The notes beneath the pieces are model-generated. The model ran no database searches. It had not been told where the DNA came from and worked only from the letters and a program-made list of their open reading frames with translations. From positions 20,641-84,640 of the forward strand of contig CASDQM010000026.1 of the NCBI GenBank assembly GCA_949282745.1: a DNA stretch of 64,000 bases, in the 5' to 3' direction. A program made the position numbers and the translations under genes. Positions 1-64,000 of the stretch are shown piece after piece. Origin of the DNA: an uncultured Sutterella sp. (GTDB lineage: Bacteria > Pseudomonadota > Gammaproteobacteria > Burkholderiales > Burkholderiaceae_F). How positions within the stretch are numbered: the first letter of the stretch is position 1; each line of letters opens with the position of its first letter.

Positions 1-769
1 CTCCGGGGACTGCCAGGTAAAGCGCCTTAATGAAGGAGGAGACGGCATAACGAATATCCTCTTCAGATTCAATGCCGAGTGTGTCCTTCAACTGCTCCAC
101 ATTGAGCGAAATGTAACGGTAATACGTCGCCGAAGTAAATTCCGTCGTACCCATATGACTGGACTTAGATCCAATTTCACAGTCATCCAATGCTGTGAAA
201 AAATCCAGATCCTGAATTACTTCGTGCGTCGAAAAGGCGTGACTAAAACTTGCTGCAGCTTCGACATTCATAGACGGTGCTTTAGCCACCATCCGGCCGA
301 ACAAACCGATATCTAGACCGTCTTGTACGGTTGCCAAAGACACCTTCTTAAACATCTTCGGTTCTTTCTTCTGCTTCTTGAGTTTCTCGGCTTCCTTTTG
401 CAAGACTTCTGCATCGCAATTTTTCTTCTCGATCAACTGAGCGAGCTCCGTGTACTCAGAGTCAGACAAGAAAATCAAAGAATCATCCGAGAGTTGACCG
501 CCAACTACTTGAGCGCAGGCAATCGCTTTCGATTCCTCGCACCCACGCGAAACAAGTTTCTCCGCCAGCGTCTCAACGATTTTTTTCGTACGCAAACCAA
601 GCTTTACACCGAGGTCGTGCATCTGAAGGCGCACGGCGCGCTTCCAGGACTGCGAGCTCACGCGGGCGCGCGTCACACCTCCGATCACGCAGGATTTGGG
701 ACTGCCCGTATCGTCGCGATTCAGACAAGAGACGGGGAAGGACTGCAAAATGTGAAATTCAATGATCAT
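1..769 (-). CDS. cas7e: Type I-E Cascade backbone protein Cas7e (Cse4/CasC), partial
   Basis: Partial gene running off the left edge; 256 codons from the ATG at 769 are present. Cas7e is the repeated backbone subunit that wraps the crRNA in the type I-E Cascade surveillance complex in the cytoplasm. The N-terminus carries the family signature LQSFPVSCLNRDDTGSPK followed by GGVTRARVSSQSWKRAVR, the conserved block next to the RNA-binding face. The middle (about residues 100-150) is Lys/Glu rich, then a block with LFGRM and SFSHAFSTHE follows as in Cse4 proteins. A GAGAGG ribosome site lies about nine bases before the ATG, which starts 21 bases after the cas6e stop, so it is co-transcribed with the upstream cas genes. 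The missing cas5e, cas1, cas2 and the CRISPR array are expected beyond the left edge. Family assignment is very likely. Confidence 0.93.
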   Translation of the reverse strand, partial: MIIEFHILQSFPVSCLNRDDTGSPKSCVIGGVTRARVSSQSWKRAVRLQMHDLGVKLGLRTKKIVETLAEKLVSRGCEESKAIACAQVVGGQLSDDSLIFLSDSEYTELAQLIEKKNCDAEVLQKEAEKLKKQKKEPKMFKKVSLATVQDGLDIGLFGRMVAKAPSMNVEAAASFSHAFSTHEVIQDLDFFTALDDCEIGSKSSHMGTTEFTSATYYRYISLNVEQLKDTLGIESEEDIRYAVSSFIKALYLAVPG

Positions 770-790
770 GGCGTTGAGCCTCTCTGAAAG

Positions 791-1402
791 TTATTGCAAA
801 GAAATGGGAATGATCTGCATGAGACCGTAGCCGAAGGCTTTGCCCCGGCCGAAACCGTTGGCCACGGTTTGTTTGAAAAGATCCGCATCGAGCACGCGGA
901 CGATGCCGTCCACACGCAGTTCGGCAAAGGTCACGCGATGTCTCTCCTTCACAAAGCGGGTCGCGCTGTAGCGGCCGATTTGCAGGTGAGTGAATGTAAA
1001 GCCCGAACGCTCGGCCTTGTCGTGAAGCCATTTTTCCAACTCGCCGCGCGGCACCGCCTGACGACGACCGTCAACACATCGACAGGGATTGACGTCCATC
1101 CGAATGCGATAGATTTCATGCTCCAAAAAGGAGTCGGGAAGCTTTTTAACCATCACACGGACGTCGTCGGGCAAGTCCTCCGTCAAAGGAGGACGATTGC
1201 CGAGAAGCAACACTTCCCGCCCCGCAAGATGTTCTCCACGGTCCGCCCACTGCACGTCGCGCGCAAACGGGCCTTTCCCGTCAGTTTCACGACACGGATA
1301 CAGGTCGAGCACCATGCGGTGAAGTGAGTAGCGATCCCGAATCCGAAGTCTCCCCATGGCAGTAGGTTTTAGGATGATTTTCCCGGCATACAGTTCACTC
1401 AT
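791..1402 (-). CDS. cas6e: CRISPR pre-crRNA endoribonuclease Cas6e (Cse3/CasE)
   Basis: A 203-residue protein, close to the usual length of Cas6e, the RNase that cuts pre-crRNA within the repeat hairpin and stays bound to its 3' end in Cascade. The N-terminal RAMP half has DRYSLHRMVLDLYP, in which His28 matches the catalytic histidine region of the family. The C-terminal half has the glycine-rich loop NGFGRGKAFGYGLMQI (about residues 180-196), diagnostic of Cas6e. The start overlaps the end of cse2 by eight bases, showing translational coupling. In the familiar E. coli order this gene comes after cas7 and cas5; here it lies between cse2 and cas7, a rearranged operon. The identification rests on the two motifs and on context. 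Confidence 0.93.
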   Translation of the reverse strand: MSELYAGKIILKPTAMGRLRIRDRYSLHRMVLDLYPCRETDGKGPFARDVQWADRGEHLAGREVLLLGNRPPLTEDLPDDVRVMVKKLPDSFLEHEIYRIRMDVNPCRCVDGRRQAVPRGELEKWLHDKAERSGFTFTHLQIGRYSATRFVKERHRVTFAELRVDGIVRVLDADLFKQTVANGFGRGKAFGYGLMQIIPISLQ

Positions 1403-1970
1403 CTCCCTCTCCCTCTTCTTTTTCGAAATCCGGCTTCCGCGCCCTGTCCTGGATAGAACGATAGAAATCCTTCACCCATCGAGCCTTTACCGCATCTCTA
1501 CAATCGTCACCGAATTGAAACTGAATCAAATCATCTAAAAGCTTTACGTAGTCCAATTCACCTGGCCTGCGGGTCCGAATAAGACGAAGGTACGGACGCA
1601 ATACACGACACAGTTCGGAAACGTCGCGACATACTAGGAGTCGTCGCAAACGTACCGTTGCAGGGTGTCGCTCCAATTTTTGTTCATCCAACAACTTTTC
1701 GTTCTTTTCATCACCCCAAGCAAGGGGGAGCAATTTTCCAAAGGAATACGTACCGTTTATTTCCTTTTCCTCAAGGGCTATAGAATTCCCTATTAAGAGA
1801 TACACGGAACGAATATCTTCATATTCTATATCACAAAAAGAAACAAGATCCCCCCATACAGCAGTTTCCCGAATACTACTCCCAGCATTTCTCATACGAG
1901 AACGAAAACTGGCGTCATCCTTTTTTCTACGAAAAACATACTCAACAAATGCCTTGGCTCTTTCACTCAT
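1395..1970 (-). CDS. cse2: Cascade small subunit Cse2 (CasB)
   Basis: A 191-residue protein between cse1 and cas6e, the place and size expected of Cse2, which forms a dimer along the inner face of Cascade and stabilises the R-loop. It is rich in Arg and Lys, with a WGDLVSF segment near residue 40 and a helical arrangement with RRLLVCRD (about 110-118). RDAVKARWVKDFYRS near the C-terminus matches the W..+FY motif seen at the end of many CasB proteins. The base composition is clearly AT-richer than the housekeeping genes of the window, as in cse1. The ATG at 1970 lies four bases after the cse1 stop and the 3' end overlaps cas6e. Sequence conservation in this family is low, so context carries much of the call. 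Confidence 0.88.
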   Translation of the reverse strand: MSERAKAFVEYVFRRKKDDASFRSRMRNAGSSIRETAVWGDLVSFCDIEYEDIRSVYLLIGNSIALEEKEINGTYSFGKLLPLAWGDEKNEKLLDEQKLERHPATVRLRRLLVCRDVSELCRVLRPYLRLIRTRRPGELDYVKLLDDLIQFQFGDDCRDAVKARWVKDFYRSIQDRARKPDFEKEEGEGDE

Positions 1971-1974
1971 TCAC

Positions 1975-3489
1975 TCAACCTCTATCATAAATTCCATAAA
2001 AATTCGGTTCGTTCCTGCAGCTTGCCATTAACTGCCTCGGCGTACCACAAGGACAATTTCTTCTGAATTCACTCAACGCAATTTTGCAAATTTTCTCATG
2101 AAGATTTTTAGCATCCAATCCTTCACACACCTGGACCAACTCAGAAACCAATTCTCCACACTGAAGCCAAAATCCTTCTCGAACACGTTGAGTCTGCTTA
2201 CTCAACTTTACCTTCTTAGATTGAAGTTTATCGATATCTTGATTAGATGAGTTTTTGTCTTTTGAAGCACTACCACAAGATTGAAAATACATCTCTGATG
2301 CTCTTACCAAACGTTCAGCAACCTGTTTTAAACAATCCATTTCAACTTGATAGCGCACATAAAACAGCGACAAACGAAAATCTCTAGAAAACCTAATTTC
2401 AGAGTCAACCACACCATCTTTCATACTTAAAAATTGTTCCTTACCTTGAGATGAAACCTGCAACCCAAAACACCACAAACCAGCCAAGTTAGATTTTCTT
2501 GCATTAGCAAATTTTACATTTAAACATTGATAATCAGGAGCTGGAGCACAAAAATTCAAAATTGAATCCAGTTGTCTCCACGGCTGATTCATAGTATTTG
2601 CCGCTAGAGCACTGTAGAGATGTTGCTTTACACCACTCTCCTTTCTCACGGTTACTGAAAAATCGACATGCCCTGTAGACACATCTGGCATAACAACGCC
2701 ACTCGTGGAATGAAGAATCTCTCCATCTAAAAAACAAAACCGAATCATTGGGATAAGATGACCAAAATAAGAGCGACTCAATCTCCTTGCCATCTCACCA
2801 TCTTCCATCGGTAAAGCTTCCCAGGGAGGAATACCTATTTCATCTACATAAGCTACCTCTTCGAGCAATTCTTCCGACATCAAAGAAAGACGCAATGTCT
2901 CAAAAAACGTATCTCCCAACACAAATGTATGCAAGACTCCCTCCTTGCCAAGAGCCGGGCAAAGTGGTGCCACCGCATTTTTATTAAATCCTTTCCTAAG
3001 CACGATTTTAGAATCTATTTTTGTGCGGAAATATGACATTATGCAGTGCATCAAAACAATCTTTGCTTTTCTAGCATCATCCAAATCCTCCTCCATCACA
3101 TTCGACTGAAAAACTACAGTTGTATTACCAGAGCTTGCACCCGGAACATACGCAGAGATAGGAAGTTGTTTATCTTTCGAGGCTCGGATATCAGGATATT
3201 GTAGAAAGGGGTGTTCAGGATCATAGAGATCGAAGAGCTCCCGTTTTTCTTCTAGATAACGGAGGACAGCCGAGCAAAGCCCATCGTCATCCAATTTCTC
3301 CCATTCCCTCTCTGTTTTTAATCGACAAGCTGCCTGACAAACCGCAACAAGAAAACGAAACAGACAAAAACGATCAATCGCATTTTCCTGCAACGCAACC
3401 GTTCCGCCTTCCTGAAAAATAGACCGTAAGCTCAGGACACCTCGGTTCGTACGAATCCACGGTTCATCCACCAAGTTAAAACTTTTCAT
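1975..3489 (-). CDS. cse1: Cascade large subunit Cse1 (CasA/Cas8e)
   Basis: A 504-residue large subunit of type I-E Cascade, which recognises the PAM and recruits Cas3. The start FNLVDEPWIRTNRG (from residue 4) is the signature of the CasA family, followed by HPFLQYPDIRA near residue 95 and PWEALPM near 225. The C-terminal part is the four-helix-bundle region. I chose the ATG at 3489 because GGAGTGGAG lies immediately before it; a GTG at 3495 would add two residues. It lies 53 bases downstream of cas3 and four bases upstream of cse2. Base composition is the most AT-rich of any long gene in the window, with many AAA, TTT and ATT codons, suggesting acquisition from a different host or relaxed codon selection. 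Confidence 0.95.
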   Translation of the reverse strand: MKSFNLVDEPWIRTNRGVLSLRSIFQEGGTVALQENAIDRFCLFRFLVAVCQAACRLKTEREWEKLDDDGLCSAVLRYLEEKRELFDLYDPEHPFLQYPDIRASKDKQLPISAYVPGASSGNTTVVFQSNVMEEDLDDARKAKIVLMHCIMSYFRTKIDSKIVLRKGFNKNAVAPLCPALGKEGVLHTFVLGDTFFETLRLSLMSEELLEEVAYVDEIGIPPWEALPMEDGEMARRLSRSYFGHLIPMIRFCFLDGEILHSTSGVVMPDVSTGHVDFSVTVRKESGVKQHLYSALAANTMNQPWRQLDSILNFCAPAPDYQCLNVKFANARKSNLAGLWCFGLQVSSQGKEQFLSMKDGVVDSEIRFSRDFRLSLFYVRYQVEMDCLKQVAERLVRASEMYFQSCGSASKDKNSSNQDIDKLQSKKVKLSKQTQRVREGFWLQCGELVSELVQVCEGLDAKNLHEKICKIALSEFRRNCPCGTPRQLMASCRNEPNFYGIYDRG

Positions 3490-3542
3490 CTCCACTCCAA
3501 CGTTTCGTTGATCGGTTCAGAACATTGTTCATCACTCATGCG

Positions 3543-6035
3543 TCACTTCGCGTCGCATTCAAACCAAAGTCCGAATTTTTTCGAATACCGGCCGTCCGAG
3601 TCACCCGTGAGAGGATTGATCAGGCGTTCTTCCTCCAACAAACGCAACGGCATCGACGAAAACCGTCCGGCACTCCGGAAGAAACGGCTTGCACTTTCCG
3701 ACCATCCGTCCCAGGCTTTGCAGGTGCAGCCCGGGAATACCCGCTCGCAACGAAGAATCCGTTCTTCCGCCCAGACGGCCAGTTCTCCAGGATTCTCGGG
3801 AATTTGGTCGAGTTCCGATTTTCGGATCACCAACACTTCGTGTGTCGGCAACTCGATATATCGCGTCGAAGGTTCCTCGCGTTCGGACTGCCGATTGGTT
3901 TCCTCACTCTCGGCCGCTGCAATTTTCCTTTCGCTGTCCTTTTCCATTTCCTTCTGCAGACGATGCATGACGGGATTTCCGGACTCATTCCGCTTTTCGT
4001 AGACACGTTCGAGAAGTTCTCTCACCGATTCCGGGAAGGCCTGCGCTCTATCCGTCGGCAAAGAACTCAACACCTCGTATGTTCTGGCGAGGACATAGGG
4101 ATAATAGACGGCACTCGGGAAAGGACAATCGGGATCGTCAGACGGATCCGTCAGTATCACGGTCTCGGCGCGTGTACAAGAAGTAGGACGAGGCGTATTG
4201 GCGTGTCGCCAAAGACGACCGATCCGCTGAACCAACATATCAAACGGAGCGAGGCGGCTCACCAAAAAATCTGCGTCCAGGTCAAGCGACTGCTCGAGTA
4301 CTTGCGTTCCGACCAGGACCGAACCCTTGCCTTGATTGCGGCTTGCTTTCCCGGCCTTGCCATAAGCGTTCGTCCAAAACGTTTCGTTTTTCCGACGCTC
4401 GATAGGACGAAATTTGGAATGCAGAAGACCGAAAGGAAGCCCCTTCGACTGAAAACGTCGGGCAATGTCCTGCGCCTTTCTCACGGTGTTCTCGATCCAG
4501 AGGACCCGTTCACCGCTTCGCACTCTGCGGACGACTTCTTCGAAAATCGGTTCTTCCTGTTCACTCAGGCGCAACCAAACGGGGTGGTTTTCTTGAGGAG
4601 CGACCTGCCACTCGCGGACCACAATCTCATCGGTCTTCACCGTGCAGCGCAGTGCGGAGCGGTGTTGTTTCCAAACAGAAGGATCTTCTTCCAAAAGACT
4701 GGCCAAAGTTCCGTCGGTGAGCGTCGCACTGAGAATGACGACGACCGCCTTCAAGGTCCTCAAATCCTGCAACAGTTTTCTGATGAGTTCCGAGGTATAG
4801 GTATCGTAGGAGTGAATTTCATCGAAAATCACCACCTTGCCAGCCAGGCCCGCCAAACGCAACGAAGAGAACCGAGCGGGAAGAGAAGCAAGTAGCGCCT
4901 GATCTACGGTTCCGACGGCGAAAGGAGCCAACAATGCCTGGCGATTCGGACGGAACCAGTCTTCTCCCGGAGCTGCATCCATTCCCATGCGCAGGGCGCT
5001 CGTTCTCGCCCCACCGTGCAAAAGTCGCACGGTCTTTTTCTCTCCGTACAAAGCGGCGACATAATCGCGAACGCGGTCGACCATTCGGTTGCTCGTTAGC
5101 TGCGTGGGAAGGGCAAAGTACAAACCGTCCGCGTCGCCTCTCGCGAGGGCCTGCGTCGCCAAGGCCAGTGCCGCTTCCGTCTTGCCGTAACCCGTCGGCG
5201 CCTCCAACACGTAGATCCCAGGACCTTTGTAGAGGCTACTTACTTCAGCCTGCAGACGTCTAGGAGCGTATCCGAAAAGATCCGAAAAATTCGTCTTCTT
5301 GACTGGGGTGATGTGGTAAAAACCAGCATCCTGCAACAACTTTGAGGCGATCTCCCGTTGCTCACCCTGCGGATACGAATTCTCCTTCCGGGAGGCGATC
5401 CAGTCGGAGAGAACCAATGCACCGGCCCACAGCTTGCGGATCACTTTATTCTCACAGATGGAATCCGAGAACTGGAGCCATTGCTCATTTCCTCCCAACT
5501 CCTTCAAGATTTCCTTGGTAAGAGCAATGCGACCGTTCTGCCAAAGCGAACCACCGAGATAAGCCTCTGCTCCCAAAACCTGCGTTCCCCCCTTTTCATG
5601 ATGGCATCCGACCGTTTCGTGCGCCAACAAATGATTCGCATGAAGATCAAGCAATACAGCAACACTCACGGCTTCGTGGCGGATTTCCAATTTTGCCTTC
5701 ATGCGTTCGGACAGCCCTGATTCCAACAAACGGAACCATGAAGGATCTACGTTAAACGCGTCAAACCACATCCGCTTGTCCTCTACCGAAACATGCTTCA
5801 AAAGCTTATTAAGGAAGAGGGGATTGACTTTCCCGACATCGTGCACACCAATCAAGCCGACTAGAGTCTCAGGGAGTAACTCGTCCAAAGCATTCCAACG
5901 TCGTAGGTTGCGAAATTGCCGGAATACCTCGCCAGCGAGGAGTCCGTGCTGCAAAACGCTGACACCAGCTTTAGTCTTTCCGTCGGTAACGACAGACTTG
6001 GCAGGAAATTTCTCCCATGTAGTCTCTTCAATCAT
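3543..6035 (-). CDS. cas3: CRISPR-associated nuclease/helicase Cas3 (type I-E)
   Basis: About 830 residues. Cas3 is recruited by Cascade to target DNA, then unwinds and degrades it. The N-terminal HD nuclease has H30 in QHGLLAG, H65-D66 in GVHDVGKVNP, a later HH pair and the closing LSDW. The superfamily 2 helicase follows: Walker A APTGYGKT (279-286), DEIH box (405-408), SATL, GTQVLEQSLDLD (motif V) and QRIGRLWRH (motif VI). All catalytic motifs look intact. I chose the ATG at 6035 because AGAGAGAA precedes it and the following residues align with the usual Cas3 N-terminus. An ATG at 6110 and a GTG at 6140 are in frame but have poor ribosome sites. It is the first gene of the cas operon. Confidence 0.93.
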   Translation of the reverse strand: MIEETTWEKFPAKSVVTDGKTKAGVSVLQHGLLAGEVFRQFRNLRRWNALDELLPETLVGLIGVHDVGKVNPLFLNKLLKHVSVEDKRMWFDAFNVDPSWFRLLESGLSERMKAKLEIRHEAVSVAVLLDLHANHLLAHETVGCHHEKGGTQVLGAEAYLGGSLWQNGRIALTKEILKELGGNEQWLQFSDSICENKVIRKLWAGALVLSDWIASRKENSYPQGEQREIASKLLQDAGFYHITPVKKTNFSDLFGYAPRRLQAEVSSLYKGPGIYVLEAPTGYGKTEAALALATQALARGDADGLYFALPTQLTSNRMVDRVRDYVAALYGEKKTVRLLHGGARTSALRMGMDAAPGEDWFRPNRQALLAPFAVGTVDQALLASLPARFSSLRLAGLAGKVVIFDEIHSYDTYTSELIRKLLQDLRTLKAVVVILSATLTDGTLASLLEEDPSVWKQHRSALRCTVKTDEIVVREWQVAPQENHPVWLRLSEQEEPIFEEVVRRVRSGERVLWIENTVRKAQDIARRFQSKGLPFGLLHSKFRPIERRKNETFWTNAYGKAGKASRNQGKGSVLVGTQVLEQSLDLDADFLVSRLAPFDMLVQRIGRLWRHANTPRPTSCTRAETVILTDPSDDPDCPFPSAVYYPYVLARTYEVLSSLPTDRAQAFPESVRELLERVYEKRNESGNPVMHRLQKEMEKDSERKIAAAESEETNRQSEREEPSTRYIELPTHEVLVIRKSELDQIPENPGELAVWAEERILRCERVFPGCTCKAWDGWSESASRFFRSAGRFSSMPLRLLEEERLINPLTGDSDGRYSKKFGLWFECDAK

Positions 6036-6140
6036 CGTTTCTCTCTTCTGACGGCGAATCTGAATCAAAGCTTCTTCCCACTCATAGTAGGTGAAGCGCT
6101 TGCTGTACATCGAGAAAGCATACCGTGATTTCAACACCAC

Positions 6141-6874
6141 AATTTACTAGACACAGGATCGCTGAAACGACAATTGAATTCAAATCACAATTTCTCCAAA
6201 AAATCCCTTGCTACACAATATTTTTAAGAGAATCAAAATTGTTGCCTCCTATCCACATGAAAGAGCTTCTTGCAAAAAATTTTGTCGCATGACTGCCAAC
6301 GAGCACCGTCGCCAACCAGAACACCTCGCTCGAAACCTGCAGGATCGCCCTCACATAGGAGGCACTCTCTAACACAAGCCACAGCAACTTCCCTCACTCA
6401 AATTTCTTGGTAAGGCATAAAAATCTTTCGACCTACTTCTTTTTATCAAGCTACACCTCTCGGATGATCGATTCCGTCCTCTTCTACTACCTTCTGAACA
6501 TCTCCATTCTTTTCATCTGAGAATAATTCTCAAATAAACAAGATTTCATCAATCGCTGCTCTATTTATGAATAGCGCATATGTCGCACCCAGAGAGCCTT
6601 TCACAAGAAACCGTGAGGTCCTATCGTTTTCCCCGATAAAGCACTACCTCCTTAGGCTTCCCCTCCCCTTCGGCTCCAATCCGTGATCTTTTTCTCCTCC
6701 TTTCGAAGACTGGGCAACAAGGGGAAAAACGAAGAAACTTTGGGCCTACGACGAGAACGCATTCTCTTTTTTCTATGAGAACGAGGATTCCCGTCATCCA
6801 ATGCCCGGCTGTGCCGGCCCCCTCTTTCGTCGGCGCCTACCGCCGACGGCAACTTTCCCCAAGGAGGATTTTTC
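6141..6874. other. Intergenic region between divergent cas3 and formate dehydrogenase operons
   Basis: About 730 bases without a convincing gene. The part next to cas3 (6141-6600) is AT-rich and should hold the cas promoter on the minus strand and the fdh promoter on the plus strand, but I see no hexamer pair good enough to annotate. No CRISPR repeats are present. The last 25 bases carry the strong ribosome site AAGGAGG before the fdh start. The shift in base composition near 6.6 kb marks the boundary between the AT-rich cas block and the GC-rich chromosome. Confidence 0.6.
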
Positions 6875-9800
6875 ATGGAGCTCTCCCGCAGAGGATTCCT
6901 AAAGCGAGGCTTTCTCTTGGGCGGCGGCGGTCTCGCCTCTTCCCTCTCCGGCGGCGCGTTTGCCGCTCCCAAGGAGAAAAAGGTCTACAAACTTGCGTCT
7001 GTCACGGAAAGCACTTCGATTTGCTGCTACTGCTCCGGCGGCTGCGGCACGATCTGCTCGACCCGTGACGGCCAACTGATCAATTTGGAAGGCGACCCGG
7101 ACCATCCGGTCAACCTCGGCGGCCTCTGCCCGAAGGGCGCCGCCATGTGGGGCCTGCGCAATGTGGTGACGAAGGACCGCAAGGCCAAGCTGCATCCGGA
7201 CCGCGTGCTTTATCCGCTCGTCCGCCGTCCCGGCAAGAAGGAGTGGGAGCGCATCTCGTGGGAAGAAGCTCTTGACGGCATCGCCCGCCGCGTCAAGACG
7301 ACTCGCGACGCCACCTTTGTGGAGCAGGAAGACGGCGTCACCGTCAACCGTTGCGACGGCATCGCCTCGCTCGGCGCCGCCCAGCTCAACAATGAAGAGG
7401 CTTGGTTGACTCAAAAATTCAACCGAACCCTCGGCATCGTTGCGATCGACAACCAGACGCGCGTGTGCCACAGCTCGACCGTCGCGGGTCTCGCCCCGAG
7501 CTTCGGGCGCGGCTCGATGACCTCGCACTGGTGCGACTTCCAGAACGCGGACGTCATCCTGTCGATTGGCTCGAATAACGTGGAGAACCATCCTTTGTCG
7601 TCGCGCTGGGTCGAACGCGCGCAGGACCGCGGCGCCACCTGGATCGTGGTCGACCCGCGCTTCACGCGCTCGGCCGCGCAAGCCGACATTTACGGGCGCA
7701 TTCGTCCGGGGAGCGACCTTGCCTTCTACGGCGGGCTCATAAACTACATCCTCACGAAGAAGCTCTATCACCGCGACTACATCGTGGCCTTCACGAACGC
7801 CGCCTGCCTCCTTCGCAAGGACTATGAGTTCGATCCGAACACCGGGCTCTTCTCGGGCTGGGATCCGGAAACGAAAACCTACTCCGACGAAACCTGGGGC
7901 TACGACGTCGACCACAAGGAAAAGTGGGACACGTCCGACGGCTCCGCCTTTGCGTGGGTGCGCGATCCGGGTACGCCCCAATTCACGACGCCCGACCTCA
8001 AGGTTCTGAAGCGCGACGAAACGCTCACGGACCCGATGTGCGTCTTGAACGTCATGGCCCGTCACTACGCCCGCTACACGCCCGACGTCGTGGCGGAAGT
8101 GACCGGCATGGACAAGGACGTCATGCTGAAGATCTGGGACGTCTACGCCTCGACGGGCCGCCCCGACAAGTCGGGGTCGATCCTCTACGCGCTCGGCCAG
8201 ACGCAGCACTCCTACGGCAGTCAGAACTGCCGCGCCATGTGCATCGTGCAGCTTCTTCTCGGCAACATCGGCATCGCGGGCGGCGGGATCAACGCCCTTC
8301 GCGGCGAACCGAACGTTCAGGGTTCGACCGACGTCGGCGCTTCCTGCCATCAGGCGCCGGGCTACCTCTCCTGGCCCACGGGCAAGTCGCATCCGACGCT
8401 TCGCGCCTATCTCGAAAAAGAAACGTACGCGGCCGGTTACTACAGCAACAAACCGAAATTTTGGGTGTCCGCGCTCAAGGAGTGGTTCGGCGACAACGCG
8501 ACCGTCGAAAACGACTACTGCTACGACCTTCTCCCGAAGATCAGCCCGAAGAAGTCCTACGGCGACTACGCGACGATCACGACCTTCAACGCCATGCGCG
8601 ACGATCGCACCAAGGGCTACTTCTGCTGGGGCATGAATCCCGCGCACTCGACGCCCAACGCCAAGCACGCCCGCAAGGCGATGGCGAAGCTCGACTGGCT
8701 CGTCGTGGCCGACTGGTTCCTCACGGAAACGGCCACCTTCTGGGAAGCGCCCGACATGAATCCCGAAGAGATCCAGACGGAGGTCTACTTCCTGCCGGCC
8801 GCCCTCATCTATGAAAAGACGGGTTCGATCAATAATTCGGGACGCTGGATTCAATGGAGAGAGCAAGCGATTGAGCCTCCGGGAGAGTGCAAGTCGGACT
8901 TCGAGATCATGGAACTCCTGTTCGAGCGCATCCGCGCCCTCTATGAAAAGGAAGGCGGCGCCAACCCCGATCCGATCCTTAAGGCTCAGATGAGCTACAA
9001 GATCGACGGCAAGTACGACGTGCGCGCCCTCTGCTGGGCCCTGAACGGCTTCGACGTCAAGACCGGCAAGCTCCTCAAGGGCTACGGCGACCTCAAGGCC
9101 GACGGCTCGACCGCCTGCGGCATCTGGGTCTTCTCGGGCTACTACAACAACGAGGAAGCCAAGCTCGATCCGATGAAGCAGCCGATGACGCGCCGCTCCA
9201 AGGAAGACCCCACGGGACTCGGCCTCTATCCGGACTGGTCCTTTGCGTGGCCCGCGAACCGCCGCATTCTCTACAACCGCGCCTCGGCCGACGCCCAAGG
9301 GAAGCCCTGGAATCCCAAGCGCGTCCTCGTCGAATGGGACGGCCAAAAGTGGAAGCAAAACGACGTGGGCGACTTCGTGACCGCGCTTCCGCCCGACACG
9401 AACGCCTTCTTCATGACGTGGGAACAGCACGCGCGACTCTTTGCGTACTCGATGGGAGACGGTCCCCTGCCCGAACACTTCGAGCCCTGGGAATCGCCCA
9501 CGAAGAATGTGCTCAACGGCCGCAACAACGCCCCGATGACGCTCTACACGGACGATCCCTCCGTGCAGCGCGCGAGCGCCGAAGAGTTCCCGTACGCCGT
9601 GACGACCTACTCCGTGGTCGAACACTGGCAGTCGGGCACGCAGACGCGCAACATCCCGTGGCTGAACGAAATCATGCCGGCGAACTTCATCGAAATTTCC
9701 GAGGAGCTCGCGCGTGAAAAGGGCATCAAGAGCGGCGACTTGGTCCGCGTCTGGAACAAGCGCGGCAGCGTCAAGGTGCAGGCCGTCGTGACGATCCGCA

Positions 9801-9982
9801 TGCAGCCCATGAAGGTGAACGGCAAGCTCACGCACGTCGTCGGCATGCCGCACCACTTCTCCTGGGCCACGAAGCTCGCCACGGGCGACAACGTCAACGA
9901 CCTCACCCCGAACGTGGGCGACCCGATGTCGTTCATTCCGGAATACAAGGCCTTCCTTGTCAACCTTGAAAAAGCCGCCTGA
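6875..9982 (+). CDS. fdoG: Formate dehydrogenase catalytic subunit, cysteine form (FdnG/FdoG type)
   Basis: A 1035-residue molybdopterin oxidoreductase that oxidises formate to CO2 on the periplasmic side and passes electrons to the FeS subunit. It begins with a twin-arginine signal (SRRGFLKRG, residues 4-12). A [4Fe-4S] site is formed by Cys residues in ICCYCSGGCGTIC (49-61) and LCPKGAA (85-90). The active-site position in IDNQTRVCHSS is Cys198, where E. coli FdnG and FdoG have selenocysteine, so no Sec machinery is needed. The C-terminal dinucleotide-binding domain includes QTRNIPWLNE. Length matches the family in one polypeptide. A strong AAGGAGG ribosome site precedes the ATG. It is the first gene of a five-gene fdh operon. 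Confidence 0.96.
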   Translation: MELSRRGFLKRGFLLGGGGLASSLSGGAFAAPKEKKVYKLASVTESTSICCYCSGGCGTICSTRDGQLINLEGDPDHPVNLGGLCPKGAAMWGLRNVVTKDRKAKLHPDRVLYPLVRRPGKKEWERISWEEALDGIARRVKTTRDATFVEQEDGVTVNRCDGIASLGAAQLNNEEAWLTQKFNRTLGIVAIDNQTRVCHSSTVAGLAPSFGRGSMTSHWCDFQNADVILSIGSNNVENHPLSSRWVERAQDRGATWIVVDPRFTRSAAQADIYGRIRPGSDLAFYGGLINYILTKKLYHRDYIVAFTNAACLLRKDYEFDPNTGLFSGWDPETKTYSDETWGYDVDHKEKWDTSDGSAFAWVRDPGTPQFTTPDLKVLKRDETLTDPMCVLNVMARHYARYTPDVVAEVTGMDKDVMLKIWDVYASTGRPDKSGSILYALGQTQHSYGSQNCRAMCIVQLLLGNIGIAGGGINALRGEPNVQGSTDVGASCHQAPGYLSWPTGKSHPTLRAYLEKETYAAGYYSNKPKFWVSALKEWFGDNATVENDYCYDLLPKISPKKSYGDYATITTFNAMRDDRTKGYFCWGMNPAHSTPNAKHARKAMAKLDWLVVADWFLTETATFWEAPDMNPEEIQTEVYFLPAALIYEKTGSINNSGRWIQWREQAIEPPGECKSDFEIMELLFERIRALYEKEGGANPDPILKAQMSYKIDGKYDVRALCWALNGFDVKTGKLLKGYGDLKADGSTACGIWVFSGYYNNEEAKLDPMKQPMTRRSKEDPTGLGLYPDWSFAWPANRRILYNRASADAQGKPWNPKRVLVEWDGQKWKQNDVGDFVTALPPDTNAFFMTWEQHARLFAYSMGDGPLPEHFEPWESPTKNVLNGRNNAPMTLYTDDPSVQRASAEEFPYAVTTYSVVEHWQSGTQTRNIPWLNEIMPANFIEISEELAREKGIKSGDLVRVWNKRGSVKVQAVVTIRMQPMKVNGKLTHVVGMPHHFSWATKLATGDNVNDLTPNVGDPMSFIPEYKAFLVNLEKAA

Positions 9983-10000
9983 GGCACAGGAGATATCTAA

Positions 10001-10891
10001 ATGGCTCAAAAAGAAATCGCCATGCTCTTTGACTCGTCCCGCTGCACGGGCTGCAAGGGATGTCAAGTGGCGTGCAAGCAGTGGAACATGCTGCCCTCGC
10101 CCATGGGACTCAACGAAAACGTCTTTCACGGGTCGTACCAGAATCCGCCGAACCTGAACGGCGACACGCGCCTCGTGATGACCTTCGACGAAAAGCCCTC
10201 GGGCGACAAATACCGCCCGATCAATTGGGCGATCGGCAGGCGCTCCTGCTACCACTGCACGGACGCGGGCTGCGTTCAGGCCTGCTCGTCGGGCGCGCTC
10301 TACAAGACGGAACAGGGCGTCGTCGCGTTCGATACGGAAAAGTGCAACGGCTGCACCTTCTGCCAGTCCGCCTGCCCCTTCGACGTGCCGCGCTTCCGTC
10401 CGACGGACGGCCGCATCGACAAGTGCACGATGTGTCTCGACCGTCTCGAAGAAGGCGAAGTCCCGGCCTGCGTCAAGACCTGCCAGCCCGAAGCGCTCAA
10501 GTTCGGGCCGCGCGAGGAAATGATCGCTCTTGGGAAGCAGCGCGTCGAATTTCTCAAGGCCAAGGGCTTTGAAAAGGCCGAGCTCTACGGCGAACACGAA
10601 ATGGGCGGTCTGCACATCCTGCAGGTCTGCAAGTACGGTCACGAAGCCTACGGTCTTCCGACCGACCCGAAGCCCGACACGACGCTCGCCGCGATCCAGG
10701 CCATGAAGCCCGTCACGGCCGTCGGCACCGCCGCCGTGGTCGCGGGTCTCGCCGTGAGCTTCCTCGCCGCCGCGGGCTACCGCCGCAAGAAGGTCTCGAT
10801 CGAAGAGGCCAAGGCCGGCTGGACCCCCGAACAGCGCGCCAAGGCCGACCGCGAGGTCGCCGAAGCCCTTCGCCGCGAGTCGGCCGAATAA
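10001..10891 (+). CDS. fdoH: Formate dehydrogenase iron-sulfur subunit (FdoH/FdnH type)
   Basis: A 296-residue electron-transfer subunit holding four [4Fe-4S] clusters, which carries electrons from the catalytic subunit to the membrane cytochrome. Four cysteine clusters are visible: CTGCKGCQVAC near residue 15, CYHCTDAGCVQAC near 85, CNGCTFCQSACP near 118 and CTMCLDRL near 142 with a following CVKTC. A single C-terminal hydrophobic segment (about 244-263) anchors it in the membrane, as in FdnH. It starts 18 bases after the catalytic gene behind AGGAGAT. It has no signal peptide of its own and is presumably exported with the Tat-bearing partner. Confidence 0.95.
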   Translation: MAQKEIAMLFDSSRCTGCKGCQVACKQWNMLPSPMGLNENVFHGSYQNPPNLNGDTRLVMTFDEKPSGDKYRPINWAIGRRSCYHCTDAGCVQACSSGALYKTEQGVVAFDTEKCNGCTFCQSACPFDVPRFRPTDGRIDKCTMCLDRLEEGEVPACVKTCQPEALKFGPREEMIALGKQRVEFLKAKGFEKAELYGEHEMGGLHILQVCKYGHEAYGLPTDPKPDTTLAAIQAMKPVTAVGTAAVVAGLAVSFLAAAGYRRKKVSIEEAKAGWTPEQRAKADREVAEALRRESAE

Positions 10892-10909
10892 CCGAGGAGG
10901 AATTACGAC

Positions 10910-11632
10910 ATGACCCGCTACATTCAACGTCATTCGCTGCTCACGCGCGTCACCCACGGCGTGGCCGCCATCGCGTGCATTCTCCTGGCCGTCACGGGAC
11001 TCTTCGTCTTCGTGCCGAGCCTCGGGGGCGGCATCATGGGAGGCGACTTCACGCATACCATGCGCATGCTGCACCGCGTCCTCGCGATTCCGTTCGTCCT
11101 CGTGCCGCTCTTTGCGATTCTGAAGAGCCCCAAGGGCTTCGTTCACCTCATGCGTGACGACGTCTTCGGGAAGTGGGACAAGGACGACTTCGCCTGGGCG
11201 ATGAAGTTCCCGCTCTACCTCTTCGCGCCGGGCAAGGTTCACATGCCGCCGCAGCATCACGTGAAGTCGGCGCAGCGTCTCGCCGACGGCGCGCTGATCT
11301 TCTTCTGCGTCTTCCTCACCGTCTCCGGGATGATCCTGTGGCTCAACACGGGGCTTCTCCCCGACGGCAGCTGGAAGGTGACCTTCAGCCCCGAGACGCT
11401 CCTCGTCGCGCGTCTCGTGCACGACGTCTTCTTCTTCCTCACGGTCTTCGTCGGGATCGCCCACATCTATCTCGGTGCGGGGATCTTCCAGCCGTACCGC
11501 GGCACCGCCCGCATCATGTTCGGCGACGGGAAGGTGAGCGAATCCGATGCCGCCTATCACTGGGGGTATTGGGCCAATGAAGAATTGGCGCTCGGCAAGA
11601 ACGTCACCGTTGAAAAGGATCCCGTGAAGTAA
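10910..11632 (+). CDS. fdoI: Formate dehydrogenase cytochrome b556 subunit (FdoI/FdnI type)
   Basis: A 240-residue membrane protein with four predicted transmembrane helices that binds haem b and passes electrons from formate to the quinone pool. Candidate haem-ligand histidines occur in HSLLTRVTHG (N-terminus), MRMLHRVL (about residue 50) and ARLVHDVFFFLTVFVGIAHIY (about 165-185, quoted in part). It follows the FeS subunit by 18 bases with GAGGAGG before the ATG. Two hairpins lie after the stop, so expression of the following accessory genes may be lower. Confidence 0.94.
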   Translation: MTRYIQRHSLLTRVTHGVAAIACILLAVTGLFVFVPSLGGGIMGGDFTHTMRMLHRVLAIPFVLVPLFAILKSPKGFVHLMRDDVFGKWDKDDFAWAMKFPLYLFAPGKVHMPPQHHVKSAQRLADGALIFFCVFLTVSGMILWLNTGLLPDGSWKVTFSPETLLVARLVHDVFFFLTVFVGIAHIYLGAGIFQPYRGTARIMFGDGKVSESDAAYHWGYWANEELALGKNVTVEKDPVK

Positions 11633-11650
11633 ACGGGCTCCAACCGAAGC

Positions 11651-11710
11651 GGTCCGTCCAATCGGACGGACCGCCCGAAGGAAAGCGCCGCATGCGACGC
11701 TTTCCTTCGG
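11651..11710 (+). other. Two adjacent hairpins between fdoI and fdhE
   Basis: The first hairpin pairs GGTCCGTCC (11651-11659) with GGACGGACC (11664-11672). The second pairs CCGAAGGAAAGCG (11675-11687) with CGCTTTCCTTCGG (11698-11710). Neither is followed by a T run, so these are more likely RNA stability or processing elements than terminators. Confidence 0.7.
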
Positions 11711-11734
11711 TAACCCACCGCAAAAGGAAACACC

Positions 11735-12604
11735 ATGCAGAAACGTACGCTTGAAGCGGCTCTTCAGAACGTCTCCGTCGACGACCCGGTCGTGGCCGAC
11801 CGTCTCGCATACTTCGGTCCGGCGCTTCTCAAGGTCTGCGAAGTCGCCCGTCGTCTTCCGACGGCCGACCTGCCCGATCAGGCGCGAATCGAAGAAGCGC
11901 TCGTCCGCCCCGACCGCACGCTTCTCGCCGACGGCCCCGTTGCGATCGATCCGGCGGAATTCGAAGAGGTCGTTCGAGAATTCGCCCGCGTGCTCCACGA
12001 CGCCGCGCACGCCGAAGGGAGTCTCTCGGACGCGATGAAGGCGGTCGACTGGACGCGCTTTACGACGCCCGACCTCGTCGAGGTCGCCCGCACGCGCCCG
12101 TCCGACTATTTCGACCGCGTGGAAGAGTTGACCGAAGGGGACGACCTTCTCTCCTACTACATCCTCCCCGTTCTCGGCTTTGCGCTTCGCACCTTCCTCG
12201 ATCGATTCGCCGCGCAGGCTTCGGCCGCCTTCGATCGAACGGACGACGTGACGGACCATGACCGTCCGCTCGCCTGCCCCGTCTGCGGCGGACTCCCCGA
12301 CTTCGCGTCGGTCCATGCGACGCCCAAGAACGGCAACGTCAAGCACCTTCACTGCGGCACCTGCGGCGCGCACTGGAAGTTCGAGCGCATCCGCTGCGCC
12401 GCCTGCGGCACGAGCGCCGTGTCGGACCTCTCCTACGTGCACGACGAAGCCGATCCCGCCCGACGCCTGCACGTCTGCAAGGCCTGCGGCGCGGCGACAC
12501 CCACGTTCTTCGCTTCGGGCGACGCCGAATCCTTCTCGCCCGAAGTCGAGCGCCTTCGCCTCACGGGGCTCGAAGCCGCCTACGAAGAGAGCCGCGCCCA
12601 ATAA
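11735..12604 (+). CDS. fdhE: Formate dehydrogenase accessory protein FdhE
   Basis: A 289-residue cytoplasmic accessory protein needed for activity or redox maturation of respiratory formate dehydrogenases. The C-terminal half has four Cys pairs typical of the rubredoxin-like FdhE fold: CPVCGG (about residue 181), CGTCGAHW (about 205), CAACGTS (about 222) and CKACGAAT (about 250). The N-terminal helical half has SYYILPVLGFALRTF around residues 143-157, the FdhE core segment. It lies 102 bases after the cytochrome gene, past two hairpins, and 33 bases before fdhD. It is probably part of the same transcript at a lower level. Confidence 0.92.
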   Translation: MQKRTLEAALQNVSVDDPVVADRLAYFGPALLKVCEVARRLPTADLPDQARIEEALVRPDRTLLADGPVAIDPAEFEEVVREFARVLHDAAHAEGSLSDAMKAVDWTRFTTPDLVEVARTRPSDYFDRVEELTEGDDLLSYYILPVLGFALRTFLDRFAAQASAAFDRTDDVTDHDRPLACPVCGGLPDFASVHATPKNGNVKHLHCGTCGAHWKFERIRCAACGTSAVSDLSYVHDEADPARRLHVCKACGAATPTFFASGDAESFSPEVERLRLTGLEAAYEESRAQ

Positions 12605-12637
12605 GACCGTACACCGACGAATCTTTGAGGAGTCATC

Positions 12638-13507
12638 ATGAAGACGACCGTTCAGAACCCTTTCCCCTCCGCCGCCCTTTCGTCCGGCTCGGGTCTATCG
12701 CCCCTTTCGGAAGGCTTCCGTACGGTGGAGACGCGGTCGCTTTCGCGCCTGGACCGCGCCGATCGGGACTGCGTGGCCGAAGAGGTGCCCGTGGCGCTCG
12801 TCTACAACGGGATTTCCCATGCCGTCATGATGACGACGCCCTTCGACCTCGAAGCCTTTGCGGTGGGCTTCACGCTCGCCGAAGGGATCTGCCGGTCGGT
12901 CGACGAAATCTTCGACATTGAGATCCGCGACGCCTGCCGCGGCAAGGAGGCGGCGATCACGATTTCCTCCGAAGCCTTCTGGAAGCTCAAGGACCGCCGC
13001 CGCGCGATGACGGGGCGCACGGGCTGCGGTATCTGCGGAACGGAGAACCTCGAATCGGCGATCCGCCCGGCGCCGACGCTTCCGACGACGCAGACCTTCG
13101 ATCTGCGCCACTATGAGCAGGGACTCGGTTACCTCGAAGACGTCGAGGCGCTCGGAGAATTGACGGGCTGCACGCACGCGGCCGTCTGGGTGAATCCCGA
13201 CGGGACGCTCGCGGGCGGCGTCGAAGACGTGGGCCGTCACGTGGCGCTCGACAAGCTCCTGGGGTTGCGGGCGCTCAACGGTTGGAAGGATGGTGCGCTT
13301 TTCGTGAGCTCGCGCGCCTCCTACGAAATGGTTCAGAAGGCCGCGATGTGCGGCGTTGAGATTCTTTTCGCCGTGTCGGCCCCGACGGCGCTCGCCGTGG
13401 ACCTTGCCAAGCGCTCGGGCCTCACGCTCTCGGCCTTTTGCCGCCCCGGTCGCGGGACCGTCTACACCTATCCCGAACGGCTCGTGCGAAGCGAAACGCC
13501 GCACTGA
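12638..13507 (+). CDS. fdhD: Formate dehydrogenase sulfurtransferase FdhD
   Basis: A 289-residue protein that transfers sulfur from IscS to the molybdenum cofactor before its insertion into formate dehydrogenase. The catalytic cysteine loop is visible as [13 protein letters not shown] (about residues 126-138). [14 protein letters not shown] (about 206-219) and [13 protein letters not shown] (about 233-245) are hallmark FdhD segments. It is the last gene of the fdh operon. Having both FdhD and FdhE beside the structural genes gives a self-contained module. No molybdopterin synthesis genes are in the window. Confidence 0.96.
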
Positions 13508-13571
13508 TACGCGGGAATTTACGCAAAGGGCAAAAATCGGGCGGGCGAAGGCAACTTTTCCCGCCCGTCGC

Positions 13572-13601
13572 TTGCCGAAGAAAAGAAAAGTTCCCTAGAA
13601 T
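13572..13601 (+). promoter_or_regulatory. Candidate sigma-70 promoter for the symporter gene
   Basis: TTGCCG (13572-13577) and TAGAAT (13596-13601) are separated by 18 bases, upstream of the leader hairpin and the symporter gene at 13680. It is a motif match only. Confidence 0.4.
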
Positions 13602-13603
13602 GG

Positions 13604-13652
13604 AGTCCATATTCCCGAGTAAATCCCTCAGGAATAAGGACTTTTCTTTTTT
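13604..13652 (+). terminator. Terminator-like hairpin between fdhD and the symporter gene
   Basis: AGTCC-A-TATTCC (13604-13615) pairs with GGAATA-A-GGACT (13631-13642) with one A/A mismatch, followed by a T-rich tail through 13652. It may end the fdh operon. Because it lies after the candidate promoter at 13572, it could instead be an attenuator in the symporter leader. Confidence 0.6.
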
Positions 13653-13679
13653 CCGAGAACAAATTCGAAGGTGACCCTC

Positions 13680-14921
13680 ATGGCCTCCGCATCCAACCCC
13701 GCCGGCTCCAACGCGACGCTGCGCATTCTGATCTTCTATGCCGCGGCGATCGCGCTCGGCGTACTGAACGGCTTCTACGGAACGGACCTCTCCATTCAGG
13801 CGGGCGACTTCCTGTCGTCCGTCTTCATCCGACTCTTCAAGTTCATCAGCATCCCGATCATCGCGGTGTCGCTCATCTCGACGCTCGCGCAGCTGGGCGA
13901 GAGCCGCGAGTCGGGCCAGATCTTCCGCCGCACGATCTTTTACACGCTCTTTACGACGATCATCGCCGCGACCGTGGCGGCCGCGCTCTTCCTTCTCTAC
14001 GCGCCCGCCAACGTGTCGCTTCCGACGGAAGCGGGAAACGTTCCGAAGGTGGTCGAGCACTCCTACTTTGAGTACGTGCAGTCGGTGATTCCCGACAACT
14101 TCCTCTCGCCCTTCCTCTCGGCGAACGTGATTTCTGTCCTTCTGGTCTCGGGTGCCATCGGTCTCGCTCTCTCGCAGCTCGAAAAGGATTCGCGTCCGAG
14201 GGAAGTCCTCACGGCCTTCTTCGCGGGCGCGCAACAGATCCTCTTCATTCTCGTTTCCTGGCTCATCAAGATCCTTCCCCTCGGGATCTTCGGCTTCGTC
14301 ACGGTGCTCTGCCGCGATCTGCAGGCGGGCGTTTCCCTGGGCGGCCTCGGCACCTACTTCGCCGCGATCATCACGGCGAACCTTCTGCAGATCTTCGTGA
14401 TCCTGCCGGCGATTCTCCTCGTGAAAGGGATTTCTCCGGTGAAGACCTTCCGCGCAATGCTGCCCGCCCTCACCGTCGCCTTCTTCTCGAAGTCTTCCGC
14501 CGGGACTCTGCCCGTCACGATGCGCTGCGCAGAAGAAAACCTGCGCGTGCGCAAGAGCGTCTCGGGCTTCGTGCTGCCGATCTGCACGACGATCAACATG
14601 AACGCCTGCGCGGCCTTCATCCTCATCACCTGCGTTTATCTCATGCAGAACGCCGGGGCCGAGATCACGATCGGCACGCTCGCGAGCTGGATTCTCATCG
14701 CGACCGTCGCCGCCGTCGGGAACGCGGGCGTTCCGATGGGCTGCTTCTTCCTCGCGGCGAGCCTTTTGGCGAGCATGAACGTCCCGATTCTTCTCATGGG
14801 CGTCATCCTCCCCTTCTACGCGGTGCTCGACATGCTGGAAACGGCTGAAAACGTCTGGTCGGACAGCTGCGTCGCCAAGATGGTCGACAAGGACCTCTAC
14901 GGCGAACCGGGCGAGCCGTAA
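13680..14921 (+). CDS. Dicarboxylate/amino acid:cation symporter family protein (DAACS)
   Basis: About 413 residues with eight or so membrane segments and two re-entrant loops, as in the GltPh/DctA/SstT family. Family landmarks are KSSAGTLPV (hairpin 1, about residue 275), TTINMNACAAF (TM7, about 303) and GNAGVPMG (hairpin 2, about 345). In the TM8 substrate site the family motif D..RT..N...D reads DMLETAENVWSD, so the arginine that binds acidic side chains in GltPh is Glu. This argues against a C4-dicarboxylate or glutamate substrate; a neutral amino acid (SstT-like) is one possibility, but the true substrate is unknown. I chose the ATG at 13680 with GAAGGTGA before it over an in-frame GTG nine bases upstream. 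Confidence 0.85.
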   Translation: MASASNPAGSNATLRILIFYAAAIALGVLNGFYGTDLSIQAGDFLSSVFIRLFKFISIPIIAVSLISTLAQLGESRESGQIFRRTIFYTLFTTIIAATVAAALFLLYAPANVSLPTEAGNVPKVVEHSYFEYVQSVIPDNFLSPFLSANVISVLLVSGAIGLALSQLEKDSRPREVLTAFFAGAQQILFILVSWLIKILPLGIFGFVTVLCRDLQAGVSLGGLGTYFAAIITANLLQIFVILPAILLVKGISPVKTFRAMLPALTVAFFSKSSAGTLPVTMRCAEENLRVRKSVSGFVLPICTTINMNACAAFILITCVYLMQNAGAEITIGTLASWILIATVAAVGNAGVPMGCFFLAASLLASMNVPILLMGVILPFYAVLDMLETAENVWSDSCVAKMVDKDLYGEPGEP

Positions 14922-14950
14922 TTCCCTGAACCCTTCCGCATCCCCCAACG

Positions 14951-14987
14951 AGTCCCTTCGCCTTTCCCGAGACGGAGGGACTTTTTT
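14951..14987 (+). terminator. Intrinsic terminator after the symporter gene
   Basis: AGTCCCT (14951-14957) pairs with AGGGACT (14976-14982), followed by six T. It is 30 bases after the symporter stop. Confidence 0.75.
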
Positions 14988-15111
14988 GCGCCGTCTTTAC
15001 GCCAAACGACCTCGACACAATCCTTCGTACGTGTGGCACGGAGCCGCTCAACGCTGTGAAGACGTCCCCCAAGATCCGGACCTAAGTGCGGACGAAGCTG
15101 CCGATGAAAGC

Positions 15112-15735
15112 GTTACCGACAAAAGCGGATAGTTGATAAACGCTTGTTATCCTTTGAGGCTCTTGCGATATCAAGAGAAAAATTTTCCTTTTAGCGAAAA
15201 ACTCTGGACGCACATCTCCCGGTCGGAATCGTAACGGCCTTCGCAGATGCAACCACCGATGACCAAGTTACCGACGAAAGCCGATAGTTGTTCGATCCTC
15301 GTTATCCATTGACGCTCTATCGACAACGAGAGAAAAAACTTCTGATCGGCCGAAAACTTCGGCGCGAAAAATCCCCGGTCGGAGTCGCAACGGTCTCCCA
15401 GAGACGCCCCCAACCGCGGCTTATGCTGTCAAGGAAAGTGTTACCGACAGAAGCGGATAGTTGGCCAACGCCTGTTTTTCATTGGGGCTCAGGCGATATC
15501 GAGAGAAATATCTTCCATTTAACGGAAAACTCCGGGCGCACAACCCCCGGTCGGAATCGCGAGGGCCTGCGCAGATGCAACCACCGATGACAAAGTTACC
15601 GACGAAAGCCGATAGTTGTTCGATCCTCGTTATCCATTGACGCTCTAGCGACAACAAGAGAAAAACCTTTTAGATCAGCCGAAAACTTTGGTACGAAAAA
15701 TCCCCGGTCGGAGGCGTGTCCGGCCGGGGAATGCG
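15112..15735. repeat. Two tandem copies of a 328-bp repeat, each made of two related halves
   Basis: The core GTTACCGAC.AAAGC.GATAGTTG begins at 15112, 15267, 15440 and 15595, with one base varying at 15122. The offsets are 155, 173 and 155, so the array is a 328-bp dimer present twice. Copies 2 and 4 are almost identical over their first 70 or so bases, and copies 1 and 3 share their own flank ending GCAGATGCAACCACCGATGA. Each half contains a CTCT...AGAG hairpin followed by an A run and ends in a CCCCGGTCGG-like arm (CTCCCGGTCGG in the first). Short frames through the repeat show no codon signature, so it is treated as non-coding. It fills most of the gap between the symporter and the permease. 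Confidence 0.9.
15694..15729 (-). terminator. Intrinsic terminator of the amino acid permease gene
   Basis: On the minus strand TCCCCGGCCGG pairs with CCGACCGGGGA, followed by TTTTT. It lies 44 bases beyond the permease stop and coincides with the end of the last tandem repeat unit. Confidence 0.75.
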
Positions 15736-15772
15736 TTACGGCTCCCGTCGCGAGGACAGGTTGTGCGGGTGA

Positions 15773-17230
15773 TCAGCTTCCCGCGAGGGCTTCGAGAGGC
15801 GCGGCTTCGCGCGGGGCCGTGCGGTCGGCCCGTTCGGCGCGGCTTTTGCGAACGCGCTGCGTCAGGTGATAGACCACAAAGCAGAGCACCGTGAACGGAA
15901 TGCCGCAGTAGAGAGCGATGCGCTGATCCGGATCGAAGCCCATGCCGACCATGACGGCCACGCAGAGGATCGCCCCCATGACGGGCACGAAGGGGAACCA
16001 GGGGCTCTTGTACTTGAGTTCCGAGAGATCATGCCCTTCCACGAGGAACTGCTTGCGGAAGCGGTAGTGCGCAATCGAAATGCTCAGCCACACGGCGACG
16101 GTCGAGAAGCCCACGATCGAGGTGAGGATCACGAAGACCGTATCGGCCGCCATGACGCTCGAACCGAGCGCGAGGAGCCCGCCGATCATGCTGAAGGCCA
16201 AGGCGTTCACCGGCACGCCGCGCTTGTTGAGCTTGGCGAGGCTCTTCGGCATCATGCCGTCCTTCCCGAGCGCCCAGACCATGCGGCCCGAGGCGTAGAG
16301 GCCCGTGTTGGCCGAGGAGAGGATCGCCGTGATGATGACGAAATTGAAGACGTCCGCCGCGTACGGAATGCCGAGGTTTTCAAAGACCGTGATGAAGGGG
16401 CTCTTCGAAACCGTCACCTCTTCGGGGGCGACCAAGGTCGCGACGATGAGAACCGTCCCCACGAAGAAAACGACGAGGCGCAGAAGCGAAGCGCGCACGG
16501 CGATCGGAATCACGCGTTCGGGCGCGTCCGTTTCGCCTGCGGCGACGCCGATGAGCTCGGTCCCCGAATAGGCAAAGCAGACAGTCACCATCGTGAAGAG
16601 GAGCGGCGCAAAGCCGTTGGGCAGAAGATCGCCGTCCCCCATCAGGTGCATGAGGCCGGGCGAGCCCGACTCGCCGAACGGGATCACGTCGAAGAAGGCG
16701 CAGGCCCCGAGCACGATGAAGATCTGAATCGTCACGACCTTCACGATCGAGAGCGCGAATTCGCTCTCCGCGAAGAACTTCGTGTCGATGACGTTCAGGA
16801 GGTAGATGATCGTGCCGAAGACGACGCACCACACCCATACCGGCACCTGCGGGAACCAGTACTGCATGGCAAAGCCCACGGCCGTGAAGGCCGTGCCGAG
16901 GGTGACCGTCCAGTTGAGCCAATAGAGCCACGCCACGGCAAAGCCCGAGGCGGGCGAGATGTACTTGCTCGCGTAGAGATGGAAGGAACCGGGTTCGGGA
17001 TGCGCCACGGAGAGCTCTCCGAGGCTCAGCATGATCAGATACACCATGAAGGCGCCGATCAGATACGCGACGATCGTGCCGAAGGCACCCACGTTCGCGA
17101 TGACGTGACCCGTTCCGAAAAAGAGTCCGCTGCCGATTACGCCGCCGAGACTCAACATGATCAAGTGGCGCAACCGCATCGAGCGCTGAAATTGGGACTC
17201 GTTGTTCGCCGTAACATTTTGGGAATTCAT
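15773..17230 (-). CDS. Amino acid permease of the APC family, MmuP-like
   Basis: About 485 residues with twelve predicted transmembrane helices; proton-coupled amino acid uptake at the inner membrane. The first helix has RHLIMLSLGGVIGSGLFFGTG, quoted here by its ends RHLIML and GSGLFFGTG, the APC signature. QYWFPQVPVWVWCVVF, FAYSGTELIGVAAGET and SANTGLYASGRM closely resemble the S-methylmethionine permease MmuP as I recall it, more than lysine or GABA permeases. Substrate is inferred only; no homocysteine methyltransferase gene (mmuM) is adjacent. The ATG at 17230 with AAAGGCGA before it is preferred to an in-frame TTG at 17248. It is a single-gene unit ended by a terminator at 15694-15729. 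Confidence 0.85.
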   Translation of the reverse strand: MNSQNVTANNESQFQRSMRLRHLIMLSLGGVIGSGLFFGTGHVIANVGAFGTIVAYLIGAFMVYLIMLSLGELSVAHPEPGSFHLYASKYISPASGFAVAWLYWLNWTVTLGTAFTAVGFAMQYWFPQVPVWVWCVVFGTIIYLLNVIDTKFFAESEFALSIVKVVTIQIFIVLGACAFFDVIPFGESGSPGLMHLMGDGDLLPNGFAPLLFTMVTVCFAYSGTELIGVAAGETDAPERVIPIAVRASLLRLVVFFVGTVLIVATLVAPEEVTVSKSPFITVFENLGIPYAADVFNFVIITAILSSANTGLYASGRMVWALGKDGMMPKSLAKLNKRGVPVNALAFSMIGGLLALGSSVMAADTVFVILTSIVGFSTVAVWLSISIAHYRFRKQFLVEGHDLSELKYKSPWFPFVPVMGAILCVAVMVGMGFDPDQRIALYCGIPFTVLCFVVYHLTQRVRKSRAERADRTAPREAAPLEALAGS

Positions 17231-17638
17231 TGACTTCGCCTTTCCCAAAAGTGCTGCGTTTGCGTTCTAGCGCCGAGGGTACAGGCTGTTTACCCAAGGA
17301 CTCAGGATCTTGTCTTCGACGAGTGATCTCGCTTCGAAGCTAGTCCGACAATCGCAACTTGTTTCTGAAAGACGGCCGTCGTCCAAACGGTCCGCCTTGC
17401 GTTTTTGTCGAGCGGTTGTCTCCGCTCGTACGGTGGTCGAGAGACGCGTCCGTCCTTCGACACGCGAATCATAGGGTGAAAATTTTTCGAGGGCAAGCCG
17501 AAACGGGCAAAAATTCACCCCGCAGACAAAAATTTTCCGGCCCCTTCACCGTCGACACTCTGCATTCTCTTGCAGCACAATGGAACACCAGAATTCCCCT
17601 CGTGAAATTTTTCGTGTCTTTTTCCCCACTTGGAAGAG
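17231..17638. other. Intergenic region upstream of the permease, with an inverted repeat
   Basis: About 400 bases without a credible gene. It must hold the permease promoter on the minus strand. The one structure I see is an inverted repeat: GGGTGAA plus an AT tract at 17474-17487 pairs with AAAAATTCACCC at 17509-17520, with a small bulge. No recognised riboswitch was seen. Confidence 0.55.
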
Positions 17639-17669
17639 AAAAACCCCGGCCGAATCGCTTCGGTCGGGG
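17639..17669 (-). terminator. Intrinsic terminator after ftsB
   Basis: On the minus strand CCCCGACCGAA pairs with TTCGGCCGGGG, followed by five T. It is 13 bases beyond the ftsB stop and closes the eno-ftsB end of the operon. Confidence 0.85.
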
Positions 17670-17681
17670 CTTGGGATCGCA

Positions 17682-18110
17682 TCAGTCGCGGCGGTTTCTC
17701 GCCTTGGGAGCGCGCAGTCGCTCGGGAACCCGGTAGAGGTCCGAGCGCTTGGGCTCGAACGTGGGCTTGGCGCCGCTCTCGAGTTTGGGCGACGGATAGA
17801 GGTCCACGATCGAGAGATCGCCCTTTGCGTTGGGTCCCCCTTCGTAGCGAAAGAGGACCTCGTTGGGGCGGATCATGTAGAGGTGGCGCCTTGCCTGCTC
17901 CTCGATCGCCTCCTCGCGGTTTTCGAGCGAAAACACTTCGGCGGCGAGCTCTTCGTTGCGAAGACGAAGGGACTCGTTCACCCGGTTTTGCTCGGCGAGC
18001 GCCGTCTCGAGCATCGCAAGCCGCGCGTGGCTGCCCTCCTCACCGAAGAGCTGCCAGGTGACGATCGCGAGGCCCGAGGCGAAAAACGCGAGAAAGAACC
18101 AGGAGCGCAT
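17682..18110 (-). CDS. ftsB: Cell division protein FtsB
   Basis: A 142-residue bitopic membrane protein, somewhat longer than the roughly 100-residue E. coli form. A short cytoplasmic start (MRS) is followed by one transmembrane helix (about 4-21) and a periplasmic coiled coil (about 28-75, LAMLETALAEQNRVNESL and onward). The segment EEQARRHLYMIRPNEVLFRY is typical of the FtsB/DivIC family. A charged C-terminal tail of about 45 residues is extra. FtsB joins FtsL and FtsQ in the divisome. It starts six bases after eno, the standard eno-ftsB pairing of beta- and gammaproteobacteria. Confidence 0.9.
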   Translation of the reverse strand: MRSWFFLAFFASGLAIVTWQLFGEEGSHARLAMLETALAEQNRVNESLRLRNEELAAEVFSLENREEAIEEQARRHLYMIRPNEVLFRYEGGPNAKGDLSIVDLYPSPKLESGAKPTFEPKRSDLYRVPERLRAPKARNRRD

Positions 18111-18116
18111 GCGCTA

Positions 18117-19439
<1,323 letters not shown>

Positions 19440-19450
19440 CTAGCCGCGCT

Positions 19451-20317
19451 TTAGCGCGCGGCGTCGCAAATGGTGTTTTCAAGGAAGGGACGGGCCTTGA
19501 CGACGCGGTCGATTTCAACGAGCGTCGAAAGGAGCGCCTTCATTTCGGAGAGCGGCACGAGGTTCGGGCCGTCCGACTTCGCGGTCGAAGGCGTCGGATG
19601 CGTTTCCATGAAGAAGCCCGCCACGCCCACGGCCGCCGCCGCACGGGCGAGGACCGGAACGAACTGGCGCTGACCGCCCGACGAGACGCCGTTGCCGCCG
19701 GGGAGCTGCACGGCGTGGGTCGCGTCCATCACGACGGGGACGTTCGCCTCGCGCATGATGGCGAGGCTTCGCATGTCGGCGACGAGATTGCCGTAGCCGA
19801 AGCTCGCGCCGCGTTCGCAGGCCATGAAGCGGTCTTCCGAGAGACCGGCTTCGCGCGCGGCGGCGCGGGCCTTTTCGATGACGTTCTTCATGTCGCCCGG
19901 GGCGAGGAACTGTCCCTTCTTGATGTTGACGGGACGGCCCGAGACGGCGCAGGCGCGGATGAAGTCCGTCTGACGGCAGAGGAAGGCGGGCGTCTGCAGG
20001 ACGTCGACCGATCTTGCGACGACGGGGACTTCTTCGGCCGTGTGCACGTCCGTGAGGACGGGCACGCCGATCTTTTCACGGACGCTTTCGAGGATGCGCA
20101 GGCCCTCGTCCATGCCGGGGCCGCGGAAGGACGCGCCCGACGTGCGGTTGGCCTTGTCGTAGCTTGCCTTGAAGATGTAGGGAATGCCGAGTTCGTCGGT
20201 CACTTCCTTGAGGGTGCCCGCGATGTCGAGGGCCATCTGCTCGCCTTCGAGCACGCAGGGACCGGCGATCAAAAAGAAGGGGCGGTCGAGACCGACTTCA
20301 AATCCGCAGAGTTGCAC
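19451..20317 (-). CDS. kdsA: 3-deoxy-D-manno-octulosonate 8-phosphate synthase
   Basis: A 288-residue enzyme condensing phosphoenolpyruvate and arabinose 5-phosphate to make KDO-8-P for lipid A inner core, so the cell is Gram-negative. [15 protein letters not shown] (about 15-29), [15 protein letters not shown] (about 109-123) and [19 protein letters not shown] (about 184-202) are the family landmarks. The Cys in GPCV, together with the His and Glu residues seen, resembles both metal-dependent and metal-independent KdsA, and I cannot separate them by eye. It lies between pyrG and eno and is separated from pyrG by a terminator-like hairpin. Confidence 0.97.
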
Positions 20318-20361
20318 GATGGGTCATCCTTCCAAAAAAAAATTCGATACCGAATTGTAGG

Positions 20362-20393
20362 AAAACCGCCCGCAGAAAGCTTCTGCAGGCGGC
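20362..20393 (-). terminator. Terminator between pyrG and kdsA
   Basis: On the minus strand GCCGCCTGCAGAA pairs with TTCTGCGGGCGG and is followed by TTTT. It lies 21 bases past the pyrG stop and probably ends or attenuates the pyrG transcript before kdsA. Confidence 0.75.
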
Positions 20394-20413
20394 TTTGGGT
20401 TCGCAACGAAAAA

Positions 20414-23334
<2,921 letters not shown>

Positions 23335-23400
23335 GACGGTCTCGAAGAAAAGAAAATTTCGAACCCTACATTCTACGGATCCGGACGCGAAAAAACAAAG

Positions 23401-23434
23401 AAAAAGAGGGACCGCAACACTTGCGAATCCCTCT
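23401..23434 (-). terminator. Intrinsic terminator after argG
   Basis: On the minus strand AGAGGGA plus CGCAA pairs with TTGCG plus TCCCTCT and is followed by TTTTT. It is located 29 bases after the argG stop. Confidence 0.88.
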
Positions 23435-23462
23435 CATTTCTAAGCGTGAAAAAGAACGCTTC

Positions 23463-24932
<1,470 letters not shown>

Positions 24933-24969
24933 CTAGAGAGCTTCCCGCACTTGCCAACCAATCCCCGCA

Positions 24970-24981
24970 ATTGTCGACATT
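24970..24981. promoter_or_regulatory. Operator-like palindrome in the argG-ansB region
   Basis: ATTGTCGACATT differs by one base from the perfect palindrome ATTGTCGACAAT found at 44858-44869 before an amino acid ABC transporter. Palindromes of this shape are typical GntR-family operators. The functional call is inference. Confidence 0.35.
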
Positions 24982-25146
24982 TGGGCCGTTCCTCGGCGCC
25001 CATTCCGAGGCTTGTCTTCCTACTCTCTGCGGCGCTCGAGCAAAAATCGCCTTGACCTCCCGTAAAAATCCCTAGAGAAATTGCTTAGTGCCCCCGCTAT
25101 AGTGTTCCTGCTCGCGGACGCAACCTCCGCGATCCTGTCACATTTC

Positions 25147-25165
25147 GGGCCTTCGGGCCCTTTTT
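25147..25165 (+). promoter_or_regulatory. Terminator-like UUCG hairpin in the ansB leader
   Basis: GGGCC (25147-25151), loop TTCG and GGCCC (25156-25160) are followed by five T, ending immediately before the GAGGAG ribosome site of ansB. It could attenuate transcription or protect the mRNA 5' end. Confidence 0.55.
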
Positions 25166-25179
25166 GAGGAGAAATGACC

Positions 25180-26226
25180 ATGAAGATTTCCAAGACGCTC
25201 GTCGCCGCCGCCGTCACCGCCATCTCGGGCGTGGCCTGCGCCGCTTCGCTTCCGAACGTCGCCGTGCTCGCCACGGGCGGTACGATCGCCGGCGCCGGCA
25301 CGTCCGCCACGGGTTCGGCCTACACGGCCGGCAAGGTCTCGGTGAATCACCTCGTCGCCGCCGTGCCGCAGCTCGCCGACATCGCGAACGTCACCCCGGT
25401 TCAGGTCGCCCAGATCGGCTCGCAGGACATGTCCGACGAAGTCTGGCTCACGCTCGCCAAGACGATCAATCAGGACTGCGGCAAGTATGACGGCTTCGTC
25501 ATCACGCACGGCACCGACACGATGGAAGAAACGGCCTACTTCCTGCAGCTCACGAAGAAGTGCTCGAAGCCGGTCGTCATGGTTGGCGCCATGCTTCCCT
25601 CGACGGGTCTCTCCGCCGACGGTCCGCGCAACCTCTACAACGCCGTTCTGACGGCCGCCACGAAGGAATCTGCTGAATACGGCGTCGTCGTCGCGATGAA
25701 CAACACCATCGTCGGCGCGCGCGACGTCATCAAGACCAACACCGTCCAGCCCGAAACCTTCCAGGGCGGCAACTACGGCCGTCTCGGCACGATCTTCAAC
25801 GGCAAGGTCCGCTATGAAGTGAAGCCCCTGCGCGTCGACCACAAGACGCCGTTTGACGTGACGAACCTGAAGTCCCTGCCGAAGGTCGGCATCGTCTACA
25901 ACCACGCGGGCGTTGAAGGCGTTCAGGCCGAAGCGCTCGTCAAGGCCGGCTACAAGGGCATCGTGAGCGCCGGCGTCGGCAACGGCAACATCCACAAGTC
26001 GATCTTCCCGGTCCTTGAAAAGGCCGCGAAGGACGGCATCGCCGTGGTTCGTTCGAGCCGCGTCCCGACGGGCGCCACGACGAAGGACGCCGAAATCGAC
26101 GACAAGAAGTACGGCTGGGTGTCGTCGGGCGACCTCAACCCGCAGAAGGCCCGCGTCCTCCTGCAGCTTGCCCTCACGAAGACGACCGACTGGAAGGAAA
26201 TCCAGAAGTACTTCGACCAGTTCTAA
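25180..26226 (+). CDS. ansB: Periplasmic L-asparaginase, type II
   Basis: About 348 residues. It has an N-terminal Sec signal peptide (MKISKTLVAAAVTAISGVACA, cleavage about residue 21). The mature enzyme hydrolyses asparagine to aspartate and ammonia in the periplasm. The first active-site Thr is in VLATGGTIAGAG, and the second site is THGTDTMEETAY (Thr and Asp near 110). MVGAMLPSTGLSADGPRNLY and the C-terminal end KYFDQF are typical of AnsB. Two in-frame ATGs lie six bases apart; the second (25180) is better spaced from AGGAG. Located divergently from argG. The aspartate produced could feed argG and fumarate respiration. A leader hairpin precedes it and two hairpins follow. Confidence 0.95.
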   Translation: MKISKTLVAAAVTAISGVACAASLPNVAVLATGGTIAGAGTSATGSAYTAGKVSVNHLVAAVPQLADIANVTPVQVAQIGSQDMSDEVWLTLAKTINQDCGKYDGFVITHGTDTMEETAYFLQLTKKCSKPVVMVGAMLPSTGLSADGPRNLYNAVLTAATKESAEYGVVVAMNNTIVGARDVIKTNTVQPETFQGGNYGRLGTIFNGKVRYEVKPLRVDHKTPFDVTNLKSLPKVGIVYNHAGVEGVQAEALVKAGYKGIVSAGVGNGNIHKSIFPVLEKAAKDGIAVVRSSRVPTGATTKDAEIDDKKYGWVSSGDLNPQKARVLLQLALTKTTDWKEIQKYFDQF

Positions 26227-26240
26227 TGGTCTGAAGGCAT

Positions 26241-26260
26241 CGGGGAGCCTAGGCTCCCCG
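26241..26260 (+). terminator. Perfect palindrome after ansB
   Basis: CGGGGAGCC-TA-GGCTCCCCG lies 14 bases after the ansB stop with no T run. It is probably a 3' stability hairpin, backed up by the terminator at 26289. Confidence 0.5.
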
Positions 26261-26288
26261 ACGCAAGGTTTCCTCCTTGATTTTGAAT

Positions 26289-26324
26289 GCCCCAAAAGCC
26301 CTTGGCCTTTGGGGCCTTCTTTTT
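26289..26324 (+). terminator. Intrinsic terminator of ansB
   Basis: GCCCCAAA (26289-26296) pairs with TTTGGGGC (26308-26315), followed by CTTCTTTTT. It lies between ansB and the convergent kdpD. Confidence 0.8.
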
Positions 26325-26378
26325 GCCCGCCTTCGGGGGCCGCGCGGCCCCTTTCCCTCGAACCGAAGGGAAGGTCCG

Positions 26379-29135
26379 TCAGACGGTCTTGCCCGAGGAC
26401 GACTTCGCGTCGGCGTCTTCCGCAGGCGCCTCGACGCGCTTATCCGTCTTTCCGGTCTTTTCGGCCTTATCCGACGAAGTCTTCTCTTCGCCCTTCTCTT
26501 CTTCGGGCTCCTCCCAGTAGGGGAGCGTGAGCGTAAAGGCGGCGCCGCCGAAGCGCGAGGGCATCGCAAAGATTTCCGCGTCGTGCGCACGGGCGATCGT
26601 GCGGCAGACCGAGAGTCCGAGGCCGATCCCCGCGCCCGAGGCGGCCTGGCCGCGCCGGAAGGGGTCGAAGAGGCGCTGGGGATTTCCTTCGGGAAGGCCC
26701 GGCCCGTTGTCCGACACCGTCACGGCCACGCGGTCGCCGCGAAGCTTCGCGCCCAGAATGATGCGCGAGCCCTCGGGACAGTACTTCACGGCGTTGTCGA
26801 GCAGATTCACGATCACGCGCTTCAGAAGCTCTTCGTCGCCGTCGAGCGGCGGGAGATTTTCTTCGAGGTTCCACTCGATCTTGTAGCCTTCGAGTTCGGC
26901 TCCCAATTCCGCGATCGCCGACTCAAAGAGCGCGCGGACGCCCACGGGCGCGCGGTGAAGCTCGAAGTCGGAGGACTGAAGTTTCGCCATGTCCTGCAGA
27001 TTGATCGCGAGGTGCTCCATGCGGCTGGCGCCGTCAAAGAGCTTTTCGGCGTCGGCGACCAGGTCCGCGGGCGCGCCCGAACGTTCGACCTTTTCCAAAA
27101 AGCCTTCGCTCGCCTTCTTGAGGAGCGTGATCGGCGTGCGAAGGTCGTTCGAGAGCGACTGAATGAGGCCGTGGCGCAGACGCTCGGATTCCATCGAGAC
27201 GAGCGTCTGACGGGCTTCGGACGCAAAGCCGATGCGAAGGAGCGCCTGGGCACCCAGACCCGCGAGCGTTCCCACGAGGCGGCGCTGCGTGAGGTCGAGC
27301 GACTCCCCTTCGCGGGGCGCCAAGACGAGGACCGCGAGGACCTTGCCGCCCGCCATCATCGGGAGGTACCAGTAGGGCGAGGACGCAAGCGTATGCGTGC
27401 CGGAACCCGCGGGCTGACGATGATCGAAGCACCAGCGCACGATCCCGGGGTCGACGTTTTTGAGGACCATCTCGAGGCGCTCGAGCCGCAGGGTTTCGTC
27501 GTCGTCCGCGGTTTCGGGGACCCAGAATTCGGCTTCGACTTCGAGGTGATGACGAAGCGTGCCGGACACCACCTTGTAGGCGTCCTCTTCGACCAGGACC
27601 TGCGAGAGTTCGCGCGAAGCGTCAAAGAGCATGCGCGTCTGATGTTCGCGCTCGTTGGCGGCCTTGGCCATGTCTTCGCGGTGGGCGACCAACTGCCCGG
27701 CGACGAGCCCCACGACGAGCATCACGGCAAAGGTCACGACGTACTGCGCGTCGGTGACGGCAAAGGACCAGCGCGGTTCGATCGCCGTCAGGTTGAAGAT
27801 CAGAACCGAGAAGACCGCGGCGAGGGCCGCGGAGACGCTCCCGAAGCGCACCCCGCAGAAGAGGACGCAGAGGAGATAGACCATCGCCTGGTTCGTGGGC
27901 TCCATCACGTCCCAGAAGGGCGTGAGAACGAGCGCGCCCGCCAGAACCGTGAGCATCGCCTGCCAGACGCCGGGGCGTCCGAAGTCGAATTCGGCGAACC
28001 AGCGCTTCCACCCCGAGCGGGACTTCTTCACTTCCTCCGTGTCGGCGAGAACGAGCACGTTGAGTTCGGGGGCCGCACGATGCAGATCCCGGCGGCGGTG
28101 ACTCACCGAACGTTCGCTTGTTCCCACGATCGCGACGAGCGAAAGATTGTGTTCGCGCGCATAACGCGCGACCGTCTCGCCGTAGCGCCCCGCGAGGACG
28201 TCGCTTCGTCCGCCGAGTTCCTCGACGTAGTCGAAGAACTTCGTCACCGCCTCGCTGTCGGAGCGCTCGTTTCCCATCCCGTCCATCCAGACGACGTGCC
28301 AGGGTGATGAAAGGGCGCGCGCCATGCGGGCGACCTCGCGAACCGACTCTTCCGAGACGGATTCGAGAACGAGCAAAAGGCCGTAGTGGGTGTCTTCGAC
28401 GCTGCTTCGCGTGGAGCGCAGGCGCTCGGAGCGGATCTGCGTCTCCATGCGGCTTGCCATGGCGCGAAGCGCGAGTTCGCGAAGCGCAATGAGGTTGCTC
28501 TTTTTGAAGTAGGCGTCCTTGGCGCGCTCGACCACCTTCGGGAGATAAATCTTCCCCGCCGCGAGGCGCGCGAGGAGGTCGTCCGGAGGCAAGTCGATCA
28601 ACCGCACTTCGGAGGCGCGGTCGAACATGCGGTCGGGGACCGTTTCCGTGACGCTCACGCCCGTGACGCGCGCGACGACGCCGTTCAAGCTCTCGAGGTG
28701 CTGAATGTTGAGGGCCGTCCAGACGTCGATCCCCATGTCGAGGATCTCCTCGATGTCCTGCCAGCGCTTCGCGTGGCGCGACCCCGGCGGATTGCTGTGG
28801 GGCATTTCGTCGATCACGACGACCGACGGGCGGCGGCGCAGAATTTCGTCGATGTCGAGCGTGTCGACGGAAATCCCGTTGTACTCGATGCGCTTTCTCG
28901 GGAGGATTTCAAGCCCCCGCGTGAGCGCCTCGGTGTCCTTTCGCTTGTGCGTGTCGACCCAGCCGATGAGAACGTCGAGCCCGGCGTTCTTTCGCTGATG
29001 GGCTTCGGCGAGCATCGCGTAGGTCTTCCCCACCCCCGGCGCCATGCCGAGAAAGATGCGCAGTTTGCCGAGCGTCTTTTCCCGCGTTTCGGCGAGCATC
29101 GCCTCCGGATCGGGGCGCAGGTCTTCCTGGGTCAT
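26379..29135 (-). CDS. kdpD: KdpD-type sensor protein with the phospho-acceptor histidine replaced by asparagine
   Basis: A 918-residue protein with the full KdpD domain order: N-terminal KdpD domain with Walker A GMAPGVGKT (30-38) and DEMPHSNPPGSRHAKRWQD; a universal-stress-like segment; four transmembrane helices (about 395-500); GAF-like region; then a kinase core. The ATP-binding boxes look intact (NLLDNAVKY, DNGPGLP, GIGLGLSVCR). In the H box, SLSNDLRTPITLL replaces the usual S.SHDLRTPL: residue 663, codon AAC at 27149-27147, is Asn, not His. KdpD normally phosphorylates KdpE, but no kdpE follows; ansB is next and convergent. It overlaps kdpC by four bases (ATGA). Either a pseudokinase or a non-phosphorylating regulator. 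Confidence 0.93.
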   Translation of the reverse strand: MTQEDLRPDPEAMLAETREKTLGKLRIFLGMAPGVGKTYAMLAEAHQRKNAGLDVLIGWVDTHKRKDTEALTRGLEILPRKRIEYNGISVDTLDIDEILRRRPSVVVIDEMPHSNPPGSRHAKRWQDIEEILDMGIDVWTALNIQHLESLNGVVARVTGVSVTETVPDRMFDRASEVRLIDLPPDDLLARLAAGKIYLPKVVERAKDAYFKKSNLIALRELALRAMASRMETQIRSERLRSTRSSVEDTHYGLLLVLESVSEESVREVARMARALSSPWHVVWMDGMGNERSDSEAVTKFFDYVEELGGRSDVLAGRYGETVARYAREHNLSLVAIVGTSERSVSHRRRDLHRAAPELNVLVLADTEEVKKSRSGWKRWFAEFDFGRPGVWQAMLTVLAGALVLTPFWDVMEPTNQAMVYLLCVLFCGVRFGSVSAALAAVFSVLIFNLTAIEPRWSFAVTDAQYVVTFAVMLVVGLVAGQLVAHREDMAKAANEREHQTRMLFDASRELSQVLVEEDAYKVVSGTLRHHLEVEAEFWVPETADDDETLRLERLEMVLKNVDPGIVRWCFDHRQPAGSGTHTLASSPYWYLPMMAGGKVLAVLVLAPREGESLDLTQRRLVGTLAGLGAQALLRIGFASEARQTLVSMESERLRHGLIQSLSNDLRTPITLLKKASEGFLEKVERSGAPADLVADAEKLFDGASRMEHLAINLQDMAKLQSSDFELHRAPVGVRALFESAIAELGAELEGYKIEWNLEENLPPLDGDEELLKRVIVNLLDNAVKYCPEGSRIILGAKLRGDRVAVTVSDNGPGLPEGNPQRLFDPFRRGQAASGAGIGLGLSVCRTIARAHDAEIFAMPSRFGGAAFTLTLPYWEEPEEEKGEEKTSSDKAEKTGKTDKRVEAPAEDADAKSSSGKTV

Positions 29136-29746
29136 GACGGCGTCTCCTCAGTGGATTCGGGTTTCTTGAGCGTCTTCCCCTCCTTCTTCATTTCGGCGAG
29201 CACGAGCGCATTCAAGTCCGAAACGTTCACGAGGCGCTCAAAGCCGAAGCGGATCATCTCGCGGCGCATCACGCCGTGGACGAGTTCGTCGAGCCGTTGG
29301 GGGGAGAGCCCCGTTTGGCGGGCGACGTAGGGAATCTGATAAATCGCGGCGCGCATCGGAAGGTCCGGGTCGACGCCCGAAGCGGACGCCGTCACGAGCG
29401 CGACCGGAACGGGATCGCTGCCGCCCACGCGGGCGCGCCAGAGGGCGGCGCGCTTTTGCACGTCCTCGGCAAAGGCGGGGTTCGTGAGCGCGAGGTTCGA
29501 CCCCGTCGACGCGCCCTTTCGGGCTTCCGGCAAGGGGCGCCCTTCAAAGAGCCCCGTGTCGCGCCAGTCGACGCCGATCCGCACGTTTTGCGACGCGAGC
29601 TCCGGCGTCGCGAAGGCTTCGGCGTTCTTTGCGCCCGGCAAAATGTCGGCCGCGCCCGTCACGAGAGCCGGATAGACGACCCCGAGAAGAAGCACGGCAA
29701 AAACGAGAACGCCCAGGGCCCGGAGCAATCGAACGAGAAAATCCAC
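29132..29746 (-). CDS. kdpC: Potassium-transporting ATPase subunit KdpC
   Basis: A 204-residue subunit with one N-terminal transmembrane helix (about 5-27) and a periplasmic domain. It holds the KdpFABC complex together and raises affinity for K+. Visible landmarks are LFEGRPLPEARKGASTGSNLALTNPA (quoted by its ends LFEGRP and GSNLALTNP, about 65-90), VTASASGVDPDLPMRAA (about 118-134) and the YVARQTG segment. It lies ten bases after kdpB and overlaps kdpD by four bases. A Lys/Glu-rich C-terminal tail is slightly longer than usual. Confidence 0.95.
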   Translation of the reverse strand: MDFLVRLLRALGVLVFAVLLLGVVYPALVTGAADILPGAKNAEAFATPELASQNVRIGVDWRDTGLFEGRPLPEARKGASTGSNLALTNPAFAEDVQKRAALWRARVGGSDPVPVALVTASASGVDPDLPMRAAIYQIPYVARQTGLSPQRLDELVHGVMRREMIRFGFERLVNVSDLNALVLAEMKKEGKTLKKPESTEETPS

Positions 29747-29756
29747 GGCGCCTCCT

Positions 29757-31841
29757 TTAGAACCAGCCCGTCAGGCGGAGAAGTTGATCGATGAGCGCGA
29801 TCCCGACGAAGGGCGCGGCGATGCCGCTCACGCCCCAGACAAGGAGGTTTCGCGTCAGGAGTTCCGACGCGCCCACGGCGCGCGGCTCCACGCCCTTCAA
29901 GGCGAACGGCATGAGAAGCGGAATCACGAGGGCGTTGAAGATGACGGTCGAAAGAAGCGCCGACTCGGGCGAAGCGAGGCCGAGGACGTTCCAGCTCGCA
30001 AGGACCGGGTCGGTGGTGCTCAGCACCGCCGGAACCACCACGACGTACTTCGCGAGGTCGTTCATGAGCGAGAAGGTCGTAAGCGCCCCGCGGGTGATCA
30101 TCATTTCCTTCCCCGTTCGGATCACTTCCATGAGCTTCGTCGGGTTCGAGTCGAGATCGACCATGTTGGCGGCCTCTTTGGCCGCCTGCGTGCCGCCGTG
30201 CATGGCGAGCGCCACGTCGGCCTGCGCAAGCGCGGGCGCGTCGTTCGCGCCGTCCCCGGTCATGGCGACCAAGTGCCCCGCCTTCTGGAAGGCGCGGATG
30301 GCGGCGAGCTTCGACTCGGGCGTCGATTCGGCGATGAAGTCGTCCACCCCGGCTTCCGAGGCGATCGCGGCGGCCGTGAGGCGGTTGTCCCCCGTGATCA
30401 TCACGGTCTGCACGCCCATGCGTCGCAGTTTCGCGAATCGCGCGGCGATGTCGGGCTTCACCACGTCCTTCAATTCGATGAGGCCCAGAACCTTTTCGTC
30501 GACCGCGATGACGAGCGGCGTCGATCCGCGCGAGGCGATGGCGTCGACCTGCCCCTGAAGCGAATACGGGAAATAGCCCGAAAGCCGCGCGACGCGCGCC
30601 TTGATCGCTTCGGGAGAGCCCTTTCTCAGCTGCCGGCCGTCCTCGAGATTGATCCCCGACATGCGGGTCTGCGCGCTGAAGGGCACGAAGACGCCCTCTT
30701 CCGGGGGTTCCAAAGCGTCGGGATCGAGTCCGAGTTCGCGGGCGGCAAGTTCCATCACCGAGCGCCCTTCGGGCGTGTCGTCCGCGTAGGACGTGAGAAG
30801 ACAGGCTTCGAGAAGCGTTCGGCGGCTCACGCCCGAGACGGTGTAAAGACGCGTCGCGCGGCGGTTCCCGAAGGTGATCGTCCCCGTCTTGTCGAGAAGC
30901 AGAATGTCGACGTCGCCCGCCGCTTCGACGGCGCGCCCCGAGCGCGCGAGCACGTTCGCGGCGAGAAGACGCGTCATCCCGGCGATTCCGATCGGGCTCA
31001 GAAGGCCGCCGATCGTCGAGGGAATGAAGCTGATGAAAAGGCCCGTCAAGAAGGTGAAGCTCAGGGGCGAACCCACGCCCGAGCGCGAGACCGTAAAGAG
31101 CGACACCGGCAGAAGCGAGGCCGTGAGAAGGAGATAGACGATGGTGAGCGCGATGAGAAGGACGGAGAGCGACGTTTCGTTGGGCGTCGGCTTGCGCTCG
31201 GCCCCTTCGACCATGCGGATCATGCGCTCGACGAAGCCTCCGCCGCTTGCGATGCTCGGGCGCACGACGAGCCAGTCGGAGAGAACCGTCGTGCCGCTCG
31301 TGACGTTCGCGAAGTCCCCGCCCGCCTCGCGGATCACGGGGGCGGATTCGCCCGTCACGGCCGATTCGTCCACCGAGGCGACCCCGGCCACGACTTCGCC
31401 GTCGCAGGGAATGACGTCGCCCGGAAGGACGAGCACGAGGTCGTTGCCGAGAAGCGTCATCGAGTCGACCACCTGATGCGGCATGTCGGGCCCGAATTTG
31501 TCGGACGCGTTCACGATGCGCGCGGGCGTGCTCTGACGAAGGTTTTTGAGGGACGCCGCCTGCGCGTGCGCCCGCCCTTCGGCGAGGGCCTCGGCGAAGT
31601 TCGCAAAGAGGACCGTGAACCAGAGCCAGCCCGAAACGGCGAAGGCGAGTCCCGCGGGCTCTTCGGAGAGTCCGAGAAGGCTTGCGACGCCGACGGCGAA
31701 GGTGAAGAGGGCGCCCAGCCACACGAGGAACATCACGGGGTTCGCCCACTGCACTCTCGGGTGGAGCTTCACGAAACTCTGCTTGAGCGCGTCTTTGAGG
31801 AGCTCTTCGTAGAGCCGGGCGGTGAAACGGGGAAACTTCAT
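29757..31841 (-). CDS. kdpB: Potassium-transporting P-type ATPase subunit KdpB
   Basis: A 694-residue catalytic subunit that hydrolyses ATP to drive K+ uptake. The phosphorylated Asp317 is in LLLDKTGTITFGNR. The actuator loop TGES (163-166) includes Ser166, the equivalent of the inhibitory-phosphorylation serine of E. coli KdpB. MTGDGANDAPALAQADV is the hinge motif. In the membrane part LTTFSLMNDLAKY keeps the Asp and Lys that couple to KdpA. The length and order of domains are normal. It lies 11 bases after kdpA and ten before kdpC in a kdpFABCD operon. Confidence 0.97.
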   Translation of the reverse strand: MKFPRFTARLYEELLKDALKQSFVKLHPRVQWANPVMFLVWLGALFTFAVGVASLLGLSEEPAGLAFAVSGWLWFTVLFANFAEALAEGRAHAQAASLKNLRQSTPARIVNASDKFGPDMPHQVVDSMTLLGNDLVLVLPGDVIPCDGEVVAGVASVDESAVTGESAPVIREAGGDFANVTSGTTVLSDWLVVRPSIASGGGFVERMIRMVEGAERKPTPNETSLSVLLIALTIVYLLLTASLLPVSLFTVSRSGVGSPLSFTFLTGLFISFIPSTIGGLLSPIGIAGMTRLLAANVLARSGRAVEAAGDVDILLLDKTGTITFGNRRATRLYTVSGVSRRTLLEACLLTSYADDTPEGRSVMELAARELGLDPDALEPPEEGVFVPFSAQTRMSGINLEDGRQLRKGSPEAIKARVARLSGYFPYSLQGQVDAIASRGSTPLVIAVDEKVLGLIELKDVVKPDIAARFAKLRRMGVQTVMITGDNRLTAAAIASEAGVDDFIAESTPESKLAAIRAFQKAGHLVAMTGDGANDAPALAQADVALAMHGGTQAAKEAANMVDLDSNPTKLMEVIRTGKEMMITRGALTTFSLMNDLAKYVVVVPAVLSTTDPVLASWNVLGLASPESALLSTVIFNALVIPLLMPFALKGVEPRAVGASELLTRNLLVWGVSGIAAPFVGIALIDQLLRLTGWF

Positions 31842-31852
31842 CGCGGACTCCC

Positions 31853-33538
31853 TCAGAGAACGAAGTACTCAAGCTGCTCGGCGGCGGAGCCGAGCGCCAT
31901 GAGCGGGAGGTAGGTGAGCGCCCCGAAGAGCAGGATCACGCAGGCGAGGAAGACCGCAAAGAGCGGACCGCTCGTCACGAGCGACCCCTTCGAGTGGGGC
32001 GTGCGGCGCTCGAGCCCCACGTCGCCCGCGAGCGCGAGAAGAAAGCCGAGCGACCCCGCGCGGCCCGCGAGCATGGCGATCCCGAGGCCGATTTCAAAGA
32101 AGGGCGAACTCGTGTCGAGCCCCGCCATGGCGGAGCCGCTGTTGCTTGCGACCGACGACCAGGCGTAGAGGATTTCCGTGTAGCCGTGCGCGCCGGGATT
32201 CGCGACCGCCTCCTGCGCGATCGGCATGAGAAGCGTGACGATGAGACCCGTGAGCGCGACCACCGGCACGACGAGCGTCGCGAGGGCGGCGAGCTTGATC
32301 GAAGAAACGCCGAGACGTTTTCCGAGGTACTCCGGCGCGCGCCCGATCATGAGGCCCGCAATGAAGACGGCGAGGACCACGTAGACGGCAAGCGAAATGA
32401 AGCCCGCTCCGGCCGATCCGAAGACCCCGCCCGTGAGCATGAGAAGAAGGAGCACCATCCCCGCGCCCGGGGCGAGCGTGTCGAGAAGATTGTTGACGGC
32501 CCCCGTGCCGCTTGCGATCGACGTCACCGTAAAGAGCGCCGTGTGCGCCAGGCCGAAGCGCGAGTCCTTCCCTTCCGTCATGAAGCCTCGGGCGTCAATG
32601 CCGTATTGGGCGAGGAAATTGCCCGCGGTGATCTCGTCGTGCACGAAGGAAAAGAGCGCGATCGCAAAGACGATCCACATCGCCCAGAGAAGGCTTCGGC
32701 CCTCGCGGGCGTCGCCCGTGAGCTTCGCGAAGGTGTGCACGAGCGCCACGGGAATCGCGAGCATCCCGACCGAGGCGGCGAAGTTGACGCCCGCCGACGG
32801 GCTCGCAAGGGGATGCGCCGAATTCGCGCCGAAAAGCCCCGCGCCGATCGTGCCGATCGTCTTGACGGCCTCGCTCGAGGCGGCGGGACCGATCAACTGC
32901 GACGCCTCGCGTCCTACGGCGTTGACGACTTCGACCGAACCGATCCAGGCCTGCGGCACGCCCATCAGAAGAAGAAAGAGCGCGTAGAGCGTGCAAAGCG
33001 GAAAGAGGACCCAGAGGAGAATGCGAAGGAGGTCCACCCAGAAGTTTCCGAGAACGTTCGTGGCCGACAGCGCGAAGCCCCGCATGACGACGAAGGCGAC
33101 GGCGATGCCGCTTGCGGTCGAGACGAACTGCGCGACGCCGATCCCGATCGCCTGCGAGAAAAGCGAAAGCGTCGTCTCGGGGGAATAGGCCTGCCAGGCC
33201 GTTCCGGAAATGAAGGAGGCCGCCGTGTGCAGGGCCGTCACGAAGGGGACGCCCGGGAGTCCGTCGGGATTGCCCGGCAGATGCCCCTGAAGAAGGAGCA
33301 CCGCCACAAGAAAGACGTAGGCGAGAACGTGAAAGAGAAGGACCGAGAGCGCGTAGTCGCGCCAGTTTTCCTGCGCGTCGGGGCGAAGGCCGAAGGCCTT
33401 CAAAAGCCAGCGGTCGGCCGTTGCGACGCAGGCGGGCGCACGCCCCTGGGCGAGCGGCAGAAACCAGAGTCCCAAGGGCCTTCCAATGATCGCGAGCGCG
33501 AGGACGAAGAGTGTGAAGAGTTCAAGCGTGTCGAGCAT
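31853..33538 (-). CDS. kdpA: Potassium-transporting ATPase channel-like subunit KdpA, divergent pore motifs
   Basis: A 561-residue membrane protein with ten or so helices, related to K+ channels, which binds and translocates K+ in the KdpFABC complex. AVFIAGLMIGRAPEYLGK (about 390-407) and LLWAMW (283-288) confirm the family. The four selectivity-filter regions are unusual: SGTAWQ (111-116) where TNTNWQ is common; GTIGAGLFGANSAHP (229-243) where GTNGGGFFNANS.HP is nearly invariant; SGTGAVN (343-349) for SCGAV; and SNSGSAMAG (465-473) for NNNGSAFAG. The core glycines persist. Altered affinity or selectivity is an inference. It is preceded by a 25-residue kdpF. Confidence 0.94.
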   Translation of the reverse strand: MLDTLELFTLFVLALAIIGRPLGLWFLPLAQGRAPACVATADRWLLKAFGLRPDAQENWRDYALSVLLFHVLAYVFLVAVLLLQGHLPGNPDGLPGVPFVTALHTAASFISGTAWQAYSPETTLSLFSQAIGIGVAQFVSTASGIAVAFVVMRGFALSATNVLGNFWVDLLRILLWVLFPLCTLYALFLLLMGVPQAWIGSVEVVNAVGREASQLIGPAASSEAVKTIGTIGAGLFGANSAHPLASPSAGVNFAASVGMLAIPVALVHTFAKLTGDAREGRSLLWAMWIVFAIALFSFVHDEITAGNFLAQYGIDARGFMTEGKDSRFGLAHTALFTVTSIASGTGAVNNLLDTLAPGAGMVLLLLMLTGGVFGSAGAGFISLAVYVVLAVFIAGLMIGRAPEYLGKRLGVSSIKLAALATLVVPVVALTGLIVTLLMPIAQEAVANPGAHGYTEILYAWSSVASNSGSAMAGLDTSSPFFEIGLGIAMLAGRAGSLGFLLALAGDVGLERRTPHSKGSLVTSGPLFAVFLACVILLFGALTYLPLMALGSAAEQLEYFVL

Positions 33539-33558
33539 AAACCGTTACCGCAGAGGCC

Positions 33559-33636
33559 TCAGGCACGCCACAGTTCGTAGAACAGACGAAGGAGCAAAAC
33601 GAGCACCGCCGCGAAAAAGAAAAGCGTATCGATCAC
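33559..33636 (-). CDS. kdpF: Small KdpF-like subunit
   Basis: A 25-residue single-helix peptide, VIDTLFFFAAVLVLLLRLFY followed by ELWRA, starting at a GTG (33636) with GGGGAG eight to nine bases upstream. KdpF peptides of about 29 residues stabilise the KdpFABC complex in the membrane. Position (20 bases before kdpA, same strand), size and hydrophobicity fit. The sequence is too short for independent proof. Confidence 0.75.
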   Translation of the reverse strand: MIDTLFFFAAVLVLLLRLFYELWRA

Positions 33637-33804
33637 TCGAGACGACTCCCCGTAGAAAAACCAAAACGCATGAGAAAGCGGGTGCCCGGATGAGCACCCG
33701 AAAATTTCCCCACATGTTAGCCCATCGGGAGGATCTCGGGGCGTTCGGATCGTGTCCGACTTCTCGGGCCGCCAAACAAATCGAAAATTTCTTTTCACGG
33801 ACCC

Positions 33805-33833
33805 TTGACAAACTTTTCAAATTTCGGTATAGT
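33805..33833 (+). promoter_or_regulatory. Strong sigma-70 promoter of the tRNA-Arg pair
   Basis: TTGACA (33805-33810) and TATAGT (33828-33833) are exactly 17 bases apart, 22 bases before the first tRNA-Arg. Confidence 0.9.
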
Positions 33834-33854
33834 TCACGTCCTGCACTTCAGAAC

Positions 33855-33931
33855 GCGGCTGTAGCTCAGTTGGATAGAGTATCTGGCTACGAACCAGAGG
33901 GTCGTGGGTTCGAATCCTGCCAGCCGCGCCA
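33855..33931 (+). tRNA. tRNA-Arg (anticodon ACG), copy 1
   Basis: A 77-base cloverleaf with acceptor GCGGCTG/CAGCCGC, anticodon loop CTACGAA, T-loop TTCGAAT and encoded CCA. It reads CGT and, after A34-to-inosine, CGC, the main Arg codons of the window. Confidence 0.97.
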
Positions 33932-33961
33932 TTTGATCTGCAGAACAATTTGTGAAAATGC

Positions 33962-34038
33962 GCGGCTGTAGCTCAGTTGGATAGAGTATCTGGCTACGAA
34001 CCAGAGGGTCGTGGGTTCGAATCCTGCCAGCCGCGCCA
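33962..34038 (+). tRNA. tRNA-Arg (anticodon ACG), copy 2
   Basis: Identical to the copy at 33855-33931, 30 bases downstream and co-transcribed from the same promoter. CCA is encoded. Confidence 0.97.
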
Positions 34039-34056
34039 CTTTTCCACAGGAAGGAA

Positions 34057-34086
34057 GCTCGTCTCGAAAGAGATCGGGCTTTTTTT
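34057..34086 (+). terminator. Intrinsic terminator after the tRNA-Arg pair
   Basis: GCTCG-T-CTC pairs with GAGA-T-CGGGC around a GAAA loop, followed by seven T. Confidence 0.85.
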
Positions 34087-34366
34087 GTTGCCTGAAGAAT
34101 TCTTTCCTTTCTCCTCTCCCCCTTCTTCTTGCGAAGTTATCCACAGATTTCGACAAGGATTTTTCCCGAAATTTTCGATTTGCACATTTTTGCATCAATT
34201 CGGGTTTTCCTTGGTGCGAGAGGGCATTTGCCGAACGCCGAGGCTAAGATGTTTATCTTACCCACAAATTCTGTGGATAAATCGGCGGACAACCTGCCCT
34301 CCCCGCCTGTGGACAACTTTCTTCCTCCGTCTCAAACCCCTTCTCGGAGGGCGCATTGCCGACAGC

Positions 34367-34404
34367 AAAAGGCCGCGCCCGGGTTATCCACCGAAGGCGC
34401 GGCC
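34367..34404 (-). terminator. Intrinsic terminator of the thyA-folA operon
   Basis: On the minus strand GGCCGCGCC pairs with GGCGCGGCC and is followed by TTTTGC, 22 bases beyond the folA stop. Its loop contains a TTATCCACC sequence. Confidence 0.8.
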
Positions 34405-34426
34405 GCGTTGTTTTCCACAACTTGCC

Positions 34427-34930
34427 TCACTTGGCGAGGTCTTTGCGCGTGAACTTCTTGAAGCGGACAGTGAAGTCCCGTTTTTCGTCGGGCGGGAGTT
34501 CCGAGAGAAGTTCGTCCGTCCACCCCGAGCGATCGAAATCGGGGAAGGTCGTGTCGCCCTCGAAGTCCCGGTCCATTTCCGTGATCCAGAGAACGTCGGC
34601 TTCGGGAAGCGTTTCCCGATAGAGCTCGCCCCCGCCGATCACCATGAGACGGGGTGCGTCGGCGAGAAGCGCCTTCGCCGCCGCCCAGTCGTGGACGACT
34701 TCGACGCCCTCGTGCCGCCAGTCGCCGCGGCGCGTCAGCACCACGTTTCGGCGCCCCGGGAGGGGACGCCCGATCGACTCGAAGGTTTTGCGGCCCATGA
34801 CGACGGGAAGGCCCATCGTCACGGTCTTGAAGTGACGGAAATCTTCCGGCACGTGCCAGAGCATTTTGTTCTGTCCGCCGATCACGCCGTTTCGCGCGAC
34901 GGCCACGATGAGTTCCACGGACTGCGTCAT
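34427..34930 (-). CDS. folA: Dihydrofolate reductase
   Basis: A 167-residue NADPH-dependent enzyme regenerating tetrahydrofolate, which thymidylate synthase consumes. [29 protein letters not shown] (quoted by its parts NGVIGG and MLWHVPEDF) covers the substrate site, with Glu replacing the usual Asp in [27 protein letters not shown] holds the NADPH-binding loop, and VIGGGELY near residue 97 the glycine pair. Met replaces the usual Leu/Pro before W. It overlaps the 3' end of thyA by four bases. Confidence 0.96.
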
Positions 34931-35727
34931 ACCGAAACGACTCCCTTGATGTGGGGGTGCGGATCGTAGCCGACGATTTCGAAGTCCTCAAAACGGTAGT
35001 CGAAGATCGACTCGGGACGGCGGTGAATGACGAGCTTCGGATAGGGACGCGGCTCGCGGGAGAGCTGGAGCTCCACCTGTTCGAAGTGGTTCTTGTAGAT
35101 GTGGCAGTCCCCGCCCGTCCAGACGAAGTCGCCGGGCTCGAGGTCGCACTGCTGCGCGACCATGTGCGTCAGAAGCGAGTACGAAGCGATGTTGAAGGGG
35201 ACGCCCAAGAAAATGTCGCAGCTTCGCTGATAGAGCTGACACGAGAGACGCCCGCCCGCCACGTAGAACTGCATGAGGAGGTGGCAGGGAGGAAGCGCCA
35301 TCTTCGGCACTTCGGCGACGTTCCAGGCCGAGACGATGAGGCGGCGCGAATCCGGGTTGCGCTTGATTTCGTCGATGAGGTTCGAAATCTGATCGACCGT
35401 CTCGCCGTCGGCGCCGCGCCAGCTGCGCCACTGCACGCCGTAGACGGGACCGAGGTCGCCGTTTTCGTCGGCCCACTCGTCCCAGATGCGAACGCCGTTT
35501 TCCTTGAGGTAGGCGATGTTGGAGTCGCCCTTCAGGAACCAGAGGAGTTCATGAATGATCGAGCGAAGATGCAGTTTCTTCGTCGTGACGAGCGGAAAGC
35601 CTTCCGCCAGATTGAAGCGCATTTGGTAGCCGAACACGGAGCGGGTGCCGGTACCCGTGCGGTCGGCTTTGTCGACCCCGTGCTCGTATACGTAGCGCAT
35701 CAGGGTCTCGTACTGATTGGAGACCAT
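34927..35727 (-). CDS. thyA: Thymidylate synthase
   Basis: A 266-residue enzyme methylating dUMP to dTMP with methylene-tetrahydrofolate. [17 protein letters not shown] near the N-terminus, the catalytic Cys in [13 protein letters not shown] (about residue 147) and [20 protein letters not shown] (about 162-181) are canonical. It is the shorter, 264-residue E. coli-type. It precedes folA in a coupled two-gene operon, which makes functional sense because ThyA produces dihydrofolate. The ATG at 35727 has AGGAAAT before it. Confidence 0.98.
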
Positions 35728-35812
35728 GGAAGAATTTCCTGAAAAAAGCTAAAGATTTGACATTGTAGCCCACGGCCGACCGAATCCGAACGGCCCTTTT
35801 TCCCCGTCGCAG

Positions 35813-35848
35813 AAAAAACGGGCCGCCGCCCGAAGGCATGCGGCCCGT
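35813..35848 (-). terminator. Intrinsic terminator of pyrD
   Basis: On the minus strand ACGGGCCGC pairs with GCGGCCCGT, followed by six T. It lies 26 bases beyond the pyrD stop. Confidence 0.88.
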
Positions 35849-35873
35849 CCGTGTCGGGGAATTCGCTTGGGGC

Positions 35874-36908
35874 TCAGCCTCGGCGGCCGATCGCTTCGGC
35901 GCAGGCGGCGATGAGGGCGGGACCCGAATAGATGAAGCCCGTGTAGAGCTGCACGAGGGAAGCCCCTGCCTCCATCTTCGCGACGGCGTCTTCGGCCGTC
36001 ATGACGCCGCCCACGGCGATGATGGGCAGTTCGCCCTTGAGGTGGTCGGCCAGAATGCGGACCACTTCGGTCGAACGCTCAAAGAGGGGCTTCCCGGAAA
36101 GACCGCCGGGGTTTTGGCTCTTCTCGAGGTGTTCGACGCCCTTGCGGGACACCGTGGTGTTCGTCGCCGTCACGGCGTCCATTTCGTAGCGGACGAAAAG
36201 GTCCGCCACGCGCTTCAGAGTTTCGTCGGCGAGATCGGGACCGATCTTGATCGTGATCGGCACGCGGCGCCCGAGTCGGTCGGCCTGACGGTCACGCTCG
36301 GTGGCAATGCCGGCGACGAGCGGCTCGAGGGCGTCGGCTTCCTGCAGACGGGTGAGGCCCGGGGTGTTCGGGCAGGAAATGTCGATCGCGAGATAGTCGG
36401 CGTGTTCGGTGAGCTTCTGCATGCACTCGACGTAGTCGGGCAGAGCGTCGGCGACGGCCGTGGAATTTTGCTTCCCGATGTTGATCCCGACGATCCCGCC
36501 CTTGGCGCGGTAAGCCTTGGCGCTCGCAAGGTTCACAATCGCCTGGTCGGCGCCGCAGTTGTTGAAGCCCATGTGGTTGACGATCCCCTGGGCGGGAATC
36601 AGACGCCAGCAGCGGGGCTTGGGATTGCCCGCCTGCGGACGCGGCGTGATCGTGCCGATTTCGATGTGGCCGAAGCCGAGGCTTCCGAGCGACGACACGT
36701 GGGCCGCGGTCTTGTCCATCCCGGCGGCCAGGCCCACGGCGTTGGGGAAGCGAAGTCCCATCACCTCGACGGGGTGCGAGACGGGCGCGGGGCAGACGAG
36801 GCGCGTCGCGCGCACGGCGGCCGCCCAGTCGATGTTGTTCATGATGAGGGCGTGAGCCGTTTCGGGGTCGAGTCGGAAAAGAAAACTGCGGATGAGGGAG
36901 TAAAGCAT
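35874..36908 (-). CDS. pyrD: Dihydroorotate dehydrogenase (quinone), class 2
   Basis: A 344-residue membrane-associated flavoprotein passing electrons from dihydroorotate to quinone in pyrimidine synthesis. The amphipathic N-terminus MLYSLIRSFLFRLDPETAH is that of the quinone-dependent class. NAVGLAAGMDKTA binds FMN; IDISCPNTPGL has the catalytic-region Ser/Cys; GGVMTAEDAVAKMEAGASLVQLYTGF (quoted by its ends GGVMTAEDA and LVQLYTGF) closes the barrel. I chose the ATG at 36908 because the family begins there. It is a single gene, divergent from the LOG-family gene. Confidence 0.96.
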   Translation of the reverse strand: MLYSLIRSFLFRLDPETAHALIMNNIDWAAAVRATRLVCPAPVSHPVEVMGLRFPNAVGLAAGMDKTAAHVSSLGSLGFGHIEIGTITPRPQAGNPKPRCWRLIPAQGIVNHMGFNNCGADQAIVNLASAKAYRAKGGIVGINIGKQNSTAVADALPDYVECMQKLTEHADYLAIDISCPNTPGLTRLQEADALEPLVAGIATERDRQADRLGRRVPITIKIGPDLADETLKRVADLFVRYEMDAVTATNTTVSRKGVEHLEKSQNPGGLSGKPLFERSTEVVRILADHLKGELPIIAVGGVMTAEDAVAKMEAGASLVQLYTGFIYSGPALIAACAEAIGRRG

Positions 36909-37069
36909 CGGGATCTCGAGTATCTTGTGATTTCTGTCTGTCGACGGCGCCCACCCCGGGAGTTTTCCCGGAGAATCGGGACGCCGCCCTGCATGCGGGA
37001 TGGAAGGATACAATTTCCCACCGCACTTTTGCGGAAAATTTCGCCTTTTGCCCTCTCTCTAGGAATCAC

Positions 37070-37627
37070 ATGTCGAAAAAACCGACTTTCTGCGTCTTCT
37101 GCGGCTCCCGACCGGGCCGCTCCCCGGAATACGAAGCGGCCGCCCGAGCCTTGGGCGGCGCGATCGCCCGACGCGGGTGCGACCTCGTCTTCGGCGGCGG
37201 CAACGGCGGCCTCATGGGCGTCGTCTCGCAAACGGCGCTCGCGGGCGGATCCTCCGTAACGGGCGTCATCCCGACCTTTCTGCTCGGGCGCGAAGCGCCC
37301 GCGGGAAACCTCACGAAGCTCGAACACTGCGAAAGCTTTGCCGAGCGCAAAGCGCGCATGGCGGAACTCTCCGACGGGTTCTTCGTGCTCCCGGGCGGCA
37401 TCGGGACTCTGGAGGAAGCCTTCGAAGTCCTGACGAACCTCTCGATCGACCGTACGAAAAAGCCGATCGGGTTCGTGAGCACCGGGAGCTACTACGATCC
37501 CCTCTTCCGAATGCTCGAGACGGCGCAGAAGGAAGGCTTTCTCGGCGAGGGCGCGCTCTCGCGCGTTCGGGTGAACGAAGACCCCGAAGCGCTTTTGGAC
37601 GAGCTTCTCGAACTGCTCAACGGCTGA
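37070..37627 (+). CDS. LOG family protein, cytokinin riboside 5'-monophosphate phosphoribohydrolase-like
   Basis: A 185-residue Rossmann-fold protein. The diagnostic motifs GGGNGGLMG (about residues 43-51) and PGGIGTLEE (about 107-115) are both present, together with ERKARM. Family members hydrolyse nucleoside monophosphates to free base and ribose 5-phosphate; the cellular role in non-plant-associated bacteria is not settled. AGGAAT precedes the ATG. A bidirectional terminator separates it from cstA. Confidence 0.93.
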   Translation: MSKKPTFCVFCGSRPGRSPEYEAAARALGGAIARRGCDLVFGGGNGGLMGVVSQTALAGGSSVTGVIPTFLLGREAPAGNLTKLEHCESFAERKARMAELSDGFFVLPGGIGTLEEAFEVLTNLSIDRTKKPIGFVSTGSYYDPLFRMLETAQKEGFLGEGALSRVRVNEDPEALLDELLELLNG

Positions 37628-37658
37628 CGCAAAAAGCCTTTTTCGAGCGCCCAACAGA

Positions 37659-37696
37659 AAGCCGGAGCTCCCTCGCGGGAACTCCGGCTTCGTTTT
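37659..37696 (+). terminator. Terminator between convergent LOG gene and cstA
   Basis: AAGCCGGAG-C-TCCC (37659-37672) pairs with GGGA-A-CTCCGGCTT (37677-37690) with one mismatch, then CGTTTT. The reverse strand also has a short T run, so it may serve both genes. Confidence 0.8.
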
Positions 37697-37717
37697 GGGA
37701 AGAGAAGGATTCGCGCC

Positions 37718-39547
37718 TTATTCGGCAACGAGGACCTTCACTTCATCGCCGTATTCGTCCTTCACGGTAGTGTGGATGCCGAGCAGAACGATCCAGCGGC
37801 GGATGGTGCCGACGATCACGAAGAGCATCAGGAACATCACGAGCACCGAGAGAACGGCGAGCAGATACTGCCCGGCCGGGAGGTACTGGTTGACGACGAG
37901 CCAGATGCCGGCCCAGAACGTGATGATGGTCATCAGCACGCCCGGAACGCCCGTGATCCAGGCGTACTTCGTCTTGTTCATGCGAAGGATGACGGTGGTG
38001 CCGATCAGGAGCGTCACCGAAGCGAGCAGCTGGTTGCAGATGCCGAAGAGCGGCCAGATCGAACTGATGTCGCCCGAGTAGACGAGGTAGCCCCAGGCGC
38101 CCGTGAAGATGACGGACGTGATGATGATACCCGGCCACCATTCCTTGTCGGCGAACTTCGGCCAGACCTTGCCCATCATTTCCTGCAGGAAGAAGCGGCC
38201 CACGCGGGTGCCCGCGTCGACGGCCGTCAGGATGAAGACGGCTTCAAACATGATGGCGAAGTGGTACCAGTAGGCCATCAGGTTTTCCATGAAGGGGATC
38301 TTCGAGAAAATGTGCGCCATGCCGACGGCGAGCGACACGGAGCCGCCCGGACGGGACATCAGCGTTTCCTGAACCTGTTCTTCAAGGTGCGGGAGTTCGA
38401 CGACCTGCATGCCGAGCTGAGCGAACTTGTCGGCCGGAGCGTTGATCGCGAAGTAGTCGGCCGGGACGAGCACGCAGGCGGCGACCAAGGCCATCACGGC
38501 GACGAAGCCTTCCATGAGCATGGCGCCGTAACCGACGAAGAGAACGTCGCGTTCGTTGCTGATCATCTTCGGGGTCGTGCCCGTGCCGATCGTTGCGTGG
38601 AAGCCCGAGAGCGCGCCGCAGGCGATCGTGATGAAGATGAACGGAATCACCGGACCGCCCACGATCGGGCCGCCGCCCTTGACGAATTCCGTGAAGGCGG
38701 GCATCTGGAAGTGCGGCATCACGAAGGCGATGCCGAGCGCGAGCGCGGCGATCGTGCCGATCTTGAGGAAGGTCGAGAGGTAGTCGCGGGGAAGAAGGAG
38801 GAGCCAAACGGGGAGGACCGAGGCGATGAAGCCGTAGATCGGGATGATGAGGCTCATCGGCTTCTTGTCGATGTCAAGCCAGCCGAAATATTCGGGATGC
38901 GCCGCAACCCACGGCCCCGAGAGGATGCACAGGAAGAGGAGCACCACGCCGATCAGGCTCGCGCCCTTCACGTCGCCCTTGCGCCACACCTGCATGTAGA
39001 GACCCATGATCACGGCGATCGGGATCGTGCAGAAGACCGTGTAGGTCGACCAGAGCGAATTGTGCATGGCGTTCACGACCGCGATCGAAAGACCCGCGAG
39101 CGTGAGGCCGAGAATCGCGAGCACGGCCCAGGACGCCACGAAGCCCGTCGTCTTGTCGACTTCGGTCGAGGCGATGTAGGCGAGCGAACGGCCGCGATGG
39201 CGCACCGAGCAGAAGAGAACGACCATGTCGTGCACGCCGCCCGCGAGCACGCAGCCGATCAGAATCCAGAGAAGTCCGGGCATGTAGCCGAACTGCGCCG
39301 CAAGCACCGGCCCGAGGAGCGGGCCCGCTGCGGCGATGGCCGCAAAGTGGTGTCCGAAGAGGACGTACTTGTTGGTCGCCACGTAGTCCTGACCGTCGGC
39401 GTACTTGACGGCGGGGGTCTGACGGGCTTCATTGACGTTGAGCACTTTGCTTGCGATGAACAGACCGTAGAAACGGTAGGCGATCGCAAAGACGCACAGG
39501 GCGGCAAAGACAATGGTCAGCGCGTTAACGCCGGTTCCTGCCTCCAT
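37718..39547 (-). CDS. cstA: Carbon starvation protein A family, peptide/pyruvate transporter
   Basis: A 609-residue inner-membrane protein with about sixteen hydrophobic segments. CstA/BtsT proteins import pyruvate or peptides when carbon is scarce. ATNKYVLFGHHFAAIAAAGPLLGPVLAAQFGY (quoted by its parts FGHHFAAIAAAGPLLGP) near residues 58-85 and FHATIGTGTTPKMISNERD near 318-336 are the family landmarks, followed by HIFSKIPF. The ATG at 39547 has AGGAG nine bases upstream. No BtsSR-type two-component genes are nearby. Which of peptides or pyruvate is carried cannot be told from sequence. Confidence 0.94.
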   Translation of the reverse strand: MEAGTGVNALTIVFAALCVFAIAYRFYGLFIASKVLNVNEARQTPAVKYADGQDYVATNKYVLFGHHFAAIAAAGPLLGPVLAAQFGYMPGLLWILIGCVLAGGVHDMVVLFCSVRHRGRSLAYIASTEVDKTTGFVASWAVLAILGLTLAGLSIAVVNAMHNSLWSTYTVFCTIPIAVIMGLYMQVWRKGDVKGASLIGVVLLFLCILSGPWVAAHPEYFGWLDIDKKPMSLIIPIYGFIASVLPVWLLLLPRDYLSTFLKIGTIAALALGIAFVMPHFQMPAFTEFVKGGGPIVGGPVIPFIFITIACGALSGFHATIGTGTTPKMISNERDVLFVGYGAMLMEGFVAVMALVAACVLVPADYFAINAPADKFAQLGMQVVELPHLEEQVQETLMSRPGGSVSLAVGMAHIFSKIPFMENLMAYWYHFAIMFEAVFILTAVDAGTRVGRFFLQEMMGKVWPKFADKEWWPGIIITSVIFTGAWGYLVYSGDISSIWPLFGICNQLLASVTLLIGTTVILRMNKTKYAWITGVPGVLMTIITFWAGIWLVVNQYLPAGQYLLAVLSVLVMFLMLFVIVGTIRRWIVLLGIHTTVKDEYGDEVKVLVAE

Positions 39548-39594
39548 TTGCTTAACTCCTAGTGAAGGTTTGAGAGAGGGTCGGAACCCGACAC

Positions 39595-39634
39595 AAAAAA
39601 AGTGCGAGACCCATGAGGTTCCGCACTCTTTTTA
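39595..39634 (-). terminator. Bidirectional terminator between the 39.8-kb gene and cstA
   Basis: AGTGCGAGACC (39601-39611) pairs with GGTTCCGCACT (39617-39627), flanked by seven A on the left and CTTTTT on the right. On the minus strand it ends the upstream unknown gene before cstA. Confidence 0.8.
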
Positions 39635-39771
39635 GGATGTGGACGCTCCGACTCGGACAGTGTACCGATCGGAGCGCCGTTTGTCTTCATCCGTTTTCTT
39701 GAACGCCCCGCCAAATAGGGGGACATTCGGGAAAATCGGGACGCGTTTCGACTTTTATCAGCGCCCGTTCG

Positions 39772-40314
39772 TCAGACGATGTGAGCGTGCGCCTGCGCCT
39801 TGAAGATGAGAAAGGCCGTCGGAAGCGCGAGCGTGTCGCGAACGCCCGAAAAGACGCCCGACCAGGCCACCATGAGGTCGATGTATTCCTTCGGTTCGAG
39901 CTTGCGCCCGAGCATGGCTTCGTGCGTCTCGTGCGCCATGAGGACGTCGAGGTCCGCCTGGAACATCGCCACGGCGCGGCGGATCACTTCTTCGTCGGCG
40001 GTTTCGGCCGTGCCGACCTCTTCGCCGAAGACCTTGCGCAGGTGCGCGGCGAGCTTGGCGCCGACCCAGCCGTTGTCGACGAAGCGGCTCTTATCGGCCT
40101 TGCCCGCCAGAAGCGAGACGACGTCCTCGCGGAACTCTTCGCTCTGGGCCTTCACGGCCTTGGCGTCCGCGTGGTCGGGGGAATTGCGCTCGATCCAGGC
40201 GTTCTGCATGTATGCAATGCCGAGCTCCTCCAAGACGATGAAGACGTGGTCCTGATTGGTGAAGTCGGGCTGCAGAGCCGGAGCAAATTCCTGGTTCGGT
40301 TCCTGATGGGACAT
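39772..40314 (-). CDS. Protein of unknown function, 180 residues
   Basis: I do not recognise this family. The protein is soluble, acidic and predicted mostly helical, with no signal peptide, membrane segment or cysteine cluster. Notable stretches are HVFIVLEELGIAYMQNAWIE (about 23-42), DNGWVGAKLAAHLRKVFGEE (about 80-99) and MAHETHEAMLGRKLEPKEY (about 124-142), with a histidine pair spaced like a possible metal site. Codon use matches neighbouring housekeeping genes, so it is a real resident gene. It has its own terminator at 39595-39634 and stands alone next to tRNA-Ser. Confidence 0.85.
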   Translation of the reverse strand: MSHQEPNQEFAPALQPDFTNQDHVFIVLEELGIAYMQNAWIERNSPDHADAKAVKAQSEEFREDVVSLLAGKADKSRFVDNGWVGAKLAAHLRKVFGEEVGTAETADEEVIRRAVAMFQADLDVLMAHETHEAMLGRKLEPKEYIDLMVAWSGVFSGVRDTLALPTAFLIFKAQAHAHIV

Positions 40315-40384
40315 GGTTCTTTCGCGGTGAATCAGTGAGAGAAACGGAAAGTGTACACCAAGCGAAATTTTTTGAGAAGAACCC

Positions 40385-40413
40385 TTGCTTTTTTACGAAA
40401 GCTTAGGCATAAT
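40385..40413 (+). promoter_or_regulatory. Promoter of tRNA-Ser
   Basis: TTGCTT (40385-40390) and CATAAT (40408-40413) with a 17-base spacer, 46 bases before the tRNA. Confidence 0.75.
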
Positions 40414-40459
40414 ACGACTTCTCTTCTCGAGCGACCCTTCGGGGGCGCACCATCGAAAT

Positions 40460-40550
40460 GGAAGGATGGCAGAGTGGTTGATTGTACCGCCCTGGAAAGG
40501 CGGCATACGGAAATTCCGTATCGAGGGTTCGAATCCCTCTCCTTCCGCCA
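40460..40550 (+). tRNA. tRNA-Ser (anticodon GGA)
   Basis: A 91-base type II tRNA with the long serine variable arm (CATACGGAAATTCCGTATC), anticodon loop CTGGAAA, acceptor GGAAGGA/TCCTTCC and encoded CCA. Confidence 0.97.
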
Positions 40551-40558
40551 AAATTCGG

Positions 40559-40588
40559 AGCCGCAGTTCTCGTGACTGCGGCTTTTTT
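40559..40588 (+). terminator. Intrinsic terminator of tRNA-Ser
   Basis: AGCCGCAGT (40559-40567) pairs with ACTGCGGCT (40575-40583), followed by T6. Confidence 0.92.
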
Positions 40589-40639
40589 CATTGGAATTCT
40601 CCTCCCGCACCGAAAGCGTTCGGATTTTCCGGCGCCGGG

Positions 40640-40814
40640 CAAACTCTCTCCCGCCACGTACTTTTCTCTTCTTTTCCCGGACCCGGACGAAAAGCCGGTC
40701 TGTTCCGAACAGGCACCATTTCGCAACAATCCCCAACGAACGGAACTGATCGACGTGGGCGCCGAAATCGAGGCGTCCTTCACGCCGCTCGCGGGCGTGC
40801 TCATCAAGAAGTGA
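40640..40814 (+). pseudogene. Possible 3' remnant of a gene
   Basis: The reading frame ending at the TGA at 40812-40814 reads ...ELIDVGAEIEASFTPLAG and then VLIKK, which looks like a natural protein C-terminus, and a terminator follows 26 bases later. No in-frame start with a ribosome site is found; the frame runs back into the tRNA-Ser terminator. It may be a gene remnant left after a deletion next to the tRNA, or simply chance. I recognise no family. Confidence 0.3.
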
Positions 40815-40839
40815 GCGCTCTAGAAGGCTGACTACGGAA

Positions 40840-40865
40840 ACGGCGCGGCAGACCCGCGCCGTTTT
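40840..40865 (+). terminator. Terminator-like hairpin downstream of the possible remnant
   Basis: ACGGCGCGG (40840-40848) pairs with CCGCGCCGT (40854-40862), followed by TTT C. It is well formed, although no intact gene is found just upstream. Confidence 0.6.
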
Positions 40866-41014
40866 CGTATCTTTCCGCAAAGTTTTTCTTTCAGCGTATA
40901 CTTCAGGGTTTCCCCATACAAGAAAGACGACGCCCGGGCAAGAATCCCGAAGGCGCGCGCGGACCCTCCCCGGGTCCTTTCTTTTTTCCAAAACCCTCAG
41001 GAGACCACACATAC

Positions 41015-41659
41015 ATGAAGAACAAGGTCGTTCGCTTTCTCATTTTCTTTCTCGGCCTTTCGGCCCTTTCGCTCGGCATCGCCCTCGTCACCCGTGCGGG
41101 GCAAGGAACGAGCACGGTGAGCTCCTTTGCCTACGTGATGCAGCGGCTCACGCACTTCTCCATGGGCCTTTGGGTCGTCATTACGAACGGCCTCTTCTTT
41201 GTGGCGCAACTCTTCATCTCGCGCGAGCGCTGGTGGCAGAAGTTCGCGGGCCAGATGTCGGCCGCGGCGATCTTCGGCTTCACGATCGACATCGCCATGG
41301 GTCTCACCGCAAACATTCACCCGGCGAACCTCCTCTGGGCGGTTCTGGAGGCGGCGGGCGGCTCCGCCGTCGTGGGCTTCGGCGTCTCGGCCCTCGTCTT
41401 CGCGCGCCTCATCGTTCTTCCCGTCGAAGGCGCGGTCCTCGCCGTCATGAGCCGCTTCGGGGGCTCCTTCGGACACCTGCGCACGGGCGCGGACGTCGTG
41501 ATCGTCACCTGCGCGGCCGTCGCCTCGTGGATCGCCTTCGGAGACTTCGAAGGGCTCGGACTCGGAACCGTCATCGCCGCCCTCCTTTCGGGGAGCTTCT
41601 CGAAGTTTTTCCTTCGCGGCTGGGGCCGCGTCTTCCCGGAACACCGCATCATCCCCTGA
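41015..41659 (+). CDS. YczE/YyaS/YitT-family integral membrane protein
   Basis: A 214-residue protein with about six transmembrane segments. The start FLIFFLGLSALSLGIALVTRAGQGTS (quoted by GIALVTRAGQGTSTVSSFAY) matches the conserved first motif of this family (DUF6198-like), followed by GLWVVITNGLFFVAQ. Function of the family is not established; some members are near regulators and peptide synthetases. It is transcribed alone with a 40-base leader after a short hairpin-rich region. Codon use is typical of the genome. Confidence 0.85.
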   Translation: MKNKVVRFLIFFLGLSALSLGIALVTRAGQGTSTVSSFAYVMQRLTHFSMGLWVVITNGLFFVAQLFISRERWWQKFAGQMSAAAIFGFTIDIAMGLTANIHPANLLWAVLEAAGGSAVVGFGVSALVFARLIVLPVEGAVLAVMSRFGGSFGHLRTGADVVIVTCAAVASWIAFGDFEGLGLGTVIAALLSGSFSKFFLRGWGRVFPEHRIIP

Positions 41660-41798
41660 ATGCGGTATGGAAGATGGCGCAACCTCGTTGATTGAAATCA
41701 AAACTTCAACGATTCCTCAAATTTTCTTCACGCACGATCTGCTAAGGTGATTCGAAAGCGCGCCGAAATCCGGCGCGCAGAGGAATAAAGGTTACGCC

Positions 41799-41933
41799 AT
41801 GCAACACAACAATCGACGATTGCGGGGTCTACCCGCCGCTGCGATTCCCGCGTGCAACGTTCGCCCGTTCGTTGCCCTTTCGGCCGTCCTCACTTCCTCC
41901 TCTCGCTCCTCCTCTACATCCTCCCGTTCCTAA
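41799..41933 (+). CDS. Serine-rich 44-residue leader ORF
   Basis: A small ORF with its own ribosome site (AAAGG nine bases before the ATG). It encodes MQHNNRRLRGLPAAAIPACN and continues to a C-terminal block LTSSSRSSSTSSRS, with nine serines in the last 12 residues, mostly TCC and TCT codons. No known family. The 180-base gap to the DUF3100 gene and the pairing possibilities around its stop codon suggest a regulatory leader peptide rather than a functional protein. The alternative is a chance ORF in a C-rich leader. Confidence 0.45.
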   Translation: MQHNNRRLRGLPAAAIPACNVRPFVALSAVLTSSSRSSSTSSRS

Positions 41934-41945
41934 TGTGAACGGGCG
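41862..41945 (+). promoter_or_regulatory. Mutually exclusive RNA pairings in the DUF3100 operon leader
   Basis: GAACGGGCG at 41937-41945 can pair with CGCCCGTTC at 41862-41870 (nine pairs) or its first seven bases can pair with CCCGTTC at 41923-41929 (seven-base loop spanning the leader stop codon). The serine codon run lies between the two competing upstream arms. This is the geometry of a translation-sensitive switch. No T run follows, so the output, if any, is unclear. Confidence 0.4.
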
Positions 41946-42112
41946 GGACCTTTCGCCGTCATCCCCGACTCCCGGACGGCACCTCTCCAACCCTCTCATC
42001 CATTGATTGTTCCGGCATTGCGCCGACGCACCGTTTTTCGGGCCGCATTGTATCCATGCCCTCCGTGCGTTCAGACCGAGGCCGGTTCAGCACCCCGCAA
42101 AGGAGCCCTCTC

Positions 42113-42892
42113 ATGGACCTCATCAAAAACTGGAAGCTGCACCTTCTGGCCGTTCTCATCGTCTGCGTGGCGGAGTGGATCGGCATGCAAAAGTTCGGAC
42201 TCGTCGTCCTGCTGCCTCTCCTCTACGCCCTCGTTCTCGGGGGCATCGTCTCCTGGCCGCGTCTGGGCATTTTGAACGCCGCCCAGATGGAGCGCGCCTC
42301 GCACTTCATGCCGACCGCGATGCTCATGCTCATCGCGAAGATCGGTCTTGACATCGGTCCGAACCTCTCGATGCTCCTCAATTCGGGTCTCGCCCTCATC
42401 ATGCAGGAATTCGGCCACTTCTTCGGCACGCTCATCTTCGGTCTTCCGGTCGCGCTGCTTCTGGGCATGCGCCGCGAAGCGATCGGCGCCTGCTACTCGA
42501 TCGACCGCGAAGCCAACGTCGCCATCATCGGTGAAAAGTTCGGCATGGACTCGCCCGAAGGCCGCGGCGTCATGGGCATGTACATCTGCGGCACGGTCTT
42601 CGGCGCCCTCTGGGTGTCGGTGCTCGCGGGCGTCATCGCGCAGCTCGACTGGTTCCACCCGCACGCCCTCGCGATGGGCGCGGGCATCGGTTCGGCGAGC
42701 ATGATGGCCGCCGCCACGGGCTCGATCATCGCGGCCTATCCGGAAGAAGCCGAACTCGTCTCGGCCTACGCCGCAGCCGCCAACCTGATGACCTCGGTCC
42801 TCGGCATCTACTTCGCTCTCTTCGTGTCGCTCCCCGTCACGATCAAGATCTACGAATTCTTCATGGAACGTCGCGGCCGCAAGAACGCCTGA
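42113..42892 (+). CDS. DUF3100-like integral membrane protein
   Basis: A 259-residue protein with about seven transmembrane segments, starting at the ATG at 42113 with an excellent AAAGGAG ribosome site. WPRLGILNAAQMERASHFMP (about 53-72) and FGMDSPEGRGVMGMYICGTVFGAL (quoted by MDSPEGRGVMGMYICG, about 140-156) followed by AMGAGIGSASMMAAATGSI are the conserved blocks by which I place it in the DUF3100 family. The fold resembles half of a carrier. It is followed at 29 bases by a second small membrane protein and then by an M20 amidohydrolase, suggesting uptake of the amidohydrolase substrate. The family has no proven function. Confidence 0.75.
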   Translation: MDLIKNWKLHLLAVLIVCVAEWIGMQKFGLVVLLPLLYALVLGGIVSWPRLGILNAAQMERASHFMPTAMLMLIAKIGLDIGPNLSMLLNSGLALIMQEFGHFFGTLIFGLPVALLLGMRREAIGACYSIDREANVAIIGEKFGMDSPEGRGVMGMYICGTVFGALWVSVLAGVIAQLDWFHPHALAMGAGIGSASMMAAATGSIIAAYPEEAELVSAYAAAANLMTSVLGIYFALFVSLPVTIKIYEFFMERRGRKNA

Positions 42893-42921
42893 CCCCGTAA
42901 CCCACACACAGGAAAAGAATC

Positions 42922-43386
42922 ATGCAGAACCTCGCCAAAATGAAGGACATTCTCTTCATCCTCCTCGTTACGGGCGTCTTCACCCTGATTTCGAATCTCG
43001 CGGGCGGCCACATCAAGACCATCGGCGAACCTTCGATCGGCGTCCTCATCCTCGTCGCGATCTCGGCCCTGGGCGCGCTCCTCTCGATGCTGCCGGGCTT
43101 CAAGAAGCTCCCCATGGTCTTCTGGGTGTCGCTCATCGCCGTCATCGTGTCGCTGCCGCAGTTCCCGGGCTCGGACGTTCTCCTCTCCTACACGAAGCAG
43201 GTGAACTTCCTCGCCATCACGACCCCGATCCTCGCCTACGGCGGCTTGTGCCTCGGCAAGGACCTCGAAGCCTTCCGCCAGCTCTCCTGGCGCATCGTCC
43301 CGGTGGCGCTCGCCGTTGCGGCGGGAAGCTTCCTCTGCGCCACGTTCCTCGCGGAAATCATGCTGCACCTCGAAGGGATTTTCTGA
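42922..43386 (+). CDS. Small integral membrane protein, partner of the DUF3100-like protein
   Basis: A 154-residue protein with about four or five hydrophobic segments and few charged residues. SIGVLILVAISALGALLSML and TTPILAYGGLCLGKDLEAF (about 104-122) are its clearest blocks. I do not know its family for certain. Its size and order suggest that together with the 259-residue protein upstream it makes one split carrier (about 413 residues in total). It is located 29 bases after the first gene and 41 before the amidohydrolase. The call is contextual. Confidence 0.7.
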   Translation: MQNLAKMKDILFILLVTGVFTLISNLAGGHIKTIGEPSIGVLILVAISALGALLSMLPGFKKLPMVFWVSLIAVIVSLPQFPGSDVLLSYTKQVNFLAITTPILAYGGLCLGKDLEAFRQLSWRIVPVALAVAAGSFLCATFLAEIMLHLEGIF

Positions 43387-43427
43387 TTTCGTTCATCTGA
43401 CTCATTGACCATCAAGAGACTTTCATC

Positions 43428-44735
43428 ATGACCAAGGAAGAACTGAAGGCCGCCTTGTGCGCCGCCATTGAAAAGCGTCTCGAAGACATCCGCGCGATCG
43501 GCATGTCGATCGCCGAAGAACCCGAACTCGGCTACAAGGAAGTGAAGACGAGCGCGAAGGTGCAGGAAGCCTTCGACCGCCTCGGCATCGCCTACGAAAC
43601 GGGCTTCGGCGTCACGGGCGTGAAGGCCCGCCTCGCGGGCGCCGGCCACCGCCGCACCGTGGCGCTCTTGGGCGAACTCGACGCCATCGTCTGCCGCGAA
43701 CATCCCATGAGCGACCCCGTCACCGGCGCCGCCCACTGCTGCGGCCACAACGTGCAGATCGCCAACCTCCTCGCCGTCGCGATGGCGGTGAAGGACGTCG
43801 ACGCCATGAAGTACCTCGGGGGCGACCTCGTCCTCTTCGCGGTCCCCGCCGAAGAGTACGTGGAAATCGAATACCGCAACAAGCTGCGCGAAGAAAAGAA
43901 GATCGAATTCTTGGGCGGCAAGGCCCAGATCATCGCCGAAGGCGGTTTTGACGACGTCGACATGGCGCTCCAAATGCACGTCGATCCGGCAACCCACCCC
44001 GAAGGCAACTTTACGGTCGGCAACACCTCGAACGGCTTCATCGGCAAGCTCATCACCTACCGCGGCAAGGCCGCGCACGCCGCGGGCGCGCCCGACAAGG
44101 GCATCAACGCCCTCAACGCCTGCATGATGGGCGTCATGGGCGTCAACGCCATCCGCGAAACCTTCCGCGAAGAGGACTGCGTGCGCTTCCACCCGATCAT
44201 CAATTCGGGCGGCGACCTCGTGAACGTCATTCCCGACTACGTGAAGATGGAAAGCTACGTGCGCGCCTCGAACCTTCCCGCCATGAAGGACGTCAACGCC
44301 CGCATCAACCGCGCGCTCCAGGCGGGCGCCATGGCGCTCGGCGCCGAGTGCGACATCCACGACCTCGCGGGCTACCTCCCGATGAAGCCCGACGAAAACT
44401 TCCGCGCGGTCCTTCGCGCGAACGCCCAGGAAATCTTCGGCGCCGAATTCGTGACCGAAGGCGAACACGCCGCGGGCTCCACCGACATGGGCGACGTCTC
44501 GCACCTCATGCCGGTCGTCCATCCGTGGGTCGGCTGCGTCTCGGGCGTTCTCCACGGCGCCAACTACCGTCTCACCGACGAAAAGACGGCCTTCACGAAG
44601 ACCCCGCAGGTCCTCGCCGGCACGATCGTCGACCTTCTCTGGGACGACGCGGCCGAAGCCGAACGCATCTGCGCCGCGCACAAGCCCGAACTCACGAAGG
44701 CCGAATACCTCGAATACATGCGCTCCTTCGCCTGA
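43428..44735 (+). CDS. M20-family amidohydrolase/peptidase
   Basis: A 435-residue zinc-dependent hydrolase of the AbgB/HipO-like M20 group, acting on amide bonds of N-acyl or aminobenzoyl amino acids. The metal-binding motifs are GELDAIVCREH (about 80), AHCCGHN (about 103-109, with a Cys between the usual residues), PAEEY (about 142-146) and a C-terminal HGAN near 399. The dimerisation domain includes GKAAHAAGAPDKGINALNA (about 213-231). No signal peptide, so cytoplasmic. The two membrane proteins upstream in the operon could import its substrate, which I cannot name. A strong terminator follows. Confidence 0.9.
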   Translation: MTKEELKAALCAAIEKRLEDIRAIGMSIAEEPELGYKEVKTSAKVQEAFDRLGIAYETGFGVTGVKARLAGAGHRRTVALLGELDAIVCREHPMSDPVTGAAHCCGHNVQIANLLAVAMAVKDVDAMKYLGGDLVLFAVPAEEYVEIEYRNKLREEKKIEFLGGKAQIIAEGGFDDVDMALQMHVDPATHPEGNFTVGNTSNGFIGKLITYRGKAAHAAGAPDKGINALNACMMGVMGVNAIRETFREEDCVRFHPIINSGGDLVNVIPDYVKMESYVRASNLPAMKDVNARINRALQAGAMALGAECDIHDLAGYLPMKPDENFRAVLRANAQEIFGAEFVTEGEHAAGSTDMGDVSHLMPVVHPWVGCVSGVLHGANYRLTDEKTAFTKTPQVLAGTIVDLLWDDAAEAERICAAHKPELTKAEYLEYMRSFA

Positions 44736-44770
44736 TCGGGCGCATTCCCCCTCACGCATCCCCGTGTGAA

Positions 44771-44812
44771 GAGGTCCCGTCCCCGCCCTCGGGGCGGGAC
44801 CTCGCCTTCTTT
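44771..44812 (+). terminator. Intrinsic terminator of the DUF3100-M20 operon
   Basis: GAGGTCCCG-T-CCCC pairs with GGGG-CGGGACCTC (44771-44803), followed by GCCTTCTTTT. Confidence 0.85.
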
Positions 44813-44857
44813 TAAAACCGCCCTCGGACGCTTCTCGCAGTAAGCAATTCCCTCCCT

Positions 44858-44869
44858 ATTGTCGACAAT
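44858..44869. promoter_or_regulatory. Perfect operator-like palindrome upstream of the amino acid ABC genes
   Basis: ATTGTCGACAAT is a perfect 12-base palindrome, 165 bases before the binding-protein gene. One-mismatch twin at 24970-24981. The pattern is typical of GntR-family operators; the regulator is not in the window. Confidence 0.45.
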
Positions 44870-45033
44870 TGTCCACCGATAGCGGATTCTCTCGACATAA
44901 CGCAAAGAACCTTCATTTACTTTCGCGCACGCGCGATAAACGGGCGGCCTTTCCGTATGATGAGCAAACACTCTCGGATCGGCCCCGCTCCCGGCGGGAC
45001 CCTGGACCCAAACTCAGCCAAAAGGATCTTTCG

Positions 45034-45789
45034 ATGAATCTGCGCAAAGCCCTCTTCGCCCTCGGCACCGCCGCCCTCTGCACGACCGCCTTCACGAACG
45101 CGATGGCGCGCGACGTTCTGCGCGTCGGCACGGAACCGACCTTCGCTCCGTTCGAATACATGGATTCCGCCACCAAGACCTATGCGGGCTACGACATGGA
45201 CCTCATCCGCGCCGTCGCCGACAAGGCGGGCTACGACGTCGAAATCATCAACATGGGCTTCGACGCCCTGATTCCGGCCCTCTCTTCGGGCACGATCGAC
45301 GTGATCGCCGCGGGCGTCTCCATCACGGAAGAACGCGCCAAGCGCGTCGACTTCACGACGCCCTACTACACGACGGGCCTCTCGATCCTCGTGCAGAAGA
45401 AGAACGCCGACACGCTCAAGACCATGAAGGATCTTGAAGGCAAGCGCATCGCCGTGCAGATCGGCACGACGGGCGCCGAAAAGGCCAAGTCCATCGCCGG
45501 CGCCGAAGTCGTGAGCTTCAACACGACGAGCGACGCCTTCATGGACCTCGCCCAGGGCGGCTGCGACGCCGTCATTCTCGACCGTCCCGTGATCGCCTAC
45601 TTCTTGAAGAACCAGCCCCGCGCCGCCAAGCGCGTGCAGCTGCAGCCCGGCGTCGAAGACGCCGCCGACTTCGGCTTCGCCGTGAAGAAGGGCAACACCG
45701 AACTTCTGCAGAAGCTCAACGCCGGCCTCAAGGCCGTGAACGATTCGGGCGACGGCAAGAAGATCTTCGAGAAGTACTTCGCCGAATAA
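45034..45789 (+). CDS. Amino acid ABC transporter periplasmic binding protein (GlnH-like)
   Basis: A 251-residue family 3 solute-binding protein. A Sec signal peptide (MNLRKALFALGTAALCTTAF, about residues 1-25) precedes the mature RDVLRVGTEPTFAPFEYMD, the typical start of polar amino acid binding proteins. GYDMDLIRAVADKAGYD and AGVSITEERAKRVDFTTPYY (about 90-110) carry the ligand-site Arg and the family signature. Substrate is probably glutamine or another polar amino acid. The ATG at 45034 has AAAAGGA before it. The permease gene follows 113 bases later past two hairpins. Confidence 0.93.
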   Translation: MNLRKALFALGTAALCTTAFTNAMARDVLRVGTEPTFAPFEYMDSATKTYAGYDMDLIRAVADKAGYDVEIINMGFDALIPALSSGTIDVIAAGVSITEERAKRVDFTTPYYTTGLSILVQKKNADTLKTMKDLEGKRIAVQIGTTGAEKAKSIAGAEVVSFNTTSDAFMDLAQGGCDAVILDRPVIAYFLKNQPRAAKRVQLQPGVEDAADFGFAVKKGNTELLQKLNAGLKAVNDSGDGKKIFEKYFAE

Positions 45790-45807
45790 CCTCCGAAACC
45801 GCATAAG

Positions 45808-45862
45808 CCGTCCCCCTCGGGACGGCCGCGGACGACAAGGGAGCCCGAGAGCTCCCCTTTTT
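45808..45862 (+). terminator. Hairpin plus terminator between binding protein and permease genes
   Basis: CCGTCCC-CCTC-GGGACGG (45808-45825) is followed by GGGAGC-CCGAGA-GCTCCC (45839-45856) and CTTTTT. Partial termination here would give more binding protein than permease, as in many such operons. Confidence 0.75.
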
Positions 45863-45902
45863 CCACCCTCCCCGTTCGATCCCGTCCCCAACCACTCAAG
45901 CC

Positions 45903-46568
45903 ATGGAATTCGATTTCGCCCTCGTCACCCAATGTCTGCCGCTTCTGATCAAGGGAGCGGGCCTCACGCTGCAGATCACGGCGCTCGCCGTCGGCATCGG
46001 CCTCATTCTCGGCCTCATCCTCGGCATGGCGCAGCTCTCGCGCCACTGGTTCCTGCACATGCCCGCGAAGGTCTACGTGGACTTCATCCGCGGCACGCCG
46101 CTCCTGATTCAGATCTTCATCATCTACTTCGCGCTCCCGAACATCCTCGGCACCCGCATCGACCCCTTCGTCGCGGCGGTGACGGCCTGCTCGATGAACT
46201 CGGGCGCCTACATCGCGGAAATCTTCCGCGGCGGCATTCAGTCGATTTCGCAGGGTCAGATGCGCGCGGGCCTGTCGCTTGGCATGACCTACGGCCAGAC
46301 GATGCGCTACATCGTCCTTCCGCAGGCCTTCAAGCGCATCATTCCGCCGCTCGGCAACGAATTCATCGCCATGTTGAAGGACTCCTCCCTCGTGTCGGTG
46401 ATCGGCTTTGAAGAACTCACCCGCTCGGGTCAGCTCGTCATCGCGGAAACCTACGCGACGATCGAAATCTGGACCTGCGTCGCGCTCATCTACCTCGCGC
46501 TCACGCTCTCGATTTCGCAGCTCGTGCGCCTCTTGGAACGCCGCTATCGTCTCTCCGACGAACGATAA
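45903..46568 (+). CDS. Amino acid ABC transporter permease (GlnP/HisM-like)
   Basis: A 221-residue inner-membrane permease with five predicted helices. [22 protein letters not shown] (quoted by [12 protein letters not shown], about 57-68) and [22 protein letters not shown] (quoted by [19 protein letters not shown], the EAA-like ATPase-contact loop) are the family signature. It partners the upstream GlnH-like protein. No ATPase (GlnQ) gene follows; rpsO is next. The ATPase must be encoded elsewhere or shared. Confidence 0.94.
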
Positions 46569-46590
46569 GGCACGGGTTCACCGGGATTTC

Positions 46591-46624
46591 GGCCGCCTCT
46601 TCCCGACGGGATTGGGCGGCCTTT
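46591..46624 (+). terminator. Weak terminator after the permease gene
   Basis: GGCCGCC (46591-46597) pairs with GGCGGCC (46615-46621), followed by TTT. The U tract is short. Confidence 0.5.
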
Positions 46625-46801
46625 CCATGTTCCTTCGTTCGTCCGCGGGCCTCTCCGATGAAGAAGCCCGCGGGCGCAAAAAATTCCCGCCATTTCCCGC
46701 ACACATCTGTGAAAAGACGGGTACAATCACGCATCCCACGGCTCGAGTCTCAACGCTCGTGTCCGCAAGTTCACCTTATTTCTTACGTTTTAGGAAATCA
46801 A

Positions 46802-47068
46802 ATGTCCGTTGAAATGAACAAGTCTGAGATCGTTGCGAAGTTCCAGCGCGCCGAAGGCGACACCGGATCGCCCGAAGTGCAGGTCGCTCTTCTGACCGCC
46901 CGCATCAACCACCTTACGGAACACTTCAAGGTTCACGCCAAGGATCACCACTCCCGCCGCGGCCTGCTCCGCATGGTTTCGCGCCGCCGCAAGCTCCTTG
47001 ACTACCTCAAGCGCACCGACCTCAACGCTTACCGCGCTCTGATTGAAGCCCTCAATCTCCGCAAGTAA
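46802..47068 (+). CDS. rpsO: 30S ribosomal protein S15
   Basis: An 88-residue ribosomal protein binding the central domain of 16S r[23 protein letters not shown] and [20 protein letters not shown] are canonical. The ATG at 46802 has AGGAAA upstream. It is followed by pnp after a hairpin, the conserved rpsO-pnp order. In E. coli S15 represses its own translation through a leader pseudoknot; I could not verify such a structure here. Confidence 0.98.
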
Positions 47069-47090
47069 GTCGAGCATTTCATCTCAGCGA

Positions 47091-47127
47091 ACGGCCTGTC
47101 ACATCGGACAGGCCGTCGTCGCATTTT
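47091..47127 (+). terminator. Hairpin between rpsO and pnp
   Basis: ACGGCCTGTC (47091-47100) pairs with GACAGGCCGT (47107-47116), followed by CGTCGCATTTT. It is a terminator or RNA-processing site, matching the place of the rpsO terminator in other proteobacteria. Confidence 0.7.
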
Positions 47128-47311
47128 CATCACCCCAAGGAACGTTTCGAATCCGTTCCGACGCGAGGGACACTTCGCGCGTTGCGACATGAGTCGATGA
47201 GGGTACTCTCCCCGCCTTTCGCCTGATGCCGCAGCGTGTTTTCCGGAATCTTCCGGCCCTCGGGCGGCGCAGACTTCGAAGCTTTCCGCCACACTAAGAG
47301 GAAACATCGAA

Positions 47312-49426
47312 ATGTCCATGTTCCACAAGGTTTCGAAGTCCTTCCAGTTCGGCGCCCACCAGGTGACGCTCACGACGGGCGAAATCGCCCGCCAGGCCAC
47401 CGGCGCCTGCGTCTGCCAGATGGGCGACACGGTCGTGCTCGCCACGGTCGTCGCCAAGAAGGAAACCAAGCCCGGTCAGGACTTCTTCCCGCTCACGGTC
47501 GACTACATCGAAAAGACCTACGCCGCCGGCAAGATCCCCGGGGGCTTCTTCAAGCGTGAAGGCCGTCCCTCCGAAAAGGAAACGCTCACGTCGCGCCTCA
47601 TCGACCGCCCGATCCGCCCGCTCTTCCCGGACGGCTTCTTCAATGAAGTGCAGGTCATCATTCACGTCCTCTCGGCCGATCCGATGATCGATCCGGACAT
47701 TCCCGCGATGATCGGCGCCTCCGCCGCCCTGTCGCTCTCCGGCATTCCCTTCCGCGGCCCGATCGGCGCCTGCCGCGTGGGCTACATCGACGACGCCTTC
47801 GTGATCAACCCGACCACGGAACAGCTCAAGCACTCCCGCCTCGACCTCGTCGTCGCCGGTACGGAACGCGCCGTTCTCATGGTCGAATCCGAAGCCGACA
47901 TCCTCCCCGAAGCCACGATGCTTGACGCCGTCGTGACGGGTCACAAGGCCCTGCAGGTCGTCGTCTCCGCCATCAACGAACTCGTCGCCGAAGCGGGCAA
48001 GCCCGCTTGGGACTGGGCCCCGGCTCCGAAGAACGAAGCGCTCATCGCCCGCATCGTCGAACTCTCCGACGAAGGCCTCAAGGCCGCCTATGCGATCCGC
48101 TCCAAGCAGGCCCGCATGGAAAAGCTCCGCGAAGTCTACGCCGCCGTCGAAGCCCAGCTCACGGCCGACGCCGAAGCCGCCGGCACGGAAGCCCCGGACA
48201 TGAACGAAGTTCACGGCATCCTCTTCGAACTCGAAGCCAAGCTCGTTCGTTCCAAGATCCTCAACGGCGAACCCCGCATTGACGGCCGCGACACGCGCAC
48301 GGTCCGTCCGATCGAAATCCGCCAGAGCGTTCTTCCGCGCACCCACGGTTCCGCCCTCTTCACGCGCGGCGAAACCCAGGCCCTCGTCACGACGACCCTC
48401 GGCACGAAGCAGGACGAACAGATCGTCGACGGCCTCTGCGAAGAAACGCATGAACGCTTCATGCTCCACTACAACATGCCCCCGTTCGCCACGGGCGAAA
48501 CGGGCCGCGTGGGCTCGCCCAAGCGCCGCGAAATCGGCCACGGCCGTCTCGCCAAGCGCGCCCTGAAGGCCGTCCTCCCGTCGGCCGACGACTTCCAGTA
48601 CACGATCCGCGTCGTTTCCGAAATCACGGAATCGAACGGCTCCTCCTCGATGGCCTCCGTCTGCGGCGGCTGCCTCTCGATGCTCGACGCGGGCGTTCCG
48701 CTCAAGGACTACGTCGCGGGCGTCGCCATGGGCCTCATCAAGGAAGGCAACAAGTTCGCGGTCCTCACCGACATCCTCGGCGACGAAGACCATCTCGGCG
48801 ACATGGACTTCAAGGTGGCCGGCACGGCCGAAGGCGTGACCGCCCTCCAGATGGACATCAAGATCGAAGGCATCACGCCCGAAATCATGCAGGCCGCGCT
48901 CGCGCAGGCTCACGACGGTCGTCAGCACATCCTCGGCCTCATGCACGAAATGGCCGGCGGCGGTGCGCACGAACTCTCCGACTACGCTCCGCGCATGGTC
49001 TCCTTCAAGATCAATCCGGAAAAGATCCGCGACGTCATCGGCAAGGGCGGCTCCGTCATCCGCGGCCTCACGGAAGAAACCGGCACGACGATCAACGTCG
49101 AAGACGACGGCACCGTCACGATTTCGAGCCCCGACATGGCCCGCGTCGCCGAAGCCCGCCGCCGCATAGAAGAGATCACGGCCGAAGTCGAAGTCGGTCA
49201 GATCTACGAAGGCACGGTCCAGCGTCTCCTGGACTTCGGCGCCATCGTGTCGCTGCTCCCGGGCAAGGACGGCCTCCTTCACATCAGCCAGATCGCCCGT
49301 GAACGCGTCAACCAGGTCTCCGACTACCTCAAGGAAGGCCAAAAGGTTCGCGTCAAGGTGATCGAAGCCGACGAAAAGGGACGCGTGCGTCTCTCGATGA
49401 AGGCTCTCCTCGCCGACAACGAATAA
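47312..49426 (+). CDS. pnp: Polynucleotide phosphorylase
   Basis: A 704-residue phosphorolytic 3'-5' exoribonuclease of the RNA degradosome. Two RNase PH domains are separated by a helical linker: the first has [19 protein letters not shown] and [12 protein letters not shown]; the second, catalytic one has [22 protein letters not shown] (quoted by [16 protein letters not shown]) and [17 protein letters not shown] with the metal-binding Asp pair. A KH domain follows ([20 protein letters not shown], about 560-580) and an S1 domain ([20 protein letters not shown]). All motifs are intact. The long 245-base leader may hold the autoregulation site known in E. coli. Confidence 0.98.
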
Positions 49427-49450
49427 TTCCGCGTCCGCAGGGATCCACGG

Positions 49451-49481
49451 CCCGGTGCGGCTCGAGCCGCATCGGGTTTTT
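49451..49481 (+). terminator. Intrinsic terminator of pnp
   Basis: CCCGGTGCGGC (49451-49461) pairs with GCCGCATCGGG (49466-49476) around TCGA, followed by TTTTT. Confidence 0.92.
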
Positions 49482-49592
49482 CTTCGGCGTTTACGAAATT
49501 TCTTCGGAACCGCCGACGAAAGTCACGCTAAAATAGCGGGATTCATCCTTTTCGCCGCGGGACTCGCTCCCGCTCACCAACAACGACATTCG

Positions 49593-50351
49593 ATGCAACG
49601 GACTTCTCTCGCAGTCGCCAACTGGAAGATGAACGGCACGCTCGCCGCCGCCAAGCGGTGGGCCGAGGGCTTTGCGCCGGTCGCTCCCGCGCTTGAGGGC
49701 GTGGAGACCGTCGTGTGCGCGCCCGCGCTGCACCTTCCTTTGCTTCACGCCTCCCTTCCCGAATCCGTTCGGCTCGGGGCCGAGGACGTGAGCGCCTACA
49801 CGAACGGCGCCCACACGGGCGACATTTCCGCCGAAATGCTCGTCGACGCCGGCGTCACCTGGGTGATCGTCGGTCACTCGGAGCGACGCGCCGAAGCGGG
49901 CGACACGGACGAACGCGTTCTCGAAAAGGCGCGCCGCGCCGCCGAAGCGGGTCTTCGCACGATTCTGTGCGTGGGCGAAACGCTCGAGGAACGCCGCGCG
50001 GGAAGCACCGAAGCGGTGCTCGAGCGCCAGCTCGCCTCGGTTCTCTCGGGTCTCAAGTCCGGAGAACTCTCCGCCGTCGCCTACGAGCCCGTCTGGGCGA
50101 TCGGCACGGGCGAAGCCGCGAGCCCCGAAACGGCCGAGGAAGTCGCCGCGCATCTGCGCGCGTTGGTCGCCCGTCATTGGGGTGAAGAGGCTGCCGCCCG
50201 TCTTCCCGTCCTTTACGGCGGAAGCGTCAACGAAAAGAACGCCGCTCAATTTTTCGCGTGCCCCGACATCGACGGCGCGCTCGTGGGCGGGGCTTCGCTC
50301 GATCCCGAACGCTTCGGCCTCATCGCCAAGGCGCTCAAGGTTCGTCACTGA
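49593..50351 (+). CDS. tpiA: Triosephosphate isomerase
   Basis: A 252-residue barrel enzyme interconverting dihydroxyacetone phosphate and glyceraldehyde 3-phosphate. VANWKMNG (residues 8-15) holds the catalytic Lys and Asn; IVGHSERR has the catalytic His; AYEPVWAIGTG the catalytic Glu; LYGGSV the phosphate loop. The ATG at 49593 aligns with the family start; the ribosome site is poor. secG follows 48 bases downstream, the common tpiA-secG pair. Confidence 0.97.
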   Translation: MQRTSLAVANWKMNGTLAAAKRWAEGFAPVAPALEGVETVVCAPALHLPLLHASLPESVRLGAEDVSAYTNGAHTGDISAEMLVDAGVTWVIVGHSERRAEAGDTDERVLEKARRAAEAGLRTILCVGETLEERRAGSTEAVLERQLASVLSGLKSGELSAVAYEPVWAIGTGEAASPETAEEVAAHLRALVARHWGEEAAARLPVLYGGSVNEKNAAQFFACPDIDGALVGGASLDPERFGLIAKALKVRH

Positions 50352-50399
50352 TCCCTCGCCAAGAACAACCGTTTTACGATCTTCCCTTCAGGTTCAGCC

Positions 50400-50777
50400 A
50401 TGCATTTTCTTCTCAGCGTAGCTCTCGTTTTGCAGATCATCTCCGCCGTCGTCGTCATCGTGCTCGTCCTCATGCAGCACGGCAAGGGCGCCGACCTCGG
50501 CGCCGCCTTCGGTTCCGGCGCTTCCGGGAGCCTCTTCGGTGCGTCGGGCAGCGCCAACTTCCTCTCACGCTCCACCGCCATCGCCGCCACGGTCTTCTTC
50601 TGCTCGACCATCGCGCTCACCCTCGCCTCGGGCGCCTTCAACAACCGTTCCGCCCAGCCCACGGGCGGCGTTCTCGGCACCGTCGAAGCCCCGGCCCAGA
50701 CGACCGCTCCCGCCGTTCCCGCGGAAACGCAAAATGGTTCGTCGCAGCCCCTTGACAAGAACGGCGTTCCCATGTAA
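50400..50777 (+). CDS. secG: Preprotein translocase subunit SecG
   Basis: A 125-residue inner-membrane protein with two helices (about 1-24 and 55-78) assisting SecYE-mediated export. LVLMQHGKGADLGAAFGSGASGSLFG (quoted by MQHGKGADLGAAFGSG) is the conserved loop, followed by NFLSRSTAI. The Pro/Ala/Gln-rich tail is variable. The promoter of the downstream tRNA array lies inside its last codons. Confidence 0.95.
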   Translation: MHFLLSVALVLQIISAVVVIVLVLMQHGKGADLGAAFGSGASGSLFGASGSANFLSRSTAIAATVFFCSTIALTLASGAFNNRSAQPTGGVLGTVEAPAQTTAPAVPAETQNGSSQPLDKNGVPM

Positions 50778-50780
50778 AAT
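50752..50780 (+). promoter_or_regulatory. Promoter of the Leu-Gln tRNA array, overlapping the end of secG
   Basis: TTGACA (50752-50757) and TAAAAT (50775-50780) with a 17-base spacer; the secG stop codon is part of the -10 box. Confidence 0.85.
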
Positions 50781-50851
50781 TCTTCTCCTCTGACGCGTTG
50801 AACTCCTCAAGTTCACAAAAAGACGCTTCAGAGAACAACTCGATAAAGGCC

Positions 50852-50936
50852 GCGGTCGTGGCGAAATTGGTAGACGCACTATCTTGAGGGGGTAGCGGAG
50901 CAATCCATATGAGTTCAAATCTCATCGACCGCACCA
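50852..50936 (+). tRNA. tRNA-Leu (anticodon GAG), copy 1
   Basis: An 85-base type II tRNA; acceptor GCGGTCG/CGACCGC, anticodon loop TTGAGGG on stem CTATC/GGTAG, encoded CCA. Reads CTC and CTT. Confidence 0.95.
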
Positions 50937-50941
50937 TGGAC

Positions 50942-51018
50942 TGGGGTATCGCCAAGCTGGTTAAGGCATCGGATTCTGAATCCGACATGCGTAGGTTCGA
51001 ATCCTACTACCCCTGCCA
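50942..51018 (+). tRNA. tRNA-Gln (anticodon CTG), copy 1
   Basis: A 77-base cloverleaf; anticodon loop TTCTGAA on stem TCGGA/TCCGA, discriminator G and encoded CCA. The first acceptor pair is U-U rather than the usual U-A. Reads CAG. Confidence 0.95.
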
Positions 51019-51059
51019 AACTCCCTGGCGCCTTCGTTGAGTGACAATTTGGGAAAGCT

Positions 51060-51144
51060 GCGGTCGTGGCGAAATTGGTAGACGCACTATCTTGAGGGGG
51101 TAGCGGAGCAATCCATATGAGTTCAAATCTCATCGACCGCACCA
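51060..51144 (+). tRNA. tRNA-Leu (anticodon GAG), copy 2
   Basis: Identical in sequence to the first tRNA-Leu(GAG), 41 bases after tRNA-Gln copy 1. Confidence 0.95.
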
Positions 51145-51149
51145 CGGAC

Positions 51150-51226
51150 TGGGGTATCGCCAAGCTGGTTAAGGCATCGGATTCTGAATCCGACATGCGT
51201 AGGTTCGAATCCTACTACCCCTGCCA
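51150..51226 (+). tRNA. tRNA-Gln (anticodon CTG), copy 2
   Basis: Identical to copy 1, five bases after tRNA-Leu copy 2. Confidence 0.95.
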
Positions 51227-51269
51227 ATCTCTGCGGTCCTTTCCCAAACGACAATTCGGTCAAGTTTTC

Positions 51270-51354
51270 GCGGTCGTGGCGAAATTGGTAGACGCACTAT
51301 CTTGAGGGGGTAGCGGAGCAATCCATATGAGTTCAAATCTCATCGACCGCACCA
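51270..51354 (+). tRNA. tRNA-Leu (anticodon GAG), copy 3
   Basis: Third identical tRNA-Leu(GAG), 43 bases after tRNA-Gln copy 2. Confidence 0.95.
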
Positions 51355-51360
51355 ATTGAC

Positions 51361-51437
51361 TGGGGTATCGCCAAGCTGGTTAAGGCATCGGATTCTGAAT
51401 CCGACATGCGTAGGTTCGAATCCTACTACCCCTGCCA
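51361..51437 (+). tRNA. tRNA-Gln (anticodon CTG), copy 3
   Basis: Third identical tRNA-Gln(CTG), closing the array six bases after tRNA-Leu copy 3. Confidence 0.95.
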
Positions 51438-51445
51438 CACATTCG

Positions 51446-51478
51446 AAAGCCCGGTGTTCTCGGAACATCGGGCTTTTC
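51446..51478 (+). terminator. Intrinsic terminator of the tRNA array
   Basis: AAGCCCG-G-TGTT pairs with AACA-T-CGGGCTT around CTCGG, followed by TTTCG. Confidence 0.85.
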
Positions 51479-51536
51479 GTTTGTCTATTTTCCCGCCAGC
51501 CTTCGGCGGCGCGGGGCCGCCGAAAGTCGATGGCGA

Positions 51537-52478
51537 TCACTTCATCGCGGACGGAAGGACGAGCGAGCGCACGTCGAGCGACTTCTTCATCATGCCGTTG
51601 TCGATCAGGAACTTCATGTCCTTTTCGAGGCCCTTCACGTCGCCTTCGTCGAGGACGTCATAGAAGTTCGACCACTCGTAGAGCTTCGTCGCCTCGTCGA
51701 GCGTAATGCCCTGTTCCTTCGCGCCCATGGCGAGCGCTTCGGCCTTGTTCTCCTGAATCCACTTCCAGGTGTTGCGGTGCACCTCGATCACGCACGCATA
51801 GGCTTCGGGGTATTCCGAGGCGAAGGACTTGCGCACCGTCATGACGAGGTTCGGCTCGACAAGGCCTTCGCAGGTCGTGATGGTCTTCGCGCCCGCGGCG
51901 TTCGCCTTGATGATGCCGTTCGCGGCGACGAGGCCCGCGTCGATCTTGCCCGCGACCACGGCCGTCATGGCGGCGCCCGGATCCATGTTGACGAAGTTCA
52001 CGTCGTTGATCGTCATGCCTTCCTTCGCAAGCGCGGCGACGAGCATCTGATGAAGGACCGTCCCCTTGGGGCCGCCCACGGTCTTGCCCTTGAGGTCCTT
52101 GACCGTCAGATTCGCGCCGGGCTTTCCGACCATCGCGAAGATCTTTTCAGGATGCGCCACGCCCGTCGCAATCGCGATGGGGTTGCCGGCACCCGCGCCC
52201 AAAAGGAGGCTCGCCGTGTTCATCACGGCCGAGAAGTCGAGCGCCCCGGACGCCATGGCGAGGCTCTGATCGGCGCCCGAATTGATGACGCGCCAATTGA
52301 CCTTGACGCCGTCCTTTTCAAAGGCCTTTTCGAGAAGCCCCTGCTCCTTCATCACGATGTTCTGCAGATTGAAGGGAGCCTTCACGTAGGTGATGTTGAT
52401 TTCCTTCGGGAAGTCCGCGGCCTCCGCGGCCACGGCGAGGCCGCCCGCGAGCAGGACGGCCAGAATGCGTTTTTGCAT
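51537..52478 (-). CDS. Periplasmic binding protein, NMT1/TauA-SsuA-like, without transporter partners
   Basis: A 313-residue secreted protein. The Sec signal peptide is MQKRILAVLLAGGLAVAAEA (cleavage about 20). The mature part has the NitT/TauT-type binding fold: INSGADQSLAMASGALDFSAV (quoted by GADQSLAMASGALDF) and LKGKTVGGPKGTVLHQML (about 130-147), then AVVAGKIDAGLVAANG. Ligands of this family include sulfonates, nitrate, thiamine precursors and aromatic acids; the ligand here is not evident. No permease or ATPase gene adjoins it, so it is an orphan or works with a distant transporter. Confidence 0.88.
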   Translation of the reverse strand: MQKRILAVLLAGGLAVAAEAADFPKEINITYVKAPFNLQNIVMKEQGLLEKAFEKDGVKVNWRVINSGADQSLAMASGALDFSAVMNTASLLLGAGAGNPIAIATGVAHPEKIFAMVGKPGANLTVKDLKGKTVGGPKGTVLHQMLVAALAKEGMTINDVNFVNMDPGAAMTAVVAGKIDAGLVAANGIIKANAAGAKTITTCEGLVEPNLVMTVRKSFASEYPEAYACVIEVHRNTWKWIQENKAEALAMGAKEQGITLDEATKLYEWSNFYDVLDEGDVKGLEKDMKFLIDNGMMKKSLDVRSLVLPSAMK

Positions 52479-52699
52479 GAAAATACTCCGTCGATGACGA
52501 TCCGATTTGTACGGATCTATTTGCGAATCATTCTTTCGATTCTAGCGCCGCCCGTGCGCCGCAGGCCACATCCGATCGGAGGAATGCCAGGAAAATGCCC
52601 ATCGGGATCTCCCGAAGCGGGCTTCGCAGCATTCGTTTTCTCCCGTCGGCGTATACTCTTCGGACGGACCAACCTTTTTCTCACCCCAAACCACACATC

Positions 52700-53476
52700 A
52701 TGGCCATCGACACCGCCCGCGAAGTTGAAGCCCGACTCTCCGCCCTCGAAAAGCGCTACGGCATCCGCATTCTCTACGCCGTGGAGGCCGGGAGCCGCAG
52801 CTGGGGCTATCCTTCGCCCGATTCCGACTACGACGTACGCTTCATCTACGCCTACGACTACCGCCGCTATCTCGAACTCACGCCTCCCGCCGACGTGATT
52901 GAAAACCACGACGACGAACTCTGGGACATCGTGGGCTGGGACATCAGGAAGAGCCTCACGCTCCTCAAGAAGGGGAACCCCTCGATCGCGCAGTGGCTCT
53001 ACGCCCCGATCGTCTATCGCCAGAACCGCGAGTTCGTGCAGGCGATGCGCGACCTTCTGCACATCACGAATCCCCGCACGCGCCTCTACTGGGCCTACCG
53101 CTCGACCGCGCACAGCCTCGTGCAGGAATACATCCTCGGCAAGGACGAGGTGAACTACAAGAAGTTTCTCTTCACGGTGCAGTCGACGCTTGCGATGCGC
53201 TGGGTCGAGACGCGAGACGCGATTGCGCCCTCGATCTTCAGCGAGCTCGTCAGCGAACTCGTGACGGACGAATCGCTTTTGGCCGAAATCGACGGTCTCG
53301 TTCGCATCAAGTCCGAGTCCGACAACGTCGAAGGCTCGAAGCGCCTCTTCCCGAACCTTCTTCGCTTCATCGAAGACAGCTTCAGCGAGACGCAGCCGCC
53401 CGTCGCGGAGGACGTCCTCCTCTCGGACGCGCCTTACAACCGCTTCATCATGCGGGTGCTTGATCTTCCGGCTTAA
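52700..53476 (+). CDS. Predicted nucleotidyltransferase, RlaP-like (COG3541)
   Basis: A 258-residue protein of the DNA polymerase beta superfamily. The catalytic motif is AGSRSWGYPSPDSDYDVRFIY (quoted by GSRSWGYPSPDSDYDVRF, about residues 31-48), giving the GS..W...SD.D pattern with two acidic metal ligands. NHDDELWDIVGWDIRKSL follows, the second conserved block, and then a helical C-terminal domain. RlaP relatives are linked to RNA repair, but no RNA ligase or RtcB gene is nearby, so the role here is open. The ATG at 52700 is chosen as the start of the conserved domain. It has its own terminator. Confidence 0.88.
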   Translation: MAIDTAREVEARLSALEKRYGIRILYAVEAGSRSWGYPSPDSDYDVRFIYAYDYRRYLELTPPADVIENHDDELWDIVGWDIRKSLTLLKKGNPSIAQWLYAPIVYRQNREFVQAMRDLLHITNPRTRLYWAYRSTAHSLVQEYILGKDEVNYKKFLFTVQSTLAMRWVETRDAIAPSIFSELVSELVTDESLLAEIDGLVRIKSESDNVEGSKRLFPNLLRFIEDSFSETQPPVAEDVLLSDAPYNRFIMRVLDLPA

Positions 53477-53506
53477 CCGGACGAGCTGAACGATTGAAAG
53501 AAGGGG

Positions 53507-53536
53507 CGGTCCCTCACGGGCCGCCCCTCTTCGTTT
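53507..53536 (+). terminator. Intrinsic terminator after the nucleotidyltransferase gene
   Basis: GGGGCGG-T-CCC pairs with GGG-CCGCCCC in the window 53505-53527 and is followed by TCTTCGTTTT. Confidence 0.8.
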
Positions 53537-53553
53537 TCGGATGCCGGATAAGC

Positions 53554-53581
53554 AAAAAGCCCGACATTCGTCGAGCTTTTT
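53554..53581 (-). terminator. Bidirectional terminator after rpmG
   Basis: AAAAAGC-CCGAC (plus) pairs with GTCGAGCTTTTT around ATTC; on the minus strand it ends the rpmB-rpmG operon with a T run. Confidence 0.85.
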
Positions 53582-53602
53582 CGCCGGAAAATCCCCTCAA
53601 GA

Positions 53603-53770
53603 TTACTTGAGCTTCGTTTCCTTGTAGATCACGTGCTTGCGAGCCACCGGATCGAACTTCGAGATTTCCATCTTGCCGGTGGACGTCTTCTTGTTCTTCG
53701 TGGTGGTGTAGAAGTGACCGGTACCGGCCGTCGATTCAAGCTTGATCTTTTCGCGGGCGCCTTTCGCCAT
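53603..53770 (-). CDS. rpmG: 50S ribosomal protein L33
   Basis: A 55-residue basic protein of the large subunit: [20 protein letters not shown], then [20 protein letters not shown] and the end [15 protein letters not shown]. It lacks the CxxC pairs of the zinc form, so it is the C-minus type. GGAGTTTCACC lies before the ATG. It is preceded by rpmB at 18 bases, the usual pair. Confidence 0.97.
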
Positions 53771-53788
53771 GGTGAAACTCCTTGAAAA

Positions 53789-54022
53789 TTACATTTCGCC
53801 GCGGGCGCGGAGGTCCGCCAAAACCGCATCAATACCAATCTTGTCAACCGTACGCAGGCCGGCCGTCGTCAAACGCAGACGAACCCAGCGGTTTTCGCTT
53901 TCAACCCAGAAACGGCGGTACTGCAGGTTGGGCATGAAGCGACGCTTGGTCTTGTTGTTCGCGTGCGAGACGTGATGGCCGACCATCGGCGCCTTACCGG
54001 TGACTTGACACACTCGTGCCAT
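53789..54022 (-). CDS. rpmB: 50S ribosomal protein L28
   Basis: A 77-residue large-subunit protein. [20 protein letters not shown], then [13 protein letters not shown] and [14 protein letters not shown] are canonical. The only Cys is Cys5, so it is the zinc-independent form. It is the first gene of the rpmB-rpmG operon. Confidence 0.98.
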
Positions 54023-54308
54023 CTCTAACTCCAGTCAAAAAAAGTTCATCCCGCAAGAGACCGGGGCCGTCATGCGAGTGAAGGAAAAAGGGGAATTATA
54101 CGCCTGAACAAGTCAATGCCGCCACTCGGATCCTCTTTTGCGTGAACCGAGCCGATACCCCATAGTGTCAGAACAGGGTGTCCGGCGTGCCTTTTGTCGG
54201 CGTGGAGACGCATTGTACCCGTTTTTCGGTCTTTGTGTTCGATTTTGGCTAAAATCTTTCGCTTCAAGTCCGAATTTTCGGTTCTATCCCTTCTCTTCGA
54301 GGTCCGAC

Positions 54309-55256
54309 ATGCAAGTTCTCCTCGCTCAGCCCCGCGGTTTCTGCGCGGGCGTGACGCGCGCCATCGCCATCGTGGAACGGGCGCTCAAGCTCTACGGCTC
54401 CCCCATCTACGTCCGTCATGAAATCGTGCACAACCGCACGGTCGTTGAAAACCTGCGCGAGCGCGGAGCCGTCTTCGTCGACGACCTCGCGGACGTTCCC
54501 GAAGGCGCGACCGTGGTCTTCTCGGCGCACGGGGTGCCCCGCGCCGTCGAAGAGGAAGCCCGAGAACGCGGGCTTCGCGTCTTTGACGCGACCTGCCCGC
54601 TCGTCACCAAGGTCCACCGCGAAGTCGGCCGCATGCGCGAGGAAGGCCGCACGATCATCATGATCGGCCACGCCGGCCACCCCGAAGTCGAAGGAACGAT
54701 GGGCCAGGTCGACGACGGCATCGTTCTCGTGGAGAGCCCCGAAGACGTGAAGGCCCTGAAGCTCGAAGACGAAAGCCACCTCGCCTACGTCACGCAGACG
54801 ACGATCAGCGCCGACGACAGCGCGATGACGATCGCAGCCCTCAAGGAGCGCTTCCCCGACATTCTCGAGCCGCGCCGCCAGGACATCTGCTACGCGACGC
54901 AGAACCGCCAGGCGGCCGTGAAGGCCCTTGCCCGCACGCCCGTCGACGTGGTGCTCGTGATCGGGTCCGCGACGAGCTCGAACTCGAACCGCCTGCGCGA
55001 AGTGGCCGAACGCGAAGGAACGCGCGCCTACCTCGTCGACACGGCCGAACACGTCGACCTCGAATGGTTCCGCGGCGTCTCGCGCGTCGGCGTCACGGCG
55101 GGCGCCTCCGCCCCCGAATCCCTCGTCCAGGAGGTGGTCGCCTTCCTCAAGGAACACGCGGCCGCGGACGAAGTCGTCGCCATGCCCGGCGTCGAGGAAA
55201 ACGTCGCCTTCCCGCTTCCCAAGGGACTGCGCGAAGAGGACGAATTCACGTATTGA
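54309..55256 (+). CDS. ispH: 4-hydroxy-3-methylbut-2-enyl diphosphate reductase
   Basis: A 315-residue iron-sulfur enzyme making isopentenyl and dimethylallyl diphosphate, the last step of the MEP pathway. The three cluster cysteines are visible in PRGFCAGV (Cys13), DATCPLV (Cys97) and [11 protein letters not shown] (Cys near 197). HEIVHN and AHGVP contribute conserved active-site histidines; SSNSNRL binds diphosphate. The ATG at 54309 starts the conserved domain; upstream codons in the same frame are not protein-like. ybaK follows ten bases later. Confidence 0.98.
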
Positions 55257-55266
55257 GAGAGAAAGA

Positions 55267-55761
55267 ATGGCCAAGGAAAAGCATCAGAGCCTCACCCCCG
55301 CCACGCAGTGGCTCAAGGCCCACAAGATTCCCTTTGAAGAGAAGTCCTACGAGTACGTCGAGCACGGCGGCACGGCGCTTGCCGCGTCGTCCTGCGGGCT
55401 CGATCATCACCAGGTGATCAAGACCCTCATCATGGAGGACGAACACGCCAAGCCCCTCGTCATCCTCATGCACGGGGACGCCGAAGTGTCGACGAAGAAC
55501 CTCGCACGACAGATCGGTGTGAAGCACGTCGCCCCCTGCAAGCCCGAGCAGGCGCAGCGCAATTCCGGTTACTTCGTGGGCGGCACGAGTCCCTTCGGCA
55601 CGAAGAAGGTCATGCCCGTCTACGTCGAGCGCACAATTCTCGACATGGAGAAGATCTTCATCAACGGCGGACGCCGCGGCTATCAGGTCGGCATCGACCC
55701 GAAGGTCCTTCGCGACGTTCTCGGCGCCAAGCCCGTCGACTGCGCGATCTACGAGGAATAA
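55267..55761 (+). CDS. ybaK: YbaK/EbsC-family aminoacyl-tRNA deacylase
   Basis: A 164-residue protein that in relatives hydrolyses mischarged Cys-tRNA-Pro. The conserved elements are TPATQWLKAHKIPFEEKSYEY (quoted by TPATQWLKAHKIPF), the catalytic-loop Lys in QVIKTLIME (about residues 49-57) and the glycine-rich GGTSPFGTKKVMPVYVE (about 101-117). It lies ten bases after ispH, a known neighbour in betaproteobacteria. A terminator follows. Confidence 0.93.
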   Translation: MAKEKHQSLTPATQWLKAHKIPFEEKSYEYVEHGGTALAASSCGLDHHQVIKTLIMEDEHAKPLVILMHGDAEVSTKNLARQIGVKHVAPCKPEQAQRNSGYFVGGTSPFGTKKVMPVYVERTILDMEKIFINGGRRGYQVGIDPKVLRDVLGAKPVDCAIYEE

Positions 55762-55800
55762 GTCCCGGCGGCTTCAGCCCCGGAGATTTCATCCGAGACG

Positions 55801-55842
55801 AAGCGCTCCCCCTACCGCGATGCGGAAAGGGAGCGCTTTTCT
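55801..55842 (+). terminator. Intrinsic terminator of ispH-ybaK
   Basis: AAGCGCTCCC (55801-55810) pairs with GGGAGCGCTT (55829-55838), with an inner CCGC/GCGG stem, followed by TTCTTTT. Confidence 0.88.
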
Positions 55843-55866
55843 TTTGAATGTCCAGCCTCTGCCTTT

Positions 55867-55970
55867 GTTTATCGATTACGTTCGACAAACCGAGGCTTTC
55901 TTCATCGTTTGTCGATTATGTTCGATAAACCGAGGTTGTCCTCAGCGTTTATCGAATACGTTCTGTATAC
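55867..55970. repeat. Three 24-bp imperfect palindromes at an exact 40-bp period
   Basis: Units begin at 55867, 55907 and 55947. Each has arms GTTTRTCG and CGAYAAAC around about eight central bases (ATTACGTT, ATTATGTT); the third unit is degenerate on its right arm (GTATAC). The two 16-base spacers are also related (both start CGAGG and end C.TC..C-like), so the whole 40-bp segment is a tandem repeat. The array sits between the terminators of ybaK and the convergent rsmB-like gene, so a promoter role is not obvious. Confidence 0.9.
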
Positions 55971-56021
55971 ACGTGCATCGTCCTGACTCCGACGACTCGG
56001 AGGAAACGTAACCCGGGTAGG

Positions 56022-56057
56022 AAAAACGCTCCGAAAGGTCCAACCTCTCGGAGCGTT
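56022..56057 (-). terminator. Intrinsic terminator of the purN-rsmB operon
   Basis: On the minus strand AACGCTCCGA-G-AGG pairs with CCT-T-TCGGAGCGTT, followed by TTT. It lies 24 bases past the stop of the methyltransferase gene. Confidence 0.85.
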
Positions 56058-56080
56058 CAAACGGGGTAGCCCGTCGGGGA

Positions 56081-57553
56081 TCAATCGCGTTCAAGAACGG
56101 CCGCGAAGAAACCGTCCGTGTTGTTCACGTGCGGCAGCATCTGGAAGTAGTCGCCGAAGCGCTCCCACTGCTTCGCGTCAAAGACGATCTTCTGGCTCTC
56201 GAGGACTTCCTTCGCCGGAACGAGGTGCCACTCGGGGTGTTCGGCGAGGAAGGCTTCGACCACGCCCTGATTTTCCCGATTGAGAATCGAACAGGTCGCG
56301 TAGACGAGGCGGCCGCCCGACTTCACGAGACGGCTCGCGTGTTCGAGAACCGACTTCTGAATCGCGTTGATGCGGTCGAGTTCTTCGGGAGAGAGGCGCC
56401 ACTTGAGGTCGGGATTGCGGCGGAAGGTGCCCGTACCCGTGCAGGGGGCGTCGATCAGCACGCGGTCGAACTTGCCGTTCAAGCGGCGGATACGGTGATC
56501 CTGTTCGTTGCGGATCGCGATCGGGTGCACGTTCGTCAAGCCCGCGCGGCGCATGCGGGGCGCCATGCCCGAGAGACGCTTTTCGTTCACGTCGAAGGCG
56601 TAGAGACGCCCCGTCGAGCGCATGAGCGCCCCCATGGCGAGGGTCTTGCCGCCCGCGCCCGCGCAGAAGTCGCACACCATTTCGCGGCGGCGCGGCTGAA
56701 CGAGGCGCGCGATCAGCTGACTGCCTTCGTCCTGAACGTCCACCTTCCCGTCCTTGTAGATCGCCCATTGCGTGAGACCGGGCTTCGTCGGCAGGCGCAC
56801 GCCTTCGGGGCTGTAGGGAGTCGCAAAGGCTTCGACGCCGTTTCGGGCGAGCTCTTCGAGCACCTCTTCGCGCGTGGCCTTGAGAAGGTTCACGCGAAGG
56901 TCAAGGGGCGCCCCTTCGAGCATCGCCGGATAGAGCGCGTCCGTGTCGTCGTACTGCGCTTCGACGAGATCGTAGAGCCACTGCGGGAGTTCGGCGCGAA
57001 CGTGCGCCGGCGCCTTCGAGAGGTCGGCTTCGAGAACGTTCTTCAAGGGACCCGCTTCGGGACCGATCGAGGATTCGGCGATGGCGTCGAGCCCGTGCTG
57101 GCGCGCAAGCGCCACGAGCGCCGCAAGACGCGGCGCACGGTCGGGGCGCACCGGGCGCATGGCCCAGCGGATCGACGCATAGTGGCGAAGGGCGTAGTAG
57201 ATCCCTTCGGCGATGAGACCGCGGTCGCGCATGCCGAGCTTCGGATTGCTCTTGAAAAAGAGCTTCATGAGAACGTCCGCGGGCCCGTCAAGCTTGAGGA
57301 TGACGGAGAGCGCGCGCGTGAGTTCGTCAACGATGAGGCTCGTGATGCGCACGCGCCCCGGCGCGAGCGGCGCCATGCGCTTTTCCGGCGTCTTCGTCCC
57401 TTCGATGCGGACGTTGCCGCGGGCGTGACGTTCCTGACGGCGGCGCTTGTCGGCCGCGATCTGGCGTTCCGTGCGGCGGCCTTCGGGCTTTTCCGTGCGG
57501 CGGGGCTTTTGCATCGCAAAGGCGCGACGCTTGGGGAATTTGGATTCGGTCAT
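56081..57553 (-). CDS. RsmB/NOP2-Sun family RNA cytosine-5 methyltransferase
   Basis: A 490-residue enzyme; relatives methylate cytosine 967 of 16S rRNA. A very basic N-terminal extension (about 1-60, many Arg/Lys) leads into a NusB-like helical region (about 70-200). The methyltransferase core has VCDFCAGAGGKTLAMGAL (SAM site, about 290-307), LIDAPCTGTGTFRRNPDLKW with the release Cys (about 365-385) and VYATCSILNREN with the catalytic Cys. The basic extension is unlike E. coli RsmB, so the exact RNA target is uncertain. It lies six bases after purN. Confidence 0.9.
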   Translation of the reverse strand: MTESKFPKRRAFAMQKPRRTEKPEGRRTERQIAADKRRRQERHARGNVRIEGTKTPEKRMAPLAPGRVRITSLIVDELTRALSVILKLDGPADVLMKLFFKSNPKLGMRDRGLIAEGIYYALRHYASIRWAMRPVRPDRAPRLAALVALARQHGLDAIAESSIGPEAGPLKNVLEADLSKAPAHVRAELPQWLYDLVEAQYDDTDALYPAMLEGAPLDLRVNLLKATREEVLEELARNGVEAFATPYSPEGVRLPTKPGLTQWAIYKDGKVDVQDEGSQLIARLVQPRRREMVCDFCAGAGGKTLAMGALMRSTGRLYAFDVNEKRLSGMAPRMRRAGLTNVHPIAIRNEQDHRIRRLNGKFDRVLIDAPCTGTGTFRRNPDLKWRLSPEELDRINAIQKSVLEHASRLVKSGGRLVYATCSILNRENQGVVEAFLAEHPEWHLVPAKEVLESQKIVFDAKQWERFGDYFQMLPHVNNTDGFFAAVLERD

Positions 57554-57559
57554 AAAGTT

Positions 57560-58207
57560 TTAGGAAAAGATGCAGAGTTCCCGGGCGGTGGCGTCGTCCA
57601 TGACGGCGCGGCCTTCTTCCAAGCGCACGCGGCCTTCGAGGAAGGCCTTGACGACGGCGGGATAAAGCTTGTGTTCGAGGACGAGGCCGCGGTCGGCGAG
57701 CGTGTCGGGCGTGTCGGTGGGGAGCACCGGAACGACCGCCTGGCCGATGATGGCGCCGCCGTCGAGAACCGAGCTCACGAAATGCACGGTCGAGCCGTGC
57801 ACGCGGCAACCCGCTTCGATCGCGCGTTCGTGCGTGTGAAGGCCCGGAAAGAGCGGCAAAAGGGCCGGGTGAATGTTGAGCATGCGCCCTTCGAAGCGGT
57901 CCGTGAAGACGGGCGTCAAAACGCGCATGAAGCCCGCGAGCACCACGAGGTCGGGCGAGTAGGACTCGACGAGGTCGCCCAGGGCCTTGTCGAACTCTTC
58001 GCGCGAGGCGAAGGTCTTATGATCGAGCGCCACGGCTTCGATGCCGTTTTGCTTCGCGGTGACGAGGCCCTTCGCTTCGGGACGGTTCGAAATCACGGCG
58101 CGAATTTCGGCGCCGATCGTTTCGGCCCAGCGTTCCGCGCGGGAGCGCTCGAGAATCGCTTCGAAGTTGCTGCCGCGCCCGGAAATCAAAATGACGATGT
58201 TTTTCAT
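57560..58207 (-). CDS. purN: Phosphoribosylglycinamide formyltransferase
   Basis: A 215-residue enzyme of purine synthesis that formylates GAR with 10-formyl-tetrahydrofolate. IVILISGRGSNFEAIL opens the fold; LAGFMRVLTP and NIHPALLPLFPGLHTHERA hold the catalytic Asn-His pair; GSTVHFV..DGGAII closes it. The ATG at 58207 matches the family start. It heads a two-gene operon with the rsmB-like gene. Confidence 0.97.
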   Translation of the reverse strand: MKNIVILISGRGSNFEAILERSRAERWAETIGAEIRAVISNRPEAKGLVTAKQNGIEAVALDHKTFASREEFDKALGDLVESYSPDLVVLAGFMRVLTPVFTDRFEGRMLNIHPALLPLFPGLHTHERAIEAGCRVHGSTVHFVSSVLDGGAIIGQAVVPVLPTDTPDTLADRGLVLEHKLYPAVVKAFLEGRVRLEEGRAVMDDATARELCIFS

Positions 58208-58347
58208 GGTGAGGAGTCGGGGGCCGCGTCCGTCGCTCGGAACGGGGCCCCGCAAAGGGAAAGGATCGCTTTCTAAGGAAGTCCGTTAGTGTAGCGCAAA
58301 GCGCGGAAAACCCACAGTTTTTTTGCCGTTCCGAACGCTTTTTTTCC

Positions 58348-61300
58348 TTACGCGGCGCCCGCGCCGAAGAGATCGGCGAGTTCTTCGTTCGAAAGGTCGC
58401 CGATCCAGGTTTCGCCCGTCGCGACGGTGAGGTCGGCGAGCTCCCGCTTTTGCGCGAGCATGCGGTTGATCTTCTCTTCGAAGGTCCCTTCCGTAATGAG
58501 GCGATAGACGAGGACGTCGCGCTTTTGCCCGATGCGGTAGGCGCGGTCGGTCGCCTGCGCTTCGACGGCCGGATTCCACCAGAGGTCGTAGTGCACGACG
58601 GTAGACGCGGCCGTGAGGTTCAAGCCCGTGCCGCCCGCCTTGAGGCTGATGAGGAGCACTTCGACGCGCCGGTCGTTCTGGAAGGCGTCGACCATCTTCG
58701 TTCTCGCCGCAATGGAGACGCCCCCGTGGAGAAACTCGGGGCGCCGTCCCGTGGCGCGTTCGATCCAGTCCTGCAAACGCTCGCCCGTCTCGCGAAACTG
58801 CGTGAAGACGAGGACCTTGCGTCCCGCCGCGCGGGAGCGCGCAAGAAGGTCGATGAGCGCCGTCGCCTTGGCGCTGTCGGGCTCGACGGACCTGCGCTTT
58901 TCGTACTGCGAAGGCGAATTGCAGATCTGCTTCAGACGCATCACGAGCTGCAGCACGAGGCTTCGGCGCTCTTCGGGCTTTTCGGTCTTTTGGACGCGCT
59001 TTAGCGCATCCTGCACGACGCCCGTGTAGAGCGCCGCCTGTTCGTGCGTCATCGAAACGAAGAAGTCGTTTTCGATCTTCTCCGGAAGATCCGCCGCGAT
59101 CTTCGGGTCGGACTTGAGGCGCCGCAGGAGGAAGGGAGCGGTGAGGCGCTTCAAGGCCTCGGCCGCGCGCAGATCGTGGTTCACTTCAACCGGAATCAGG
59201 AACTGTTCGGTGAAGTCCTTGAGGCTCCCCAGGACGCCTGGCTCCACGGTCGAGAGAATCGAGCGGAAGTCGAGCAACGAATTTTCCACGGGCGTGCCGC
59301 TCATGGCGATCACGCGGTCCGCCTTGAGGGAGCGAAGCGCCCGCGTCTGCTGCGTCGATTCGTTTTTAAGCGCCTGCGCTTCGTCAAGCACCAGGACGCG
59401 CCAGCGCTCCTTCGAGAGAATCTCGGCGTCGCGGCGCGCCGTCCCGTAGGTGGTGAGAAGCACGTCGGGATGGTCCTCGGGCAAGGCCCGCGTAGCGCCG
59501 TGATACACCCCCACGGTGAGTTCGGGCGAGAACTTCGCGATTTCGCGCTGCCAGTTCGTCAAAAGCGAGGTCGGGACGACGGCCAAGGCGCGCTTTTTCG
59601 CAAATACCCCCTCTTCCTTCATGCGGGTCAAGGCGGCGATCACCTGCAGGGTCTTGCCGAGACCCATGTCGTCGGCGATGAGGGAGCCGAGCCCCAGGCG
59701 ATAGTTCTTCATGAGCCACGAGTAGCCGCGCACCTGATAGGGACGAAGCGTCGCCGTGAGCGTCGCGGGAAGGACCTCGTCCTTCACGGCGCAAAGCGCC
59801 GCAAGACGCGCCCGGAAGTCTTCCGGAACCTCGATCTTGACGCCCTCGGACTCTTCCGAGAGGAGCATGCGGATCTTCGCCATGCGCGAGGACTTCTCTT
59901 CAAAGCGGCGGCGAATGACGTCGAGCGCCGCGGGATCGAGATAGACAAAGCCGTCGTCAAAGGGCACGATTTTGCCCGCGTCCTTCGCGAGCGCTTCGAA
60001 CTCTTCCTTCGTGAGCTTTCGGCCGCCCACTTCGACGACGAGGTCGTAGTCGGCGAGGCTCTCAAGCGACACGGCGCTTTCCTTTTTCACCGACGAGCCG
60101 CCCGAGGAGACCGCCGCAAGGCGCGGCGTCAGGAGCTTTTGCAGGCTCTTCGGGAGCATGACCCTGACGCCAAGGAATTCGAGAAGCGGCACGGTCTCGA
60201 AGAGAAACTCGCGCAGTCCCTCCTTTTCGAGGTGCGCGGGCTTGCCGCGCGAAGCGCCGATCTCTTTGAAGACCGGCACCGCACGGGCGGCGGCGGAGAG
60301 GGTCTGCAAGACGCCGTAGCGCTCCTTCTCCCAGCGCTCTTCCTTGAGAATCGTGCGCAGAAGAACGGGCAGCGCCTTGGCGTTTTCCTTCTTCTCCGCT
60401 TCGAGAACGCCGAAGTTGAGGGTCACGTCCCCTTCCTTGCCGCTTCGCACGGTGAGGACCGGCGTCCACGAGCGGCTCGCAAGGAAATACGGAGATAGCC
60501 AGTCGGCCAACTGCACGACGAGGGGTTCGGCGTCGTCGTAAAAGGGCGCCCGCGGGAGTTCGTTCGCGTTGAGGCCCGCAAAGAAGGCCGTTTCGGGCGT
60601 TTGGAATAGCTTGAGCGCGGGGACCGTGAGAAAGTCGCAGAGAAGCTTCGTCACGATCGAGAGCGCCGCTTCGGTGGAATCCTTCACGCGGCACTTCGCG
60701 CGGCCCTTTCCCGCGAGCATGTCGGAGAGAAAGGGCGAGAGTCCCCGCCCGAGGGATTCGATCAGGGTCCGCACCGCGGGACTCCCCACGGCAGGGACGA
60801 AGAAGATTTCGGCCGAACGACCTTCGTCCTCCATCATCCCGCCCGCAAAGAGAATCGGCGTGTAGGCGTCGTGGACGACGAGCTGCAGCATCGCGACCTC
60901 GGCCGCGTGCCAGGCCGCCACCAAGGGCGAAGCGCGGCGAAGGGACGAGAAGGGAAGCGCAAAGATCGCCTCCCAGTCGGCCGAGGATTCCTTCGTCCAT
61001 TCAAAGCGCCGGCGTCCGCCGAGGCGCAGTTTCGCAGGGGGCGCGTCCGGAATGCGGACGTCGTCCGCGTTTTCCGTGAGCGCCACGAGACGATCGGACG
61101 CAGTCTTGCGAAGGGCCTTTCTCAGTTTCGAAAGGTCCGCCGTAAAGGTCTTCGGAAGGAAATAGGGCTGCGCGTCCCCGAGGAGGGACGCAAGAAGCGG
61201 GCCCATGGGCGTGAGCGACGCAAAGGGAAGGTTTGCGAGGATTTCGAGAGCCTCCTCTTCCGAGGGTGCATCTTCGGGCTTTTCCGCGCGCACGCGCCCG

Positions 61301-61875
61301 ACGAAGTCCTCCCACTTCGGGACCGAGACGCTCGCCGTTTCGTCGAGCCGCACGCCGAAGGCCTTGAGGCGCTCGACGAGGTTGATCCCCCGGAAGGTGA
61401 AGACCCAGAAGGGGTCTTCGTCGATGTGCTTCGAGACCGCGTAGATCACCGCGGCGAGGTGCTTGCAGGGAACGGCCGAGTCGGGGCAGGAGCAGCGCAT
61501 GCGAAAGGAGCGCCAGGAGGTGGGAAAGAGTTCCACTCCGGCCGCGAGCGCCAGGTCGTTCAGTTCCGCGGGGAGGCGCCCTGCAAGGAGTTCCGCGCAG
61601 AGGTCGGGGCGTTCGGCGACCGCCTCGACGAGCTTTTCGACGTTCGCCTCCTTGGCGGGCGGAATGCCGATCGTGATCTCGTAGGGAAAGTAGGCCGAAC
61701 CCGAGACGGTCGCGTAGATTTCGTGATCTTCGGCGCGCCACTCGAGTGACTCGACGTGTCCCGTGTTGTAGTAGGTGCGCCCGCGCGGCAGGCGGTTGGC
61801 GTGGTCGATCTTGGCGAGGCTCTTGAGCCACTCGTTTCCCCACCAGGTTTCACCGAATTTCGTGCGAGGCGCCAT
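58348..61875 (-). CDS. Large SWIM zinc-finger/SNF2 family helicase
   Basis: About 1175 residues. The N-terminal region carries a SWIM zinc finger, CSCPDSAVPCKHLAAVIY (about 128-145), then a long middle region of low similarity. The C-terminal SNF2 ATPase has DDMGLGKTLQVIAAL (Walker A), VLDEAQALKN (DEAQ), MSGTPVENSLLDFRSIL and, in the second lobe, LLISLKAGGTGLNLTAAS and ATDRAYRIGQ. Such bacterial Rad5/RapA-like ATPases remodel protein-DNA or protein-RNA complexes; the target is unknown. The ATG at 61875 has AAAGGA upstream. The gene stands alone, with no methylase, nuclease or phage gene beside it. Confidence 0.93.
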   Translation of the reverse strand: MAPRTKFGETWWGNEWLKSLAKIDHANRLPRGRTYYNTGHVESLEWRAEDHEIYATVSGSAYFPYEITIGIPPAKEANVEKLVEAVAERPDLCAELLAGRLPAELNDLALAAGVELFPTSWRSFRMRCSCPDSAVPCKHLAAVIYAVSKHIDEDPFWVFTFRGINLVERLKAFGVRLDETASVSVPKWEDFVGRVRAEKPEDAPSEEEALEILANLPFASLTPMGPLLASLLGDAQPYFLPKTFTADLSKLRKALRKTASDRLVALTENADDVRIPDAPPAKLRLGGRRRFEWTKESSADWEAIFALPFSSLRRASPLVAAWHAAEVAMLQLVVHDAYTPILFAGGMMEDEGRSAEIFFVPAVGSPAVRTLIESLGRGLSPFLSDMLAGKGRAKCRVKDSTEAALSIVTKLLCDFLTVPALKLFQTPETAFFAGLNANELPRAPFYDDAEPLVVQLADWLSPYFLASRSWTPVLTVRSGKEGDVTLNFGVLEAEKKENAKALPVLLRTILKEERWEKERYGVLQTLSAAARAVPVFKEIGASRGKPAHLEKEGLREFLFETVPLLEFLGVRVMLPKSLQKLLTPRLAAVSSGGSSVKKESAVSLESLADYDLVVEVGGRKLTKEEFEALAKDAGKIVPFDDGFVYLDPAALDVIRRRFEEKSSRMAKIRMLLSEESEGVKIEVPEDFRARLAALCAVKDEVLPATLTATLRPYQVRGYSWLMKNYRLGLGSLIADDMGLGKTLQVIAALTRMKEEGVFAKKRALAVVPTSLLTNWQREIAKFSPELTVGVYHGATRALPEDHPDVLLTTYGTARRDAEILSKERWRVLVLDEAQALKNESTQQTRALRSLKADRVIAMSGTPVENSLLDFRSILSTVEPGVLGSLKDFTEQFLIPVEVNHDLRAAEALKRLTAPFLLRRLKSDPKIAADLPEKIENDFFVSMTHEQAALYTGVVQDALKRVQKTEKPEERRSLVLQLVMRLKQICNSPSQYEKRRSVEPDSAKATALIDLLARSRAAGRKVLVFTQFRETGERLQDWIERATGRRPEFLHGGVSIAARTKMVDAFQNDRRVEVLLISLKAGGTGLNLTAASTVVHYDLWWNPAVEAQATDRAYRIGQKRDVLVYRLITEGTFEEKINRMLAQKRELADLTVATGETWIGDLSNEELADLFGAGAA

Positions 61876-61984
61876 GAGCGTGTCCTTTCTCAAAAGTTGG
61901 TTTCCGCAATCCTATCACGGCGTCCGACAGCTCTTGTCGTATCGAGCATCGCCAGGATCTTCGCTTCGCCTTTGCCGACAGCGT

Positions 61985-62791
61985 TCAGTACCAGTCGTGC
62001 TTTTCCCCTCGGTCGAGGAGGGCAATCGCGGCGAGGTCGTCTTCCGTTAGCGAGAAGTCAAAGAGCGCGGCGTTCTCGCGGATGTGTTCGGGGTCGCTCG
62101 AGCCCGGAATCACGGCGACGCCCCGTTCGAGATGCCAGCGAAGGACGATCTGCGCAGGGGTTTTGCCGAGACGCTCGGCAATCCCCGTGATCATCGGGTG
62201 CGTGAGGATCGCCTTCGTCCAACCGCGCCCTCCGAGCGGATACCAACTCTGGACGGCAATGCCGAGGTCCTGAATGAAGGGAACGACCTCTCGCTCCTGA
62301 TAGAAGGGGTGAATCTCGTTTTGCACGAGCGCCGGGCGCGTCTTCACCTTAGGAAGGAAGTCTTCGAGTTCCTTTACGTACCAGTTCGAGAGCCCGATCG
62401 AACGGACTTCTCCCCTTTCCACCGCCCTCTCGATTGCCCGATAGACCGCGGTGTCGCCCGCGCCCGGATGATGGAGAACCATCATGTCGACATATTCCAA
62501 CCCAAGAGTTCGCAGAGCCTTCTCGATCGCGCCTTCGGGGTCGCCGTATTGCGAGGGATAGAGTTTCGTTTCGACGAAGAGCTCCTCGCGGGGGATCCCC
62601 GAGCGCACAGCCTCGCGCACCGCGCGCCCGACTTCGCGTTCGTTTTCATAGAAGGACTCCGTGTCCACCAATCGGATGCCGCAATCGAAGGCCGTGCGCA
62701 CGGCGCGCACGCAGGTCTCGCCCTTGAGGGACCAGGTGCCGAAGCCGACGGTCGGCATCGTCAGGTTGTTGTTAAGCGTCAGATATCGCAT
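61985..62791 (-). CDS. Aldo/keto reductase family oxidoreductase
   Basis: A 268-residue NADPH-dependent barrel enzyme. The catalytic tetrad is visible as DTESFYENEREVG (Asp and Tyr, about 42-54), ETKL (Lys, about 73) and LHHPG (His, about 105). VIPGSSDPEHIREN (about 232-245) is the NADPH phosphate-binding loop. The ATG at 62791 follows a near-perfect AGGAGGG. Substrate is not inferable. It is divergent from the arginase-family gene with a shared 99-base promoter region. Confidence 0.95.
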   Translation of the reverse strand: MRYLTLNNNLTMPTVGFGTWSLKGETCVRAVRTAFDCGIRLVDTESFYENEREVGRAVREAVRSGIPREELFVETKLYPSQYGDPEGAIEKALRTLGLEYVDMMVLHHPGAGDTAVYRAIERAVERGEVRSIGLSNWYVKELEDFLPKVKTRPALVQNEIHPFYQEREVVPFIQDLGIAVQSWYPLGGRGWTKAILTHPMITGIAERLGKTPAQIVLRWHLERGVAVIPGSSDPEHIRENAALFDFSLTEDDLAAIALLDRGEKHDWY

Positions 62792-62890
62792 GGTCCCTCC
62801 TATGCCTCTTAGGAAAACGGCGCGGCATGCCGACAAACCGTCCGCATGCGCCATAATGATTCTCTCACTCTACAAAAGAAGGAAAACACC

Positions 62891-63754
62891 GTGAAGACGA
62901 TTCGACTTCTCTATCCCGACAGCGTGAGCGGCGGCCTCTCGACCTACCGCCTCGGCGCCCGACTCATGGCGGCGCTTCTTCCCGAAAACGACGCGCAGCC
63001 GCTCGTCAAAATCGACGTGCCGGCTCTGAACGAGGTCGACCCCGCGGTGACGAACGGAATCGCTTCCGAAGCCGCCGTCTTGGACGGCATCCGCAAGGCC
63101 CGTGCGGCGCTCGAAAGCGAAACGCCCGAGCGCGTCATCACGGTGGGCGGCAACTGCATCGTGTCGCTTGCTTCGTTCGATCATCTCCACGCCCTCTATC
63201 CCGACGCGGGGATCCTATGGATCGACGCGCACCCCGACGTGTCTTTGCCAGAAAACGGCTACCCGAACGCCCACGCGATGGTTCTCGGGACGCTTCTCGG
63301 GCGCGGGGCGCCGACGCTCGCCGCCGAAATGAAGAATCCAGCCTTCGGCGCGAAGGACCTTCTCTACGTCGGACTTCAGGGCCTTCACGACTACCAGCAA
63401 AAGTTCCTCGACGACGCGGGCGTCGACTATTCGGTGCAGACCGAATCCTTCGTCTCGGACGAAGTGATCCTCGACTTTCTCAGCCGTCATCCGCAGGTCT
63501 TCGTGCACCTCGACATCGACGTCCTCGATCCGGCGTTTTTCCACGACACCTACTTCGCAAATCCCGAACTCACGGGCGACGGCTCGGGCGGAGGCCGCAT
63601 GACGATCGAGGAGCTCGGGCGGATTCTGCGTCTCGTCTCGGAAAAGAGCGACACGCCCGCCTTCACGATCGCGGAGTACCTGCCTTTTGAAGCGGAACGC
63701 CTCGCGAAAATGTTCGAGGCCCTTCCGCTTTTCACCGAAAATTCGAACGACTGA
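62891..63754 (+). CDS. Arginase/agmatinase-family protein with altered first metal motif
   Basis: A 287-residue protein starting at a GTG (62891) with AAGGA upstream. It belongs to the ureohydrolase fold: DAHPDVSLPENGYPNAHAM (about 112-130) and HLDIDVLDPAFF (about 205-216) are the second and third manganese motifs. The first motif, GGDHS in arginases, reads GGNC (about 89-92), losing the His ligand. Variants with Cys here occur in some uncharacterised arginase-family proteins. Whether it still hydrolyses a guanidino compound is unclear. Confidence 0.85.
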   Translation: MKTIRLLYPDSVSGGLSTYRLGARLMAALLPENDAQPLVKIDVPALNEVDPAVTNGIASEAAVLDGIRKARAALESETPERVITVGGNCIVSLASFDHLHALYPDAGILWIDAHPDVSLPENGYPNAHAMVLGTLLGRGAPTLAAEMKNPAFGAKDLLYVGLQGLHDYQQKFLDDAGVDYSVQTESFVSDEVILDFLSRHPQVFVHLDIDVLDPAFFHDTYFANPELTGDGSGGGRMTIEELGRILRLVSEKSDTPAFTIAEYLPFEAERLAKMFEALPLFTENSND

Positions 63755-64000
63755 GTTTTACCTTCCGAAGCTCGTTCTTCGGAAGGAACCGCGGACGTTT
63801 TCGAACTCATCAAGCGTCTTGCAACGCTTCCGGTTCTCTAGTTCGCCCCAAATGATCTCCTGCAACGATAATGTCCTCAGGCTTCCTAGACACGTGACTT
63901 CATCAGTTACCGTTCGTCTGGAAAACTAGTTCTTTAACAACAAGGACATACGCTTTTCTAAGCATCAGCGGAACAAGGGCTTTGCCCTCTCCGCCTTCGG
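63755..64000 (+). other. Right-edge non-coding region with a boxA-like motif
   Basis: No gene found in these 246 bases. CCTTCCGAAG (63761-63770) pairs with CTTCGGAAGG (63777-63786) just after the arginase-family stop, without a T run. TTCTTTAACAA at 63930-63940 matches the boxA antitermination element that precedes rRNA genes in proteobacteria. AGGGC-TTT-GCCCT near 63975 is a further hairpin. An rRNA operon may start right of the window. Confidence 0.4.

Follow-up and report, generated by a model that had tools for sequence, protein, structure and literature searches.

The KdpD protein encoded in the window (the whole 64,000-nucleotide stretch of DNA from an uncultured Sutterella sp. that was analysed) is most likely no longer a histidine kinase. 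Judging by its sequence and those of its relatives, it would be, with a probability of about two in three, a serine kinase dedicated to switching its pump off, with the former histidine-kinase core kept as a pseudo-histidine kinase. The acceptor histidine and KdpE are both absent, the serine-kinase residues and their KdpB target are kept, the paired loss is recurrent, and purifying selection acts on the protein; from these observations we infer its kinase activity, the control of this activity by potassium, and any role of the core. When potassium is plentiful, the N-terminal Walker A/B domain would phosphorylate KdpB at Ser166 (Ser162 in E. coli), by which KdpFABC would be stopped. Loss of KdpE would have made the histidine dispensable, with Asn taking its place. 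The DHp/CA core would survive as a pseudo-histidine kinase that probably serves dimerisation and lets the membrane and GAF domains pass potassium or ATP state on to the serine kinase. Another regulator would have taken over kdp transcription, or it would have become constitutive.

The kdpD gene, its operon and the putative serine-kinase domain

The kdpD gene (26379..29135, minus strand) is open over 918 codons and, by its frame and Pfam domains, encodes a full-length protein without the phospho-acceptor histidine. The KdpD (PF02702, 306 bits), DUF4118 (PF13493, 83 bits), and HATPase_c domains all exceed their cut-offs, and the protein belongs to the KdpDs by virtue of its KdpD domain, its DUF4118 membrane domain, and the adjoining kdpABC. 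The H box is SLSNDLRTP, and direct reading of the codon at 27147..27149 (minus strand) gives AAC, i.e., Asn663 in place of E. coli His673, the residue that a KdpD histidine kinase uses as phospho-acceptor. The DHp region (about residues 650-722; 26970..27188, minus strand), delimited by alignment, retains the Asp one residue (+1) and the Thr four residues (+4) after the place of the lost histidine. In the CA domain (residues 766-873; 26517..26840, minus strand), defined by Pfam HATPase_c and alignment, the N, G1, F, and G2 boxes are all intact. Thus, what the preliminary description had read from the letters (the H box with Asn, the open frame, and the intact Walker A, N, G1, and G2 motifs) holds in full, and the F box can be added to it. 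HisKA, scored for the window KdpD alone, gave 16.3 bits against a cut-off of 26.9; the protein also stays below the cut-offs of the NCBIfam equivalog for KdpD histidine kinases (NF007793, 743 against 1123 bits) and of KdpD_non_kinase (NF038185, 291 against 550 bits). A nearby histidine in the sequence RLRH was rejected as a replacement acceptor because four of the five KdpDs of the same genus that have the acceptor histidine carry it as well. The last 41 residues (878-918; 26382-26504, minus strand) form a charged low-complexity tail with pLDDT below 50 in an AlphaFold2 model, whose mean pLDDT is 73.7 and whose pTM of 0.35 makes the domain arrangement uninformative.

KdpD is carried by 7 of the 12 genomes of the genus. 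The nearest relative, a second species (G009), has a KdpD 97% identical to that of the window with AAC at the same codon, and the other five (G001, G003, G004, G007, and G011) have CAC or CAT for His and a kdpE adjoining kdpD; it is this comparison of the H-box column that had been proposed as a check. Since Asn is common to the window genome (G000) and G009, the loss of His predates their split.

The operon is kdp(F)ABCD, all on the minus strand. A 25-residue hydrophobic frame with a GTG start (33559..33636) is probably kdpF, as its sequence and position suggest, and is conserved in G009; kdpA (31853..33538) and kdpB (29757..31841) are recognised by TIGR00680 and TIGR01497 above cut-off, and kdpC (29132..29746) is assigned by its operon position and by NCBIfam KdpC models with a best E of 3e-31, below their cut-offs. 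The target Ser166 of KdpB lies in a TGES motif (codon 31346-31344). No kdpE stands beside kdpD, as had been noticed before: its neighbour is an asparaginase gene in convergent orientation (25174-26226). Two tRNA-Arg (acg) genes (33855-34038, plus strand) lie upstream of the operon in divergent orientation. Between the window and the corresponding locus of G009 (L116), synonymous divergence over 25174-33538 falls along the locus (kdpA 0.47, kdpB 0.46, kdpC 0.64, kdpD 0.28, and asparaginase 0.09), which suggests recombination.

The whole-genome search that had been proposed found neither a relocated kdpE nor a second KdpD; a PF02702 profile search returned a single KdpD. The best KdpE match in the window genome (38% identical, E 4.6e-41) is not KdpE by model: it fits the RpaB model best (203 bits), with several regulator models above KdpE (150 bits), whereas for a genuine KdpE of the same genus the KdpE model is the best-scoring one (275 bits). 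Best matches in the window genome and G009 are 38-39% identical; full-length KdpEs of the family are 54-64% identical to E. coli KdpE. By similarity and model search, therefore, the cognate regulator needed for a KdpDE two-component system is missing from the assembly of the window genome (92.5% complete, 55 contigs); kdpE is also missing from that of G009 (99% complete, 40 contigs).

According to Silberberg et al. 2024 (PMC11018627), the N-terminal domain of E. coli KdpD acts as an atypical serine kinase: at high potassium it phosphorylates Ser162 of KdpB and so stops the pump. As reported there, this phosphorylation requires neither H673 nor the DHp/CA domains, KdpD without DHp/CA remains functional in E. 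coli, and the control of the serine kinase is still to be characterised. The corresponding domain of the window KdpD (28449..29069, minus strand; Pfam residues 23-229), aligned to E. coli, keeps G36, K37, and T38, Tyr39, D109 and E110, and R190. With the Walker A GKT, the Walker B DE, the adenine pair 39/190, and the Glu-Ser target in KdpB all in place, the protein would qualify as such a kinase, with Tyr at residue 39 where E. coli has Trp. The GKT, aromatic 39, D109/E110, and R190 are retained in all ten full-length His-less KdpDs found in this work, Trp39 being replaced by Tyr or Phe across the ten, and the TGES of KdpB is retained in all ten of their genomes.

Joint absence of KdpE and the acceptor histidine

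In a survey of 67 genomes of the family, the acceptor column was readable in 21 KdpDs with an N-terminal region. G033 and G035 were cut by contig ends, and G008 (kdpB but no kdpD, the contig ending inside kdpC), G065 (gene split over contigs), and G038 (a fragment) were left out of the counts. All seven KdpDs without KdpE lack the histidine and have Asn (the window genome and G009), Gln (G055 and G058), or Arg (G056, G057, and G059) instead. Among those with KdpE, His is present in 13 of 14 (the kdpE of G036 being a fragment at a contig end); the single exception, G022, has Asp at the acceptor position and a KdpE. Its kdpABCD operon with the Asp-bearing KdpD (L122, contig C19) is apart from a relic locus (L128 10832-12015, contig C22), where an intact kdpE lies beside a kdpC fragment and a C-terminal fragment of kdpD. 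The family tree, in which G022, G053, and the g15/L190 join are on long branches, needs three state changes, forced by well-supported branches and most simply read as three losses.

The reverse pairing is seen in G053 and G050 (the latter assembly 8% contaminated). Both keep KdpE and the histidine and have no kdpB, and in their KdpDs (L135 8753-11326 and L229 7861-9318, respectively) the serine-kinase domain carries substitutions (GRA for GKT, EH for DE) or is absent altogether. G036, with an intact serine kinase and no kdpB match, was not counted as pump-less because its contig breaks off within kdpE, at a point upstream of the place of kdpABC in its genus.

Samples of 399 genomes from the order and 398 from the phylum each gave 150 genomes with a KdpD match. 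KdpE was absent at E 1e-58 from nine of the 150 in the order: the window genome, seven of family f41, whose KdpDs stop where DHp begins, and G258, where His is present and kdpE carries an internal deletion. In the phylum, five of 150 lack KdpE at E 1e-48, i.e., the window genome, G811 (Tyr), G579 (Ala, with an eroded ATP site), and G531 and G746 (both His). Histidine was found in 80 of 80 named KdpDs picked by similarity to that of the window, in 40 of 40 hand-picked KdpE-positive genomes of the order and phylum, and in 13 further KdpE-positive genomes, the organisms of these three sets possibly overlapping. Eighteen of the 80 named KdpDs have no kdpE in the surrounding stretch; in 14 of the 15 genomes searched (L181, L172, and L201 were not included) it is elsewhere, and in Xenorhabdus japonica, where His is present, there is no kdpE at E 1e-38 but a 24-residue remnant.

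Overall, the histidine is missing from 9 of the 13 full-length KdpDs whose genomes lack KdpE. The four that keep His (G258, G531, G746, and Xenorhabdus japonica) rule out a strict rule of 'no KdpE, no His', and the pairing is therefore a trend. Two of the four have a kdpE relic beside the His-bearing KdpD (L216 2555-2765 in G258 and L165 9765-9836 in Xenorhabdus japonica), as expected if kdpE is lost first; such a state is possibly the first step of the loss. G746 and Xenorhabdus japonica are close relatives. G811 and G579 are neighbours in the gene tree, on long branches, and hence represent one or two losses, so that the ten full-length His-less KdpDs go back to at least four (Asn; Asp; Arg/Gln; Tyr/Ala). 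In nine of these ten genomes kdpE is absent, and in the tenth (G022) it adjoins a kdpD relic.

It is possible, though doubtful, that the histidine-kinase core has been repurposed repeatedly and independently as a non-phosphotransferring reader that relays potassium or ATP state to the serine kinase, giving natural separation-of-function forms of a tandem kinase. Against the main reading of the window KdpD as a dedicated serine kinase stand the four His-bearing exceptions just named, Tyr39 in place of Trp39, and G022, with His lost and an intact kdpE kept. Diadenylate cyclase (PF02457) was found in none of the 67 family genomes and in 11 of 14 control genomes, and the short c-di-AMP-controlled design (KdpD and Usp domains only, plus diadenylate cyclase) is therefore closed to the family; the window KdpD, a full-length protein, is not of this type. 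We suppose that the absence of the cyclase may be the reason why the potassium-sensing chassis was kept rather than the short form.

Selection on the core and control of transcription

Between the window genome and G009, all 12 changes in DHp are synonymous (0 non-synonymous; Fisher p about 1e-8), and CA has 3.5 non-synonymous against 20.5 synonymous changes (p about 2e-9). For two g15 pairs, also His-less, the p values run from 0.001 to 3e-13, again pointing to purifying selection on DHp/CA. For the same window-G009 comparison, dN/dS is 0.07 for KdpD, 0.17 for kdpA, 0.18 for kdpC, and 0.05 for kdpB. The DHp and CA counts of the window-G009 pair argue against a core that is useless and in early decay, leaving a serine kinase only, a reading that we consider rather unlikely for the window. 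It draws on the functionality of E. coli KdpD without DHp/CA (PMC11018627) and on the older His-less lineages, some of which erode the ATP site: the g15 proteins have no F box and an incomplete G2, and G579 has lost N, G1, and G2. The ratio of branch lengths in the histidine-kinase core to those in the serine kinase is likewise high for the stems of g15 (4.4) and of G055/G058 (7.3), for G579 (5.1) and G811 (4.6), and for His-bearing G746 (5.3) as well. The window stem (3.1), however, falls inside the range of 11 KdpE-positive branches (1.6-4.1), as does G022 (3.4), and the ratio is not raised in two g15 branches (G056/G057 1.5 and G059 3.1) or in Xenorhabdus (1.3). The core of the window KdpD thus looks maintained, and selection on DHp/CA is silent on what its role is.

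It seems quite improbable that the core goes on signalling in spite of its missing histidine, either by dephosphorylating some other response regulator or by docking to one. The window KdpD retains Asp at +1 and Thr at +4 of its H box (NDLRT), the genome has 33 receiver-domain matches, and DivL works with Tyr at the acceptor site (PMC4211667); on the other hand, the +4 Thr is gone in G022 and g15, no candidate partner was found, and the window lacks both KdpE and an operator above chance.

The E. coli KdpE box is given as TTTATA-N5-TTTACA (PMC3264566). Scoring with the E. coli consensus covered 700 bases upstream of kdp (679 in E. coli) at 27 loci, with 30 mononucleotide shuffles each. The best site exceeded all shuffles in G003, G007, G011, G008, G032, G066, E. 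coli, and G507, and also in kdpE-less G009, where it is on the opposite strand and not common to the window. No such site was found in the window, in the five g15 genomes, G811, G579, Xenorhabdus, or G746, nor in KdpE-bearing G001, G004, G798, G818, G527, G774, G069, and G079. Because G009 scores and these eight loci do not, operator loss in the window is suggestive only. In the leader, the window (33712-33746, minus strand) and G009 (L116 around 16542-16561, minus strand) share without any difference a block of 35 nucleotides between diverged flanks, which holds CCCGA twice with 11-bp spacing; its 20-base core occurs in 1 of 286 fetched loci, and it could be the site of a regulator that replaced KdpE. 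An Rfam search of the kdp leader at E up to 1 spoke against a riboswitch: two tRNAs exceeded their thresholds, and three weak matches fell short of theirs.

Finally, an artefact of sequencing or assembly as the source of the Asn codon can practically be dismissed: AAC and CAC are one base apart and the window assembly is a draft, but the identical AAC is found in G009 although kdpD dS between the two is about 0.28, and kdpE is absent from both genomes.

The preliminary description had suggested that this KdpD controls the pump or transcription without histidine phosphotransfer. What is supported is a maintained protein without histidine phosphotransfer, with Asn in two species, DHp/CA under purifying selection, and no kdpE found in the genome; as to the two targets, the published serine kinase with its residues intact here (PMC11018627) favours the pump, and the absence of KdpE and of a KdpE-type operator above chance speaks against transcription.

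Comparison with known systems

KdpDs without histidine-kinase domains have been described, mostly in species without KdpE, by the authors of PMC11018627, who inspected the catalytic histidine by alignment; hence, the novelty is smaller than the preliminary description held. The forms described in the part of that paper drawn on here are short or truncated, and its supplementary tables may list full-length cases. No title or abstract among the literature matches listed has a full-length His-less KdpD as its subject. The window KdpD stands out as a full-length protein whose ATP-binding domain is intact and which is still under strong purifying selection; it would have been reduced to its serine kinase by substitution, not truncation. 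Such proteins, stripped of phosphotransfer yet under selection, offer a way to ask whether the membrane, GAF, and DHp/CA parts convey the potassium signal to the serine kinase when histidine chemistry does not interfere. Moreover, paired losses in both directions (the histidine where KdpE is gone, the serine kinase where the pump is gone) lend evolutionary support to the two-kinase model. They also carry a warning, since annotation by domains only calls His-less KdpDs histidine kinases.

The pseudo-histidine kinase DivL, as described in PMC4211667, resembles the window KdpD in keeping the DHp/CA core with another residue for His. It is a different protein, however, which senses phosphorylated DivK, and nothing points to that here. 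With E. coli KdpD (PMC11018627) the window protein shares the full domain set, the serine-kinase residues, and the target serine of KdpB, and differs from it in having neither the acceptor histidine nor KdpE. The closest likeness in control is to the KdpDs without histidine-kinase domains of kdpE-less species (PMC11018627; family f41 here), where KdpE is likewise absent, the serine kinase is kept, and control would be exerted on the pump only; whereas those are described as short or truncated, the window KdpD has a full-length core with an intact ATP site, in which only the acceptor is substituted.
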